IMG/VR virus record: IMGVR_UViG_3300043331_000313
Location: 1 to 42,418 of that record
DNA length: 42,418 nucleotides
From: a virus
Reading direction: 5' to 3' (one strand)
Part shown: in pieces, positions 1 to 42,418 of the stretch
Position numbering within the stretch: the stretch's first letter is position 1
Layout: every line of letters starts with the position of its first letter
Notes under the pieces: model-generated
Databases searched by the model: none
What the model saw: only the letters and a program-made list of their open reading frames with translations
Told to the model about the DNA's origin: nothing
Translations under genes and position numbers: made by a program

Positions 1-97
1 CGCGGCGGGCTTGCTCCTGCTGCCGCTCGTTCGCTTCTGTATCGAGCCGGTCCTGCTCGCCTTCCATCGCCGCCTTGGTGCGGAAATAGGACTCGCC
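1..97. repeat. Terminal direct repeat, left copy (circular contig overlap)
   Basis: Bases 1-97 are identical to 42322-42418. Joining the two copies restores a single open frame across the junction, so the repeat is most simply an assembly overlap of a circular or circularly permuted molecule. It is not evidence for a biological terminal repeat. Confidence 0.93.
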
Positions 98-337
98 CAC
101 ACGGGCCAAACCTTCGATCCAATTCGGAGAGCCAAGCGGACGCATCACGTCTTGGTCCAGCGCCGCCGCGATGGCTTTGGCTTTCGACGCCGTTTCGGGG
201 AACACCATCGGGTCCGCCGCGGGCTCCACAGACGTCAAATCCATAGCGCCCGGCGCGCCGATCAACCCAGGCCCACGTCCTGACAGGTCGAGCATGCGGC
301 GGGGCGGCGCCATGCCAGCGCCAGTGCGTCCAGCCAT
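1..337 (-). CDS. Putative DNA-ejection/internal virion protein, N-terminal part (gene crosses contig junction)
   Basis: This is the first 112 codons or so of a 397-residue protein that starts at ATG 337 and continues, after the circle is closed, at 42321 down to the stop at 41465. The ATG overlaps the stop of the upstream PAPS-reductase-like gene by one base (TGATG). The N-terminus is rich in Gly, Pro and Ala with no signal peptide. The remainder is charged and predicted helical. It lies between a probable ejection protein and a 767-residue virion protein, which suggests an internal virion or ejection role. I recognise no catalytic motif. Confidence 0.8.
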   Translation of the reverse strand, partial: MAGRTGAGMAPPRRMLDLSGRGPGLIGAPGAMDLTSVEPAADPMVFPETASKAKAIAAALDQDVMRPLGSPNWIEGLARVGESYFRTKAAMEGEQDRLDTEANERQQEQARR

Positions 338-1041
338 CAGATCAGCCCCGCCATTGGGCGCAACGCCTCAGCCGTCACAGCGGCGATCTCACGCAGCTTT
401 CCATGCACCACCGCGTATTTGTCGGGGTGATGGTCGCGCATATAATTCAGCTGATTGTCCTTCACGTCGAGAAACGCGGTGCAGTTCCAGCAATCGAGCG
501 AGGATTTCGTGTGGGCGTAGTACGCGGGAATTTCTACGCCGCGCGCTTTCAAGAAAGCGAACACCTCGTCCTCACTCCACCCTTGCAGCGGAAACACATA
601 TTCGATGCCGTCGAGCGTCATCCCATCGCGCACCGGCGACTTGTACGCCTCGCTGTTACGCTGACCGCGAATGATGCGGGTGATGCCTCGCTCCACCATC
701 GCGTTATGCAGCGGACGCCAGAAATTCGCCGCGCAGCATTCGTTCCAGCCGCGAAGCAACGGGCCTTGTGTGCTCATGCAGGCTTTGCCGATCGCGCTCT
801 GCGCAACAGGCAGCACATCGACCGGCCAGCCGTGCTCAGCGATGTCGCTCAACACATCGGTCCGCACCTCCAGGAAGTGCGGAACCTCGGCGGACACGCG
901 CGCCATCAAATCGAGCGTTTCTGGAAACGCCGCCCCAGTGTTGAGCCACACCACCAGAATTTCATCTAGCTCGGGGCGCATGACCTCCAGCACCGCCAAG
1001 CTGTCCTTGCCGCCGCCGAATTGAAGCGCTGTGGTGAGCAT
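337..1041 (-). CDS. PAPS reductase / adenine-nucleotide alpha-hydrolase family protein
   Basis: A 234-residue PP-loop ATPase-like protein. The nucleotide-binding PP-loop FGGGKDS lies at residues 8-14. The body matches the phosphoadenosine phosphosulfate reductase fold, with VVWLNTGAAFPET following the loop and an arginine-containing IIRGQRNSE segment. Cysteines occur in GKACMS, NECCAA and LDCWNC, so a metal or Fe-S site is possible. Members reduce PAPS or activate sulfur or nucleotides; phage members are largely uncharacterised. Start ATG 1041 overlaps the previous stop (TAATG) and the stop overlaps the next start. A metabolic enzyme translationally coupled to virion genes on both sides is odd. 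Assimilatory sulfate reduction is only one possibility; nucleic-acid sulfur modification is another. Confidence 0.85.
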   Translation of the reverse strand: MLTTALQFGGGKDSLAVLEVMRPELDEILVVWLNTGAAFPETLDLMARVSAEVPHFLEVRTDVLSDIAEHGWPVDVLPVAQSAIGKACMSTQGPLLRGWNECCAANFWRPLHNAMVERGITRIIRGQRNSEAYKSPVRDGMTLDGIEYVFPLQGWSEDEVFAFLKARGVEIPAYYAHTKSSLDCWNCTAFLDVKDNQLNYMRDHHPDKYAVVHGKLREIAAVTAEALRPMAGLI

Positions 1042-2042
1042 TAGAACACCATGAGCGCCGTACCGGCGAGGCCCGCCACCGCGCCGCCGGTCGAAGCGTT
1101 CGCCGCCCCCTGGGCGTTTGCCGCGTTCACAGCTTGCCCATAGTTCGATTGCACCAAGCCGGAATAATCAGTCGGCGCCACCCGCGTCGCCGCCGCTTGG
1201 CCGGGATTGATCGGCGTGGTTTGTACGCCAGACATCAACGCAATGATCTCGTTCAGCGGGTTTTGCCGGTCCGCGAGGTCCGCCGTGGTGTCGAAGCCGT
1301 ACTGCCGCTCAGCATCACCCAAATTCGTGTCGCGCTGCGTCAGTAGCTCCGCAAGCGACTGTCCACGCCCCGCCACGTCCTGCGCGAAGCCTTGACCAAG
1401 CTCACTTGTAGCTTGTGCGCGCTGGCGCGTGGCGTTGTCATCGGCGGCGAGCAAGGCCCTAGCAAAAGCGTCACCCTTGCCGGTGTTGAAGCTCTCCATC
1501 TCAGAGCCGAACGCTTCCGTGCCGGCGTTGACGCCTTGATTGGCGAGGCGCGTGCGCAGCGATTCTTCGGAACGATCAAACTCCGCGTCCAACCCTTGCG
1601 TCGCCAGGTCAAACGAACGCTGCCGCACATCGTCGCCAAAATTCCCCAGCGTTGAGGGATCGTACTTCGAGGCGTCGAAATCACCGCCCAGCGCGTCGGC
1701 CAGATTCAACGGCCCGCCCGTTGCTGCGTTCACGTCGAACCGGCGCGACTCGTAGGGCTTTGACAAAAGATCGGTGACGCGATCGGTCTGCGAAATGCCC
1801 AACTCGCCCAGCTTTTGGCCCTGGGTCTGCGACAATTCCCGAAGCCGCTTTTCCTCCGGGCTTTCCGTGACGGTCTGCGTCCAGCGGTCGCCTTGGTTGT
1901 TGTACGTCACAGAGCCGTACGGCGTGACCTGGTTGACGCGATTGAGCTCAGCTTCCGTGCGCGCGGTCTTCTCGTTCATCGCCGTTTGCGCGTTGGCGGT
2001 GGTGACGGGATCAGGCGGCGTGGGCGCTTTGGGCGAAGACAT
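1041..2042 (-). CDS. Putative DNA-ejection / internal virion protein
   Basis: 333 residues. The N-terminus is proline-rich (SSPKAPTPPDP), followed by a threonine/asparagine-rich stretch with VNQVTPYGSVTYN, a pattern common near the start of podovirus internal virion and tail proteins. The middle is a long polar helical region. The end is a short Gly/Ala-rich hydrophobic tail (GGAVAGLAGTALMVF) that could insert into a membrane. It begins inside the last 32 bases of the GNAT gene and is followed by the PAPS-reductase-like gene. The ejection role is inferred from position and composition, not from a diagnostic motif. Confidence 0.65.
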   Translation of the reverse strand: MSSPKAPTPPDPVTTANAQTAMNEKTARTEAELNRVNQVTPYGSVTYNNQGDRWTQTVTESPEEKRLRELSQTQGQKLGELGISQTDRVTDLLSKPYESRRFDVNAATGGPLNLADALGGDFDASKYDPSTLGNFGDDVRQRSFDLATQGLDAEFDRSEESLRTRLANQGVNAGTEAFGSEMESFNTGKGDAFARALLAADDNATRQRAQATSELGQGFAQDVAGRGQSLAELLTQRDTNLGDAERQYGFDTTADLADRQNPLNEIIALMSGVQTTPINPGQAAATRVAPTDYSGLVQSNYGQAVNAANAQGAANASTGGAVAGLAGTALMVF

Positions 2043-2463
2043 CGGTGTAATGTTCCCAGTGGAATTTGCGGCTGATCACGACATCCTCGGAGCCGTAATG
2101 GTGAGACAGGATCGCCTCAGGCTGGAAGCCAAGGCCCCAGACGAATTTGAGCGCCCGGCGATTGCTGCGCGGCGTCGCGCTCCAGAGCTTGTGACACCCG
2201 CACGTATTGAAGCCGTAATCGAACATCGCATCCACGGCCTTGCGTGCACGCAGCCAGCGCGGATCGGACGCGGCGGCGCTCACCTGGATCGTGCCGTGAT
2301 CCGGCTGCCATTGGTGAAACACCACCACGCCAAGCACGTTGTCGCGGTCATCCGCGATCCCGATGGCGCGGGCATCGTCGGCAAACTGGCGCCCGTACAT
2401 GCCGGGCATGTGCTCCACCGCCCATTGGGTGAGGTCTGCGGATCGGTCGAGAATGACCCTCAC
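2011..2463 (-). CDS. GNAT-family N-acetyltransferase
   Basis: 150 residues with the layout of a GNAT fold. An N-terminal half ends in the strand NVLGVVVFHQW. A central segment GTIQVSAAASDPRWLRARKAV is followed by helix AMFDYGFNTCGCHKLWSAT. The segment PRSNRRALKFVWGLGFQPEA matches the N-x2-A-x3-hydrophobic-LGF pattern typical of the acetyl-CoA-binding C-terminal half. Substrate is unknown. It overlaps the stabilisation-protein stop by 4 bases (ATGA), so it is expressed with head-tail genes. Stand-alone GNAT proteins at this position occur in other podovirus-like genomes, suggesting modification of a virion or host target. Confidence 0.8.
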   Translation of the reverse strand: MRVILDRSADLTQWAVEHMPGMYGRQFADDARAIGIADDRDNVLGVVVFHQWQPDHGTIQVSAAASDPRWLRARKAVDAMFDYGFNTCGCHKLWSATPRSNRRALKFVWGLGFQPEAILSHHYGSEDVVISRKFHWEHYTDVFAQSAHAA

Positions 2464-4028
2464 CTTTGCCCGCCCATCTCGTAGCGCAGATTGATCCCGT
2501 TTAGCGCAAAGGCGCTTTGATTGGATCGCGCTTCCATCACAATCGACACAGCATAGCCCTCACCCGACACCGCGCGCCATTGCCGCGTCGTCGTGTCCTC
2601 GCCGCCCCACAGATTCGTGCCCCAAATCCCCGAGCCCCATACAAGCGCGTTGGTGATGGTCGAGAACGGCCAAGGCGGCAGCGGGGGCGCATCGGAGTAA
2701 TCCACGCGGCCCACCATCCGCACCGCCGCGCGCGTTGATGTCGTCAACACCGGACGCGCCTCCATGAGCGTCTTCACATTGCCCGGCGCCTGCAACACGG
2801 TCCAAGCCGTATCGAGCCGCGCCGTGATGTCCTCGCCGTCATCGCTCGAACTGTTGAAGCACAGATGCACACCGCCATCGGAAGCCCCCGCATAGAGCGC
2901 GCCGCCGAACACCTCGAACGTCTCGAAATCCCAGCCGGTGAAGCGGCCCCAGGCTCCGTTGATGCGGCTGCGCACGAACTGCACCGCCGTTTCCGTGCCG
3001 GATGGCGCATTGATCAGCACCAAATCCTCGGAGGGGATGAACACGCCTTCCCAACCATCAAATCCCTGCCCAGACGTGGCCGCGAGCCGGAACGGCGTGG
3101 AAATCACTGCGCTGAGATACGGAATCGCATCTGGCGAATTGCCGGCGGACATGATCTGCAACACCGACACAAGGCCGTTGCGGGTGATCACGCCAAGATC
3201 AGCGCCCAAATCCACCAAGGGGCGGTCACCGATCGGCTCGCCCACATACCAGCGGCCCACCAAGGCCCACTCATCCGCGTCGCCGGGATTGAGCCCCGCA
3301 TAAACCGCGATCTCACCCTCACTCGTCAGCGCGACGAAATAATCATCGAGCCCGGCGCCGCCATCCTTGGACAGCGAGCCCAGAGCGATAAGCCGGCCGC
3401 CATAGCCAAACACCGCGCCCAACGGGAAATTCGCCACCGTGCCGGCGATGCTCTGCACCGGCAGGTATCCCATCGTCAGCGTGTTCTTGAAGATGAAGAA
3501 CAGCCGCTCCTTGAACTCACAGACATAGGAAATGTCGTTGTCGGTGTAGGTCGTGATCGATAGCGAGGGCGTGGCCCAGGCGCTGCCGTTCCAGTGGCGC
3601 GGATCGTCCAGGCCGTTGCAAATCCACAGAAACGAGCCGCCTGACGTGGTGATGTTGGTGTGGCTGAAGCGTGCGTTGGTCAGGCTCGACACCACAGCCG
3701 CGCCGACAGAGCCCGGCGTGGTGACGTTGAATATGCTGTCCCCGGCAGCGGCGAACAGCGTGGACGAGCCGCCGGCATTGTACGCCATCAGCGTTTCAAC
3801 CGGGTCGGTGATGCCCGTCACATGCTCCGTGTAGCCGGCGCGCATCTCCAGCGCGACGCCGCGCGTGACCCAATTGTCGAACGTGCGCGCGCGGGTTTGC
3901 GGCAGCTCTGCAACTGGCGTTTCAGTATCCCATCCCTGCGTCGGCGCGGGCAACAACGTCGAACGCCCGCGCGCCAGGGGAACATTGTTCCTGCGGGTGC
4001 GGACCGTTGACGCCAGCGCTTGTCTCAC
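2460..4028 (-). CDS. P22 gp10-like packaged-DNA stabilisation / tail accessory protein
   Basis: 522 residues. The central part has the repeated beta-propeller-like pattern of gp10-type proteins: DDYFVALTSEGEIAVYAG, a Trp-rich strand WALVGRWYVGEPIG, and LGVITRNGLVSVLQ, near residues 230-300. These proteins sit below the portal and close the head after packaging. It follows the gp4-like adaptor with an ATGA overlap, the same order as in P22. The first 35 residues are basic and polar. I see no enzymatic motif. The assignment rests on the pattern plus gene order. Confidence 0.8.
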   Translation of the reverse strand: MRQALASTVRTRRNNVPLARGRSTLLPAPTQGWDTETPVAELPQTRARTFDNWVTRGVALEMRAGYTEHVTGITDPVETLMAYNAGGSSTLFAAAGDSIFNVTTPGSVGAAVVSSLTNARFSHTNITTSGGSFLWICNGLDDPRHWNGSAWATPSLSITTYTDNDISYVCEFKERLFFIFKNTLTMGYLPVQSIAGTVANFPLGAVFGYGGRLIALGSLSKDGGAGLDDYFVALTSEGEIAVYAGLNPGDADEWALVGRWYVGEPIGDRPLVDLGADLGVITRNGLVSVLQIMSAGNSPDAIPYLSAVISTPFRLAATSGQGFDGWEGVFIPSEDLVLINAPSGTETAVQFVRSRINGAWGRFTGWDFETFEVFGGALYAGASDGGVHLCFNSSSDDGEDITARLDTAWTVLQAPGNVKTLMEARPVLTTSTRAAVRMVGRVDYSDAPPLPPWPFSTITNALVWGSGIWGTNLWGGEDTTTRQWRAVSGEGYAVSIVMEARSNQSAFALNGINLRYEMGGQR

Positions 4029-4735
4029 GGCGCGCCGGTGAACCCTGTCTCTGGAACGAGCGGATGGCTCAACGGCTCAAAGTCCGGCGGCGCCACCATC
4101 AGCGTCCGCGCACCGCGCGACGCGTTGATCTCGCTCTCGACTCGCATCTCGTAATCCTTGAGCGCTTCGGCATAGTCGCGGCCCTTGGTTTTGAGATAGC
4201 GCCACACCACGCCGAGGATGAGCATTTCCTCGTCGAGCACGTAATTGTCGGTGTCGGCGGTGAAGGCCGTCTTGTAGGTCGTGCCATCCGCCGCCAGCAC
4301 CGGCGTGTTGATGATGTATTCATACGCAATCGTGTCCGCGACGGTCGGCGCGGGGAAAATGTGCAGCCCGTCGTAACGGAACATTGCATGTTGCTGGATC
4401 GTGGACGTGACCGGCTGGCCAAACGCCAGCGCCCATTCCTGTGCATTGAGCGGGCCGGCGATCTGCCGATCGGTCGATCGGTTCCAGAACGTGTCTGGGA
4501 TCGAGCGCGCGAAATCCGACGCCTTGCCGCTTGCCTGCAATGACGCCAGCGAAGCCGTGAAGCTCTGCGTGCGCGTCAGCTGCGGCCAATCCTTGCGCCG
4601 CGTGACTTCGCGGGCCTCCTTGTTCGCCAAGCGTAGAAGCAGGTTTTGCGTTTCCTGCCCGTCCGCCGCCACGGCTGCCGTGACTGTCAGCGAGCACTCG
4701 CGCTGCACTTCCTGCATTGCCGTCAGCAGCGTCAC
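4025..4735 (-). CDS. gp4-like head-tail adaptor protein
   Basis: 236 residues. The pattern LLTAMQEVQRECS, then ETQNLLLRLANKEAREVTRRKDWPQL in the first 50 residues, is typical of podovirus adaptor proteins that attach beneath the portal. The C-terminal half contains a helical segment (LDEEMLILGVVWRYLKTKGRD) where many relatives keep a similar motif. It lies between a coiled-coil protein and the gp10-like stabiliser, each with ATGA overlaps. The expected role is to extend the portal and dock the tail. Confidence 0.75.
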   Translation of the reverse strand: MTLLTAMQEVQRECSLTVTAAVAADGQETQNLLLRLANKEAREVTRRKDWPQLTRTQSFTASLASLQASGKASDFARSIPDTFWNRSTDRQIAGPLNAQEWALAFGQPVTSTIQQHAMFRYDGLHIFPAPTVADTIAYEYIINTPVLAADGTTYKTAFTADTDNYVLDEEMLILGVVWRYLKTKGRDYAEALKDYEMRVESEINASRGARTLMVAPPDFEPLSHPLVPETGFTGAP

Positions 4736-5430
4736 AGGCGCGCGCCTCCGCCAATCTCAACTTCCTCGGGCACGTCCACGAGAATGTCGTCATCGGCCTG
4801 CACAGCGCGGCGCCCCTTCGCCTTTGGCTTGTCGAAGCCGACATTGTTTTGCTTGGCTTGCAGATCGGAAATGATCTGCGCCTGCTCATCCAGGCGCTTT
4901 TGGAGCCGCGCGATCTCAGCGCGCGCCTCAGCGTCGCCGCCAGCTTCCTTCGCCGCCGCGAGCCACGATTGCGCCTTAGCGCGCCACTCGCGGCCCTTGG
5001 CGCGGATATTGTCGAGTGCGCCGTCCGGCAGATCGGCCAATTGCTGCACCGTGTAGACGTTGCCGTCCTTGAACGCGCGCACCAGCGCCACGTCCATCAG
5101 CGGCCACTGCTCCAGCGGCGTGCCGGCTCCAGCGGGAGCCTGCTTTTGCGCCCATTGGTCGTAGACGCCCTTGAAGCGCCGCATGACCTGCTGGTCGATC
5201 TTCTGAACTTCGCTTCCGTCGTCCTGCGCAACGTGGCGCATGATCTCGTAAATGGGCGAGCCGGACTTTTGGCCCGGAGCCACCACGCGGAGAAAGACAA
5301 CCCGATCATAGACCGCTGGCCCGGCAGCGCTGGCGCGCTCGTTCTTGACCGCCTGTTCTGAGAAGAACACCAGCAGCGTCGAACTCTTGGGCGCGCCCTC
5401 GTCCAAGTGAAAATACGGACCTTGTTCCAT
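4732..5430 (-). CDS. Hypothetical head-module protein with C-terminal coiled coil
   Basis: 232 residues, soluble, no signal peptide. The N-terminal 110 residues look globular (YDRVVFLRVVAPGQKSGSPI). Residues about 160-195 form a likely coiled coil (ARAEIARLQKRLDEQAQIIS), and the tail is charged. It follows the decoration-like protein after a 21-base gap and overlaps the adaptor gene by 4 bases (ATGA). Position between coat and adaptor genes implies an assembly or minor head role. I cannot assign it to a named family. Confidence 0.8.
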   Translation of the reverse strand: MEQGPYFHLDEGAPKSSTLLVFFSEQAVKNERASAAGPAVYDRVVFLRVVAPGQKSGSPIYEIMRHVAQDDGSEVQKIDQQVMRRFKGVYDQWAQKQAPAGAGTPLEQWPLMDVALVRAFKDGNVYTVQQLADLPDGALDNIRAKGREWRAKAQSWLAAAKEAGGDAEARAEIARLQKRLDEQAQIISDLQAKQNNVGFDKPKAKGRRAVQADDDILVDVPEEVEIGGGARL

Positions 5431-5451
5431 GATCGGGTTGTCTCCAGTTGC

Positions 5452-5949
5452 TTAGGTGGTGGAATCGAACACGGTGATGCACTTGGGATAGTCGAGCATC
5501 GCCACCGTGTTCGCCGCGCCGCCGCCGCCCACCGCCGTCACGAGACGCGCGCCCACGATCGGGGCCGAACTCGTGATATCAGTAGACCCGACAGCGCCCG
5601 TGGTGCCGCTCGTATAGAGCTGCACATCAGCCGCCGCGGAGGCGACGCCATACGCCGCCGAGCAATAGCCACGCACCTGGAACCAGCCGTAATCCTCATC
5701 CGCGAACGTGGCCGGAGCCACGGCGAGAATGGGGCTGGCAATGCCAAGCGCATGGGTCAGCGCGGTCGCGTCGAAGTTTTCATCGATTGCGACCCAGAAG
5801 CCCGCCGTTACGGCGCCTTCCGCCTTCGCGTAGATGAATTCCTTTTCGCCATTGGCGCTTTGGACAACGGCGCGTTCGCCAAGGGCGAAGCCCGCTTCGT
5901 TGGTCGAAGGCGTGTCCGTGAGGGTCACGCCCATTTTGGGATAGCTCAT
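5452..5949 (-). CDS. Putative capsid decoration / head-stabilising protein
   Basis: 165 residues starting at ATG 5949, five bases after the coat gene stop, with GGAG upstream as ribosome site. A longer start at 6012 lies inside the coat gene and has no such site. The protein is small, Gly/Ala/Thr-rich and beta-like (GFALGERAVVQSANGEKEFI; then VAIDENFDA and WFQVRGYC), as are many decoration proteins encoded next to coat genes. The function is inferred from position and composition. Confidence 0.65.
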   Translation of the reverse strand: MSYPKMGVTLTDTPSTNEAGFALGERAVVQSANGEKEFIYAKAEGAVTAGFWVAIDENFDATALTHALGIASPILAVAPATFADEDYGWFQVRGYCSAAYGVASAAADVQLYTSGTTGAVGSTDITSSAPIVGARLVTAVGGGGAANTVAMLDYPKCITVFDSTT

Positions 5950-5954
5950 GGCGC

Positions 5955-6938
5955 TTACTCCTTCACCTTGCCTTGCAGCATGCGGTTGGAGCAGGTCATG
6001 TTGCCCGCCCACAATTGCAGCTGCACCATCGCGTCTTGATTGAGGGAATGACGCTCCCCGCCGATCACTTCCATGTCGCGATCCGTGTGGGTCACGAACG
6101 AAAGGTAATCGGTGTTGAGGAAGAACGCCGTGGCGTTGGCGACCGAGTTCGAGTCGTTCATGTTGCCGCCGATGCCGCCTTCAAGGACGCAGTCCATGTT
6201 GACGAACTTCAGCGTGTCGAAGCCCGATCGGCCCTCGCTCGTCCCGCTGATGCGCTGGATGCCGGTGAGCGACCGCCAGTACATCTGGTAATAGACGTTC
6301 GAGAACAGGCCCAAGTCCGGCTTGTCGCCATTCCGGGTCAGCTGGATGTAGAGGTTCTGCATCCAGTCCTGAATGTTGTCCTTCGTCGTCGCGCCGCTGT
6401 TGTACGTCGTGGCGTCGAGGATCTTCGATTGCCAGAACGTGTAGGTGTTGGCGTCGATGCCGCCGACTTGGTTTGTCACGGTGGTGGGCACCAAGAGGCC
6501 GAGACCGCCGATTTCCTTACCGCCCGAGCCGGTGCCGTCCGCATGCACCTGCGCGCCCATCTGGTTCACATAGGTGCGCCGTGCGTTGTTGATCTTGCTG
6601 GAGAGCAGCTTGATCACAGCGTGGCGGCCGGAATTGCGGATTTGCTCCAGGCCGGAGATTGACACTGCGATAGACGCCTGTTTCCAGTCGTACACCGCCG
6701 CGTCGATGAAGTCGTTCACGCTGATGTTGAGCGTTTCGTACCCGCTGTAGAACTGGAACGAGCCGTTTTCGGCATATTCCAGCGGGATAACGATGTCCCG
6801 ACCGCCGTCGAGCGTCATCTTGTTCTTTTTGCGGAGCCGATTGTAGAAGGGCACGTTGTCGCTCATGTTGTCCACGAGTTCATCGCGTCGATTGCGAAGC
6901 GTGGTGGCGACCAACTGCCCGATATTAATCGAGGCCAT
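5955..6938 (-). CDS. Major capsid protein
   Basis: 327 residues. The N-terminus (RNRRDELVDNMSDNVPFYNR) is followed by a strand set around GGRDIVIPLEYAENGSFQFY and YETLNISVNDF, then GLEQIRNSGRHAVI and DGTGSGGKEIGGLGLL. This is the signature order of a widespread HK97-fold coat family in podovirus-like phages. It lies directly after the scaffold gene. No protease gene is seen nearby, so maturation may not require cleavage of a delta domain. Confidence 0.92.
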   Translation of the reverse strand: MASINIGQLVATTLRNRRDELVDNMSDNVPFYNRLRKKNKMTLDGGRDIVIPLEYAENGSFQFYSGYETLNISVNDFIDAAVYDWKQASIAVSISGLEQIRNSGRHAVIKLLSSKINNARRTYVNQMGAQVHADGTGSGGKEIGGLGLLVPTTVTNQVGGIDANTYTFWQSKILDATTYNSGATTKDNIQDWMQNLYIQLTRNGDKPDLGLFSNVYYQMYWRSLTGIQRISGTSEGRSGFDTLKFVNMDCVLEGGIGGNMNDSNSVANATAFFLNTDYLSFVTHTDRDMEVIGGERHSLNQDAMVQLQLWAGNMTCSNRMLQGKVKE

Positions 6939-6971
6939 TGGCTTCTTTCCTGATCAGAGCGGGAAGCGTGA

Positions 6972-8006
6972 TCAGCCGGCGTCGAGCAGCGAGCCGATCT
7001 CTTCTTCCAGCGACATTTTGGGGGATGACCGCGCGCCGCCATTGACGGTCCCGCGATCTCGGGTGTCCAAGCTCTTGGCTCTGGCGCGCTCCACGCCGGC
7101 CTTCTGCTGCTGTGCAAGCATCAGAGGCCGCGTGGCCGGGTGAGCCCAAATGGCTTGGTCGTAGAGCTGGTCAAGGGTGGCTTGCGGGTTCCGCTGGAAG
7201 GCTGCCTTGATCTCCGGGTCGCCCCGGATGATCGTCAGCATGGCGTTCTCGACGGTCGCAAAATGATCCTTGCCGTTGGACCAGTCTTCGATGGTTTTGG
7301 CGATCTGCGCGCGCGTCTGTTGCGCGGCGCCGGTCTGCATCTGTGTGATCGCGCCCTGCAATTGCTGCACGGTCTGGCGAAGTGCGTTGATTTCCGGATC
7401 GGGCGCGGCCTGCGGCGGCAGCGGCTCCAACTTCTTGCCGATCTCGGCCAAGTCCAAGCCCACGGAGCGCGCCAGCATGTCCAGCGCATTCACCGGGTCC
7501 TTGCGAAACTCAACATCCCAGCTCAGCAGGTTCGAGACGTATTGCTGCGGCGCAATGCCGTGCTTTTGAAGCTCTTCGGCGTACGGCTCCAGCGTCTTTT
7601 CGATCGGCTCCCACGCCTTGATCTTGCGCCCGCTGTCGGACATGCCGCGCTGCACTTCGTCTTCACGCGCCTTCAGGGCACCGCGCAGGCTCTCCGGCAG
7701 CTTGTCCCAGGGGCCGTATTCCTCGCGATACCAGGCCGGCTTCCAGGGCTGCTTGGCGTCCTTCGCCGCGGGCTGCGCCTCAGTGGGCTTTTCAGCGACC
7801 GGCTCCTCTTTGCCGTCCTTGCGCACGAAACGCCGGCCCTCACGCACATATTCGGCGCTGTCGCTTTTGGGGAACGGGTCGGGCTTGTCGGCTGGCGGGT
7901 CGCGCGGCTTGGCGCTGACATGATCGTCCTCGGGAGGAAGGCCCTGGCCGTCGAGCGCCGCATCCAGATCGCCGCTGAAGTCGATGTCGTCGTCAGCCGT
8001 GCTCAT
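6972..8006 (-). CDS. Scaffolding protein
   Basis: 344 residues, highly charged with no obvious enzymatic motif. The first 100 residues are acidic and Pro/Lys-rich. The middle is helical, with a likely coiled coil near residues 200-240 (INALRQTVQQLQGAITQMQ). The C-terminus (SLEEEIGSLLDAG) is a short amphipathic helix. It lies just upstream of the coat gene and downstream of the portal, the usual scaffold position, and overlaps the preceding gene by 4 bases. Assigned by position and composition. Confidence 0.75.
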   Translation of the reverse strand: MSTADDDIDFSGDLDAALDGQGLPPEDDHVSAKPRDPPADKPDPFPKSDSAEYVREGRRFVRKDGKEEPVAEKPTEAQPAAKDAKQPWKPAWYREEYGPWDKLPESLRGALKAREDEVQRGMSDSGRKIKAWEPIEKTLEPYAEELQKHGIAPQQYVSNLLSWDVEFRKDPVNALDMLARSVGLDLAEIGKKLEPLPPQAAPDPEINALRQTVQQLQGAITQMQTGAAQQTRAQIAKTIEDWSNGKDHFATVENAMLTIIRGDPEIKAAFQRNPQATLDQLYDQAIWAHPATRPLMLAQQQKAGVERARAKSLDTRDRGTVNGGARSSPKMSLEEEIGSLLDAG

Positions 8007-8365
8007 AGAACAAAATCTCCAACGTCGTTTTCCGAGCTGATGCCCATTTCATGCAGGGCGTCGTTGACCCCCGCTTCGATCACGTCTTGCTTGATCTCGA
8101 TGTCGCGCGGGCGCGTCGCCGCGTCGTACTCATTGCCAAGCTCGATACAGCCCGTTTCCTTGGTCAGCCGGCGAAACTCGCTCTTGCTGTCCACGCGCTT
8201 CAGCGCTGCGTGATGGTAGAGCCCGTTGATCCCGCCCAGGCTGTCGCTGATGACGAAGGGCGCGGGGAAGTCCGAGCGCGCCGGCTTATCGGGCAGGCAA
8301 TTGTGCGGCCACGCATGCAGCGCGTGCATGTCGCCGCAGAAACGGCACAGACGGAAGCGCGCCAT
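8003..8365 (-). CDS. Small Cys/His-containing protein between portal and scaffold
   Basis: 120 residues. The N-terminus carries CRFCGDMHALHAWPHNC, with three cysteines and several histidines within 17 residues, consistent with a zinc knuckle. The rest is soluble: a central SLGGINGLYHH segment, then a charged helical part ending SSENDVGDFVL. It starts at the last base of the portal stop and overlaps the scaffold gene by 4 bases. Small Cys/His proteins recur at this position in podovirus-like genomes, but I know no assigned function. Confidence 0.8.
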   Translation of the reverse strand: MARFRLCRFCGDMHALHAWPHNCLPDKPARSDFPAPFVISDSLGGINGLYHHAALKRVDSKSEFRRLTKETGCIELGNEYDAATRPRDIEIKQDVIEAGVNDALHEMGISSENDVGDFVL

Positions 8366-10413
8366 TAGTTGGGCGGTCCGCCCTCTTGCATCGCGCGCTT
8401 CGCCGCAGCATTTTTCGCCGCGATGTCCATGTTCACTTCGTTCGTCTCGCGCTTCATCGCCAGATCGGCCTGCGTCGTCGCCACCGTGCTCATGATCTCC
8501 GCTTCGGTCTTGCGCTCGATCGCCGCGATCTGCGTGTCCGCCTTGCGCGCCTCAATCTTCAACTTCGCGTCGCCGCGCTTAATCTCCGCTTCGGTCTTGA
8601 TCATCTCCGGATCAGGCTGCGGCGGGCGCGGCTTGCTCGCGGCTTCCACGGCCTGCTCGATCGTTTGCTCCAGCTGATCCACCTTGTCGAAGCGGCGCAC
8701 GCCGAACAGCAGCATCTCGCCCACCAACTTGGCCGCTTCCGGACCCTGCGCAGCCATCGGCGCGGCAGCCTCCATGAAGCCCGTCGCCGCCGTCATGAAC
8801 TCCACAGCCGTTTGCTTCTCCTCCGCCTGATCCGGCTCCAGGGTCGAATCCGTCTCCACGTCGATGCGGAAGCTGCGCGAGGTGTCGTCCCGCAGCATCG
8901 CCTCCACCTGCTTCAGAAAGCGCGTCGTGGCCTGCTGTTGCTGCATCTGCATTTGCTGCTGCATCATCGGGTCGGGCGGCGCGCCTTCAGGCATGGGCGG
9001 CGGCGGAAGCTGGGGAATGTATTTGGCCAGCAATTCCTGATCCACGCCGGCCATGCGCATGATCTCTTCAAACCCAAACGCCTCTGCAATCACCTCAGCC
9101 TTGAGGCGCATGATGTCGGCGGCGAAGCGCTGGACGTCCTTTTGCACCCGGCGCACGCGCAAGCTGCCCCACTTGGCCTTGATGCCCTGCGCTGTGGCCG
9201 TCTCATCCGGGTCCGTCGCGCCGCGCAGAATGTCGCCAATGCCGGACACCTCATAAAGCGTCTGCTTGGCCTGCTCGCGAATCTCGTAGAGGCTTTTGAG
9301 CACCTCAGCGACATGCTCGACCGGAAACCACTCGATCCGGCCCTTGACCCCGCCGCCTTCCGCGAACATCGCCCAGTCCTTGACGGCGATCATGCGGTTG
9401 TCGCCGCTCTCCAGCAGGCTCGCGAGCTCCGCGCTCTCGCTGGCATACACGCCCGCGACCTTCAGCGCCTTTTGCAGCACGCCAATGCGCGCCGTGATGC
9501 GGTTCAGCTCCTCCGCCTGGTCCTGGTACAGCGCATAGTCTGGCGTTGGGATGCAGGACTTCGCCGTGGTCGTCGCCAGCAGCGGACGCGGGCATGGAAA
9601 GAAGTCGCGGAACCGCACCGGCGGCGGCACTTTGCCGAGATACGCATGCTCACCGCTGCCAGGCGCCAGGAAATGCACCACGCCGGCAACCTTGTCGTGA
9701 ATCTCCCACAGCTGCGCCTTGGCGCGCTCGTCCTTCAGCCCGTCGTCCGTCTTGTCCGAGTCAGGCGCGCAATCCATCGCGATAAGGCCGGCTTGCTTCG
9801 GCTCAAGCCCGCGCTCCTCAAGCCATTTCGGCAACTCGCTCTTGGACTTGTGGAACCGCTTCGCGACCCACCACACATCCGTCCACGTCTTCGCCACGCT
9901 GTGCAGGAAGTCCTGCCAGGGCACATAGTCAGCGACCACGCTTTCATAGGCCAGCTGCGCGTCCTCGCCTGAGCCAACCAGCGTCGGCACATAGCTGACC
10001 CACACTTGGCCACGGCCCGGCAGCAGCCGATCGCGCACCGCCTGGTCCATCGTGTGATCAAAGTCGTAAAGCTCGCAGCTGGTTTGGACACAGCGCTCCA
10101 GCATCTGCGCGCCAAGCCGGGCCACTGGATCGCGATCACGATACCGGCGCACCGCCTTGGCCTTCGGCGTCTGCATGTACACCGCCGGGCGCAGCGTCTC
10201 CACGTTGCTCCACAGGATGTTGAACAGGCGCGCGCGCTCCGTGTTCATGTCCCGCTCGTCGTTGTAAATCTTCTCGATCTTCTGGCCGCGCTGGACGAAC
10301 TTCTTGTGCGCCTTCTCCGCCGCCGCAATCTCAGCACGCCACTTGCGCGCTAGGCCGGCCTTATCCTTCGCCGGCTTCTCCAGATCGGTGTTGTCCGTGC
10401 TGTCTTCAGCCAC
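8365..10413 (-). CDS. Portal protein (podovirus/P22-like)
   Basis: 682 residues, close to P22 gp1 length. The N-terminal helical region (KAHKKFVQRGQKIEKIYNDE) is followed by FNILWSNVETLRPAVYMQTP, a typical entry to the portal core. Later come DRLLPGRGQVWVSYVP and VPWQDFLHS. A Gln/Met-rich stretch (MMQQQMQMQQQQ) and a long charged helical C-terminus form the probable barrel. It is followed by scaffold and coat genes. The portal nucleates procapsid assembly and is the channel for packaging and ejection. Confidence 0.92.
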   Translation of the reverse strand: MAEDSTDNTDLEKPAKDKAGLARKWRAEIAAAEKAHKKFVQRGQKIEKIYNDERDMNTERARLFNILWSNVETLRPAVYMQTPKAKAVRRYRDRDPVARLGAQMLERCVQTSCELYDFDHTMDQAVRDRLLPGRGQVWVSYVPTLVGSGEDAQLAYESVVADYVPWQDFLHSVAKTWTDVWWVAKRFHKSKSELPKWLEERGLEPKQAGLIAMDCAPDSDKTDDGLKDERAKAQLWEIHDKVAGVVHFLAPGSGEHAYLGKVPPPVRFRDFFPCPRPLLATTTAKSCIPTPDYALYQDQAEELNRITARIGVLQKALKVAGVYASESAELASLLESGDNRMIAVKDWAMFAEGGGVKGRIEWFPVEHVAEVLKSLYEIREQAKQTLYEVSGIGDILRGATDPDETATAQGIKAKWGSLRVRRVQKDVQRFAADIMRLKAEVIAEAFGFEEIMRMAGVDQELLAKYIPQLPPPPMPEGAPPDPMMQQQMQMQQQQATTRFLKQVEAMLRDDTSRSFRIDVETDSTLEPDQAEEKQTAVEFMTAATGFMEAAAPMAAQGPEAAKLVGEMLLFGVRRFDKVDQLEQTIEQAVEAASKPRPPQPDPEMIKTEAEIKRGDAKLKIEARKADTQIAAIERKTEAEIMSTVATTQADLAMKRETNEVNMDIAAKNAAAKRAMQEGGPPN

Positions 10414-10576
10414 GGCCCGCCATCACATAAAGCTCCAGCAGCGTGGCGTCGGGATATTCCTTCGCGATCTCGCGGAGACGCTTTTGCAGGCGCTCGTCCT
10501 TGACGGAGCGGATGTATTGTTCGAGCGCGGGCCGTAACGGCAGGTCAGATGCGCTCGTCTTCTCGTCTTCGCTCAC
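10406..10576 (-). CDS. Small charged protein between terminase and portal
   Basis: 56 residues from GTG 10576, which has GGGAG five bases upstream; a TTG at 10588 is the alternative. It overlaps the end of the large terminase and the portal start. The sequence is charged and helical (LEQYIRSVKDERLQKRLREI) with no cysteine or membrane segment. Function is unknown; the tight overlaps on both sides support it being translated. Confidence 0.6.
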   Translation of the reverse strand: MSEDEKTSASDLPLRPALEQYIRSVKDERLQKRLREIAKEYPDATLLELYVMAGRG

Positions 10577-11882
10577 CAAGTCTCCCAATCACATCGTTGA
10601 ATGTCGCCGTCGATGGCGCGTTGATCTGCATGCTGCGGGCGGGCGGCGGGGCTTTCTTCGGCGGCTCCAGCGTCCGCCATGCGCGCGCCAAACACTGAAA
10701 AGCGTCCGCCGGATGGCTCGCCCAATTCTTCAGCGGCGCATCCTTGAACGTCTTCAACACTTCGTCGAAGTCCGCCTTGTATTGCCGCAGCGCCTCGATC
10801 CCGTCCTTGCAGCGCAGCTTGTCGAAGCGCGCCCGCGGCAGCGTCAGCCGCGCCGCCGAGATACGATCATCGATCTTTTGGCCCTCGACCACGCGAGGAT
10901 TGCCGCCGTTGAGCTTCAGTTGTTCAATCCGCGTACGCCCCGAACCTATGCCGGTCGCCTTCGCGTCTTCGGGCACGTAATCCGCCTCAATCGCGTAACC
11001 CAGCCCGCGCGTTTTCGCGAGCACCTGGGGAATGCCATCGCTGTGAACGCCCTCGACATAATCGATCACGTTCACGCCTTCGTGCGTCGGCTGCCAAATC
11101 CACACCGGCATGTTGGCGCCCTTGCCCAAGTCCCAAGCCGTGTAGCAGGGCAAGCCTGGGTCGTACGGCACCTCTGTGAGCCGGCCGTCCCGATCCGCGT
11201 CGGCCATTTCCTTTCCGAAATACGCGCCCAAAATTGCCGCCTCAAACGAGCACTCAAACTCTTGCGCGTACTGCTCCGGCGTCATGTCCGAGAGCGCGTC
11301 GTCCAATTCCTCTTGCGGCAGGATGCCAGTCTCACTGGCCCGCAGCATCATCGAGAACCACGCCTCGCTACGCTGCGCCTTGTCCCACACTTCCCAGAAC
11401 TCGTTGCGGCCCTTAGGCGTGCCAATGAAGGTCGCCCAGCCCTGCCGATCGGCCAGCATCGGGCGGATCACCTCGCCCCACACGCTGGGCCGCATGTCCG
11501 CGTATTCGTCCAGCACCACGCCATCGAGATACGCGCCGCGGAGCCGGTCGGGGTTGTCCGCGCCGTGAATGCGGATGCGAGCGCCGTTCAGCAACTCCAC
11601 CCACAGCTCACTCTCGTTCTTGTCAGCGATAATCGGCCCCGCGAAGCGCTTCAGGTAGTCCCAGGCCACTTCCTTCGCCTGCGCCAAGTACGGCGCCACA
11701 TAGGCGTAGCGTCCGTGTGGAAGCGTCAATTGAATCGCGCGCTTCACCTTGTCGTTGATGCTCGCGACCGTCTTGCCGCCCCGCCGATGCACCACCATGC
11801 ACGCCCAGCGCTGGGTGCGGTTGTGGTACGGCAAAAATATCCGGCGCGGCGCGTAGGGTAGAACTACTCTCCGCTCTGCCAC
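10545..11882 (-). CDS. terL: Terminase large subunit
   Basis: 445 residues from a GTG start that overlaps the small subunit gene by 19 bases. Walker A-like HRRGGKT at residues 32-38, Walker B VVLDEYA near residue 120, and the coupling segment FIGTPKGRNEF near residue 155 mark the packaging ATPase. The RNase-H-like nuclease follows, with its first acidic residue in TAWDLGKG. It cuts and pumps DNA into the procapsid. With the P22-like head genes, headful packaging is plausible but not shown. Confidence 0.93.
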   Translation of the reverse strand: MAERRVVLPYAPRRIFLPYHNRTQRWACMVVHRRGGKTVASINDKVKRAIQLTLPHGRYAYVAPYLAQAKEVAWDYLKRFAGPIIADKNESELWVELLNGARIRIHGADNPDRLRGAYLDGVVLDEYADMRPSVWGEVIRPMLADRQGWATFIGTPKGRNEFWEVWDKAQRSEAWFSMMLRASETGILPQEELDDALSDMTPEQYAQEFECSFEAAILGAYFGKEMADADRDGRLTEVPYDPGLPCYTAWDLGKGANMPVWIWQPTHEGVNVIDYVEGVHSDGIPQVLAKTRGLGYAIEADYVPEDAKATGIGSGRTRIEQLKLNGGNPRVVEGQKIDDRISAARLTLPRARFDKLRCKDGIEALRQYKADFDEVLKTFKDAPLKNWASHPADAFQCLARAWRTLEPPKKAPPPARSMQINAPSTATFNDVIGRLGERRREDERI

Positions 11883-12115
11883 GTCACTACGAGCTTGCCG
11901 CCCTCATTGTCCGCGTGGTTGACCTGGACCGGGATGATCTTCGGGAAGATCGTCTTGTAGAAGTCCGCCTGGTTCTCACGCGCCCAAGTCGTCAGGGCTT
12001 GCACCCCGCCAATGCCTTCGAACGCCGCCTCGATCGCCTCATAGGCTTTCTTGGTCTTCGTGCGCGGGACGCCTGGCTTTGCGCCGGCGCCGGCGCGTTT
12101 ACCGCCGTGTGCCAT
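11864..12115 (-). CDS. terS: Terminase small subunit (putative)
   Basis: 83 residues. The basic, Gly/Ala-rich start (HGGKRAGAGAKPGVPR) is common at the N-terminus of small terminase-like phage proteins. It is followed by a helical core (AYEAIEAAFEGIGGVQALTT) and a conserved-looking FYKTIFPKIIPVQV segment. It sits immediately upstream of the large subunit with a 19-base overlap. It is shorter than classical small subunits, which carry a full helix-turn-helix plus oligomerisation core. The call rests on position and the basic motif. Confidence 0.75.
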   Translation of the reverse strand: MAHGGKRAGAGAKPGVPRTKTKKAYEAIEAAFEGIGGVQALTTWARENQADFYKTIFPKIIPVQVNHADNEGGKLVVTWQSGE

Positions 12116-12142
12116 CTTGATTAACTTGAATTATGGTCATGT

Positions 12143-12598
12143 TTACGGCCCCGGCCTATTCCCGCTCACGATAGCGCCTGTGATGGCGTTTTCGCGGGCG
12201 TTGCGGGCAGCGGCGTCGAACGTGGCTTCCTGCATCCAGATCAGCGCGAAGACGCCTGTAGCGGCTCCCATGACCAGAGCAGGCAGGCCAATGATCCATG
12301 CGGCTTTGTGCCAGCCGTGGGCGAAGGCTGCTTGCTGTGCTGCGATCATACGCGCTTCTTGCTTCGCTTCAATACGGGCGATGTCAGCAGCGTGCGCGGT
12401 GATGGTGGCGTCCATCGCCGCTGTATGTTCCGCCTTCGCGCGTCTGCGGCCTTCTTTGATGCCGTTGGCTGCGATGGCGGTGTGGGTGATCTCTTTGCGC
12501 TCTTCGTTGGAGCGTTCGGCAGCGTCGGGCGGGACTTGGTAATCTTCATCGACAAGGGCAAGCTTGAGAGGCTTGGCTGTGGCGGGCTTAGTAGTCAT
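12143..12598 (-). CDS. Single-pass membrane protein, unknown function
   Basis: 151 residues. A charged helical N-terminal 95 residues (Ala/Glu/Lys-rich, probably coiled) precedes one strong hydrophobic segment, AAWIIGLPALVMGAATGVFA, near residues 100-122, and a short polar tail. It starts with an ATGA overlap. Position upstream of terminase rather than in the lysis region makes a holin role uncertain. Confidence 0.75.
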   Translation of the reverse strand: MTTKPATAKPLKLALVDEDYQVPPDAAERSNEERKEITHTAIAANGIKEGRRRAKAEHTAAMDATITAHAADIARIEAKQEARMIAAQQAAFAHGWHKAAWIIGLPALVMGAATGVFALIWMQEATFDAAARNARENAITGAIVSGNRPGP

Positions 12599-12786
12599 CG
12601 CCGCCCCGACCCATTCGTGATGTAATCACCGATGCAGTCCGCAAGCTCCACGAACTCGATCTCCGTGAACCTGCGCCCGCTCAGTGCACTCGCCGTAATC
12701 TTCGCAACTTCCCTGCGAAACGCTTGCGCGTTCGCTCTGTCCGTCGATTCGCGATCGGGCATCTGTACTCTCGGGCTGCCAAGCAT
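12595..12786 (-). CDS. Small hypothetical protein
   Basis: 63 residues from ATG 12786, just after the preceding stop; an internal ATG at 12762 (MPDRES) is an equally good start. The protein is charged, with a helical AQAFRREVAKITASAL segment and a short acidic FTEIEFVELADCIG segment. Its stop overlaps the membrane-protein start (ATGA). No family recognised. Confidence 0.65.
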   Translation of the reverse strand: MLGSPRVQMPDRESTDRANAQAFRREVAKITASALSGRRFTEIEFVELADCIGDYITNGSGRR

Positions 12787-12787
12787 C

Positions 12788-12913
12788 TTACCGCGCCACC
12801 TTCGCCTTGCCCGCCTTCTTCGCGCCGCCGGTCTTCATGGCCTTGGCTTGGGAAGCGTGCTTTGCGGGAGCGCTTTTGGCGCGGATTTGCTTGGGCGTGT
12901 TGCGTCCGGTCAT
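12788..12913 (-). CDS. 41-residue strongly basic peptide
   Basis: Begins with an ATGA overlap and has GGAG seven bases upstream. The product (MTGRNTPKQIRAKSAPAKHA at its start) is Lys/Arg/Ala-rich with no acidic residue after the start, resembling small nucleic-acid-binding or histone-H1-tail-like peptides. The tight coupling to neighbours on both sides and the good ribosome site support it as a real gene. DNA binding is a composition-based guess. Confidence 0.65.
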   Translation of the reverse strand: MTGRNTPKQIRAKSAPAKHASQAKAMKTGGAKKAGKAKVAR

Positions 12914-13137
12914 TCGCTTTCTCCAAGGTAGGTTTTAACAGCAGCGAGAGCGGCTTCCACTTCGGGAATGCCGACTTCGGTGACGGCGTCGAGAACGAGA
13001 CGGAGAGCGCGGGGCTTCGGGTTGTACTCACACAACCCCAATGTTCTTGCGCGCTCGGCCAGTATAGGCCCTCCGGTGCGACGCTCATTGCGCTCCATGC
13101 GATTAAGTACATCCTCTTCGCCGATCAGATCAGCCAT
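12910..13137 (-). CDS. Small hypothetical protein
   Basis: 75 residues from ATG 13137, preceded by GGAG at six bases; an upstream ATG at 13149 would itself contain that ribosome site and is less likely. It reads MADLIGEEDVLNRMERNERR at the start and continues as a helical, mixed-charge protein with no membrane segment. Function is unknown. Confidence 0.65.
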   Translation of the reverse strand: MADLIGEEDVLNRMERNERRTGGPILAERARTLGLCEYNPKPRALRLVLDAVTEVGIPEVEAALAAVKTYLGESE

Positions 13138-13393
13138 CCCACTCTCCATTTGTTTTCAGGCCCCACGCCGTCATGCGCCTTGGGGGAGGATCGCGCAGGA
13201 CGGAAGCGGGTTGCGGGCGCAGGGCCTGAAACTGAATTGGCTCTCCCGTTTTCTTGGCCAGCACGGGAGAAAGCTGGTGGACCCGGCGGCGAACCGCCCA
13301 CCAAGCTCGAATGCAAAGCGCGCCGCAGGCGTGAACCTGGGCGCGCGAATTCGTATCGTAGAAAAATCTGCGCAAGTTTGGGGTCACTGTCAA
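13130..13393 (-). CDS. Doubtful small gene (TTG start) or non-coding spacer
   Basis: An 87-codon frame opens at a TTG that overlaps the upstream stop (TTGA), the coupling style used elsewhere here. The end (RRMTAWGLKTNGEW) looks protein-like, but most of the product is Arg/Pro/Trp-rich and unfamiliar. The segment also holds a 5-bp stem with a TTCG loop near 13280-13293 and an inverted pair CTCCCGT/ACGGGAG at about 13245-13271. The region 13138-13389 is therefore either a weak gene or structured spacer. Confidence 0.35.
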   Translation of the reverse strand: MTVTPNLRRFFYDTNSRAQVHACGALCIRAWWAVRRRVHQLSPVLAKKTGEPIQFQALRPQPASVLRDPPPRRMTAWGLKTNGEWDG

Positions 13394-13899
13394 GCCGCCC
13401 TGCCGTAGCTGCGGTCAATCGCGTCGAAGTGTGTTTCCAAATGCCCCAGCAGGACCGCTACAGGCCGCGAGACGCGCTCGTACTTCGCACGATAGCTGCC
13501 CATGTTGCGAAGCTCGCCCAAGGTGGGCTGGGGAAACGCGAACAGGCGCACCAGCAGCGTGCGGTGCGTCGGCGCGGCATGGCCCACAAAGCTCAGCGCC
13601 GCTTGCGACGCCGTGGCGCTTACAGCGCGATCCCAGGCGCGTGCATGGGGGTCGCTGCATCCGCCGTCCACACGCTCGCCGCCAGCAGCCCCGCCCTCTG
13701 TGGAGCGCTCCAGCAGCGAGGAAAGCCGCAACGCAGCGTCGAACATGCCGCCACTGATGTCGCCGGCCCGCAGCAGAGGATGAACCGCCCACACGCGCAT
13801 GGGCCGATCCGCGCCAAGGCGGCGATCCTCCCAGGCCTCCTGCACGCTGGCGGCGCGCTGGAGTTCGATCTTACGCAGCAGCGCTGTGGTGTTGGTCAT
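13390..13899 (-). CDS. Hypothetical protein of the replication-to-late segment
   Basis: 169 residues from ATG 13899 (ATGA overlap with the preceding gene). The N-terminus is helical (MTNTTALLRKIELQRAASVQ). The C-terminal third (GSYRAKYERVSRPVAVLLGH) is basic and helical and could bind nucleic acid. No signal peptide or membrane segment. An ATG at 13911 is the alternative start. Function unknown; its position between replication and late genes would fit a regulator. Confidence 0.7.
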   Translation of the reverse strand: MTNTTALLRKIELQRAASVQEAWEDRRLGADRPMRVWAVHPLLRAGDISGGMFDAALRLSSLLERSTEGGAAGGERVDGGCSDPHARAWDRAVSATASQAALSFVGHAAPTHRTLLVRLFAFPQPTLGELRNMGSYRAKYERVSRPVAVLLGHLETHFDAIDRSYGRAA

Positions 13900-14081
13900 C
13901 GGCTCCCCCAATTCTGAAGCTGGCGGCGCTTGGCCTCTTCGCGTTCGGCCTCTATGAGCAGACGGCGCGCGGCCAGCTGTTCCGGCGTTTCCTCGCGTAC
14001 GATCGGGCCGAACTTGCCGTCATCGCGCCAGCCGTGCGGGCGTGTGTCACCGCGCCGCCAGTATTTTGAGCCGAGGTTCAT
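13896..14081 (-). CDS. Small charged protein
   Basis: 61 residues: MNLGSKYWRRGDTRPHGWRD, then a charged helix (PEQLAARRLLIEAEREEAKR). Both ends overlap the neighbouring genes by 4 bases. No cysteines and no hydrophobic segment. No family recognised. Confidence 0.65.
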   Translation of the reverse strand: MNLGSKYWRRGDTRPHGWRDDGKFGPIVREETPEQLAARRLLIEAEREEAKRRQLQNWGSR

Positions 14082-14530
14082 TGCCCCCTCCTGCGTGGTT
14101 GGCCGTTCACCATGTCGCTGCGAAGTGCTGGGGCGCGCTCAAGCAGCCATTGCCGACCCTGTGGGCTGAGGCTGTAGCCCATGCCCCAGTGCGTCTCGAT
14201 GCAGCCGGCAGGAGCGCCGCCCTTGCGTAAGCTGCGGCGCAGGAGGCAGATCAGCACCTTGAGTTCGCGCGAATCCACGAGATCGGCGCCATCGACCAAC
14301 CCGCCATGCGTGACCTCCGGGCGCCGGAGCAACAGCAGCAAAAGCTTGGCGCATTGCTTCTGCATGGGCACGGCGCGCTTCACTGCGACAATCGACGCCA
14401 TGTCGACTTCGGGCAAAGCCTGCGTGCGCTGATGCGCCAATTCTTCTTTGAGCCGATCGATCTCCGCCAGCGCCCGGTAATATTCGGCCTTCGAAACAAA
14501 GCCGCGCGGTTCTTCCTCTGCGATAGCCAT
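14078..14530 (-). CDS. Putative winged-helix DNA-binding protein
   Basis: 150 residues from ATG 14530, which overlaps the preceding stop (TGATG). Residues 15-40 form a short charged helix (YYRALAEIDRLKEELAHQRT). The C-terminal 90 residues read like an OmpR-type winged helix: LKVLICLLRRSLRK, then IETHWGMGYSLSPQG, which matches the wing pattern 'IET-W-G-GY-L'. No receiver domain is present. Lying between the replication initiator and the late genes, it could regulate middle or late transcription. Confidence 0.65.
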   Translation of the reverse strand: MAIAEEEPRGFVSKAEYYRALAEIDRLKEELAHQRTQALPEVDMASIVAVKRAVPMQKQCAKLLLLLLRRPEVTHGGLVDGADLVDSRELKVLICLLRRSLRKGGAPAGCIETHWGMGYSLSPQGRQWLLERAPALRSDMVNGQPRRRGQ

Positions 14531-14718
14531 CAGCCAATCCCCTGACGGAAGCGTTCGGGCTGCTCCAGATGCAGCGGCTCGCGCTGGGCTTCGATGCGCG
14601 TCTGCTTGACCGCGAAGTCCAGCCACTCAGCAGCGCCCTCACGGCCCAGGTCACGCACAAGGGCGGCTTTCAGCTTCGCCCACAGCTGGGCCGTTTCGGA
14701 CTGGTTGGTCCGCGTCAT
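14530..14718 (-). CDS. Small helical protein downstream of the replication initiator
   Basis: 62 residues from ATG 14718 (ATGA overlap with the initiator stop). Sequence begins MTRTNQSETAQLWAKLKAAL and is predicted fully helical. Position right after an O-like initiator recalls small helicase-loader-like or Nin-type proteins, but it is too short for a loader and has no ATPase motif. Function unknown. Confidence 0.65.
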   Translation of the reverse strand: MTRTNQSETAQLWAKLKAALVRDLGREGAAEWLDFAVKQTRIEAQREPLHLEQPERFRQGIG

Positions 14719-15599
14719 GCGCGTGCTCCCTTGGTTTGGAAAAGATCGGGTTCGGTGACGGGCGGGCCGCGATAGCCGGGCTCGTCGGGCTTGGGGCCAA
14801 GGCTCGACGGCCAGTGCGTCGCGTTCTCGCGCCATGCGGCGATGAAGGCGGGCCAGTCGATTTGGCTTTGAACGAGCGCGGGCTTGCCGGCGGCGATTTC
14901 AAGCCAGGTGTCGAGCTTGTCGCGAAGCCAGCGCTCCAGCGCGGGAACGTACTGGCCCGCGTCCTTCCGGGCGTCCGGGCTGGCGAGGTAGGCGTCCAGC
15001 GCGGAGAGCGCCGCCGCCGCGCCGTGCTGCCGGTTCGCCCTCGCCCACGCCTCCGCCGATTTGGCTTTCGAGGATCGGCCACGCTGGGGCCATCGCTCCC
15101 AAGCCTCGATGAAATTTTCCGGGAAAGCTTTTGGGGTCGTTCTATTAGGAACCGAACGTAGTGAGGTTACTAATACCGATGTGATCTCCTGTTCACATCG
15201 GCCCCGTTGTGAACTCTGGATCACATCGGCTGTTTTCAACGCTTTAGCTGGCCGTTGTGAACTCTGGATCACATCGGGTTCACATCGGCTGTTTTCAGCG
15301 GCTTGCACCACCTCGTCCGGCAGGTCGGTGCGCACGCGATATTCGAGCGCGACCCTCCCCCGACGCGATGCGGTGAAGCTCCGTGTGTCCACGTAACCCA
15401 GTTCCACAAGCGTGCGCAGCGTGCGCGAAACGTACTCTCTGGAGACGCCGAGGGCGGCGGCCAATTCGGTTTGCTTCGGGTGGCACCACCCGTTCTTGTC
15501 CGTGAACGTGCCCAGCAGGGCGAGCAGCGCCTTCCCCACCGGCGTGAGGCGCTGGTCCCGCATGGCGGCGGCGGGGGCGATGGAGTAGCGCGGGCTCAA
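14715..15599 (-). CDS. Lambda-O-like replication initiator with internal origin
   Basis: 294 residues from TTG 15599, which overlaps the helicase stop (TTGA) and gives the typical opening MSPRYSIAPAAAMRDQRLTP; a TTG at 15614 is the alternative. Residues 15-95 form a winged helix: VGKALLALLGTFTD, then NGWCHPKQTELAAALGVSRE and YVSRTLRTLVELGY. A low-complexity linker carries DVIQSSQR twice because the DNA beneath it holds the iterons. The C-terminal part has conserved Trp-rich helices (FIEAWERWPQ; FIAAWREN). Initiator binding inside its own gene, next to a DnaB helicase gene, parallels lambda O/P. Confidence 0.8.
   Translation of the reverse strand: MSPRYSIAPAAAMRDQRLTPVGKALLALLGTFTDKNGWCHPKQTELAAALGVSREYVSRTLRTLVELGYVDTRSFTASRRGRVALEYRVRTDLPDEVVQAAENSRCEPDVIQSSQRPAKALKTADVIQSSQRGRCEQEITSVLVTSLRSVPNRTTPKAFPENFIEAWERWPQRGRSSKAKSAEAWARANRQHGAAAALSALDAYLASPDARKDAGQYVPALERWLRDKLDTWLEIAAGKPALVQSQIDWPAFIAAWRENATHWPSSLGPKPDEPGYRGPPVTEPDLFQTKGARA
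15144..15174. other. Imperfect dyad beside the iterons
   Basis: ATTAGGAACC at 15144-15153 and GGTTACTAAT at 15165-15174 are inverted copies with one mismatch, separated by 11 bases. The arms are AT-richer than their surroundings. Next to the iteron array this fits an origin-associated duplex-opening or hairpin element, though it lies within the initiator coding sequence. Confidence 0.5.
15176..15288. other. Iteron array, probable replication origin
   Basis: TCACATCGG occurs four times on the plus strand (15193-15201, 15221-15229, 15269-15277, 15280-15288) and once inverted (15176-15184). Two of the copies belong to a 26-bp perfect repeat at 15204-15229 and 15252-15277, 48 bp apart. All lie in the linker of the replication initiator gene, exactly where lambdoid phages place their O-binding iterons. 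The initiator is expected to bind these repeats and load the adjacent DnaB-type helicase. Confidence 0.8.
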
Positions 15600-16951
15600 G
15601 CCGCCCCCCGCCAATCACGCACGGTGTCGAACGCCAGATGCGCTTCCAGCAGGTCCGTGCCAATCGGGCCTTGGCGCTGCTTCAGCGTGATCACCTCAAG
15701 CTGAAGAGCGAACTCGTCCATCTTCTTGCGCCATTCGTGCCACGCGTGCTGCGGCTGGGCGGGCGGTTCGGCGCGCTCCAGGTAGTACCGCTCGCGATAG
15801 ACCGCGAGCACCGCGTCGGCGTCCTGCTCGATGCTGCCGCTTTCGCGCAGATCGCTCAGCATGGGGCGCTTGTTCTCGCGGCTCTCCACGGCGCGGGAAA
15901 GCTGCGAAAGGGCAACCACAGGCACGTCTAGGCGCTTGGCGAGGGCTTTCAGCCCTTGGGTGATCTCCCCGATCTCAAGCACGCGGTTTTCGCCGCGATG
16001 GCTGGCGCGCATGAGCTGGAGATAATCGACCACGATCAAATCTAGCCGACCAAGCCTGCGCCGCGTCGCTCGCGCCGAGCCCTCAAGCTGGCCAAGGGTC
16101 TGCGCGGCGCGGTCATCCACGAGCATGTAGCGCGGCAATTCCTTCGCCAGCGACCGCAGCAGATCGCGATCTGCGTTGGTCCCGCGCCGGATGTGGAAGT
16201 ATTCCAGCCGCTCCATCTCGGAACGGCGATTGAACGACATGGCCGACAACGAACGGCAGGCAATCGCCGTGCGGCTCATCTCCAGCGAAGCGAAATGCAC
16301 GCTCCTGCCTTGGCGCGCGACGTTGCGCGCGATTTGGCACGCGAGCGTTGTCTTGCCCATGCTTGGTCGCCCGGCGATGATGTAAAGGCCGCCGCGCTCC
16401 AGCCCGCCCAAGCGATGATCGAGCGCCGACAGACCGCACGCCATCATCGGCGTGTCGAGATCGTGCAGGAGCGCGACATTGCACTCAGCTAGGTCGGCGC
16501 CGATGGTGGCGTCAGCCTCGCCTAGCGCGCGCAGCGACGTTTCCGCCTCTGCGACCGCAGCGAACACATCCTCATTGGCCAGCACCAGCGCGCGCGCCTG
16601 CTCAAGAGCCCTGGTGGCCTCGCGGCGCGCGTAGGTGTCGATTATGAGCTCGGCATAGTCGAGCGCGTGAATCGTGAGCTTCGCCGCCCGTTCCAGCAAC
16701 GTCATGAGATATGACGCGCCGCCGATTTCCTTAAGCGCGCCATCGGCCTCAAAATGCTTGCGAAGCGTCAGGCCGTCAGCGATCTTGCCCGCCTCTACCA
16801 GAGTGCGCATGGCCTCCCAAATGCGCTGGTGAGCCGGCACGTAGAAGTGCGCAGCGCGCAGCTTCAATCGCTCGAATATGTTGTTGTCGAACAGCACCGC
16901 GCCAAGCACCGCCTGCTCTGCGTCGAGATCGTGGGGGAGCGATGCGGTCAC
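15596..16951 (-). CDS. dnaB: Replicative DNA helicase, DnaB type
   Basis: 451 residues. The N-terminal domain starts PHDLDAEQAVLGAVLFDNNI, the standard DnaB opening. The RecA-like motor has Walker A GRPSMGKTT near residue 205, FASLEMS, Walker B LDLIVVDYLQLM near residue 310, VPVVALSQLSR and LSDLRESGSIEQDAD. It forms the hexameric replication-fork helicase. The gene starts in the gcrA stop (ATGA) and ends in the initiator start (TTGA), forming one replication operon. No separate helicase loader is recognisable. Confidence 0.96.
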   Translation of the reverse strand: MTASLPHDLDAEQAVLGAVLFDNNIFERLKLRAAHFYVPAHQRIWEAMRTLVEAGKIADGLTLRKHFEADGALKEIGGASYLMTLLERAAKLTIHALDYAELIIDTYARREATRALEQARALVLANEDVFAAVAEAETSLRALGEADATIGADLAECNVALLHDLDTPMMACGLSALDHRLGGLERGGLYIIAGRPSMGKTTLACQIARNVARQGRSVHFASLEMSRTAIACRSLSAMSFNRRSEMERLEYFHIRRGTNADRDLLRSLAKELPRYMLVDDRAAQTLGQLEGSARATRRRLGRLDLIVVDYLQLMRASHRGENRVLEIGEITQGLKALAKRLDVPVVALSQLSRAVESRENKRPMLSDLRESGSIEQDADAVLAVYRERYYLERAEPPAQPQHAWHEWRKKMDEFALQLEVITLKQRQGPIGTDLLEAHLAFDTVRDWRGAA

Positions 16952-17385
16952 AGGCTGCGCTCACCCTTGGCGCTGTAGCGAAGCGCGTGGCCGGGGCAGT
17001 AAACGGAGCCCAGCGCAGTCGGATGCCCGCACATGCGCGCGCGGCCCCAATCGCTGTTATCGGTGACGGCGCGGCATTGGCCGTGCGTGATTTCGAGAAT
17101 GGAAATGTTGAGCGGCGCGATCGGCTCGGGGCGCTCTGGCGGGAGAACTGGCTTGGTCTTTGGCGCCGTGACCTTCATGCATTTGATGCGGGCGCGGATG
17201 CGGTTTCGCTGCGCCGTTTCGCCGCCCGGCTTCTTACGCTTCGGCGCGCGCATGCGGTGAAGGCGACCAAGAACAGCGCTTCGCGTGACACCTCGCAGCT
17301 GTGCGGCAATCTGTTGGGCAGAGAAGCCCCTCGCCCACAGCTTCATCGCTGTTTCGCTGCGCTCTGGCGTCCAAACCTCGGCCAT
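16948..17385 (-). CDS. gcrA: GcrA-family cell-cycle/transcription regulator
   Basis: 145 residues from ATG 17385, preceded by AGGGGG at a good distance. The N-terminus is the conserved GcrA DNA-binding region: WTPERSETAMKLWARGFSA, then QQIAAQLRGVTRSAVLGRLH. The end CRAVTDNSDWGRARMCGHPT, then GSVYCPGHALRYS, is the sigma-binding Cys/His region. Host GcrA binds sigma-70 and activates promoters containing methylated GANTC sites. A phage copy, first gene after the Cro-like gene and its terminator, could redirect host RNA polymerase or tie phage expression to the cell cycle. No CcrM-type methylase is seen here. Confidence 0.92.
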   Translation of the reverse strand: MAEVWTPERSETAMKLWARGFSAQQIAAQLRGVTRSAVLGRLHRMRAPKRKKPGGETAQRNRIRARIKCMKVTAPKTKPVLPPERPEPIAPLNISILEITHGQCRAVTDNSDWGRARMCGHPTALGSVYCPGHALRYSAKGERSL

Positions 17386-17403
17386 GTGGTTAACCCCCTT
17401 CAG

Positions 17404-17438
17404 CAAAGAAAAGCCCGCGCGGCGTTGGCCGCGCGGGC
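17404..17438 (-). terminator. Rho-independent terminator between cro-like gene and gcrA
   Basis: Read on the minus strand, an 11-bp perfect GC stem (17428-17438 with 17413-17423) with a 4-base CAAC loop is followed by TTTTCTTT. It lies just after the Cro-like stop and before gcrA. This is the position of lambda tR1, so it may limit leftward transcription until antitermination or readthrough. Confidence 0.85.
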
Positions 17439-17444
17439 GTCGTG

Positions 17445-17693
17445 TCAGGCTCGTGCTTCGATGCGCTGTTCGTGCTTGGCTGCGGCGAACCCGCACAGCA
17501 GCTCATGCGTTACGCCGTGGTGGCCGTTCTCGCGGGCCGCGCGGACGATGGGGTCAAACGCGCGTGCGGGAATGCTGTCGTTCAATCGCCATTGTCGGGC
17601 GTTTTCATAGGGTTCGCCTATCTGGCGCGCGAACTCGGCAGTCGTTTCCCACAGGGAGATAACGTCTATGAACGATGCAGGTGAAGCGGTCAT
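17445..17693 (-). CDS. Cro-like DNA-binding regulator
   Basis: 82 residues from ATG 17693. A helix-turn-helix is visible in VISLWETTAEFARQIGEPYE, then NARQWRLNDSIPARAFDPIV, the pattern of small Cro-type regulators in alphaproteobacterial phages. The C-terminus is polar. The probable -10 (17703-17708) lies only 9 bases upstream of the ATG and no ribosome site is seen, so the transcript is nearly leaderless. It is divergent from the CI-like gene and its promoter contains the shared operator. Confidence 0.8.
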   Translation of the reverse strand: MTASPASFIDVISLWETTAEFARQIGEPYENARQWRLNDSIPARAFDPIVRAARENGHHGVTHELLCGFAAAKHEQRIEARA

Positions 17694-17702
17694 GGGGGCG
17701 AC

Positions 17703-17717
17703 CGTATATGACATACG
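17703..17717. promoter_or_regulatory. CI/Cro operator copy 1
   Basis: CGTATATGACATACG is a dyad with 5-bp arms. On the minus strand it is CGTATGTCATATACG and matches the operators at 18722-18736 and 18756-18770. It overlaps the -10 of the leftward Cro promoter, so repressor binding would block that promoter. Confidence 0.75.
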
Positions 17718-17730
17718 ATTGCACGGCAAG
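17703..17730 (-). promoter_or_regulatory. Leftward (cro) promoter
   Basis: Minus-strand CTTGCC (17725-17730) and TATACG (17703-17708) are separated by 16 bases. The sequence AATCGTAKGTCATATACGGT is shared, in the same orientation, with the rightward promoter at 18743-18770, as is the CTTGC of the -35. Transcription would start within a few bases of ATG 17693. Confidence 0.65.
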
Positions 17731-17775
17731 TCTGATCGTAGCAAATCTGCGACGGGTTGGGGCAGAAAGCGCCTT

Positions 17776-18366
17776 ATGAGTCGAGCGAATGAGCGGCTGA
17801 AGAAGGCGCGCAAGGAGGCCGGGTATTCTTCTGCGGTCGATGCGGCGCGTGCGTTTGGCTGGAACCACAACACCTACATCGCCAACGAGAACGGGCATGC
17901 ACCCTTTTCTAAAACCGCAGCGGTGCGTTACGCTCGTGCATTCCGCGTGGATTTGGATTGGCTGGTGACCGGCCAGGGCCAGATGCGGAAGGGTGCGAGG
18001 GGTATTCCAGTGATCGGCCATGTAGGGGCCGGCGCGAGAGTTTTTCCTATTGAAGACGGGGTCTTAGATACTATCGACCCCCCGTTCTCGACGCCGGAAA
18101 ACGCATTTTGCTTAATCGTTCGCGGGGATTCCATGCTCCCCGCGTACCGCAACGGCACCTTCCTTGTGCTGCTTCCTTTGGCAGACCCTGCCGAAGCTTT
18201 GCACAGGCGCGCTGTGGTAACCCTTGAGGACGGCTCCCGCCTCGTCAAAGAGGTGGAGTTTGGGTCTTCCACAGGTTTTTTCAGCCTGCATTCCTACAAC
18301 GCCGAGCCGATCCGCGATGTGCGGATCACGCACGCCGCGCGCGTCATCGGAACCGTAGAGCCTTAA
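17776..18366 (+). CDS. CI-like repressor with S24/LexA-type self-cleavage domain
   Basis: 196 residues from ATG 17776; longer starts would run through the operator and are unlikely. Residues 1-65 form a helix-turn-helix (SSAVDAARAFGWNHNTYIAN). Residues 77-196 form the LexA-like peptidase: the GDSM serine is Ser119 and the lysine is Lys158 in RLVKEV. HVGAGA offers Ala85-Gly86 as the cleavage site. This is a typical SOS-inducible phage repressor. It is transcribed away from the Cro-like gene and its stop overlaps that of the lipoprotein gene on the other strand. Confidence 0.92.
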   Translation: MSRANERLKKARKEAGYSSAVDAARAFGWNHNTYIANENGHAPFSKTAAVRYARAFRVDLDWLVTGQGQMRKGARGIPVIGHVGAGARVFPIEDGVLDTIDPPFSTPENAFCLIVRGDSMLPAYRNGTFLVLLPLADPAEALHRRAVVTLEDGSRLVKEVEFGSSTGFFSLHSYNAEPIRDVRITHAARVIGTVEP

Positions 18367-18683
18367 GTATTACAAGCGACAATGAGCGTTCTGCCGACCA
18401 TTGGCAGCACCGTCGCGCCGCCCGCTCCATTGGGGATAAGAGCGCCGCCTGCCGTCCGCTCCGATTGATCCACTGGCGTAAAGCCGTTGGGGCACACGTC
18501 TGCCGCGCGCCGGTAGCACATGGCGATACTGACGGCGAGGCCGTCACATTGAATGGCCCAGCCCTGGCGCCCGTCTCCGAGCGGCATAGGCGTGGCCCTG
18601 CTGCCGTCCGCTGATGTTCCCGCCTCCCCGCGCGAAGCGCATGCGGACACGAGCACCAGTGCCGCCAAAACCATATTTCTCAT
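18363..18683 (-). CDS. Lipoprotein in the lysogeny region (possible conversion gene)
   Basis: 106 residues with an SPII signal: MRNMVLAALVLVSAC, lipobox LVSAC with Cys15. The ATG has AGGGAG upstream. The mature part contains CDGLAVSIAMCYRRAADVCP and a Gly-rich middle, resembling small host envelope lipoproteins with a conserved CY..A...CP.G pattern. It lies between the repressor and the early promoters, a frequent site for genes expressed in lysogens. A role in exclusion or surface alteration is inference. A minus-strand TATAAA at 18729-18734 inside operator 2 may be its -10. Confidence 0.75.
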   Translation of the reverse strand: MRNMVLAALVLVSACASRGEAGTSADGSRATPMPLGDGRQGWAIQCDGLAVSIAMCYRRAADVCPNGFTPVDQSERTAGGALIPNGAGGATVLPMVGRTLIVACNT

Positions 18684-18721
18684 GCTGATCTCCCTAGCGG
18701 ATCGGGCCTACAACAATTCGC

Positions 18722-18736
18722 CGTAGGTTTTATACG
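18722..18736. promoter_or_regulatory. CI/Cro operator copy 2
   Basis: CGTAGGTTTTATACG differs at three positions from operator 3 and lies 34 bp from it. It covers a minus-strand TATAAA that could be the -10 of the lipoprotein gene. Binding here might control that gene or help occupancy of operator 3. Confidence 0.6.
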
Positions 18737-18742
18737 ATTTCG

Positions 18743-18770
18743 CTTGCGCCCAAATCGTAGGTCATATACG
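18743..18770 (+). promoter_or_regulatory. Rightward early promoter
   Basis: CTTGCG (18743-18748), 16-base spacer, TATACG (18765-18770). The start point would fall near 18777, followed by GGGAG and ATG 18796. It aligns without gaps to the leftward Cro promoter. It should drive the recombination, integration and accessory genes. Confidence 0.65.
18756..18770. promoter_or_regulatory. CI/Cro operator copy 3
   Basis: CGTAGGTCATATACG, the 15-bp operator, overlaps the -10 of the rightward early promoter. It differs by one base from the minus-strand reading of operator 1, showing that one repressor can control both arms of the switch. Confidence 0.75.
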
Positions 18771-18795
18771 GTGCTCCCACATCCAGGGAGCACAC

Positions 18796-18906
18796 ATGTC
18801 CACCCCGCCCACCACGTTCCGCCCCATTGGCGATGCAGCCGCCGCCGTTCTGGCGAAGCTGAAGCCCGTCCAGGCCCCTCCGTCAAAGGAGCCGCGCCGT
18901 GGATGA
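18796..18906 (+). CDS. 36-residue peptide opening the rightward operon
   Basis: ATG 18796 is preceded by GGGAG at five bases. The product begins MSTPPTTFRPIGDAAAAVLA and ends in a basic SKEPRRG. It is the first gene after the CI-controlled promoter and overlaps the next gene, whose ribosome site (AAGGAG) lies inside it. It may be a translated leader or a small regulatory peptide. No function known. Confidence 0.65.
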   Translation: MSTPPTTFRPIGDAAAAVLAKLKPVQAPPSKEPRRG

Positions 18907-19228
18907 GCACTGCCCCGGCATCTTCCCCAAGCGCCGCCCGAACGTCGCTGCGGCCCATGCCTTCATGCAGGACATGTTCGACGCTTTCCGGCTTGAGGCT
19001 GAGGCGCGCTTAGACGCGGCTGAGGAAACCGATCGCTTCCGCGTGCATCCGCGGTTCGACAAATCCGCCGAGCTTCGCGCCGCTGCCCACCGCATGGCGA
19101 CCGCCGCCTGCGAAGCCTTCGTGGCGAACGCATGCGCCAATCTCCCCGATGAGGTGATGGCGATTTGGACGCCGCGCAACGCTGCCGCCGCTGAAGCGCG
19201 GGCGAAGGAAATGGCGGGGGTGGAGTGA
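18899..19228 (+). CDS. Hypothetical early protein
   Basis: 109 residues from GTG 18899 with AAGGAG upstream. Predicted all-helical: HAFMQDMFDAFRLEAEARLD, then ELRAAAHRMATAACEAFVAN. Several cysteines, no membrane segment. Its stop overlaps the start of the next gene (TGATG). No family recognised. Confidence 0.7.
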   Translation: MDEHCPGIFPKRRPNVAAAHAFMQDMFDAFRLEAEARLDAAEETDRFRVHPRFDKSAELRAAAHRMATAACEAFVANACANLPDEVMAIWTPRNAAAAEARAKEMAGVE

Positions 19229-19590
19229 TGTGGACGCAAGCCCAAGCCATCGACCTCGCTCGCGCCATCGAAGATGTGTGCCCAAAATTCGGTTGTCACG
19301 TCGCCCTAACGGGCGGGCTCCTTTACAAAGACGGCCCCCGCAAAGATGCCGACTTCCTTTTTTATCGCGTTCGCCAAGTCGAGTGTATCGACAAAGAAGG
19401 GTTGTTTGAGGCTCTCGCCGACATCGGCATCACGCACGAGCGCGGCTTCGGTTGGTGCCACAAGGCCACGTGGCGAAATCAGCCGATAGATTTCTTCTTT
19501 CCCGACGAGGACGGCGAATATCCGCCTCCCTCTCGGCCGCCTGAGTCCGCGCTGGGGTTTGATGATCTCGAAGACGAGATCGCATTTTGA
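19228..19590 (+). CDS. Nucleotidyltransferase-fold protein (putative)
   Basis: 120 residues from ATG 19228; GTG 19225 is an alternative. VALTGGLLYKDGPRKDADFL has the GG pair followed by a D-x-D of minimal nucleotidyltransferase domains. A later PIDFFFPDEDGEY segment may give the third acidic residue. Such small domains transfer nucleotides to proteins or RNA, or are inactive relatives. Position before the HNH and RecT genes suggests an early function. Activity is unproven. Confidence 0.6.
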   Translation: MWTQAQAIDLARAIEDVCPKFGCHVALTGGLLYKDGPRKDADFLFYRVRQVECIDKEGLFEALADIGITHERGFGWCHKATWRNQPIDFFFPDEDGEYPPPSRPPESALGFDDLEDEIAF

Positions 19591-19925
19591 CCCGCCGCTA
19601 TCTCACCACCCGCGAAATGGCGGACATGCTGATGAAGCAGCATGGCTTGTGCGCGGCGGAAGGCTGCATGAGCGAAGGCCCATTCGAGGCCGATCATTCA
19701 ACGCCGCACGCATGGGATGACAAGAAGCCCGATCAACTTCTCTGCGTCCCCTGCCATCGCAAGAAAACCAAGCGCGACATTTCCAACATCGCGAAGACCA
19801 AGCGTCTCCGCAACCAACGCACCCAGTACGACAAGCGCAAGCTTGCAGGCGGCTCTCGCATCAAAGGCCGTACCCTCATGCAATGGCGAGGGCTCGACGG
19901 CACAATTAGGAGCAAGGGACAATGA
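19587..19925 (+). CDS. HNH-type nuclease domain protein
   Basis: 112 residues from TTG 19587 (TTGA overlap); ATG 19617 is the alternative start. GLCAAEGCMSEGPFEADHST holds the first cysteine pair and the catalytic-type DH. LLCVPCHRKKTKRD holds the second pair and the final His. This is the zinc-stabilised HNH fold. The C-terminal tail is very basic. It directly precedes the RecT-like gene (ATGA). It could be a DNA-processing nuclease for recombination or a free-standing HNH element. Confidence 0.85.
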   Translation: MTRRYLTTREMADMLMKQHGLCAAEGCMSEGPFEADHSTPHAWDDKKPDQLLCVPCHRKKTKRDISNIAKTKRLRNQRTQYDKRKLAGGSRIKGRTLMQWRGLDGTIRSKGQ

Positions 19926-20725
19926 CGGTCGCAGAATCGCACACCCAATCGCTGACGGAAAAGCGCCTCGCCCGCATGGCGCCGGCCAATGACAGCGCGT
20001 CGGTCATCGAGACGCTGCTAATCAAGGGCGATCTCGGCAAGCTCGATGCGGCGCAGCGCAACGCCTATTACCTGAAGCTCTGCGAGGTCACCGGCCTCAA
20101 TCCGCTCACGCAGCCGTTCGAGTACCTGACGCTTCAAGGCAAAACGGTCCTCTACGCCAAGAAGGCATGCACAGATCAACTCCGCGCGCTTCACCGCATC
20201 AGCGTGGTGGACATGGATCAGGACGAGCGCGAGGGCCTCTACACCGTCACGGTGAAGGTGCAGAACCACGAAGGCCGCACCGACATGGATGTGGGCTCTG
20301 TAAACGTGCAGGGGCTCAAAGGCGATGCGCGCGCCAACGCGATCATGAAGGCGAGCACGAAGGCCAAGCGCCGCGCGACGCTCTCCATCTGCGGCCTTGG
20401 CCTGCTGGATGAAACCGAGGTCGAAACCATCCCCGGCGCTGTGGTCGCGGAGCCGCAACCCAACAAGGTGCTGAACCCCGAAACGGGCCGCATGGTCGAT
20501 CCCAACAGCGCCAACCAGCTTCGCAAAAACGGCGCGTGGGATAGCTTCCTCGACAAACTTCAAAGCTTCGAAGACGCTCACGATCTCGACGGCCTGAAGC
20601 GCTGGTTCACCAGCGATGACGTGAGCGCGAAGATCGCCGCGTGGCCGCAAGCGTGGCGCGAGAACGCTGAGGCGGAATTTGCGCGGGTGCATGACGCGCT
20701 CGCTGCTGAAGTCGCCGCGCAATGA
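19922..20725 (+). CDS. recT: RecT-like single-strand annealing protein
   Basis: 267 residues. YYLKLCEVTGLNPLTQPFEY, then LTLQGKTVLYAKKACTDQLR in the first 85 residues, and ASTKAKRRATLSICGLGLLD near residue 155, match a phage annealase family. The C-terminal third is variable and charged. It would anneal single strands during recombination-dependent replication. No 5'-3' exonuclease partner is recognisable beside it. NinB follows with an ATGA overlap. Confidence 0.78.
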   Translation: MTVAESHTQSLTEKRLARMAPANDSASVIETLLIKGDLGKLDAAQRNAYYLKLCEVTGLNPLTQPFEYLTLQGKTVLYAKKACTDQLRALHRISVVDMDQDEREGLYTVTVKVQNHEGRTDMDVGSVNVQGLKGDARANAIMKASTKAKRRATLSICGLGLLDETEVETIPGAVVAEPQPNKVLNPETGRMVDPNSANQLRKNGAWDSFLDKLQSFEDAHDLDGLKRWFTSDDVSAKIAAWPQAWRENAEAEFARVHDALAAEVAAQ

Positions 20726-21120
20726 TCTTCCGCCTCGCCCACGCCACAGCACGTCAGCGCGCCTGCGAAGCCATCCGCAGCGCGCCTGATGGCTACATCG
20801 TCCGCATCAGCGAGCCGACGCGTTCGCTGGAGCAAAACGCGCTTTTGTGGGCCAAACTTACCGATCTCTCGGAGCAATTGCCCTGGTACGGCAAAACGCT
20901 GACGCCTGATGACTGGAAGGATGTCCTAAGCGCATCCCTCCGCAAGGCGCGCGTCGTTCCCACCATAGACGGTGACGGCTTCGTTCCCCTTGGCATGCGC
21001 ACTTCGCAAATGACCAAGGCTGAGTTCGGCGCGCTGCTCGATTTGATCGAAGCTTTCGCGGCGGAACGCGGCGTCATCTGGAGCAATGAGCGCGCGAAGG
21101 AACGGGAGGCGGTGCGGTGA
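20722..21120 (+). CDS. ninB: NinB/Orf-family recombination mediator
   Basis: 132 residues. GYIVRISEPTRSLEQNALLW, then AKLTDLSEQL, and TPDDWKDVLSASLRKARVVP and GMRTSQMTKAEFGALLDLIE, are the conserved blocks of NinB (lambda Orf). These proteins bind single-stranded DNA or SSB and load annealing proteins. Placement after RecT fits. It overlaps neighbours by 4 bases on each side. Confidence 0.92.
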   Translation: MIFRLAHATARQRACEAIRSAPDGYIVRISEPTRSLEQNALLWAKLTDLSEQLPWYGKTLTPDDWKDVLSASLRKARVVPTIDGDGFVPLGMRTSQMTKAEFGALLDLIEAFAAERGVIWSNERAKEREAVR

Positions 21121-21515
21121 GTGCCCGCACGATCCCCGAAGTGGCGGCGGAGCTAAAGCAATCGCCACGCGCGCTCCGGCGCGTTATTGTGGAAAACGGC
21201 CTCTATATCACCGCATCCAATCGCAAGACCCTCACCGAAGCCCATTATCAGGCCCTCATCGCGATTCTGCAGGGTGCGCCATGCCAATCACACCTAAGCT
21301 CCGCAAATCGGGCATCTACCACCTCCGCGGGACGTACCTCGGGGTCCGTGTTGATGAAAGCGCTCGAACTCGCTCACTCGAACACGCCAAAATCCTCGCA
21401 GCGAAAGCGGAGACGGAGATTTTCGAGCGACACGCCTACGGCGCCAAGGCGGTCGAAACCTTCGCCGGAGCTGCGGCTGATTACCTGCGCGCCGGAGGCG
21501 AAGCCCTCCACATGA
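21117..21515 (+). CDS. Excisionase-like helix-turn-helix protein overlapping integrase
   Basis: 132 residues from GTG 21117 (GTGA overlap). Residues 1-50 form a small MerR/Xis-like helix-turn-helix: IPEVAAELKQSPRALRRVIV, then the wing ENGLYITASNRKTLTEAHY. The C-terminal part is Ser/Arg/Lys-rich and disordered and overlaps integrase by 235 bases in another frame. Similar small genes overlapping integrases occur in other alphaproteobacterial phages. Whether the whole tail is translated is uncertain. Confidence 0.65.
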   Translation: MSARTIPEVAAELKQSPRALRRVIVENGLYITASNRKTLTEAHYQALIAILQGAPCQSHLSSANRASTTSAGRTSGSVLMKALELAHSNTPKSSQRKRRRRFSSDTPTAPRRSKPSPELRLITCAPEAKPST

Positions 21516-22303
21516 CGCGGTTGATTGAGCATTTCGGCATGACGCGCTTGCGTGACATCGACCAGGCCGCGCTCGACGCGGCGGCGGTGCGGCTGATGCC
21601 TGATGTGCAGCCGGCGACGCGCCGCCGCGCGATCTACACCCCGTTCATCGCCTGCTGGAACCACGCCGTTGCATCGAACAAAGCCGAGCCTCGCCGCTGG
21701 AAGCGTCCGCACGCCGGCAAGAAGCGCCTGCTGTGGATCACGCCGGAGGAAGCGGAGAAGATGCTGGCCGCGCTGGAGCCCAATACGCGGGCGCTGGTGA
21801 CGTTCTATCTCGGGACGGGCGCAAGAGCCTCCGAAGCGCTCAACGCTGTGTGGAGCGATTTCAGCCCCGCTGCGCAGCGTGTGACGCTGTGGGCGGATAT
21901 CACCAAGAGCAATACCGATCGCAGCGTCGATCTCGGAACGCGCGTGCGCGACGCCCTGCCCCAGCGCGGCGATCCCGACGCGCCTGTGTTCGTCAATTCC
22001 TATGGCGAGCCGTGGCACGCCTATGACGCGGTGAACCTTGCTCTGCTTCGCGCCTGCAAGCGCGCCGGCGTGCGCCGCGTATCGTGCCATGCGCTGCGCC
22101 ACAGCTGGGCGACCTGGGCCTATGCTGTGTCCCGCGATCTGGAGCTTCTGATGAAGCAGGGCGGCTGGGCGTCGCCGGAACTGGCGATGCGCTACATGCA
22201 CGGCGGAACCGACGATCTCGCAGATGAGGTAAGAGCCCACGGCTGGGAGCTTCTTGGGAAGCAGCTTCCGCAAAAGCAGCAAAAACTGAAGGAGGCCAAA
22301 TAG
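21281..22303 (+). CDS. int: Tyrosine-recombinase integrase
   Basis: 340 residues from ATG 21281. Catalytic residues are visible: Arg182 (GTGARASEAL), Lys near 208 in ITKSNTDRSVDL, His270 and Arg273 in CHALRHSW, Trp296 in the GGW turn, and Tyr305 in MRYMHG. The N-terminal part carries a short arm-binding-like domain (GIYHLRGTYLGVRVDESART) and a core-binding domain. It catalyses integration into and excision from the host chromosome. The tRNA-like attP lies 18 bases downstream of its stop. Confidence 0.95.
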   Translation: MPITPKLRKSGIYHLRGTYLGVRVDESARTRSLEHAKILAAKAETEIFERHAYGAKAVETFAGAAADYLRAGGEALHMTRLIEHFGMTRLRDIDQAALDAAAVRLMPDVQPATRRRAIYTPFIACWNHAVASNKAEPRRWKRPHAGKKRLLWITPEEAEKMLAALEPNTRALVTFYLGTGARASEALNAVWSDFSPAAQRVTLWADITKSNTDRSVDLGTRVRDALPQRGDPDAPVFVNSYGEPWHAYDAVNLALLRACKRAGVRRVSCHALRHSWATWAYAVSRDLELLMKQGGWASPELAMRYMHGGTDDLADEVRAHGWELLGKQLPQKQQKLKEAK

Positions 22304-22320
22304 ATGCGCCTCGCTGAAGT

Positions 22321-22370
22321 CCGCCTTGGTAAGGCTGAGGTCGGGAGTTCAATCCTCCCCGACGGCACCA
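22321..22370 (+). other. attP: attP core: 3' half of a tRNA-Thr(GGU) gene
   Basis: The segment reads as a tRNA from the anticodon arm to CCA: anticodon loop TTGGTAA, variable loop, T-stem GGGAG/CTCCC around loop TTCAATC, acceptor strand CGACGGC, then ACCA. The 5' half is missing upstream, so it is not a functional tRNA. It sits just after the integrase gene, the standard place for an attP that rebuilds the host tRNA 3' end on integration. Confidence 0.88.
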
Positions 22371-22427
22371 GGAAACTAAAGGGTATTCCGGCCCCGCAAC
22401 GCGGCCAGGCCCTGCAGAACCCGACAG

Positions 22428-22493
22428 AACGACTCACAAACACCCCGATCTCCTTGGGAGATCGCTGGGAGGTTTGTTCGCGAGTCGTTTTCC
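22428..22493. terminator. Large nested hairpin downstream of attP
   Basis: Outer arms AACGACTC (22428-22435) and GAGTCGTT (22482-22489), a middle CAAAC/GTTTG pair, and a perfect inner stem GATCTCC/GGAGATC (22447-22453, 22457-22463) form one extended structure followed by a short T run. It could end integrase transcription, be a recombination-related structure, or reduce expression of downstream genes. The rest of 22371-22544 shows nothing else. Confidence 0.6.
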
Positions 22494-22544
22494 CCACCCC
22501 CGATCCCACCCCCGCCATCTGGGCATAGCTGAAAGGAAATGAGC

Positions 22545-22871
22545 GTGGCGAAACCGTTCTGGCACGCGAGCCACTGGCGAGATGATCTCTCAATCGCTGA
22601 GAAGGTTGCCGCAGAGGCTGGCTGCAAGATTGAGGCAGCGACCGCCGATTATCAAACCGCGAAGCTCATCGGCGACGGCGTTCGTCTCGTCATTTACCCG
22701 CACAAAACGAGCGCGGGAAATCGGCACCTCCGCGTGCGAGACGAGAACTCATCCGACAAAGCGCGCGCGATGGATATTGCCCAGAAGCTGAGCGCCGCCG
22801 CCGGACACAACTGCACTTTTCACATGAACAACGTGTGGGTTCGACCCACCCCATCCCCCATTAGCGAGTGA
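22545..22871 (+). CDS. Hypothetical accessory protein
   Basis: 108 residues. GTG 22545 is preferred because AAAGGA lies at proper spacing; ATG 22539 is too close to it. Alpha/beta-looking: IAEKVAAEAGCKIEAATADY, then a strand VRLVIYPHKT and a helix AMDIAQKLSAAAGH. It opens the accessory block after attP. No known family. Confidence 0.7.
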   Translation: MAKPFWHASHWRDDLSIAEKVAAEAGCKIEAATADYQTAKLIGDGVRLVIYPHKTSAGNRHLRVRDENSSDKARAMDIAQKLSAAAGHNCTFHMNNVWVRPTPSPISE

Positions 22872-22901
22872 GCCGTGATGTCTGAATCTATGGAGGAAGA
22901 A

Positions 22902-23108
22902 ATGGCGGGAGAAGTGAAATTTGCAACCGATATTGCGGCCATCCCGCAAATCGCGCGCGGCCAAGTGTGGTGCACGACTTGCGGTCGAACTGAGAAGGTC
23001 AACGGCAGCGCCGCCATGCGTAACGGCTGGCCCAAGTGCTGCGGCTACACGATGACCATCGATAGCCCGGAGGAGCGCGCCGCCCTCTCCAAAGCTTCCA
23101 GCAAGTGA
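22902..23108 (+). CDS. Small zinc-ribbon-like protein
   Basis: 68 residues from ATG 22902, preceded by GGAGG at ideal distance; starts at 22875/22878 lack this. VWCTTCGRTEKVNG and WPKCCGYTM give CxxC and CCG, the two halves of a zinc ribbon. A short charged tail follows. It could bind nucleic acid or protein; target unknown. Confidence 0.75.
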   Translation: MAGEVKFATDIAAIPQIARGQVWCTTCGRTEKVNGSAAMRNGWPKCCGYTMTIDSPEERAALSKASSK

Positions 23109-23123
23109 CCCCAGGAGACTAGC

Positions 23124-23468
23124 GTGGAAAATTATTTCGAGACGTTCGAGCGCTTGCTTACGCCATACTGGAACGCGGCGCGGATCAGCGAATGGTGGTC
23201 CACGCCGATCGCGACGCTTGGCGGTCGGCGCACGCCGCACCAGCTTTGTCTAGACGGTCTCGCACGCGAGCTAGAGCGCGACATGCGCGAGCAGATGATG
23301 CGCGATGGCGACCCACTCGAAATCATCCGCGATTGCCAAGCAATCCTGGCGGAATACCTGCCCCCCGACGGCATCACCGCCAACGATGCGCTGAATCGTC
23401 TCTTGGAAATTCTCGACGGCCCACGCGCCCGAGCAGCCTTTGCAACCCCAGGAGCGCGTGATGTCTGA
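23124..23468 (+). CDS. Hypothetical accessory protein
   Basis: 114 residues from GTG 23124 with AGGAG upstream. Helical and acidic: NYFETFERLLTPYWNAARIS, then LARELERDMREQMMRDGDPL. No cysteine motif or membrane segment beyond single residues. Its 3' end overlaps the next gene, whose ribosome site it contains. Confidence 0.7.
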   Translation: MENYFETFERLLTPYWNAARISEWWSTPIATLGGRRTPHQLCLDGLARELERDMREQMMRDGDPLEIIRDCQAILAEYLPPDGITANDALNRLLEILDGPRARAAFATPGARDV

Positions 23469-23934
23469 AGACAGAGAAGCGATACGCGATCTTATTGGGC
23501 GCGTGGAAAAAGCGAGCGGGCCGGATCGGGAGATCGATGCGCGGGTTGCGCTGCTCTGCGGCGAGATCGAACTCAGACAAACTAATCAGGGCCATTACTT
23601 TAGTCTGCGGCGTTCTGATGAATCGTATTCCTTTGCGTCAGGCTGCGGCGACAAAGACTTGGCGATCAAGGTGCTGGCCTCGTGTAGCGCCTCGCTGCTT
23701 TCTTACACCGCCGACCTCAACGCCGTCATCGCTCTTATAGAGCGGAAGCTGCGGGGCTCGCTGTGGTGTGTCGGCGACATGGAAGATGGCACTTTCGCGC
23801 GCATCATTACGCCGAATAAGCGCGGCGATTACGTGGGGCAGCAAGAGCATTTCGCAACATCTGAACCCCCCGCTCTCGCGCTCTTACTCGCATTTCTCCG
23901 CGCCCTTTCCCAGGAGCCCACCCATGACAGATGA
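23461..23934 (+). CDS. Paralogous phage accessory protein, copy 1
   Basis: 157 residues from ATG 23461 with AGGAG upstream. N-terminal AIRDLIGRVEKASGPDREID, central YTADLNAVIALIERKL, and C-terminal PPALALLLAFLRAL match a family of small phage proteins of unknown function found in many temperate phages. A second copy lies at 24776-25243. The N-terminal and central blocks are nearly identical at DNA level between copies, but the stretches between differ, suggesting recent gene conversion or mosaic duplication. Confidence 0.78.
   Translation: MSEDREAIRDLIGRVEKASGPDREIDARVALLCGEIELRQTNQGHYFSLRRSDESYSFASGCGDKDLAIKVLASCSASLLSYTADLNAVIALIERKLRGSLWCVGDMEDGTFARIITPNKRGDYVGQQEHFATSEPPALALLLAFLRALSQEPTHDR
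23485..23519 (+). repeat. 35-bp direct repeat, copy A1
   Basis: Identical to 24806-24840. It encodes the conserved RDLIGRVEKASG block of the paralogous accessory proteins. Confidence 0.9.
23706..23752 (+). repeat. 47-bp direct repeat, copy B1
   Basis: Identical to 25009-25055. It encodes the TADLNAVIALIERKL block. Perfect identity over synonymous positions indicates recent exchange between the two copies. Confidence 0.9.
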
Positions 23935-24217
23935 AACGGCGCTAGAGAGAGCGGCGCGTGATGGTGCCCGAGCGGAGCAATCCATTCGCTTGCTGGCGAA
24001 GCTCTACGAACATCGAGACGCCGCGCGCGTTATGTTGGGCGCACGGTACGCGGAAACGATGGCCATAGGCGCTGGTATGATCAAGGGCGTTATGGACCAT
24101 CACGAATGCGACGAACTCACTGCCGCGTTGAAGCTGGGCAAGGAAGTTAGAGACGAGCCCGCCAGCGTGACGATCACCATGGCCGCAGTCGTTGAAATGC
24201 TGGAGCCAATCCCATGA
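23924..24217 (+). CDS. Hypothetical accessory protein
   Basis: 97 residues from ATG 23924 (AGGAG upstream), overlapping the previous gene by 11 bases. Helical: ALERAARDGARAEQSIRLLA, then a Gly-containing turn AIGAGMIKGVMDHHECDELT. No membrane segment. Function unknown. Confidence 0.7.
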   Translation: MTDETALERAARDGARAEQSIRLLAKLYEHRDAARVMLGARYAETMAIGAGMIKGVMDHHECDELTAALKLGKEVRDEPASVTITMAAVVEMLEPIP

Positions 24218-24243
24218 CCCCATCCCCCCGGAGAGATTGAGAC

Positions 24244-24786
24244 ATGAGCGGATATAGTGAGGACGGTGTGGGCGCGCTGGTGGCGCGGCTGGAAGCGCTG
24301 GCCACGGAAATGGTCAAGGCGTTCGGTGGTGACGAACGCGCTGCGGAACCGGTCGCGATGCTCGAAGCCGCCGCCGCTCTCACCGCCCTTGCGGCGGAGA
24401 GGGATGAGGCGATCGAGGCGCGCGATGAAGCCGTTCAAGGGCCATGGCCAGAATGGGCGCTCAAGATCGAAAAGCTTCTGCGTGACCGTGGGGCTTACGA
24501 CGGTTGGACCGACGAATACGACCTTCCAAACGACCTTGCCGAGCACATCGAAGGTTACGAGAAGGCCGTAGAGGACAGAGACGCACGCCGCGAAGCTACG
24601 CTCCTCGCCCTCGGCGCAGAATTCGACCGGCTGTCGCTCGTCATTGAAAGCGCCGTGAGAAACCAAGACCCCGCGCATAGCGCCGCTGTTATCGCACTGA
24701 TCAACGCGAACCGCGCCGCCCTCTCGAAAGCCACCAGCAAGTGGCCCCTTATCATATCGGAAGTGGAGTGCAGAGATGAAGCTTGA
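24244..24786 (+). CDS. Hypothetical coiled accessory protein
   Basis: 180 residues with GGAG upstream of ATG 24244. Mostly charged helices, e.g. AAALTALAAERDEAIEARDE and AEHIEGYEKAVEDRDARREA. A central WPEWALKIEKLLRDRGAYDG block is more globular. It overlaps the second paralogous gene by 11 bases. No recognised family. Confidence 0.7.
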   Translation: MSGYSEDGVGALVARLEALATEMVKAFGGDERAAEPVAMLEAAAALTALAAERDEAIEARDEAVQGPWPEWALKIEKLLRDRGAYDGWTDEYDLPNDLAEHIEGYEKAVEDRDARREATLLALGAEFDRLSLVIESAVRNQDPAHSAAVIALINANRAALSKATSKWPLIISEVECRDEA

Positions 24787-25243
24787 AGCGCAGAGCGAAG
24801 CCCTCCGCGATCTTATTGGGCGCGTGGAAAAAGCGAGCGGCGCGGATCGGGAGCTCGATGCGCGCTTGGATTTCGCGATGAACCGCGTCCCGATCTATTG
24901 GGGTCGCGGCGATGACTTCGGGCTCAGCACGCCGGAATATGTTGACGCATGGACCGATGCTGAATGGTGCGAAGCGGGCCGCACGCTTTCAAGCACCCAT
25001 CCACACTTCACCGCCGACCTCAACGCCGTCATCGCTCTTATAGAGCGGAAGCTGCCGGGGTGGTCTGTGCAGCTATGCCAAAACCGTCCCGCCAAACCTG
25101 GGCGCGAATGGAGCGCGTGGTTGGAGCCTCCATCAACGGCCAACATCGATAAGGACGTTGACCTTGAGGCGGTGAAAGACACCCCCGCACTCGCCCTCTT
25201 ACTCGCCTTCCTCCGGGCTTATGAACAGGAAGCAGGATCATGA
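24776..25243 (+). CDS. Paralogous phage accessory protein, copy 2
   Basis: 155 residues. It shares ALRDLIGRVEKASGADRELD, FTADLNAVIALIERKL and TPALALLLAFLRAY with the product of 23461-23934; the region between is unrelated (DFAMNRVPIYWGRGDDFGLS). Same unknown-function family. It overlaps the next gene by 4 bases (ATGA) and ends in QEAGS, as does the next protein. Confidence 0.78.
   Translation: MKLEAQSEALRDLIGRVEKASGADRELDARLDFAMNRVPIYWGRGDDFGLSTPEYVDAWTDAEWCEAGRTLSSTHPHFTADLNAVIALIERKLPGWSVQLCQNRPAKPGREWSAWLEPPSTANIDKDVDLEAVKDTPALALLLAFLRAYEQEAGS
24806..24840 (+). repeat. 35-bp direct repeat, copy A2
   Basis: Identical to 23485-23519. Confidence 0.9.
25009..25055 (+). repeat. 47-bp direct repeat, copy B2
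   Basis: Identical to 23706-23752. Confidence 0.9.
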
Positions 25244-25686
25244 ATCTGCGTCTCACAATCGCGCGGCTGCTCGTGCCGGAAGTTTTCGCTGCGTTTCGGG
25301 CGTTTCCGCATTTCCAGAACGGCGAAGACGTGACGCCTAAACGCATCAACGCACTCGCCAGCGAGTGGCAGGAAATGATCATGGGCTGGGCGCCGTCAGA
25401 GTCTCAAATCGATTTCATCGACCAAGACGGAATATTGCGCCGGATCGTTGACGAGCCTGGCGATTGGGAAGCCGGAATATCTGGCGGCTGGTGCATCGAC
25501 AGCGACGAAGACTGGGAGGTGAACCGCGCCGGCACACGCGACGCTCTCGCATACGCCCGCCAGTTCGTTGAGCGCTGGTGCCACACGCAAGGCAACAACG
25601 CCGATTTCTTCGCCGCGACATTAGCCCCAATCGACGCTGCGCTGGGCCGCGCGCCTGCCGCCGTTTCTCAGGAAGCAGGATCATGA
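25240..25686 (+). CDS. Hypothetical accessory protein
   Basis: 148 residues. Trp- and Asp-rich centre (WEAGISGGWCIDSDEDWEVN) after a helical N-terminus. Its start and the next gene's start share the same local sequence (AGGAAGCAGGATCATGA), so the translation-initiation region was probably duplicated with the flanking genes. No family recognised. Confidence 0.7.
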   Translation: MNLRLTIARLLVPEVFAAFRAFPHFQNGEDVTPKRINALASEWQEMIMGWAPSESQIDFIDQDGILRRIVDEPGDWEAGISGGWCIDSDEDWEVNRAGTRDALAYARQFVERWCHTQGNNADFFAATLAPIDAALGRAPAAVSQEAGS

Positions 25687-26096
25687 CTGAAAATAGCGAA
25701 GCGCTGGAGAGTGCGGCGGGTGCCGCCGAAGAAGCAATGCGCGACATCAGCGTTTGCGAAGGCGCGGACGGGATGAGCTATAGCCTTCTCGACGCGATGG
25801 CCGAAGCGCGCTGTGAGAAAGAATTGGGCGGCGCGGGCGATGTGCTGCGCGACGCATCGCTCGACGTCGCATCCGCCGCGATCATCGCCTTCCTCTCCCA
25901 TGGAGCGCTGGTGGAGGCGGTGGCGCAAACGCTCTACGAGCAGGAGAAAGCGCGCGCCACTAGGGCAAACGCAATCATTAGCGGCACCGGCCTGTGCATC
26001 GAGCCTTACGAAGAATGCGCGGACAGCTCATGGCGGCCAGACGCCCGCGCCGCTCTCACCACCCTCCGCTCAGCAGCGGGAGATGAAACGCCATGA
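25683..26096 (+). CDS. Hypothetical accessory protein
   Basis: 137 residues from ATG 25683 (ATGA overlap). Acidic, Ala-rich, helical, with SAAIIAFLSHGALVEAVAQT as the most conserved-looking segment and a C-terminal WRPDARAALTTLRSAAGDE typical of small temperate-phage accessory proteins. Function unknown. Confidence 0.7.
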   Translation: MTENSEALESAAGAAEEAMRDISVCEGADGMSYSLLDAMAEARCEKELGGAGDVLRDASLDVASAAIIAFLSHGALVEAVAQTLYEQEKARATRANAIISGTGLCIEPYEECADSSWRPDARAALTTLRSAAGDETP

Positions 26097-26566
26097 CCAC
26101 AGACCCACTCAGCGCGGAAGAAATCGCGGAGCTGGCTGCGCGCGTATTGCCTTTGGCTGGAACGCTGGACTCCGGCGACGATGGCGACATTTGGCGCGCG
26201 GTCGGGGTTGAAACCGTCGAGGCGGGCTGCTGCGAGCAACCGCTTCCAAACGGAGAATGCTGCGGCCAAGCCATCCCTGTGCAGGGCTTTGAATTGCAGC
26301 AATTCGAACTCTCGAAGCAAGATGCGGCGGACCTGATCGCCCTCGCCAACGCCTTCCCCCGCCTTCTCTCCACCATAGAAGCGCTCACAGCCGAGAAAGC
26401 TGAAGCGAGAGCGAAGGCGTTCGAGGAAGCGGCTGGCGTGGCGGAGCGCCAAGGCCGCAATACAAAGTTCGGTCCTTGCGACACGTACCATAACGGCGAG
26501 CGGGCGGGTTACAACATCGCCACCGCGATCCGCGCTCTCTCACAGGAAGGGAAAAGCAATGGGTGA
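26093..26566 (+). CDS. Hypothetical accessory protein with Cys cluster
   Basis: 157 residues (ATGA overlap). Residues 45-60 hold GCCEQPLPNGECCG, two CC pairs that might bind metal. Then a helical AADLIALANAFPRLLSTIEA and an end motif HNGERAGYNIATAIRAL often seen in phage accessory proteins of the Ead/Ea22-like type. No activity assigned. Confidence 0.7.
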   Translation: MTTDPLSAEEIAELAARVLPLAGTLDSGDDGDIWRAVGVETVEAGCCEQPLPNGECCGQAIPVQGFELQQFELSKQDAADLIALANAFPRLLSTIEALTAEKAEARAKAFEEAAGVAERQGRNTKFGPCDTYHNGERAGYNIATAIRALSQEGKSNG

Positions 26567-26858
26567 GGCTGAAGTCGCGGAAATTGCGCGGAAGCTGACG
26601 AAGGCGCAGCGAAAAATGTTTGACCGCGCAATTGCCGAGAAGAGCATCAAAGGCGGCGCGCACAACATGAGCGAACGCGGCGCCGCAAGTAGCGTCTTCG
26701 GGCGCCTAGAGCGCATGGGCCTTGTCACATCATTCCGGGTGGAGCGCCAAAATGTCTTTGGCCGTGGCTGGGACTATCACGCGCGCCTCACCGACCTAGG
26801 CCGCTCAGTCGCCTCCCTTCTCAAAGCCAAAGGCGAAGGGAGCGGTGATCATGGGTGA
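26559..26858 (+). CDS. Putative small winged-helix protein
   Basis: 99 residues. KLTKAQRKMFDRAIAEKSIK, SVFGRLERMGLVTSFRVERQ and ARLTDLGRSVASLLKA follow the helix-helix-wing layout of a winged-helix domain (helix, recognition helix with 'LERMGLV', beta wing, final helix). It may be a local regulator. It overlaps both neighbours by 8 bases. Confidence 0.6.
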   Translation: MGEAEVAEIARKLTKAQRKMFDRAIAEKSIKGGAHNMSERGAASSVFGRLERMGLVTSFRVERQNVFGRGWDYHARLTDLGRSVASLLKAKGEGSGDHG

Positions 26859-26976
26859 GGCGAAACTTAAGCGCGCGCGCCTCGCCGAATTGTTGGGCGA
26901 AACGCGCCGCGCCGTAGCCGAGTATCTGGAGCGAAGCGGCGTTCACCACCAAGATCAGAGCGGAGAGCGGGGATGA
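26851..26976 (+). CDS. 41-residue helical peptide
   Basis: ATG 26851 overlaps the previous stop region and its own stop overlaps the next start (ATGA). It begins MGEAKLKRARLAELLGETRR and is a single amphipathic charged helix. The start codon context resembles that of the preceding gene (both begin MGEA). Function unknown. Confidence 0.6.
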   Translation: MGEAKLKRARLAELLGETRRAVAEYLERSGVHHQDQSGERG

Positions 26977-27119
26977 GTATGTTTAGCGGTGGAGAGCTTA
27001 CCCGCGCGGCGGGCCTCCGCGGGTGTGTCACGATTCCTCTGTTCTCCTTGTTCACCATCGCCGTGTGGGAAGGCGCCAAATGGGTTTTCGAGCACATTCA
27101 GATCGGAGTGACGCCATGA
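26973..27119 (+). CDS. 48-residue single-pass membrane peptide
   Basis: ATG 26973 overlaps the previous stop and the stop overlaps the next start (both ATGA). After a short polar N-terminus there is one hydrophobic segment, CVTIPLFSLFTIAVWEGAKW. The coupling on both sides supports translation. Small membrane peptides in such blocks can alter host envelope functions, but nothing specific can be said. Confidence 0.6.
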   Translation: MSMFSGGELTRAAGLRGCVTIPLFSLFTIAVWEGAKWVFEHIQIGVTP

Positions 27120-27472
27120 GCGAGACTAAGTGCTGCGGCGTCCGCGAATGCACTCAGGAAGAATGGGACGCAATGGTTGCCGAGATCGACACTGAGAAAG
27201 CGCGGCGCGCCGCACAAATGCCCGACGACGCAGCGGCCCTTAAACAATTGTTTGAAGCGTGGTTGCGACTTCAGGAATTGGGCTGGCGGGATGCGCGCAA
27301 CGCACCCAAAGACGCGACCCTTCAATTTATAGAAATTGGCTCCACCGGCATTCACACGGGCCATCGCGACGAAAAAAGCGAAAGCGGTTTGTGTTGGCTG
27401 CATGACAACGGCGATTTGTGGCCATCGCGGCCAATCCTTTTTCGCCCCCACCCCACCGAGGCGAAGGAATAA
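27116..27472 (+). CDS. Hypothetical accessory protein (DUF551-like pattern)
   Basis: 118 residues from ATG 27116. An N-terminal Cys-rich segment (ETKCCGVRECTQEEWDAM) is followed by GWRDARNAPKDATLQFIEIG, then CWLHDNGDLWPSRPILFRPH. The 'W.dA..aP.D...f' opening and 'W.P' type ending recall small phage proteins annotated with DUF551-like domains. Role unknown. Confidence 0.7.
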   Translation: MSETKCCGVRECTQEEWDAMVAEIDTEKARRAAQMPDDAAALKQLFEAWLRLQELGWRDARNAPKDATLQFIEIGSTGIHTGHRDEKSESGLCWLHDNGDLWPSRPILFRPHPTEAKE

Positions 27473-27527
27473 TGGCTTTGCGCGCGCCTCCATCTCTCCC
27501 GGGCTTAAATCAATCGGAGGAAAGTGA

Positions 27528-27827
27528 ATGACGGCCATAGACCTTGGCGCTTATCGCGAAATGTTCGCCGTGGCCGGCGCGCTGCAACGCTTTATGGACC
27601 TGTGCAATGAGGGCTACACGGTCGGCTGGGAAATCACCGAGCCTCTCGAACAACGCGGGCTGATCGTCTGTCGCAAGGTCAAGAAGGCGGACCTTGAAGA
27701 ACCGTTCGCCGCCGATCGCGGCATCGAGAAAGGCGGCATCATATTCGAACTCACCGCAAGCGGTCGAGCTCTTTGGGATGCGATGCAGGCCGACACCCCT
27801 TCTCCCCGAACCGCTGGAAAGGATTGA
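27528..27827 (+). CDS. Hypothetical accessory protein
   Basis: 99 residues with GGAGG upstream of ATG 27528. ALQRFMDLCNEGYTVGWEIT, then LEQRGLIVCRKVKKADLEEP and IIFELTASGRALWDAM suggest a winged-helix-like fold with a central Cys. The 55-base gap before it holds only the ribosome site. Confidence 0.65.
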   Translation: MTAIDLGAYREMFAVAGALQRFMDLCNEGYTVGWEITEPLEQRGLIVCRKVKKADLEEPFAADRGIEKGGIIFELTASGRALWDAMQADTPSPRTAGKD

Positions 27828-27833
27828 ATTGCC

Positions 27834-28166
27834 ATGACTGACGCCCGGATAGACGCTCAATCTACTTCACCTGATGGATGGGTCACGCAAAACTTGATCG
27901 CGGAAGCGCGCGAATGGCTCGCCGACTGCGGCCAGGGAAATGGGCACCAGCCATCGTTCTTGATCCGGCGGCCCGCGCTGATCGAGAACAAGATCAAGAC
28001 GCTGGCTGTGCGCGGCATTCTCGAAACTGGCGACGAACTGCACTTCACCATGAACGACGTGTCTGGTGAGCGGAAATGGAACCTTCGGACGCTCGGCCAG
28101 ATCGCGGAGTTGCAGATCGATTGGACGCGCGAGATGCAGGCCGCTCAGGCGACAGGAGAGGATTGA
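27834..28166 (+). CDS. Hypothetical accessory protein
   Basis: 110 residues from ATG 27834. A helical N-terminus (QNLIAEAREWLADCGQ) is followed by FLIRRPALIENKIKTLAVRG and a strand-rich ELHFTMNDVSGERKWNLRTL. No motif recognised. Its stop overlaps the next start (TGATG). Confidence 0.65.
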   Translation: MTDARIDAQSTSPDGWVTQNLIAEAREWLADCGQGNGHQPSFLIRRPALIENKIKTLAVRGILETGDELHFTMNDVSGERKWNLRTLGQIAELQIDWTREMQAAQATGED

Positions 28167-28390
28167 TGGCAACCGTAGAAGACGCTGACGTCAAACTGGC
28201 CGTGGGCTACCTGCGCAATCTTGCGCGTCAGTTCGCGGACATTCCCAAGGGGCTCCACCCGACCTTCTACCACACACTTTCGTATGAGGGCGATGTGGCC
28301 GTGGGCGACCAACTACATGGGCTGATTGCGCGCTTGGCCGACGTCGCAGCCCTTCCCCCGCAACCAGGAGGTTCGGATAATGGCGAGTGA
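28166..28390 (+). CDS. Small helical accessory protein
   Basis: 74 residues. VKLAVGYLRNLARQFADIPK, then QLHGLIARLADVAALP. Soluble, no cysteine. The next gene's AGGAGG ribosome site lies within its last codons. Unknown function. Confidence 0.65.
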   Translation: MATVEDADVKLAVGYLRNLARQFADIPKGLHPTFYHTLSYEGDVAVGDQLHGLIARLADVAALPPQPGGSDNGE

Positions 28391-28736
28391 GATTGTGGAG
28401 CAGCCAATGGACCCCGATCTGGCGGAACAAGAAGCGTTCGCGCGCGGCTATCAAGCCGCCATCGCCGCCCTTGATCCAGAGAACGCAAACACCGTGAAGA
28501 TCGCGGCGGAAGCGATCGATGCGCTGTGCGCAACACCCCAAGCGCAAGCCCCACTCACCCAGCAAGGCCAACCGTACGGCGGCACCCCAAACTACGGCTT
28601 CGCCTACGGCGGATATGACGTGGTGCAAAATTACGGCTCTGACCAGAACGGGCTGCGCTCGCCGCTTCGGCAACCCACCAGCGAGCAAATCGCCCGCGCC
28701 GTCATTTCCGCTCTTAGAAGCGCTGTGGAGGGTTAG
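28380..28736 (+). CDS. Accessory protein with Tyr/Gly/Gln-rich segment
   Basis: 118 residues from ATG 28380 with AGGAGG upstream. A helical acidic N-terminal half is followed by a low-complexity stretch, QGQPYGGTPNYGFAYGGYDV, near residues 63-82, reminiscent of aggregation-prone or linker sequences, then a helical SEQIARAVISALRSAVEG. It is the last gene of the accessory block and converges with the ribbon-helix-helix gene, overlapping it by 4 bases. Confidence 0.7.
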   Translation: MASEIVEQPMDPDLAEQEAFARGYQAAIAALDPENANTVKIAAEAIDALCATPQAQAPLTQQGQPYGGTPNYGFAYGGYDVVQNYGSDQNGLRSPLRQPTSEQIARAVISALRSAVEG

Positions 28737-28957
28737 CGCTTGCGCGGCTTGGGAGCGGGAGCATTTGAGGGCGACGCCGCCAGCTGCGCGAGAGCAAGCT
28801 CGATCGTTTCGAGTTCGCTGGCGTGGCCGAAACGCTTCTTCTGGGCGGCAAGCACTTTCTGCGTTGCCGGGGCCATCAAGAACGTCTTGCTCTTGTACCC
28901 CTGCCCTATGAGGGCTTTGCGCCACTCAATCGTGCGCTCTGTTCCAGACTTGGCCAT
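28733..28957 (-). CDS. Ribbon-helix-helix-like autoregulator
   Basis: 74 residues. GYKSKTFLMAPATQKVLAAQ, then a helix ASELETIELALAQLA, fits a ribbon-helix-helix DNA-binding protein (beta strand, two helices). The tail is Pro/Lys/Arg-rich. Its promoter has TATGTT at 28964-28969 exactly 6 bases before the ATG and no ribosome site, so the transcript is probably leaderless. Its -35 overlaps one of two palindromic operators shared with the divergent gene at 29048, suggesting autoregulation. An antitoxin-like role is possible. Confidence 0.72.
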   Translation of the reverse strand: MAKSGTERTIEWRKALIGQGYKSKTFLMAPATQKVLAAQKKRFGHASELETIELALAQLAASPSNAPAPKPRKR

Positions 28958-28963
28958 TGGCCA

Positions 28964-28992
28964 AACATAGGCGGCAAATTAATTTGCGTCAA
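28964..28992 (-). promoter_or_regulatory. Leaderless promoter of the ribbon-helix-helix gene
   Basis: On the minus strand TTGACG (28987-28992), a 17-base spacer and TATGTT (28964-28969) form a near-consensus promoter, followed by 6 bases and ATG 28957. The -35 overlaps operator 28988-29001. Confidence 0.8.
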
Positions 28993-29015
28993 CCCGTTGA
29001 CGTCAACATGTTGAC
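28988..29015. promoter_or_regulatory. Tandem 14-bp palindromic operators
   Basis: GTCAACCCGTTGAC (28988-29001) and GTCAACATGTTGAC (29002-29015) are adjacent palindromes with identical 6-bp arms; the second is perfect over all 14 bases. They cover the -35 boxes of both divergent promoters. Two tandem half-turn-spaced palindromes are typical targets of ribbon-helix-helix tetramers. Confidence 0.85.
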
Positions 29016-29025
29016 GAGGTATATT
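28997..29025 (+). promoter_or_regulatory. Rightward promoter for 29048 gene
   Basis: TTGACG (28997-29002), a 17-base spacer and TATATT (29020-29025). The second operator lies in the spacer. A GGAGG ribosome site and ATG 29048 follow. Confidence 0.8.
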
Positions 29026-29047
29026 GAGGTCATTGGAGGAGCAAGCC

Positions 29048-29230
29048 ATGAAGGTAATATCGATCTCCACGGACGGCACGGCCTCGGTCACCGAGTTCGT
29101 TCCCGTCAAGATGCTGGAGGCGGAAACGTTCTGGCGGGATTGTCTTGATGATCCCTCAGTGTTGATCGCCACCGTGCTCATTCGCAGCACTCACGGCGCA
29201 TGGGAGACGGTCAAGACGTTTTGCCGCTGA
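29048..29230 (+). CDS. 60-residue protein divergent from the ribbon-helix-helix gene
   Basis: ATG 29048 with GGAGG upstream. Product begins MKVISISTDGTASVTEFVPV and has a beta-rich start, a central ETFWRDCLDDPSVLIATVLI segment and a basic end. It is driven by the operator-controlled promoter and is probably the regulated partner. It could be a toxin-like or host-modifying protein; nothing diagnostic is visible. Confidence 0.7.
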   Translation: MKVISISTDGTASVTEFVPVKMLEAETFWRDCLDDPSVLIATVLIRSTHGAWETVKTFCR

Positions 29231-29358
29231 CCCTCGCGGCCTACGCATTGTTTCGGCGGTGCGTAGAGCGGGATGGTCAGTCCCAATCGATTAATCGGCG
29301 CACCGGGCCACTCCGCAAAGAACGAGCCCGGCGCGCCTCAGCATCACGAGGGTACGCA
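29231..29358 (+). other. Non-coding, structured leader of the membrane-protein gene
   Basis: No gene seen. A perfect 7-bp stem CTACGCA/TGCGTAG spans about 29241-29266, and a CCGGGC/GCCCGG pair lies near 29305-29330. A GAGG ribosome site precedes ATG 29359. It may be an untranslated leader or a small RNA. Confidence 0.4.
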
Positions 29359-30264
29359 ATGCAAGACAAACCTAAACCCATTCGCCGGGTGCGCAAGAAG
29401 GGCGCGCCGGAGAAGAAAAAAGCGGGCTGGTGGACGAAGGCTCAGCGCTGGTTCAAGCGCGGGCTTAAAGCCACCGCCCGCGCGAACCGCAACACGCTGC
29501 CCCGCCTCTTGTGCTGGGCGGCTTTGGCGTGTGTGGAAACCTTCACCGCCCTGGGCATTATCCAAGAAACGCCGGCCAAGGAAAGCCTGTTCGGCGTTGA
29601 GATCCCACTGGCGGCGATCAAGATCGGGATTTCCCTGCTCATGGGCCTGATCGCGGTGGAGGCGACCCTGGTGGCCGCTGAGCTCGCCACCGACCCGCGC
29701 GAAGAATACCGCAAGCGTTCCGCCGCCGCGGCCCGGTGCGCGTTCTTCGCGCTTTTGATCCCGGTTTATTTCTTCGCCTGCGCTCTGGCGCTCAATGCCC
29801 AGCGCGCGAACCGGGAAGAATACATCGCCTCGGAAGTCTATCCGATCGACCAAGCCCTTGCTGAGGGCCGCTGCCTCGATGAAAGCGACCCCAATTGCTA
29901 TGTCACCGAACAGCAGCAAGCCGACGCGATTGTGAGCCTCGCGCGGGCGAACGAGGTCCGGACCGCGCGGATGGACGAGACGTTCGTCATGTCGTTCTTG
30001 TTCTCGGCGTTCGTTTATTGGGTGATCGGATCGACGCCAGCGGCGCTGCACCGGCCCCGCCCGGAAACGCCGCGCGAAGCTGAGCACCGCATTGACGAAG
30101 CGCGCAAAGCTGAGAACCGCGCCAAGGCTGCCGCCAAGGCCGAAGCGACGGCGAAGGCCCAACGCGAAGCGGAAAGCCTCAATCTGGTGGAGACGCTCCT
30201 TTCCCGCCTCGGCTTCTTCAACCGCGCGGAAACCCGCTTCGTTTCCCCCGATGCGCCGCGCTGA
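29359..30264 (+). CDS. Multi-pass membrane protein with cytoplasmic helical tail
   Basis: 301 residues from ATG 29359. A very basic N-terminus (KPIRRVRKKGAPEKKKAGWW) precedes hydrophobic segments near residues 50-68, 77-102, 122-145 and 205-225. Between the last two is an extracytoplasmic loop containing GRCLDESDPNCYVTE, with a possible disulfide. The C-terminal 70 residues are Ala/Glu/Lys/Arg-rich coiled coil. No transporter or enzyme motif. It ends just before a terminator and faces a second membrane protein on the other strand. Confidence 0.8.
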   Translation: MQDKPKPIRRVRKKGAPEKKKAGWWTKAQRWFKRGLKATARANRNTLPRLLCWAALACVETFTALGIIQETPAKESLFGVEIPLAAIKIGISLLMGLIAVEATLVAAELATDPREEYRKRSAAAARCAFFALLIPVYFFACALALNAQRANREEYIASEVYPIDQALAEGRCLDESDPNCYVTEQQQADAIVSLARANEVRTARMDETFVMSFLFSAFVYWVIGSTPAALHRPRPETPREAEHRIDEARKAENRAKAAAKAEATAKAQREAESLNLVETLLSRLGFFNRAETRFVSPDAPR

Positions 30265-30282
30265 GAATATCCCCTGAAACTA

Positions 30283-30313
30283 GGGCCGCTCTGGAGACGG
30301 AGCGGCCCGTTTT
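30283..30313 (+). terminator. Rho-independent terminator of the rightward operon
   Basis: GGGCCGCTC (30283-30291) and GAGCGGCCC (30300-30308) form a 9-bp stem with an 8-base loop, followed by GTTTTG. It separates the rightward transcript from the convergent late leftward transcript ending at 30332. Confidence 0.9.
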
Positions 30314-30331
30314 GTGTTAAGGTGCCGCTTC

Positions 30332-31822
30332 CTACTCCGCCGCCACAAGCTGACGTGTCACCGGCGCCGGAGGATGATCATAAACCGGCTGATCGATCAT
30401 GACGCCCTCGTCGCCATCCACACCTAGCCCGGTTACAGGAGCTTGCTCTTGAGTCTCGCTGTCATCGTGCTGGCCTTCAGTGGCGCTGCCGTCGCCGTTG
30501 TCTTCGCCCACGCTACCTGCGTTATCCGAAGCCTCCGCAGGTGACTCATCCTCGCTGTAATCCGGGAGCGTGACTTGATCGAGGGCCTGCTGTTCGTCAT
30601 CGCTTTCTTGCTGCTGCCCATCGGCTACAACGCTTGGCGCCGGAGTATCGAGGAGTTCCTCGAAGGCCTGTTCGGGCGGTGATTGGCCGCTGCGCCGGGC
30701 ATCGAACACCCCGGGTTCGTCTGCCGTGTTCTCCGGCTCAATCTTCACCTGCTGGGGCTTGCCCTTGCCGCGCTTGCGCCAATACTCGCGCGGGCGAACC
30801 TTCACCAATTCCTCGCCGGTCTCTGCGTCTCTGACCACTTCGCGGGGCCGCTCCATCGGCTCCGAAGCGATCGGCGCTTCAGCCCGCAGATCGGGTATCA
30901 TGTGATCCTCGGGCATGGCTTCGCTGCGGAACGTCGCCATCTGCTCTTGGCGCTTCAACTTCAGCCGCAGCGAGATCAACGGCATGATCAGGCACACGAT
31001 GTCCATCACGAACGACAGCAGCATAGCCCGCGCGCCTTCCAGCCAGCCCAGCGTCAAAGCAATCCAGCCGGTCGATTCCGTCGCGACACGACCCTGCACA
31101 GACGAAGCCACGGTGGCGCGCGCCTGCTGCTCCCGCAGCGCGGCCATGTCGGCTTTCAGCGAAACCATTTCCTCAGACACGGCGCGGTAGGAGCGCAGGC
31201 GGTCGTATTGCCAATCGCCGCGCCGCGATTCCACGAAACGGTCGTACGCCTCAGGTGACATGGACGCAGCTGTCCGCACATAAACGCTCTCGGAGCGCGT
31301 GCGTTCGTCCATCGCGTGCTGAACGTCCGCGATGCGCGCGGCCAACACAGCAGCCTCCTGCGCCACCTGATCCACCGCCACGGCGCTTTCGCGGTCCCGC
31401 TCCAGCAGCGTATCGCCCTGCACTGTAAACGTGCCGGCGATGATCACGAATGACACGCACACAGCAATGATCAGCGCCCACGCCTTCTCTGTCGGGGCCT
31501 CGCGCCAGGAGAGCCGCGTGAATGTAGGAATGGCGATCTTGGCGACATAGGGAATGCCCACCGCCACGACAGCGAAGCCGATCACATACGGGAACCAGAA
31601 TTGCACATCGCCAACCCAGCTGCCGAAATGCGTCAAGTGCAATGCGCCGGCGCGGTCGCGGGCAATATCGAGCGTGTACAAAAACAAGAAGTAGACGAGC
31701 GCGAAATACGCCATCCAGCTTGCCGCTTCAGTCGCGCGCACCAGGCCGGCAGGCACCGTCACGCCGGGCGGGTCTGGCTGCGGCGTGACGCGCTCAGGCC
31801 ATTTGATTTCAGGAAACTTCAT
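30332..31822 (-). CDS. Multi-pass membrane protein ending the late operon
   Basis: 496 residues. Hydrophobic segments near 33-55, 70-95, 113-137 and 262-295. Residues 140-260 form a charged, probably extracytoplasmic coiled-coil region. The last 170 residues are acidic, Pro/Glu/Gln-rich and probably disordered, beginning with a basic WRKRGKGKPQQ. It starts in the stop of the 108-residue tail-anchored gene (TGATG). Placement after the spanin genes suggests a lysis or envelope role, but no known family fits. Confidence 0.8.
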   Translation of the reverse strand: MKFPEIKWPERVTPQPDPPGVTVPAGLVRATEAASWMAYFALVYFLFLYTLDIARDRAGALHLTHFGSWVGDVQFWFPYVIGFAVVAVGIPYVAKIAIPTFTRLSWREAPTEKAWALIIAVCVSFVIIAGTFTVQGDTLLERDRESAVAVDQVAQEAAVLAARIADVQHAMDERTRSESVYVRTAASMSPEAYDRFVESRRGDWQYDRLRSYRAVSEEMVSLKADMAALREQQARATVASSVQGRVATESTGWIALTLGWLEGARAMLLSFVMDIVCLIMPLISLRLKLKRQEQMATFRSEAMPEDHMIPDLRAEAPIASEPMERPREVVRDAETGEELVKVRPREYWRKRGKGKPQQVKIEPENTADEPGVFDARRSGQSPPEQAFEELLDTPAPSVVADGQQQESDDEQQALDQVTLPDYSEDESPAEASDNAGSVGEDNGDGSATEGQHDDSETQEQAPVTGLGVDGDEGVMIDQPVYDHPPAPVTRQLVAAE

Positions 31823-32148
31823 CAGCCACCCATCAGTCGATCAATCCCCACCACGCGGCCAAGCAAGCCGCCGGCGAGGACCAGGGAAACGGCGATCAAC
31901 ACCAGCTCACGCATGGAGAGGTTCACGCCCTCGCGTTCTGGCGCGGGCGCGGCGTCTTGGATCGCCTTGCGAATTTCAGCAAATCCGGAAAGCATTTCGC
32001 CCCGCAGATGCCCGTAGGTTTGCAGGATTTGCTCTTGGCCTTTTTCGAGCGAGCCGATCTTTGTGTGCATCGGCGCAAGCTCCGCATGGGTGACAAAGGG
32101 CGACGGCGGCGCGTGGGGGGGGTGCCACAAACGGGGATCGTGCTCCAT
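31822..32148 (-). CDS. Small C-terminally anchored membrane protein
   Basis: 108 residues from ATG 32148, which overlaps the preceding stop (TGATG) and has AAGAGG nearby. Polar N-terminal 75 residues with a helical KIGSLEKGQEQILQTYGHLR, then one membrane segment (LVLIAVSLVLAGGLLGRVVG) close to the C-terminus. Topology resembles small phage proteins annotated as holin-associated or 'hemolysin XhlA-like'. Holin or lysis accessory role is an inference from position. Confidence 0.7.
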   Translation of the reverse strand: MEHDPRLWHPPHAPPSPFVTHAELAPMHTKIGSLEKGQEQILQTYGHLRGEMLSGFAEIRKAIQDAAPAPEREGVNLSMRELVLIAVSLVLAGGLLGRVVGIDRLMGG

Positions 32149-32243
32149 CAGCCTCTTATTCCTTGACCCAGCCACATCAGGATTATTGAAACGATCAAGA
32201 TAGCGAGCGCCCAACTCACCAGAGAGCGCCCGCGATCTTTCAC
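32148..32243 (-). CDS. 31-residue transmembrane peptide in the lysis cassette
   Basis: GTG 32243 overlaps the outer-spanin stop (GTGA), and its own stop TGA overlaps the next ATG (TGATG). The product begins MKDRGRSLVSWALAILIVSI and is a short basic N-terminus plus one membrane helix. Coupling on both ends argues that it is translated. Holin, antiholin or lysis-regulating peptide are plausible roles. Confidence 0.65.
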   Translation of the reverse strand: MKDRGRSLVSWALAILIVSIILMWLGQGIRG

Positions 32244-32581
32244 GGCTGCGACCTCACCCAAGCCGCACACACACGCTGGGGCTCTGCATTGGTCGCGCGC
32301 GCATGGCGCTCTGACTCAGCGACCCCGCGAAAATACAGCCCCGCCAGTTCGGCGCGCTGCGCGCGGATCGCCGCGTAGGCCGGCGCGTTTTCAGGCGGCA
32401 GGGGCGGCAACGCGATTTCGTCCACCGGCTCCGGCTCGACCGGATCAAGGCCGCATTCAACGGGGATCACCGGAGCCCGATAGATCACCATCGGCTCCGG
32501 CGCTTCCCGGTGGCTGAAAGGTAGCGTCTGGCAAGCCCCAATCGGGAGGATTGCCGCGAGTAAGCACATCTTGGACTTCAC
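32240..32581 (-). CDS. Outer-membrane spanin lipoprotein (Rz1-like), embedded in the inner-spanin gene
   Basis: 113 residues from GTG 32581 with AAGGAG eight bases upstream. Signal MKSKMCLLAAILPIGAC ends in lipobox IGAC (Cys17). The mature part is Pro/Glu-rich (VEPEPVDEIALPPLPPEN), as in o-spanins, then a charged helix. The first 125 bases overlap the 3' end of the inner-spanin-like gene in another frame, the classic Rz/Rz1 arrangement. It would join with the inner spanin to fuse the membranes at lysis. Confidence 0.85.
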   Translation of the reverse strand: MKSKMCLLAAILPIGACQTLPFSHREAPEPMVIYRAPVIPVECGLDPVEPEPVDEIALPPLPPENAPAYAAIRAQRAELAGLYFRGVAESERHARATNAEPQRVCAAWVRSQP

Positions 32582-33479
32582 GAGCCTGTCTCCTTTGTTG
32601 TGCGGCGCGGGCGGCTTGGCGCTCCCGCTCTTGCTGAATCGTGCGGCTGGCCTGTGCGGCCGTCTCACGCGCGGCGATCACGTCCTTGTGGGCTTGCTCC
32701 GCCTCAGCCCGCCATTCCGCGGCGCGCGTGTTCGCGGTTTCGAGATTGGCGCGGGCCTCGCCCAATTCCTCGCGCGCCTCATCACGTTCGCCCGCAGTGA
32801 AGTGGTTCGCGGCCCAGCCAGAGAGCCCGAACGCCACCAGGGCGGCGGCGAGCCACATTTGCAGTCTGCCCAGCCCCGCGCCCGCCACAGCGCCCAGGAA
32901 GCCCCTGGGGGCCGTTTGCTGGCCTACGTCACCGAACAGCGCCATCGGCGTGGAAAGCATCTCAGGGCTGGCCACGCGCCCGCTGGCGGCGTCGATTTCG
33001 CGGACGTTGCGTTCTAGCTGGCGCAGCTGCAATTCTTCGGCGTTGGTCCGCTTCGGGATCAGCAGCAGGCGTTCGATTTGCTCATTCCAAGCCGAGCGCT
33101 GGCCGGCCAGCTGAATATCCGCTTCGATCGTATCCATCGCCACGGCGCGCTTGGCGGTGTCGCCTTCGATGCGCAGGCTTTCGACCTGGGCCATCTGCAT
33201 GGCTTCCTGCTGGGGAGAGACATAGCCCCTCGCCCTAGCCCAGATCAGCAGGGCGCGCGCGGCGATCTCCTCCACGATCCAGCCGACCTTGTTCCAATGG
33301 ACGAACGCCAGCACGCCGCAATGGATCAGGAAAACCACCGTGGCCGCGAAGCCGAAAATCATCCATTCGCGCATGATCAGCACCGCTGCGAGCGACACGC
33401 CGGGAAACCAGGAGTACGCCACGCGCGGAAACCAGGTGTTGAACGCGTTCTCGCCCTCAGGGCTGTAAAATCCGGTCAT
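32457..33479 (-). CDS. Inner-membrane spanin-like protein with extra N-terminal membrane domain
   Basis: 340 residues. Residues 205-340 look like an Rz inner spanin: one membrane helix (LQMWLAAALVAFGLSGWAAN), then a long periplasmic coiled coil (EELGEARANLETANTRAAEW) and a Pro/Gly-rich tail that overlaps the lipoprotein gene. In addition residues 25-65 carry two hydrophobic segments (AAVLIMREWMIFGFAATVVF) and 100-175 a charged helical linker. Ordinary Rz is about 150 residues, so this may be a fusion of a holin-like or pinholin-like domain with a spanin. Start overlaps the previous gene (ATGA). Confidence 0.75.
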   Translation of the reverse strand: MTGFYSPEGENAFNTWFPRVAYSWFPGVSLAAVLIMREWMIFGFAATVVFLIHCGVLAFVHWNKVGWIVEEIAARALLIWARARGYVSPQQEAMQMAQVESLRIEGDTAKRAVAMDTIEADIQLAGQRSAWNEQIERLLLIPKRTNAEELQLRQLERNVREIDAASGRVASPEMLSTPMALFGDVGQQTAPRGFLGAVAGAGLGRLQMWLAAALVAFGLSGWAANHFTAGERDEAREELGEARANLETANTRAAEWRAEAEQAHKDVIAARETAAQASRTIQQERERQAARAAQQRRQAREVQDVLTRGNPPDWGLPDATFQPPGSAGADGDLSGSGDPR

Positions 33480-34249
33480 GGCCAGCCCTCGTTCATCGCC
33501 GCCAGCATCGCCGCGAGCATGTCTTTGTCCGCCGTCATCGCAGCGCGGCGCAGCGCGTCCGCGTGATCGCGGATCGCCTTGTCGCGCTTCTCCGCCTCCA
33601 TGAACGCCATCGCGTTTGCGACGGTCTGCTCACGGCGGTCGCCATTGTTGAAGTCGGACATGGCCTGGGTCAGCGTTTGCCACAGGCCGGGATCAGTCGC
33701 CGCCGCGACGCGGGCTAGCTCTGCTTCTGTGATGGAGAAGACGACGGCGGATCGGGCGGCGCCGAGTTCGTCGGGGAGGATGGCGATGCCGGGGTATCCC
33801 TGACCGCCGCCATGAACGCCATCATCTGTGAGAGATGCACCGCTTTCTGCTCCGGCGCCAGCGGCGGGCGCAGAAAACTCGCTTTCGTCGGCTGTTTCCG
33901 ACACTTCGGTTTCGTCTGCCACCGAAAGCAGCGATAACAATTCGGGCAATTCATCCCCGGAATCCTGCGCCGCCTCGCCCTCGCTTTCAAGCTCCCCCGT
34001 CCAGTCATCATCGACCGGCTCGGGCTCGACGTACTGCATCACGTCTTCATCCCAGACGGGCTCGGGCGGCGGCGGGACGTAATGCTCACGCGGCCCGATC
34101 TCAGCAAGCGCATGCGCGGCTGCCTCCAAAGGCTGCAACGCGCAGAAATGCCGCTTGCCCAGATAAGTCGCGCCGACACCGTTCTTGACGTAAATGCCCG
34201 TCCATTCCGGCCCGCGCAAAATCGCGGCCAGAGCCTCTGTCTCGCTCAT
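33476..34249 (-). CDS. Hypothetical acidic late protein
   Basis: 257 residues with GAGG upstream of ATG 34249. The N-terminal 75 residues look globular (GPEWTGIYVKNGVGATYLGK). The middle is strongly acidic and disordered with Glu/Ser/Asp repeats. The C-terminal 90 residues are helical (FMEAEKRDKAIRDHADALRR). No lysozyme, amidase or peptidase motif is visible, although the position before the spanins is where an endolysin would be expected. Function unknown. Confidence 0.75.
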   Translation of the reverse strand: MSETEALAAILRGPEWTGIYVKNGVGATYLGKRHFCALQPLEAAAHALAEIGPREHYVPPPPEPVWDEDVMQYVEPEPVDDDWTGELESEGEAAQDSGDELPELLSLLSVADETEVSETADESEFSAPAAGAGAESGASLTDDGVHGGGQGYPGIAILPDELGAARSAVVFSITEAELARVAAATDPGLWQTLTQAMSDFNNGDRREQTVANAMAFMEAEKRDKAIRDHADALRRAAMTADKDMLAAMLAAMNEGWP

Positions 34250-34259
34250 GATGTCCTCG

Positions 34260-34640
34260 TTAGGAAAGCGTCAGCGTGCTGTTGGTGCTGATCTGCACGC
34301 CGGTCGTTTGGTCGTAGACCTGCACCGTGGCGGAAGTCGCTGCCCCAGATAGCGTGATGGTCAGCGTGTCGCCGTGCGCATATCCAGGAACGACCAATCC
34401 GTCAGTGACAACCCCGGTTTGCGAGCCTGAATAGCTCAAGGTCGCGCCAGTTGGCGCCGACGTGATCTCAAAGCGAATGTCGCCGGGATTGCCAGCGGGC
34501 ACAGTCAGTGTGCGCGGTGACGACGCCGCAGAGCCGGGCGCAGTCGCGGATGCGTTCCAATTGCCAGATGACGTGATCGAAGACGGTCCCGTCGAACTGC
34601 CCGCGACAGCAAGCGCGGGTGAGCAAGTGATGCCAGTTAT
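34260..34640 (-). CDS. Fibre-associated beta protein with apparent ATA start
   Basis: About 126 residues if read from ATA 34640-34638, which lies where an ATGA overlap with the fibre stop would be expected; GGAGG sits seven bases upstream. No ATG, GTG or TTG occurs in frame near here, and an ATG at 34751 gives an Arg-rich out-of-frame N-terminus. The product (RTLTVPAGNPGDIRFEITSA; SGAATSATVQVYDQTTGVQI) looks like an Ig-like or fibre-tip beta domain. Either a non-standard start, a point mutation or a base-call error is present. Confidence 0.6.
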   Translation of the reverse strand: MTGITCSPALAVAGSSTGPSSITSSGNWNASATAPGSAASSPRTLTVPAGNPGDIRFEITSAPTGATLSYSGSQTGVVTDGLVVPGYAHGDTLTITLSGAATSATVQVYDQTTGVQISTNSTLTLS

Positions 34641-35476
34641 TGGGCAGCCTCCAGCGCGGCGATGCGCGCTTCCAATGCCGCGATCTGCGCCTGCAAGCCC
34701 TGCGCATTCGGAGAGCCGATGCGAATATCGCTGGCGAAGTAGATCGGCCACGGCGAGCGCGAGTAGATCGTCCAGCCCGTTGTCGGCGCGGTCCCGCTGG
34801 GCTGGTTGATGTAGATCAGATAGCCTTCACCGATCGTGCCGGCATTGACCCAATTGATCCGCACGCCGTACGCATACGGGATCGTGCCGCTGTTGTTCAT
34901 CGTCACGCGCGTGATGACGCCGCTGTCGATGAGCCCGTTATTCGAGATGACGAAATGGCCCGCGCTGGGGTCGCTCATGCGCCCGCCGCTGCGATTGCCG
35001 GTTTCGCCGTAAATCCCGGCCCCGCCCCAGATGCCGACACCGCCTGACGGGCGATAGTTCAGCAGCAGGCCAGCGGTCCCGCGCCCATCGACAACGTGGC
35101 CCCCGCCATACTGACGCACCGATCCGAACACGCCGTTCGAGAACGCTTCATTGCCGTCGCCGTAATTCAGCGTCTGGCCGGTGAAGCCATAGATCGCTTC
35201 GGTGATGTCGCCATCGCCCATGTGGTAGGCGTAGGACGATGCTGCGGAGAGCTTTTTGACGTCCGCGTCGGTTTCGACATTGAGATTGAGCAGCAGGCCG
35301 CGGAAGTCCGCCAGCGACGTCGAGGGCGGGTTGATCGTGAGCGTGCGCAGGTCAAAAGGCTGCTGCCCGGCGGCTGTTTCCGTGCCGGTCGCAACTGTCG
35401 TGTCAACAGGAAGCGTCTGCGCCGACGCCAGCGGCGCCCATGCCAGAGCGAGCGTGAGAAGAACGATCCGCATCAT
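34637..35476 (-). CDS. Fibre-like protein with a Sec signal peptide
   Basis: 279 residues from ATG 35476 (ATGA overlap; ATG 35473 also possible). Residues 2-20 form a textbook signal peptide, MMRIVLLTLALAWAPLASAQ, with ASA cleavage. The mature part is Gly/Asn-rich beta sequence (YGGGHVVDGRGTAGLLLNYR; GGAGIYGETGNRSGGRM) and ends in a short heptad helix (QIAALEARIAALEAAQ), as tail-fibre tips do. A fibre made with an export signal is unusual, because virion parts assemble in the cytoplasm. Confidence 0.75.
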   Translation of the reverse strand: MMRIVLLTLALAWAPLASAQTLPVDTTVATGTETAAGQQPFDLRTLTINPPSTSLADFRGLLLNLNVETDADVKKLSAASSYAYHMGDGDITEAIYGFTGQTLNYGDGNEAFSNGVFGSVRQYGGGHVVDGRGTAGLLLNYRPSGGVGIWGGAGIYGETGNRSGGRMSDPSAGHFVISNNGLIDSGVITRVTMNNSGTIPYAYGVRINWVNAGTIGEGYLIYINQPSGTAPTTGWTIYSRSPWPIYFASDIRIGSPNAQGLQAQIAALEARIAALEAAQ

Positions 35477-36435
35477 GTGATGCCATCCCCCGAGATCAGC
35501 CACGAGTCCGTGGTGTATTCTTCTATAAAGGCTGTTCCGAACTGCGCCAGGGTACGGGTTCCCGTCCCGAGCGTGCGGTGCCTCAGTGTCACGCCAGAGT
35601 CGGGGACAATGGTCATGGCTGAAGCATTGATGTTGAGCACACGGAAGACTGCGTGAAAACCGTTCGTCGCCCACGCCACGGAGCTTTCCGGCGGAATGGT
35701 GCAAGACAGCGAGGTGCCGTTAAACCGGATTCGCTTGCCAATATCCGTTAGGGCGAGGATGTAATTAGCTGTCTTCGCCTCTTGGGGAATGCCAATCGTG
35801 CCGGCAGATCGGGGCGTAGTCGGCGCGCTGGAAGCAAGGATCAGCTCCCCCGTCATCGTGTCGCCGGCCTTCGCCACAGCGCCCATTGAGGTGCGCGCGG
35901 TGGAGCCGCTTTCAGCGACCCACGTGGAGCCGTTGCCGACGATGAAGTTGCCGTCCGTGACGGCCAATCCAGCGATTGCGGCCAGCAGCGCGCTATACGC
36001 CTGAACGTCAGTGCCGATCACCAAGCCAAGCGAGGTTCGGTCCTCCGATGCGGTCGCGTTTGTCAGAAGCGTGCGCCCAAGCCCTGAGCTGGCCAATGCG
36101 GCGAGGGAGGTGGAGCTGGTCCAGTAGAACATGTCGCCGTTGACTGGGCTGATGCCGGCGAGGGCTGCAAGCTGTGCGTCCGCGTCCTGCTTGAGCACAA
36201 GCTGCTCGTAGCGAACAGAATGCCCATTCGCAGAGCCGGCGCCCAAGCCAGTGAGAATGAACCCCGCCATTGGCTGATTGGCGGCGAACGGCTTTGTGCC
36301 CTGCGTGTTAATCGATGCGGTGAGCGCCGACGCAATGTCGTTCATCTCCGCGTTGAAATCGTCCGCCTGGGCGACATCGCCGTTGTTCGGCGGCGTCACT
36401 GTGCGCGTGAAATCGCCACTGCCGTCACGAGGCAT
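35473..36435 (-). CDS. Tail fibre protein
   Basis: 320 residues from ATG 36435, with AAGAGG upstream; ATG 36474 lies inside the previous gene. The start MPRDGSGDFTRTVTPPNNGD, then DDFNAEMNDIASALTASINT and GTKPFAANQPMAGFILTGLG, is typical of phage tail-fibre N-termini that attach to the virion. The middle is Ala/Ser/Gly-rich. The end (GTRTLAQFGTAFIEEYTTDS) has the beta-type tip seen in other fibres. It overlaps the ART-containing gene by 11 bases. Confidence 0.85.
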   Translation of the reverse strand: MPRDGSGDFTRTVTPPNNGDVAQADDFNAEMNDIASALTASINTQGTKPFAANQPMAGFILTGLGAGSANGHSVRYEQLVLKQDADAQLAALAGISPVNGDMFYWTSSTSLAALASSGLGRTLLTNATASEDRTSLGLVIGTDVQAYSALLAAIAGLAVTDGNFIVGNGSTWVAESGSTARTSMGAVAKAGDTMTGELILASSAPTTPRSAGTIGIPQEAKTANYILALTDIGKRIRFNGTSLSCTIPPESSVAWATNGFHAVFRVLNINASAMTIVPDSGVTLRHRTLGTGTRTLAQFGTAFIEEYTTDSWLISGDGIT

Positions 36436-38248
36436 TGTTTGGCTTCCTCTTGTTGTGATTGGTGGCGGCTGCAATTCCGCCTGCGATGCCGATCGGCGCT
36501 ATCCCCGCCAGCAGATCGTTGCTGTCTCTGTTCTTTGGGTCGAAGCGGGCGAAGCGGGAGCGGACGTTGGCGGGGTCGAAGATGACGTTGAAGTCGGACT
36601 GTTCGTCCCGAATGCCGGTGTAGCCGCGCTCTTGCAGCTTTGCGTGCGCCAGTGCTTGCACCTCGGATCGCGTCTGATCCGGAGCGCGCAATTCCTTTTG
36701 CGCCTGTCGCAGCGCTTGCTGATATTCTGTCACCGGCGCGAGACGCCCGCGCGCGACTAGGGGCATGATGTTTCCGCCGGCCTCGCCAAAAGGCATGCGC
36801 GTGAAATCGATCGGTACAGATCGGTCGCCGATTTGCGTTCGCACGCCATCGCGTGACGGTGTGCCCGCATAAGATGCCGCGGTCTCCGGAGTCGTGCCCA
36901 CATAAACGCCCGGCCCATTGGCGCCAGAGCCGGATGGGCGCATCGCGCCAGCCACGTCGCGCTGTGTCCCGTGATACAGCGGCGTATCGACATCAAACCC
37001 CATCTCCCGCGCGCGCGCCATGCGTGACGCTTCGTCCATTGGGAGATCGTCAGCACGGCCCCTCACGGGCAAATAATATGACGGCGGACCTGATCCATAA
37101 GCGTCCGCCGCGCGATAGCCTCTGCGAGAAAGAACGCCGGGCAGAAAATCGTTGATGACGTTTTCGACGTAAACGCCGTCAAAACCGCCCGAACGCGCTT
37201 GGTCCTCCACCGCGTTCATCAACGCGCGAAAACCACCTCCGCCGGTGCCGCGCTCGTTAATCGGGAGACTGCGTGTAGAGCCGCTATCGTCTGCGCGCTT
37301 TACAGACGATATCTCAAGCGCTCGCTGGCGGCGACCGCCGATCATCGCCCCTTCATTTTTTCGCAGATAGACGGAGTACCCACCGGTATTGACCCACGCA
37401 TCCCTGCGGGGCGACGACAAAAATTCGAAGATTGGCTGCGTATCAACCACGCCGGCGCGAGAGCCGGCGTCCCCGCGCAATAATTGCCGTAGTTGCGACT
37501 GCGTTGCGCCGGGTGTGCCATAGCTTGCGCGGTCGGCAGCTATAAGCCGGCGCACTAGAGCGCGCTGCTCATCGGAGCCGCGACCAGAGCGGACCCACCG
37601 CACTAGGGTCATGGCTTGGTCTTCCGACATGCCGATTTGCGCGGCAATGTCTGGCGCTGACGGAGCATCAGTTCGCCCCCAACTCGCCGCCTCAGCCAAA
37701 TCACCGCTCCCGCCCACAAGGCTTTGGCGAAACTCCTGACGCGGGCGGATCGGTAAGCCGCCAGGGCCGATCTCGCGCGCCGGGTTGGGAAGGCGCGGCG
37801 GCGCTTCCAGCACCTCGGCGGCAGCACGCGGTGCGGCGCCACGAAGCGTCGGCGCAATCATGCCGCTTAGCCCCAGCGCGGCCATGCTGCCTTCCAGCGC
37901 CGCTGTCGGCGCATCGCCATAGCCTGCCGCACGCACGGCACGGCGCACGCTGGGCAACCCCGTGGTTTCAAGCACGTCTTGACCTAGCTGCTCGACATGC
38001 GTTGGCCGGCCATAGGGGATGCGCGGGTCGGAAAGCTCACGCCCCTGCGCATACATGCCCATGCCGCGCTGCTGGTTCTCACGGCGCTCGTTCGCCCGCG
38101 CTTCGTTTTGAGCTTGACGACGCACGCCGGCATTGTCGTCCCGCAGCCGCTCCGTCAGTGGCCGCATGCTCCGCGCGCGTCGGCGCGGCGCGTCGTAGCG
38201 ATAATCTTGCAGCGAAAATTGGCCTATTCCGCGCACGCGGTCGTTCAT
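36425..38248 (-). CDS. Multidomain virion protein with GNAT-like and ADP-ribosyltransferase-like domains
   Basis: 607 residues. Basic N-terminus (about 1-90), a membrane-like helix region near 115-135, then a GNAT-like segment near 275-395 (GTGGGGFRALMNAVEDQARS; DGVYVENVINDFLPGVLSRR; RRGYRA). Residues about 405-590 match the ART domain of phage polyvalent proteins: YHGT with His426, a Gly-rich GVYVGTTPETAASYAG, and the ending NVIFDPANVRSRFARFDPKN. Such proteins are carried in the virion or injected and modify host targets. Its start codon faces a plus-strand gene 14 bases away. Activity is not proven. Confidence 0.8.
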   Translation of the reverse strand: MNDRVRGIGQFSLQDYRYDAPRRRARSMRPLTERLRDDNAGVRRQAQNEARANERRENQQRGMGMYAQGRELSDPRIPYGRPTHVEQLGQDVLETTGLPSVRRAVRAAGYGDAPTAALEGSMAALGLSGMIAPTLRGAAPRAAAEVLEAPPRLPNPAREIGPGGLPIRPRQEFRQSLVGGSGDLAEAASWGRTDAPSAPDIAAQIGMSEDQAMTLVRWVRSGRGSDEQRALVRRLIAADRASYGTPGATQSQLRQLLRGDAGSRAGVVDTQPIFEFLSSPRRDAWVNTGGYSVYLRKNEGAMIGGRRQRALEISSVKRADDSGSTRSLPINERGTGGGGFRALMNAVEDQARSGGFDGVYVENVINDFLPGVLSRRGYRAADAYGSGPPSYYLPVRGRADDLPMDEASRMARAREMGFDVDTPLYHGTQRDVAGAMRPSGSGANGPGVYVGTTPETAASYAGTPSRDGVRTQIGDRSVPIDFTRMPFGEAGGNIMPLVARGRLAPVTEYQQALRQAQKELRAPDQTRSEVQALAHAKLQERGYTGIRDEQSDFNVIFDPANVRSRFARFDPKNRDSNDLLAGIAPIGIAGGIAAATNHNKRKPNNAS

Positions 38249-38250
38249 GT

Positions 38251-38256
38251 TACGCT
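38251..38256 (+). promoter_or_regulatory. Putative leaderless -10 for 38263 gene
   Basis: TACGCT lies exactly 6 bases before ATG 38263 and is preceded by TG at -1 spacing, like the element before 39089. No clear -35 is visible. Confidence 0.45.
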
Positions 38257-38262
38257 TTGCCC

Positions 38263-38517
38263 ATGAAGCGCTTCGTCCTCACCTCTCTCGCAATCGTTCT
38301 TGGCGTCGGCCTTGGCGTCGGCGCGGTCAATCTGCTCGCTGTGGGTTTGGCCCATGCCGAGCACGCGCGGCTGAACCCGGATCGGGCTTATGAGCCGCCC
38401 CTGGACGTGCATCTCGCCAGGACGCGCTATGTCTGCGATCCCGAAGAACGAAAGCTCGACCTGGTTGTCACGACCCAATCCGGCGACGTCTGGCTGAAGA
38501 CGCTGCGCGACTGCTGA
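38263..38517 (+). CDS. Small membrane-anchored or secreted protein, opposite to late operon
   Basis: 84 residues. One hydrophobic N-terminal segment (FVLTSLAIVLGVGLGVGAVN, then LLAVGLAHA) is either an anchor or an uncleaved signal. The extracytoplasmic part contains two cysteines (YVCDPEERK; LRDC) that could pair. It fills the 271-base gap between two minus-strand late genes exactly, which argues it is real. There is no ribosome site; the -10-like element suggests a leaderless transcript. A lysogen-expressed 'moron' is one reading. Confidence 0.72.
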   Translation: MKRFVLTSLAIVLGVGLGVGAVNLLAVGLAHAEHARLNPDRAYEPPLDVHLARTRYVCDPEERKLDLVVTTQSGDVWLKTLRDC

Positions 38518-38519
38518 GA

Positions 38520-39074
38520 TCATCGCCGCCACAGCTTCCGCTTGGGCGGCGCATCTGCCGGCTGTCGTGGCGCAAGCAGCGCGCCCGTCGCCGGGTTGTA
38601 TGCATAGCTCTGATCTTCTGACGGCGGGGCCGGGCTCATATCCGGCCCATGGGCCAGCACGTCAGCGATGGACACAGTGTTGAGATAGCGCTGCGGCTCT
38701 TGCGCGCTCCACACCCCGGCTTGCTGCTCACGTCGCAATTCGTTGGCCGGCGCAACCCAGCCCGGCATGGGCGCGTAGGGATTGGCTTGCAGGAACTCTG
38801 AGGCCGACGATGCGCGCCGCGCTGCCGCGGGATCGCTGAGCCCAGCGCCGCGGGGCGTAAACTCCCGCACTCTTGGCGCGCGGGTGAGCGTTGGAGCCAT
38901 GTCGCGTTCACGGATCACGCCCGGCAAGCCGCGTTGGGCTTCGAGAGCGAAGAACTCATTCGGCGGCGCGGCGCGAAGCTGGCGACGATCCAGCGACAAG
39001 CGGTTGGGGTTGCGTGGAAGCGGGTTGGGCAATTCAACGACTTGACGCCAGAGGTCCTCAACCGTCTCGGCCAT
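38520..39074 (-). CDS. Proline/arginine-rich virion-module protein
   Basis: 184 residues, soluble, Pro/Arg/Ala-rich, probably disordered. The opening AETVEDLWRQVVELPNPLPR is helical; the rest is low in conserved features. Near the end it has YAYNPATGALLAPRQP, resembling RLRYNPATGQIE at the end of the 397-residue ejection-module protein. It lies among virion genes and its start codon faces a plus-strand gene 14 bases away. No ribosome site beyond GGGG is seen. Confidence 0.65.
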   Translation of the reverse strand: MAETVEDLWRQVVELPNPLPRNPNRLSLDRRQLRAAPPNEFFALEAQRGLPGVIRERDMAPTLTRAPRVREFTPRGAGLSDPAAARRASSASEFLQANPYAPMPGWVAPANELRREQQAGVWSAQEPQRYLNTVSIADVLAHGPDMSPAPPSEDQSYAYNPATGALLAPRQPADAPPKRKLWRR

Positions 39075-39076
39075 GC

Positions 39077-39082
39077 TATGGT
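39077..39082 (+). promoter_or_regulatory. Putative leaderless -10 for 39089 gene
   Basis: TATGGT, preceded by TGC (extended -10 form), lies exactly 6 bases before ATG 39089. The 20 bases ending at the ATG match 16 of 20 with the same region before ATG 38263. Confidence 0.5.
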
Positions 39083-39088
39083 TGCCCC

Positions 39089-39361
39089 ATGTGGAAACTC
39101 ATCACCGTGCCAATGGCGCTGATCAGCGTGCTCGTGATGCCCCTCGCCGGAGGCGCTGGGGTTCTCATTGCAGCCGTCCTGTGTCTGATTGCTGTGTGTA
39201 TCCAGGACGAGACGATCCGCCGTCAGGCCGCTCGGATTGAAGAGCTTGAACGAGCGATTGATATGCCGGGATCAACGCAGGGTCCCGCGCTGCAAGCTGA
39301 GCCAATTCCTGGGTGGCGCGTCGCAGACCGGCGACGTTACCGGATCGAGAGGCGCTCGTAA
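39089..39361 (+). CDS. Small membrane protein antisense to a late gene
   Basis: 90 residues from ATG 39089. Two hydrophobic segments in the first 42 residues (ITVPMALISVLVMPLAGGAG, then VLIAAVLCLIAVCI) and a charged helical then polar C-terminus (RRQAARIEELERAIDM). No ribosome site; probably leaderless. Its last 197 bases lie opposite the 3' end of the 767-codon late gene, so transcription of one could interfere with the other. Not a recognised family. Confidence 0.65.
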   Translation: MWKLITVPMALISVLVMPLAGGAGVLIAAVLCLIAVCIQDETIRRQAARIEELERAIDMPGSTQGPALQAEPIPGWRVADRRRYRIERRS

Positions 39362-41468
39362 GCCAACGCACGAACGCAGGGTTGGTCAGCGCCTCGCCAG
39401 AGATCGCCATCGTCGCCAGCAAGCCCAGCGTCGGCCCTGCCGTTGCGGGATTGAGCAAGCCTGCACCGATGCCGACATTCTGCACATTGATGCCAGAGCG
39501 CGACGCATTCGCCATGCGCTCGACGCCCTTCTGATAGCCCGCGACCTGGGCCAAATTATCAAGCGCTGCCGCCAATTCGCCGTCGCCTTGACTGAACAAA
39601 ATGCGCCGACCTTCCTTTGAAAGCCGCGCATAGTTTGAAACGAAATTGTCCACGCTGAACGCGCCCGGCTCCAATACCGCAGGATTTCCAGGATTGGGTT
39701 TGCCCAGATCATCAATGACCGTCGCGGCGACCTCGCGCCATTCGTCGGGCTTAAGCGAGCGGCGGAGAGATTGGAGCGCACGCGCATTCTCGCGCCCGCC
39801 TTCCTGCGCCAGCGCCACGATGCGGCGATACGCTTGCGCACCGCCGCCTTGCGCGAAAGGCTGCAAGGCATTTTTGATGCGCTGCTGTCCCGCGCGATAG
39901 TATTGATCGACGCGGCGCAGCTGCTGCGCGGCCACGTCGCCGCCGATCGCTGACGCGGATGCGAAAATGTCGTCCGTAAGCGCCGCCTCAAGGCGTTGCA
40001 GCGAAGCATCGTCAATGGTCTGACGCAGTTGCGGATTGCGCTGCGCCTCGCGAACCCACGTGCGCAGGGCGCGAAGATCATTGAACCGCATGGCGCCGCG
40101 ATCTGCTTCCAGCGCCCCTGCGATTTTCCCGAGCAGGGGATCATTGACAAGATCGGCCACATTCGGCGCGGCCACGCGGGAGCGAATGGCGTTAAGCGCC
40201 GCTTCAGTTGATTGCGTCGTAACTTGTGATCCGACGCCGCCGTTCAGCAATGCGGACTCGTCGCGCGCAATGGTGGAGAAAACCCGATCGTAGAGTGCGT
40301 TTGCCTTCGCCGCGAAGCTCCAATCTCGTGTCGGCGTTGAAGCGGCAGGGCCTGGAGGCGGCGACACGCTGCGGTCACGCGCGAACCGATTGACGCCGCG
40401 CTGGATGCTTTCGCCCACCTGCTCACGCGGGCCGTGCTGCCCAAAATCAGCTGAGATGCGCGCCGCCGCGTCGCGTGTGTCGTCCAGCGAGTTTTGCAGA
40501 GCGCGCCGAACGCGCCCGCCGGCGATGAAGTTTTCGCCAACAAGCTTGGACATGCCCGCCGACGCACCGCCCTGGATCGCGGCAAGGTTTGGCCGCACGC
40601 CGGCTTGCTCGAATTGCTGTGCTCTTTGAACCGACCGTGAGGGCAGGTTCATCAAACGCGGAACCGCATTTGCAACAGACTGAAGCGCCCCTGCCGTGCT
40701 GGCGCCAGCCAACGTGTCCGCAATCGTGCTGGGCAGCCGCTCTTGCAGTGTGTCGCCTTCCGCGCGCGCCATGGCTGGCGGCGCGGTCAAGCCAGCGCCA
40801 AGCTGCGCCGCGCCTCTTGCCGTGCGGATGCCAGACGCAGCCACCGGAGCCGCTACGTTCACCGCCGACGCCGCACCGCGTTCATTGGCTTCTCGCGCTG
40901 CGCTCATCACGCCGCCTTGGTCGCCAGACAGACGCGCGCGCTCCAAATCTACTTGCGCCGCCTCTTCATCGACAAAAGGCCCGTAGGTGATTTCGCGCGC
41001 GATCTGTGGGAGGTTTTGCGCGATCTGCTCCGGAAGCTGCGGAAGGTTGGCGACGCCCTCGCTGATCCGCTCCCCAGTCTGCGAGGCAATCTCGCCCAAA
41101 TCGGTTGGCGATTGTGCGGACCTGGACAGGAAGCCGATAAGGCCAGTCGCGTCAGCGCCAAGCTGCATGCGGCGATCTGGATCGAGCAAAGCCCCGATGC
41201 CGGGAACGCCGCCCAAGCCATGGGGCAGCGACGCCATTTGCATCCTGCGCCGATTGTCAGCGGTGCGCTCAGCCTGCCCCTGCAAGGCGTCCAGAGCCAC
41301 CGTGTCCGTTTTCTGGCCCTTGCCGCGCGTAGGTGCGCCGAGATTGCTCCCGCCGCGCACGGAACGCCGTGGCGCGCCAAATCGCGCTTGCATGGCGCTC
41401 GCCATGACCTCGCGCGGCGTGCCGTCCGGAAACTCGATTTCCTCGCCGTTCGGCCCGACGACGATCAT
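39165..41468 (-). CDS. Large virion/ejection protein
   Basis: 767 residues. The N-terminus (IEFPDGTPREVMASAMQARF) is a short motif found at the start of many phage internal virion proteins. Residues about 190-260 are Ala/Gly-rich with mild hydrophobic segments. The remaining 450 residues are long charged helices, e.g. DLRALRTWVREAQRNPQLRQ. No lysozyme or protease motif is seen. Size and location next to two other helical proteins fit a DNA-ejection protein that forms the channel across the periplasm. Confidence 0.75.
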   Translation of the reverse strand: MIVVGPNGEEIEFPDGTPREVMASAMQARFGAPRRSVRGGSNLGAPTRGKGQKTDTVALDALQGQAERTADNRRRMQMASLPHGLGGVPGIGALLDPDRRMQLGADATGLIGFLSRSAQSPTDLGEIASQTGERISEGVANLPQLPEQIAQNLPQIAREITYGPFVDEEAAQVDLERARLSGDQGGVMSAAREANERGAASAVNVAAPVAASGIRTARGAAQLGAGLTAPPAMARAEGDTLQERLPSTIADTLAGASTAGALQSVANAVPRLMNLPSRSVQRAQQFEQAGVRPNLAAIQGGASAGMSKLVGENFIAGGRVRRALQNSLDDTRDAAARISADFGQHGPREQVGESIQRGVNRFARDRSVSPPPGPAASTPTRDWSFAAKANALYDRVFSTIARDESALLNGGVGSQVTTQSTEAALNAIRSRVAAPNVADLVNDPLLGKIAGALEADRGAMRFNDLRALRTWVREAQRNPQLRQTIDDASLQRLEAALTDDIFASASAIGGDVAAQQLRRVDQYYRAGQQRIKNALQPFAQGGGAQAYRRIVALAQEGGRENARALQSLRRSLKPDEWREVAATVIDDLGKPNPGNPAVLEPGAFSVDNFVSNYARLSKEGRRILFSQGDGELAAALDNLAQVAGYQKGVERMANASRSGINVQNVGIGAGLLNPATAGPTLGLLATMAISGEALTNPAFVRWLTSASRSGNVAGLRRATQELAQLAARDPALIPAYQSLVQALQSERPDGGSSRPGYTQQSDTGRLQ

Positions 41469-42418
41469 TCGATCTGGCCCGTCGCCGGGTTGTAGCGCAG
41501 GCGTGACGGCGCGCCGCCGCCTTGCGGTTGTTGCTGGACGCCGCCGCCCATTTCCTCACGCGCCGCGCGCACCGCTGTTTGCGTGCGTTGAAGCTGTGAG
41601 CGCACCGATCGGACGGCAGATTGCACCTGACGCGTGCTTTGCGCAGTGTCGAGACTGCGCATCGTGTTGCCGAGAAGCTCAAGCTCTCGAACGGCGATCG
41701 AGCCCAGAGCGCCGCCCGTTTCGGAGTTGCGCCGCATCTCCGCCAACGTCTCAAAGCTCAAAATCGCACGCACCGGCTCCAGCGCCTGATCCAAATCCCT
41801 CGCCGCCGTGCCGCCAACGCCGCGGAGCGCCTGGCCCACGCCGCCGGTCGAATCCCAACTGATTAGGCCCTCGGCCTCATTGAGCGCGTCCACCGCGTTT
41901 TGAAGCGACCGCTCGGACGACTCCAACCGCCCCGCTTGCGCACGCCCTGCGTCATTGGCGCGAATATCCGCTGGCCCGCCGGGAATGGCTTCAAGGTTGC
42001 CGTCGCCAGTGAAGCGATAGCCGGAGGGCGGCGCGCTCATGCCTGGGCTACGTTGCGAAGCCGCAAACGGCAGGGTGCGGCGGGCCTCGTCCACGGACTG
42101 ATCAACGCGAACGTCGCCCACCTCGCGTTGTTCGCGCACGCGGAGCGGGATCAACGATTCCGCCTGCGCCAACTCATCCGCCATGCCGCGCTCACGCTGG
42201 AAGTCATCGAACCGCATCTGCGCGGCTTGCTCGGGTGCTGCGGATGACAGCGCGCCAATCATCGCGTTTAGGCGCTCATCGGGCGCACCGCCCGTCACTT
42301 GCGACGCCTGCGTCAACGCCGCGCGGCGGGCTTGCTCCTGCTGCCGCTCGTTCGCTTCTGTATCGAGCCGGTCCTGCTCGCCTTCCATCGCCGCCTTGGT
42401 GCGGAAATAGGACTCGCC
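41465..42418 (-). CDS. Putative DNA-ejection/internal virion protein, C-terminal part (gene crosses contig junction)
   Basis: Continuation of the gene starting at 337; the codons in 42322-42418 repeat those in 1-97. Charged helices (RFDDFQRERGMADELAQAES; RSLDTAQSTRQVQSAVRSVR) dominate, with a Gly/Gln-rich linker and an ending RLRYNPATGQIE similar to a motif in the 184-residue protein at 38520-39074. It overlaps the 767-residue gene by 4 bases (ATGA). Probably an internal virion or ejection protein. Confidence 0.8.
   Translation of the reverse strand, partial: GESYFRTKAAMEGEQDRLDTEANERQQEQARRAALTQASQVTGGAPDERLNAMIGALSSAAPEQAAQMRFDDFQRERGMADELAQAESLIPLRVREQREVGDVRVDQSVDEARRTLPFAASQRSPGMSAPPSGYRFTGDGNLEAIPGGPADIRANDAGRAQAGRLESSERSLQNAVDALNEAEGLISWDSTGGVGQALRGVGGTAARDLDQALEPVRAILSFETLAEMRRNSETGGALGSIAVRELELLGNTMRSLDTAQSTRQVQSAVRSVRSQLQRTQTAVRAAREEMGGGVQQQPQGGGAPSRLRYNPATGQIE
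42322..42418. repeat. Terminal direct repeat, right copy
   Basis: Identical to 1-97. See the left copy. Confidence 0.93.

Follow-up and report, generated by a model that had tools for sequence, protein, structure and literature searches.

The late block of this phage genome encodes a protein in which a GNAT-like domain precedes an ADP-ribosyltransferase (ART) domain. The protein is a divergent representative of the polyvalent proteins, a known class predicted to be injected: two or more disparate domains (GNAT and ART) lie in one phage protein, and the gene is placed in the virion/injection module. Most probably the protein is an enzyme delivered into the host to modify a target there. The initial annotation had called the pairing of two transferase folds unusual, a description refuted both by the literature and by further examples. 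According to Iyer et al. (2017), this GNAT "typically has" an ART as neighbour in polyvalent proteins, in the same polypeptide (PMC5512222), so that the pairing has been known since 2017, and it is repeated in general terms in PMC7824862. GNAT also precedes ART in one protein in four related contigs (L009, L045, L053 and L074).

The gene and its setting in the late block

The window analyzed here is the whole stretch of 42,418 nucleotides of IMG/VR record IMGVR_UViG_3300043331_000313. The record is complete, and it is circular because a 97-base direct repeat recurs at both of its ends (1-97 and 42322-42418). The portal is similar to those of Bradyrhizobium phage ppBjS10J-1, Myxococcus phages Mx8/Mx9, Ruegeria phage 45A6 and Rhizobium phage RHph_I3_18, and judged by this protein the structure module is of the Mx8/45A6 podovirus type discussed in PMC10386132. 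Elsewhere in the window, two stretches about 1.3 kb apart (23473-23756 and 24794-25059) are repeated at 90-98% identity, which suggests a duplicated gene segment. A gene of the PAPS-reductase family (337-1041, minus strand; phrog_424) lies within the structural block, and its product weakly resembles the defence protein SspD. The product of 2460-4028 (minus strand) matches the phrog_5107 'amidase' over its full length, yet its gene is at the tail-tube-B position; a member of the same family directly follows the ART gene in contig L041 (6568-8100), and the 'amidase' label may be wrong.

The GNAT-ART ORF is real and was found on the minus strand, a detail missing from the initial annotation, which had correctly located the gene between an injection-protein homologue and a tail-fibre gene (Table 1). 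The upstream product is homologous to the 'ejection protein' of Pseudanabaena phage Pan3 and to the 'putative injection protein' of Rhizobium phage RHph_Y1_10, and its gene is preceded by an ejection-type ORF (41465-42388) that runs across the record ends with an open frame of 407 codons. Adjoining the GNAT-ART gene, within the minus-strand late block, a plus-strand ORF of 84 amino acids (38263-38517) has a signal-peptide-like start (MKRFVLTSLAIVLGVGLGVGAVNLLAVGLAHA) and matches no PHROG family; this ORF is possibly a moron. The minus-strand ORF 38245-38532 is doubtful as a gene, and the plus-strand ORF overlapping it looks better. No relative with the whole GNAT-ART architecture was found in IMG/VR, GTDB genomes, plasmids or phage records.

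Table 1 Coordinates of the GNAT-ART gene, its parts and neighbours, and of related proteins with differing middle domains
Feature	Position	Strand	Remarks
GNAT-ART protein, 607 aa	36425..38248	-	ATG at 38248
N-terminal region, residues 1-261	37466..38248	-	
GNAT-like domain, residues 275-395 (fold ~267-395)	37064..37426	-	
Putative acetyl-CoA loop region RGTGGGGFRALM, residues 333-344	37217..37252	-	glycine-rich, atypical compared with Q/RxxGxG/A
Conserved lead-in DLPMDEASRMARAREMGFD, residues 401-419	36992..37048	-	helix preceding first ART strand
ART-PolyVal domain with lead-in, residues 401-575	36524..37048	-	
His426, strand 1	36971..36973	-	candidate NAD-binding/catalytic residue
Tyr449, strand 2	36902..36904	-	
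Asp558	36575..36577	-	candidate third catalytic residue, just past predicted strand 553-556
Conserved C-terminal motif DPANVRSRFARFDPKN, residues 558-573	36530..36577	-	
Upstream gene, 767 aa	39165..41468	-	homologue of annotated phage ejection/injection proteins
Tail-fibre gene	35473..36474	-	downstream
Near-identical proteins, middle domain differing (GNAT, ART-like, others) between constant flanks	L045 2269-3906; L048 2571-4244; L049 5023-6621; L043 5026-6621		
Near-identical proteins, middle domain differing (GNAT, ART-like, others) between constant flanks	L053 3056-4657; L074 1206-2690; L001 2752-4230		

In the related phage ppBjS10J-1 the capsid and tail genes are followed by a GNAT, a structural gene and two genes at the ejection-protein position, with a tail-fibre-like gene directly after these; this order is partly our own reading of proteins annotated only as hypothetical. 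No GNAT-ART gene was present at the equivalent position. Because of this absence, packaging cannot be assumed, and gene-order comparison indicates that the GNAT-ART gene is an accessory insertion or cargo and not a core part of the virion. The separate GNAT gene pointed out in the initial annotation (2011-2463, minus strand) was borne out by an Acetyltransf_1 match above cutoff and by its assignment to phrog_4470; since ppBjS10J-1 also has a GNAT at the same place, this gene looks conserved in the lineage.

That the related phage lacks the gene between its ejection and tail-fibre genes speaks for a serious rival, in which the protein would be an unpackaged accessory enzyme synthesised within an infected or lysogenic cell, the product of a moron or superinfection-exclusion gene acting on host or rival-phage targets, with the late block serving as a cargo insertion site. 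The small ORF with a signal-peptide-like start on the opposite strand beside the gene likewise suggests an accessory insertion site. The same reading would also fit residues 1-261, in which no homologue and no recognised delivery domain or signal was found, and in none of 46 proteins examined was a common N-terminal hydrophobic delivery segment significant compared with shuffles. Possibly this N-terminal region serves packaging or delivery. Against an unpackaged enzyme, the ART relatives lie repeatedly among head, portal or tail genes of unrelated phages, as expected if they are delivered (they adjoin portal, major head, head-closure, virion-structural, terminase or tail-fibre genes), and some form part of proteins of 1,100-3,800 amino acids. 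We regard the unpackaged enzyme as unlikely, serious rival though it is.

The C-terminal ADP-ribosyltransferase domain

Residues ~400-575 can be firmly assigned, from profile matches and a predicted structure, to the ART-PolyVal (PF18760) ADP-ribosyltransferase fold, as the initial annotation had proposed for this block. Relatives were gathered by IMG/VR scans and aligned (n = 43), and one row from an annotated phage record was left out of the structure-prediction input. The PF18760 model matched residues 424-564 of the full protein with 20 bits (E 0.0012) and the isolated window domain with 23.3 bits (E 1.2e-4), both sub-threshold (cutoff 31.2); it matched 41 of the 43 aligned family members, with a best E of 3e-17. 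An AlphaFold2 (AF2) model of residues 398-597 had a mean pLDDT of 82 and a pTM of 0.76. Foldseek with this model returned 35 viral matches at E<=1e-3 (BFVD, E down to 1e-12), many of them named ART-PolyVal. The top viral match and one lower were named N-acetyltransferase domain-containing proteins, and many others ART-PolyVal or PolyVal ADP-ribosyltransferase; because two matches to the ART model bear N-acetyltransferase names, GNAT/ART fusions appear to be in public databases already. The best five matches of the PDB fold search were all the tankyrase-2 PARP domain and were weak (E 0.4-3.6), and a sequence-only PDB search of the domain found no ART. The fold search that the initial annotation had proposed as a check thus recovered an ART/PARP-like fold.

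His426 within YHGT and the C-terminal DPANVRSRFARFDPKN were found where the initial annotation had placed them. The predicted structure puts His426 in strand 1 and Tyr449 in strand 2, and Asp558 sits two residues past the predicted strand 553-556; the ART-PolyVal pattern has H in strand 1, Y in strand 2 and D in strand 5. Histidine occupies the first of these columns in 41 of 43 sequences and aspartate the third in 38 of 43, while the second holds tyrosine in 23, tryptophan in 13 and phenylalanine in five. Within the C-terminal motif P559, R563, A567, F569, D570 and P571 are invariant (43/43). The lead-in SRMARAREMGF belonged to the search pattern, so its conservation is partly circular; the C-terminal ARFDP was not in the pattern. 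An H-Y-E active site had been expected, and it is rejected on the conservation of Asp558 together with the published signature: H-Y-E was the wrong test for this ART because Iyer et al. (2017) describe H-Y-D for the Tox-ART-HYD2 clade (PMC5512222). His426, Tyr449 and Asp558 are accordingly named here as candidate catalytic residues from the alignment.

The substrate of such a domain could also be a nucleic acid or a small molecule instead of a protein. ADP-ribosyltransferases as a class are known to modify both besides proteins (PMC7955679), and no target is known for this family member. Iyer et al., on the other hand, group the Tox-ART-HYD2 clade with protein-modifying ARTs (PMC5512222), and we consider a non-protein target quite improbable.

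The GNAT-like domain and exchange of front domains in relatives

Residues ~267-395 very likely have a GNAT fold, assigned less firmly than the ART fold; the GNAT-like block of the initial annotation therefore stands, with weaker support. Pfam GNAT models gave no match to the window domain. JP1_085, a standalone 122-residue protein of Agrobacterium phage JP1 annotated as an acetyltransferase, aligns over residues 275-400 with 36-38% identity (E 4e-11 to 3e-12) and is the only clear relative found; it matches Pfam Acetyltransf_1 with an E of 0.064. A two-sequence profile of the window domain and JP1_085, run against the six frames of 397 whole genomes, gave five matches at E<=1e-3, and all five have plain GNAT motifs. 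No further homologues came from two protein scans of IMG/VR or from a DNA pattern scan, and the GNAT subfamily of the window protein is, judged from these searches, rare. When three of the five genome matches were built into a GNAT profile, the window domain scored 20.2 bits, higher than any of 2,000 shuffles (8.4 bits); this result was not counted because those three sequences had been chosen with the window profile and a small independent GNAT profile without them missed the window domain.

The AF2 model of the GNAT part was poor (pLDDT 56), with the order strand-strand-strand-loop-helix-strand-helix expected of a GNAT. In the fold search proposed by the initial annotation, essentially all of the 50 PDB matches listed for this model, whose pLDDT was only 56, were GNATs; the best E was 5e-3, and probabilities reached 0.99. 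The top match of a sequence-only PDB search was an acetyltransferase and was not significant (E 0.54).

The loop RGTGGGGF reads as R-x-x-G-x-G in one register, and a helix-anchored alignment places T first and F last. By sequence alignment the motif-B tyrosine usual in GNATs is leucine in both the window protein and JP1_085. Because the loop is unusual and this tyrosine is apparently replaced, acetyltransferase activity is taken as putative. The same two features, a loop that is not a clean Q/RxxGxG/A and the leucine, would be expected if one domain were catalytically dead, with the GNAT-like part degenerated to a module for recognition and the ART alone active, or the reverse. We judge this somewhat unlikely: the window protein keeps a glycine-rich loop, JP1_085 retains R-x-x-G in its loop and shares the FLPGVLxRRGY motif, a conservation suggestive of selected function, and the ART candidate residues are well conserved.

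Among close relatives the domain before the ART is exchanged (GNAT, a second ART or another domain), which looks like a cassette slot when their sequences are compared. Between the genes of L045 (GNAT) and L048 (a second ART-like domain), DNA identity is 91% as far as gene position 482 and 93% from position 841 onwards, and the stretch from 483 to 840 gives no match. The front domain of L048 is ART-like, with YHGG, and this protein contains two PF18760 stretches. In L074 (GNAT) and gp6 of Octadecabacter DB virus 2 (a different domain), residues 1-153 are shared at 95%, and the ART flanks are likewise in common; within this pair the middle of the ART is variable, and the lead-in and C-terminal ARFDP are constant. 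We tentatively suggest, as a possibility falling somewhat short of probable, that late-block ART proteins contain a true exchange slot in which the front domain is swapped between long constant flanks, and the ART body between its two conserved motifs, and the delivered payload varies as in a polymorphic toxin, the window GNAT being one such payload. The window protein has no close relative in which such a swap could show, only a lower G+C in its GNAT part (59% versus 64-68% in the flanks), which is compatible, weakly, with acquisition. In the relatives, the exchange slot offers natural sets of near-identical proteins differing only in payload.

Proposed function and relation to known systems

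Of the readings considered, we lean modestly towards a late-expressed, packaged protein that is delivered with the DNA, its ART ADP-ribosylating a host target and its GNAT acylating or recognising it. A delivered host-modifying enzyme is favoured because both folds are present and the gene lies in the virion block. The initial annotation had reached a similar view; the two folds, the virion-block position and the published prediction for the class (PMC5512222, PMC7824862) uphold it. Two of its points, the unusual pairing and the expected H-Y-E signature, do not stand. The model builds on the ORF, the ART fold, the less firm GNAT fold, the conserved candidate residues and the position of the gene. 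From that position, the protein would be associated with the virion and enter the cell: it would be made late together with the virion genes, packaged, and then delivered with the DNA. The C-terminal ART-PolyVal domain would move ADP-ribose from NAD+ to a host macromolecule via His426, Tyr449 and Asp558, and the GNAT-like domain would acylate the target or aid its recognition. Takeover of the cell would be favoured or its defence blunted as a result.

Injection with DNA is the published model for polyvalent ART and GNAT domains, with T4 Alt as the worked ART example (PMC5512222), and the phiKMV-type GNAT Rac is an example of acetylation of host RNA polymerase (PMC7824862). The class has been predicted since 2017, and the literature searched contained no GNAT-ART member with a demonstrated target; a tractable cultured relative would allow the class prediction to be tested. 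If delivered and active, the window protein would parallel T4 Alt in a podovirus-type phage, bringing two different modifying activities into the cell as infection begins.

The domain resembles ART-PolyVal (PF18760; Tox-ART-HYD2, PMC5512222) in its fold, H-Y-D residues, lead-in and C-terminal motifs and virion-block location; it departs from the norm in that the window domain alone falls under the Pfam cutoff and has about 30-45% identity to its nearest relatives over the domain. Like the polyvalent GNATs of Iyer et al. (2017), who describe two GNAT families, the window GNAT is joined in a single phage protein to an ART-PolyVal domain, which it precedes; unlike them, it is of a rare subfamily, and its only clear relative found is the standalone JP1_085. 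As with phage T4 Alt, the proposal is that a phage ART comes in with the DNA and acts on a host target, whereas Alt is of the R-S-E clade, has known packaging and has no GNAT described (PMC5512222). Rac of phiKMV-like phages is likewise a phage GNAT and acts on a host protein, but it acetylates the RNA polymerase alpha subunit and is not described as ART-fused or packaged (PMC7824862).
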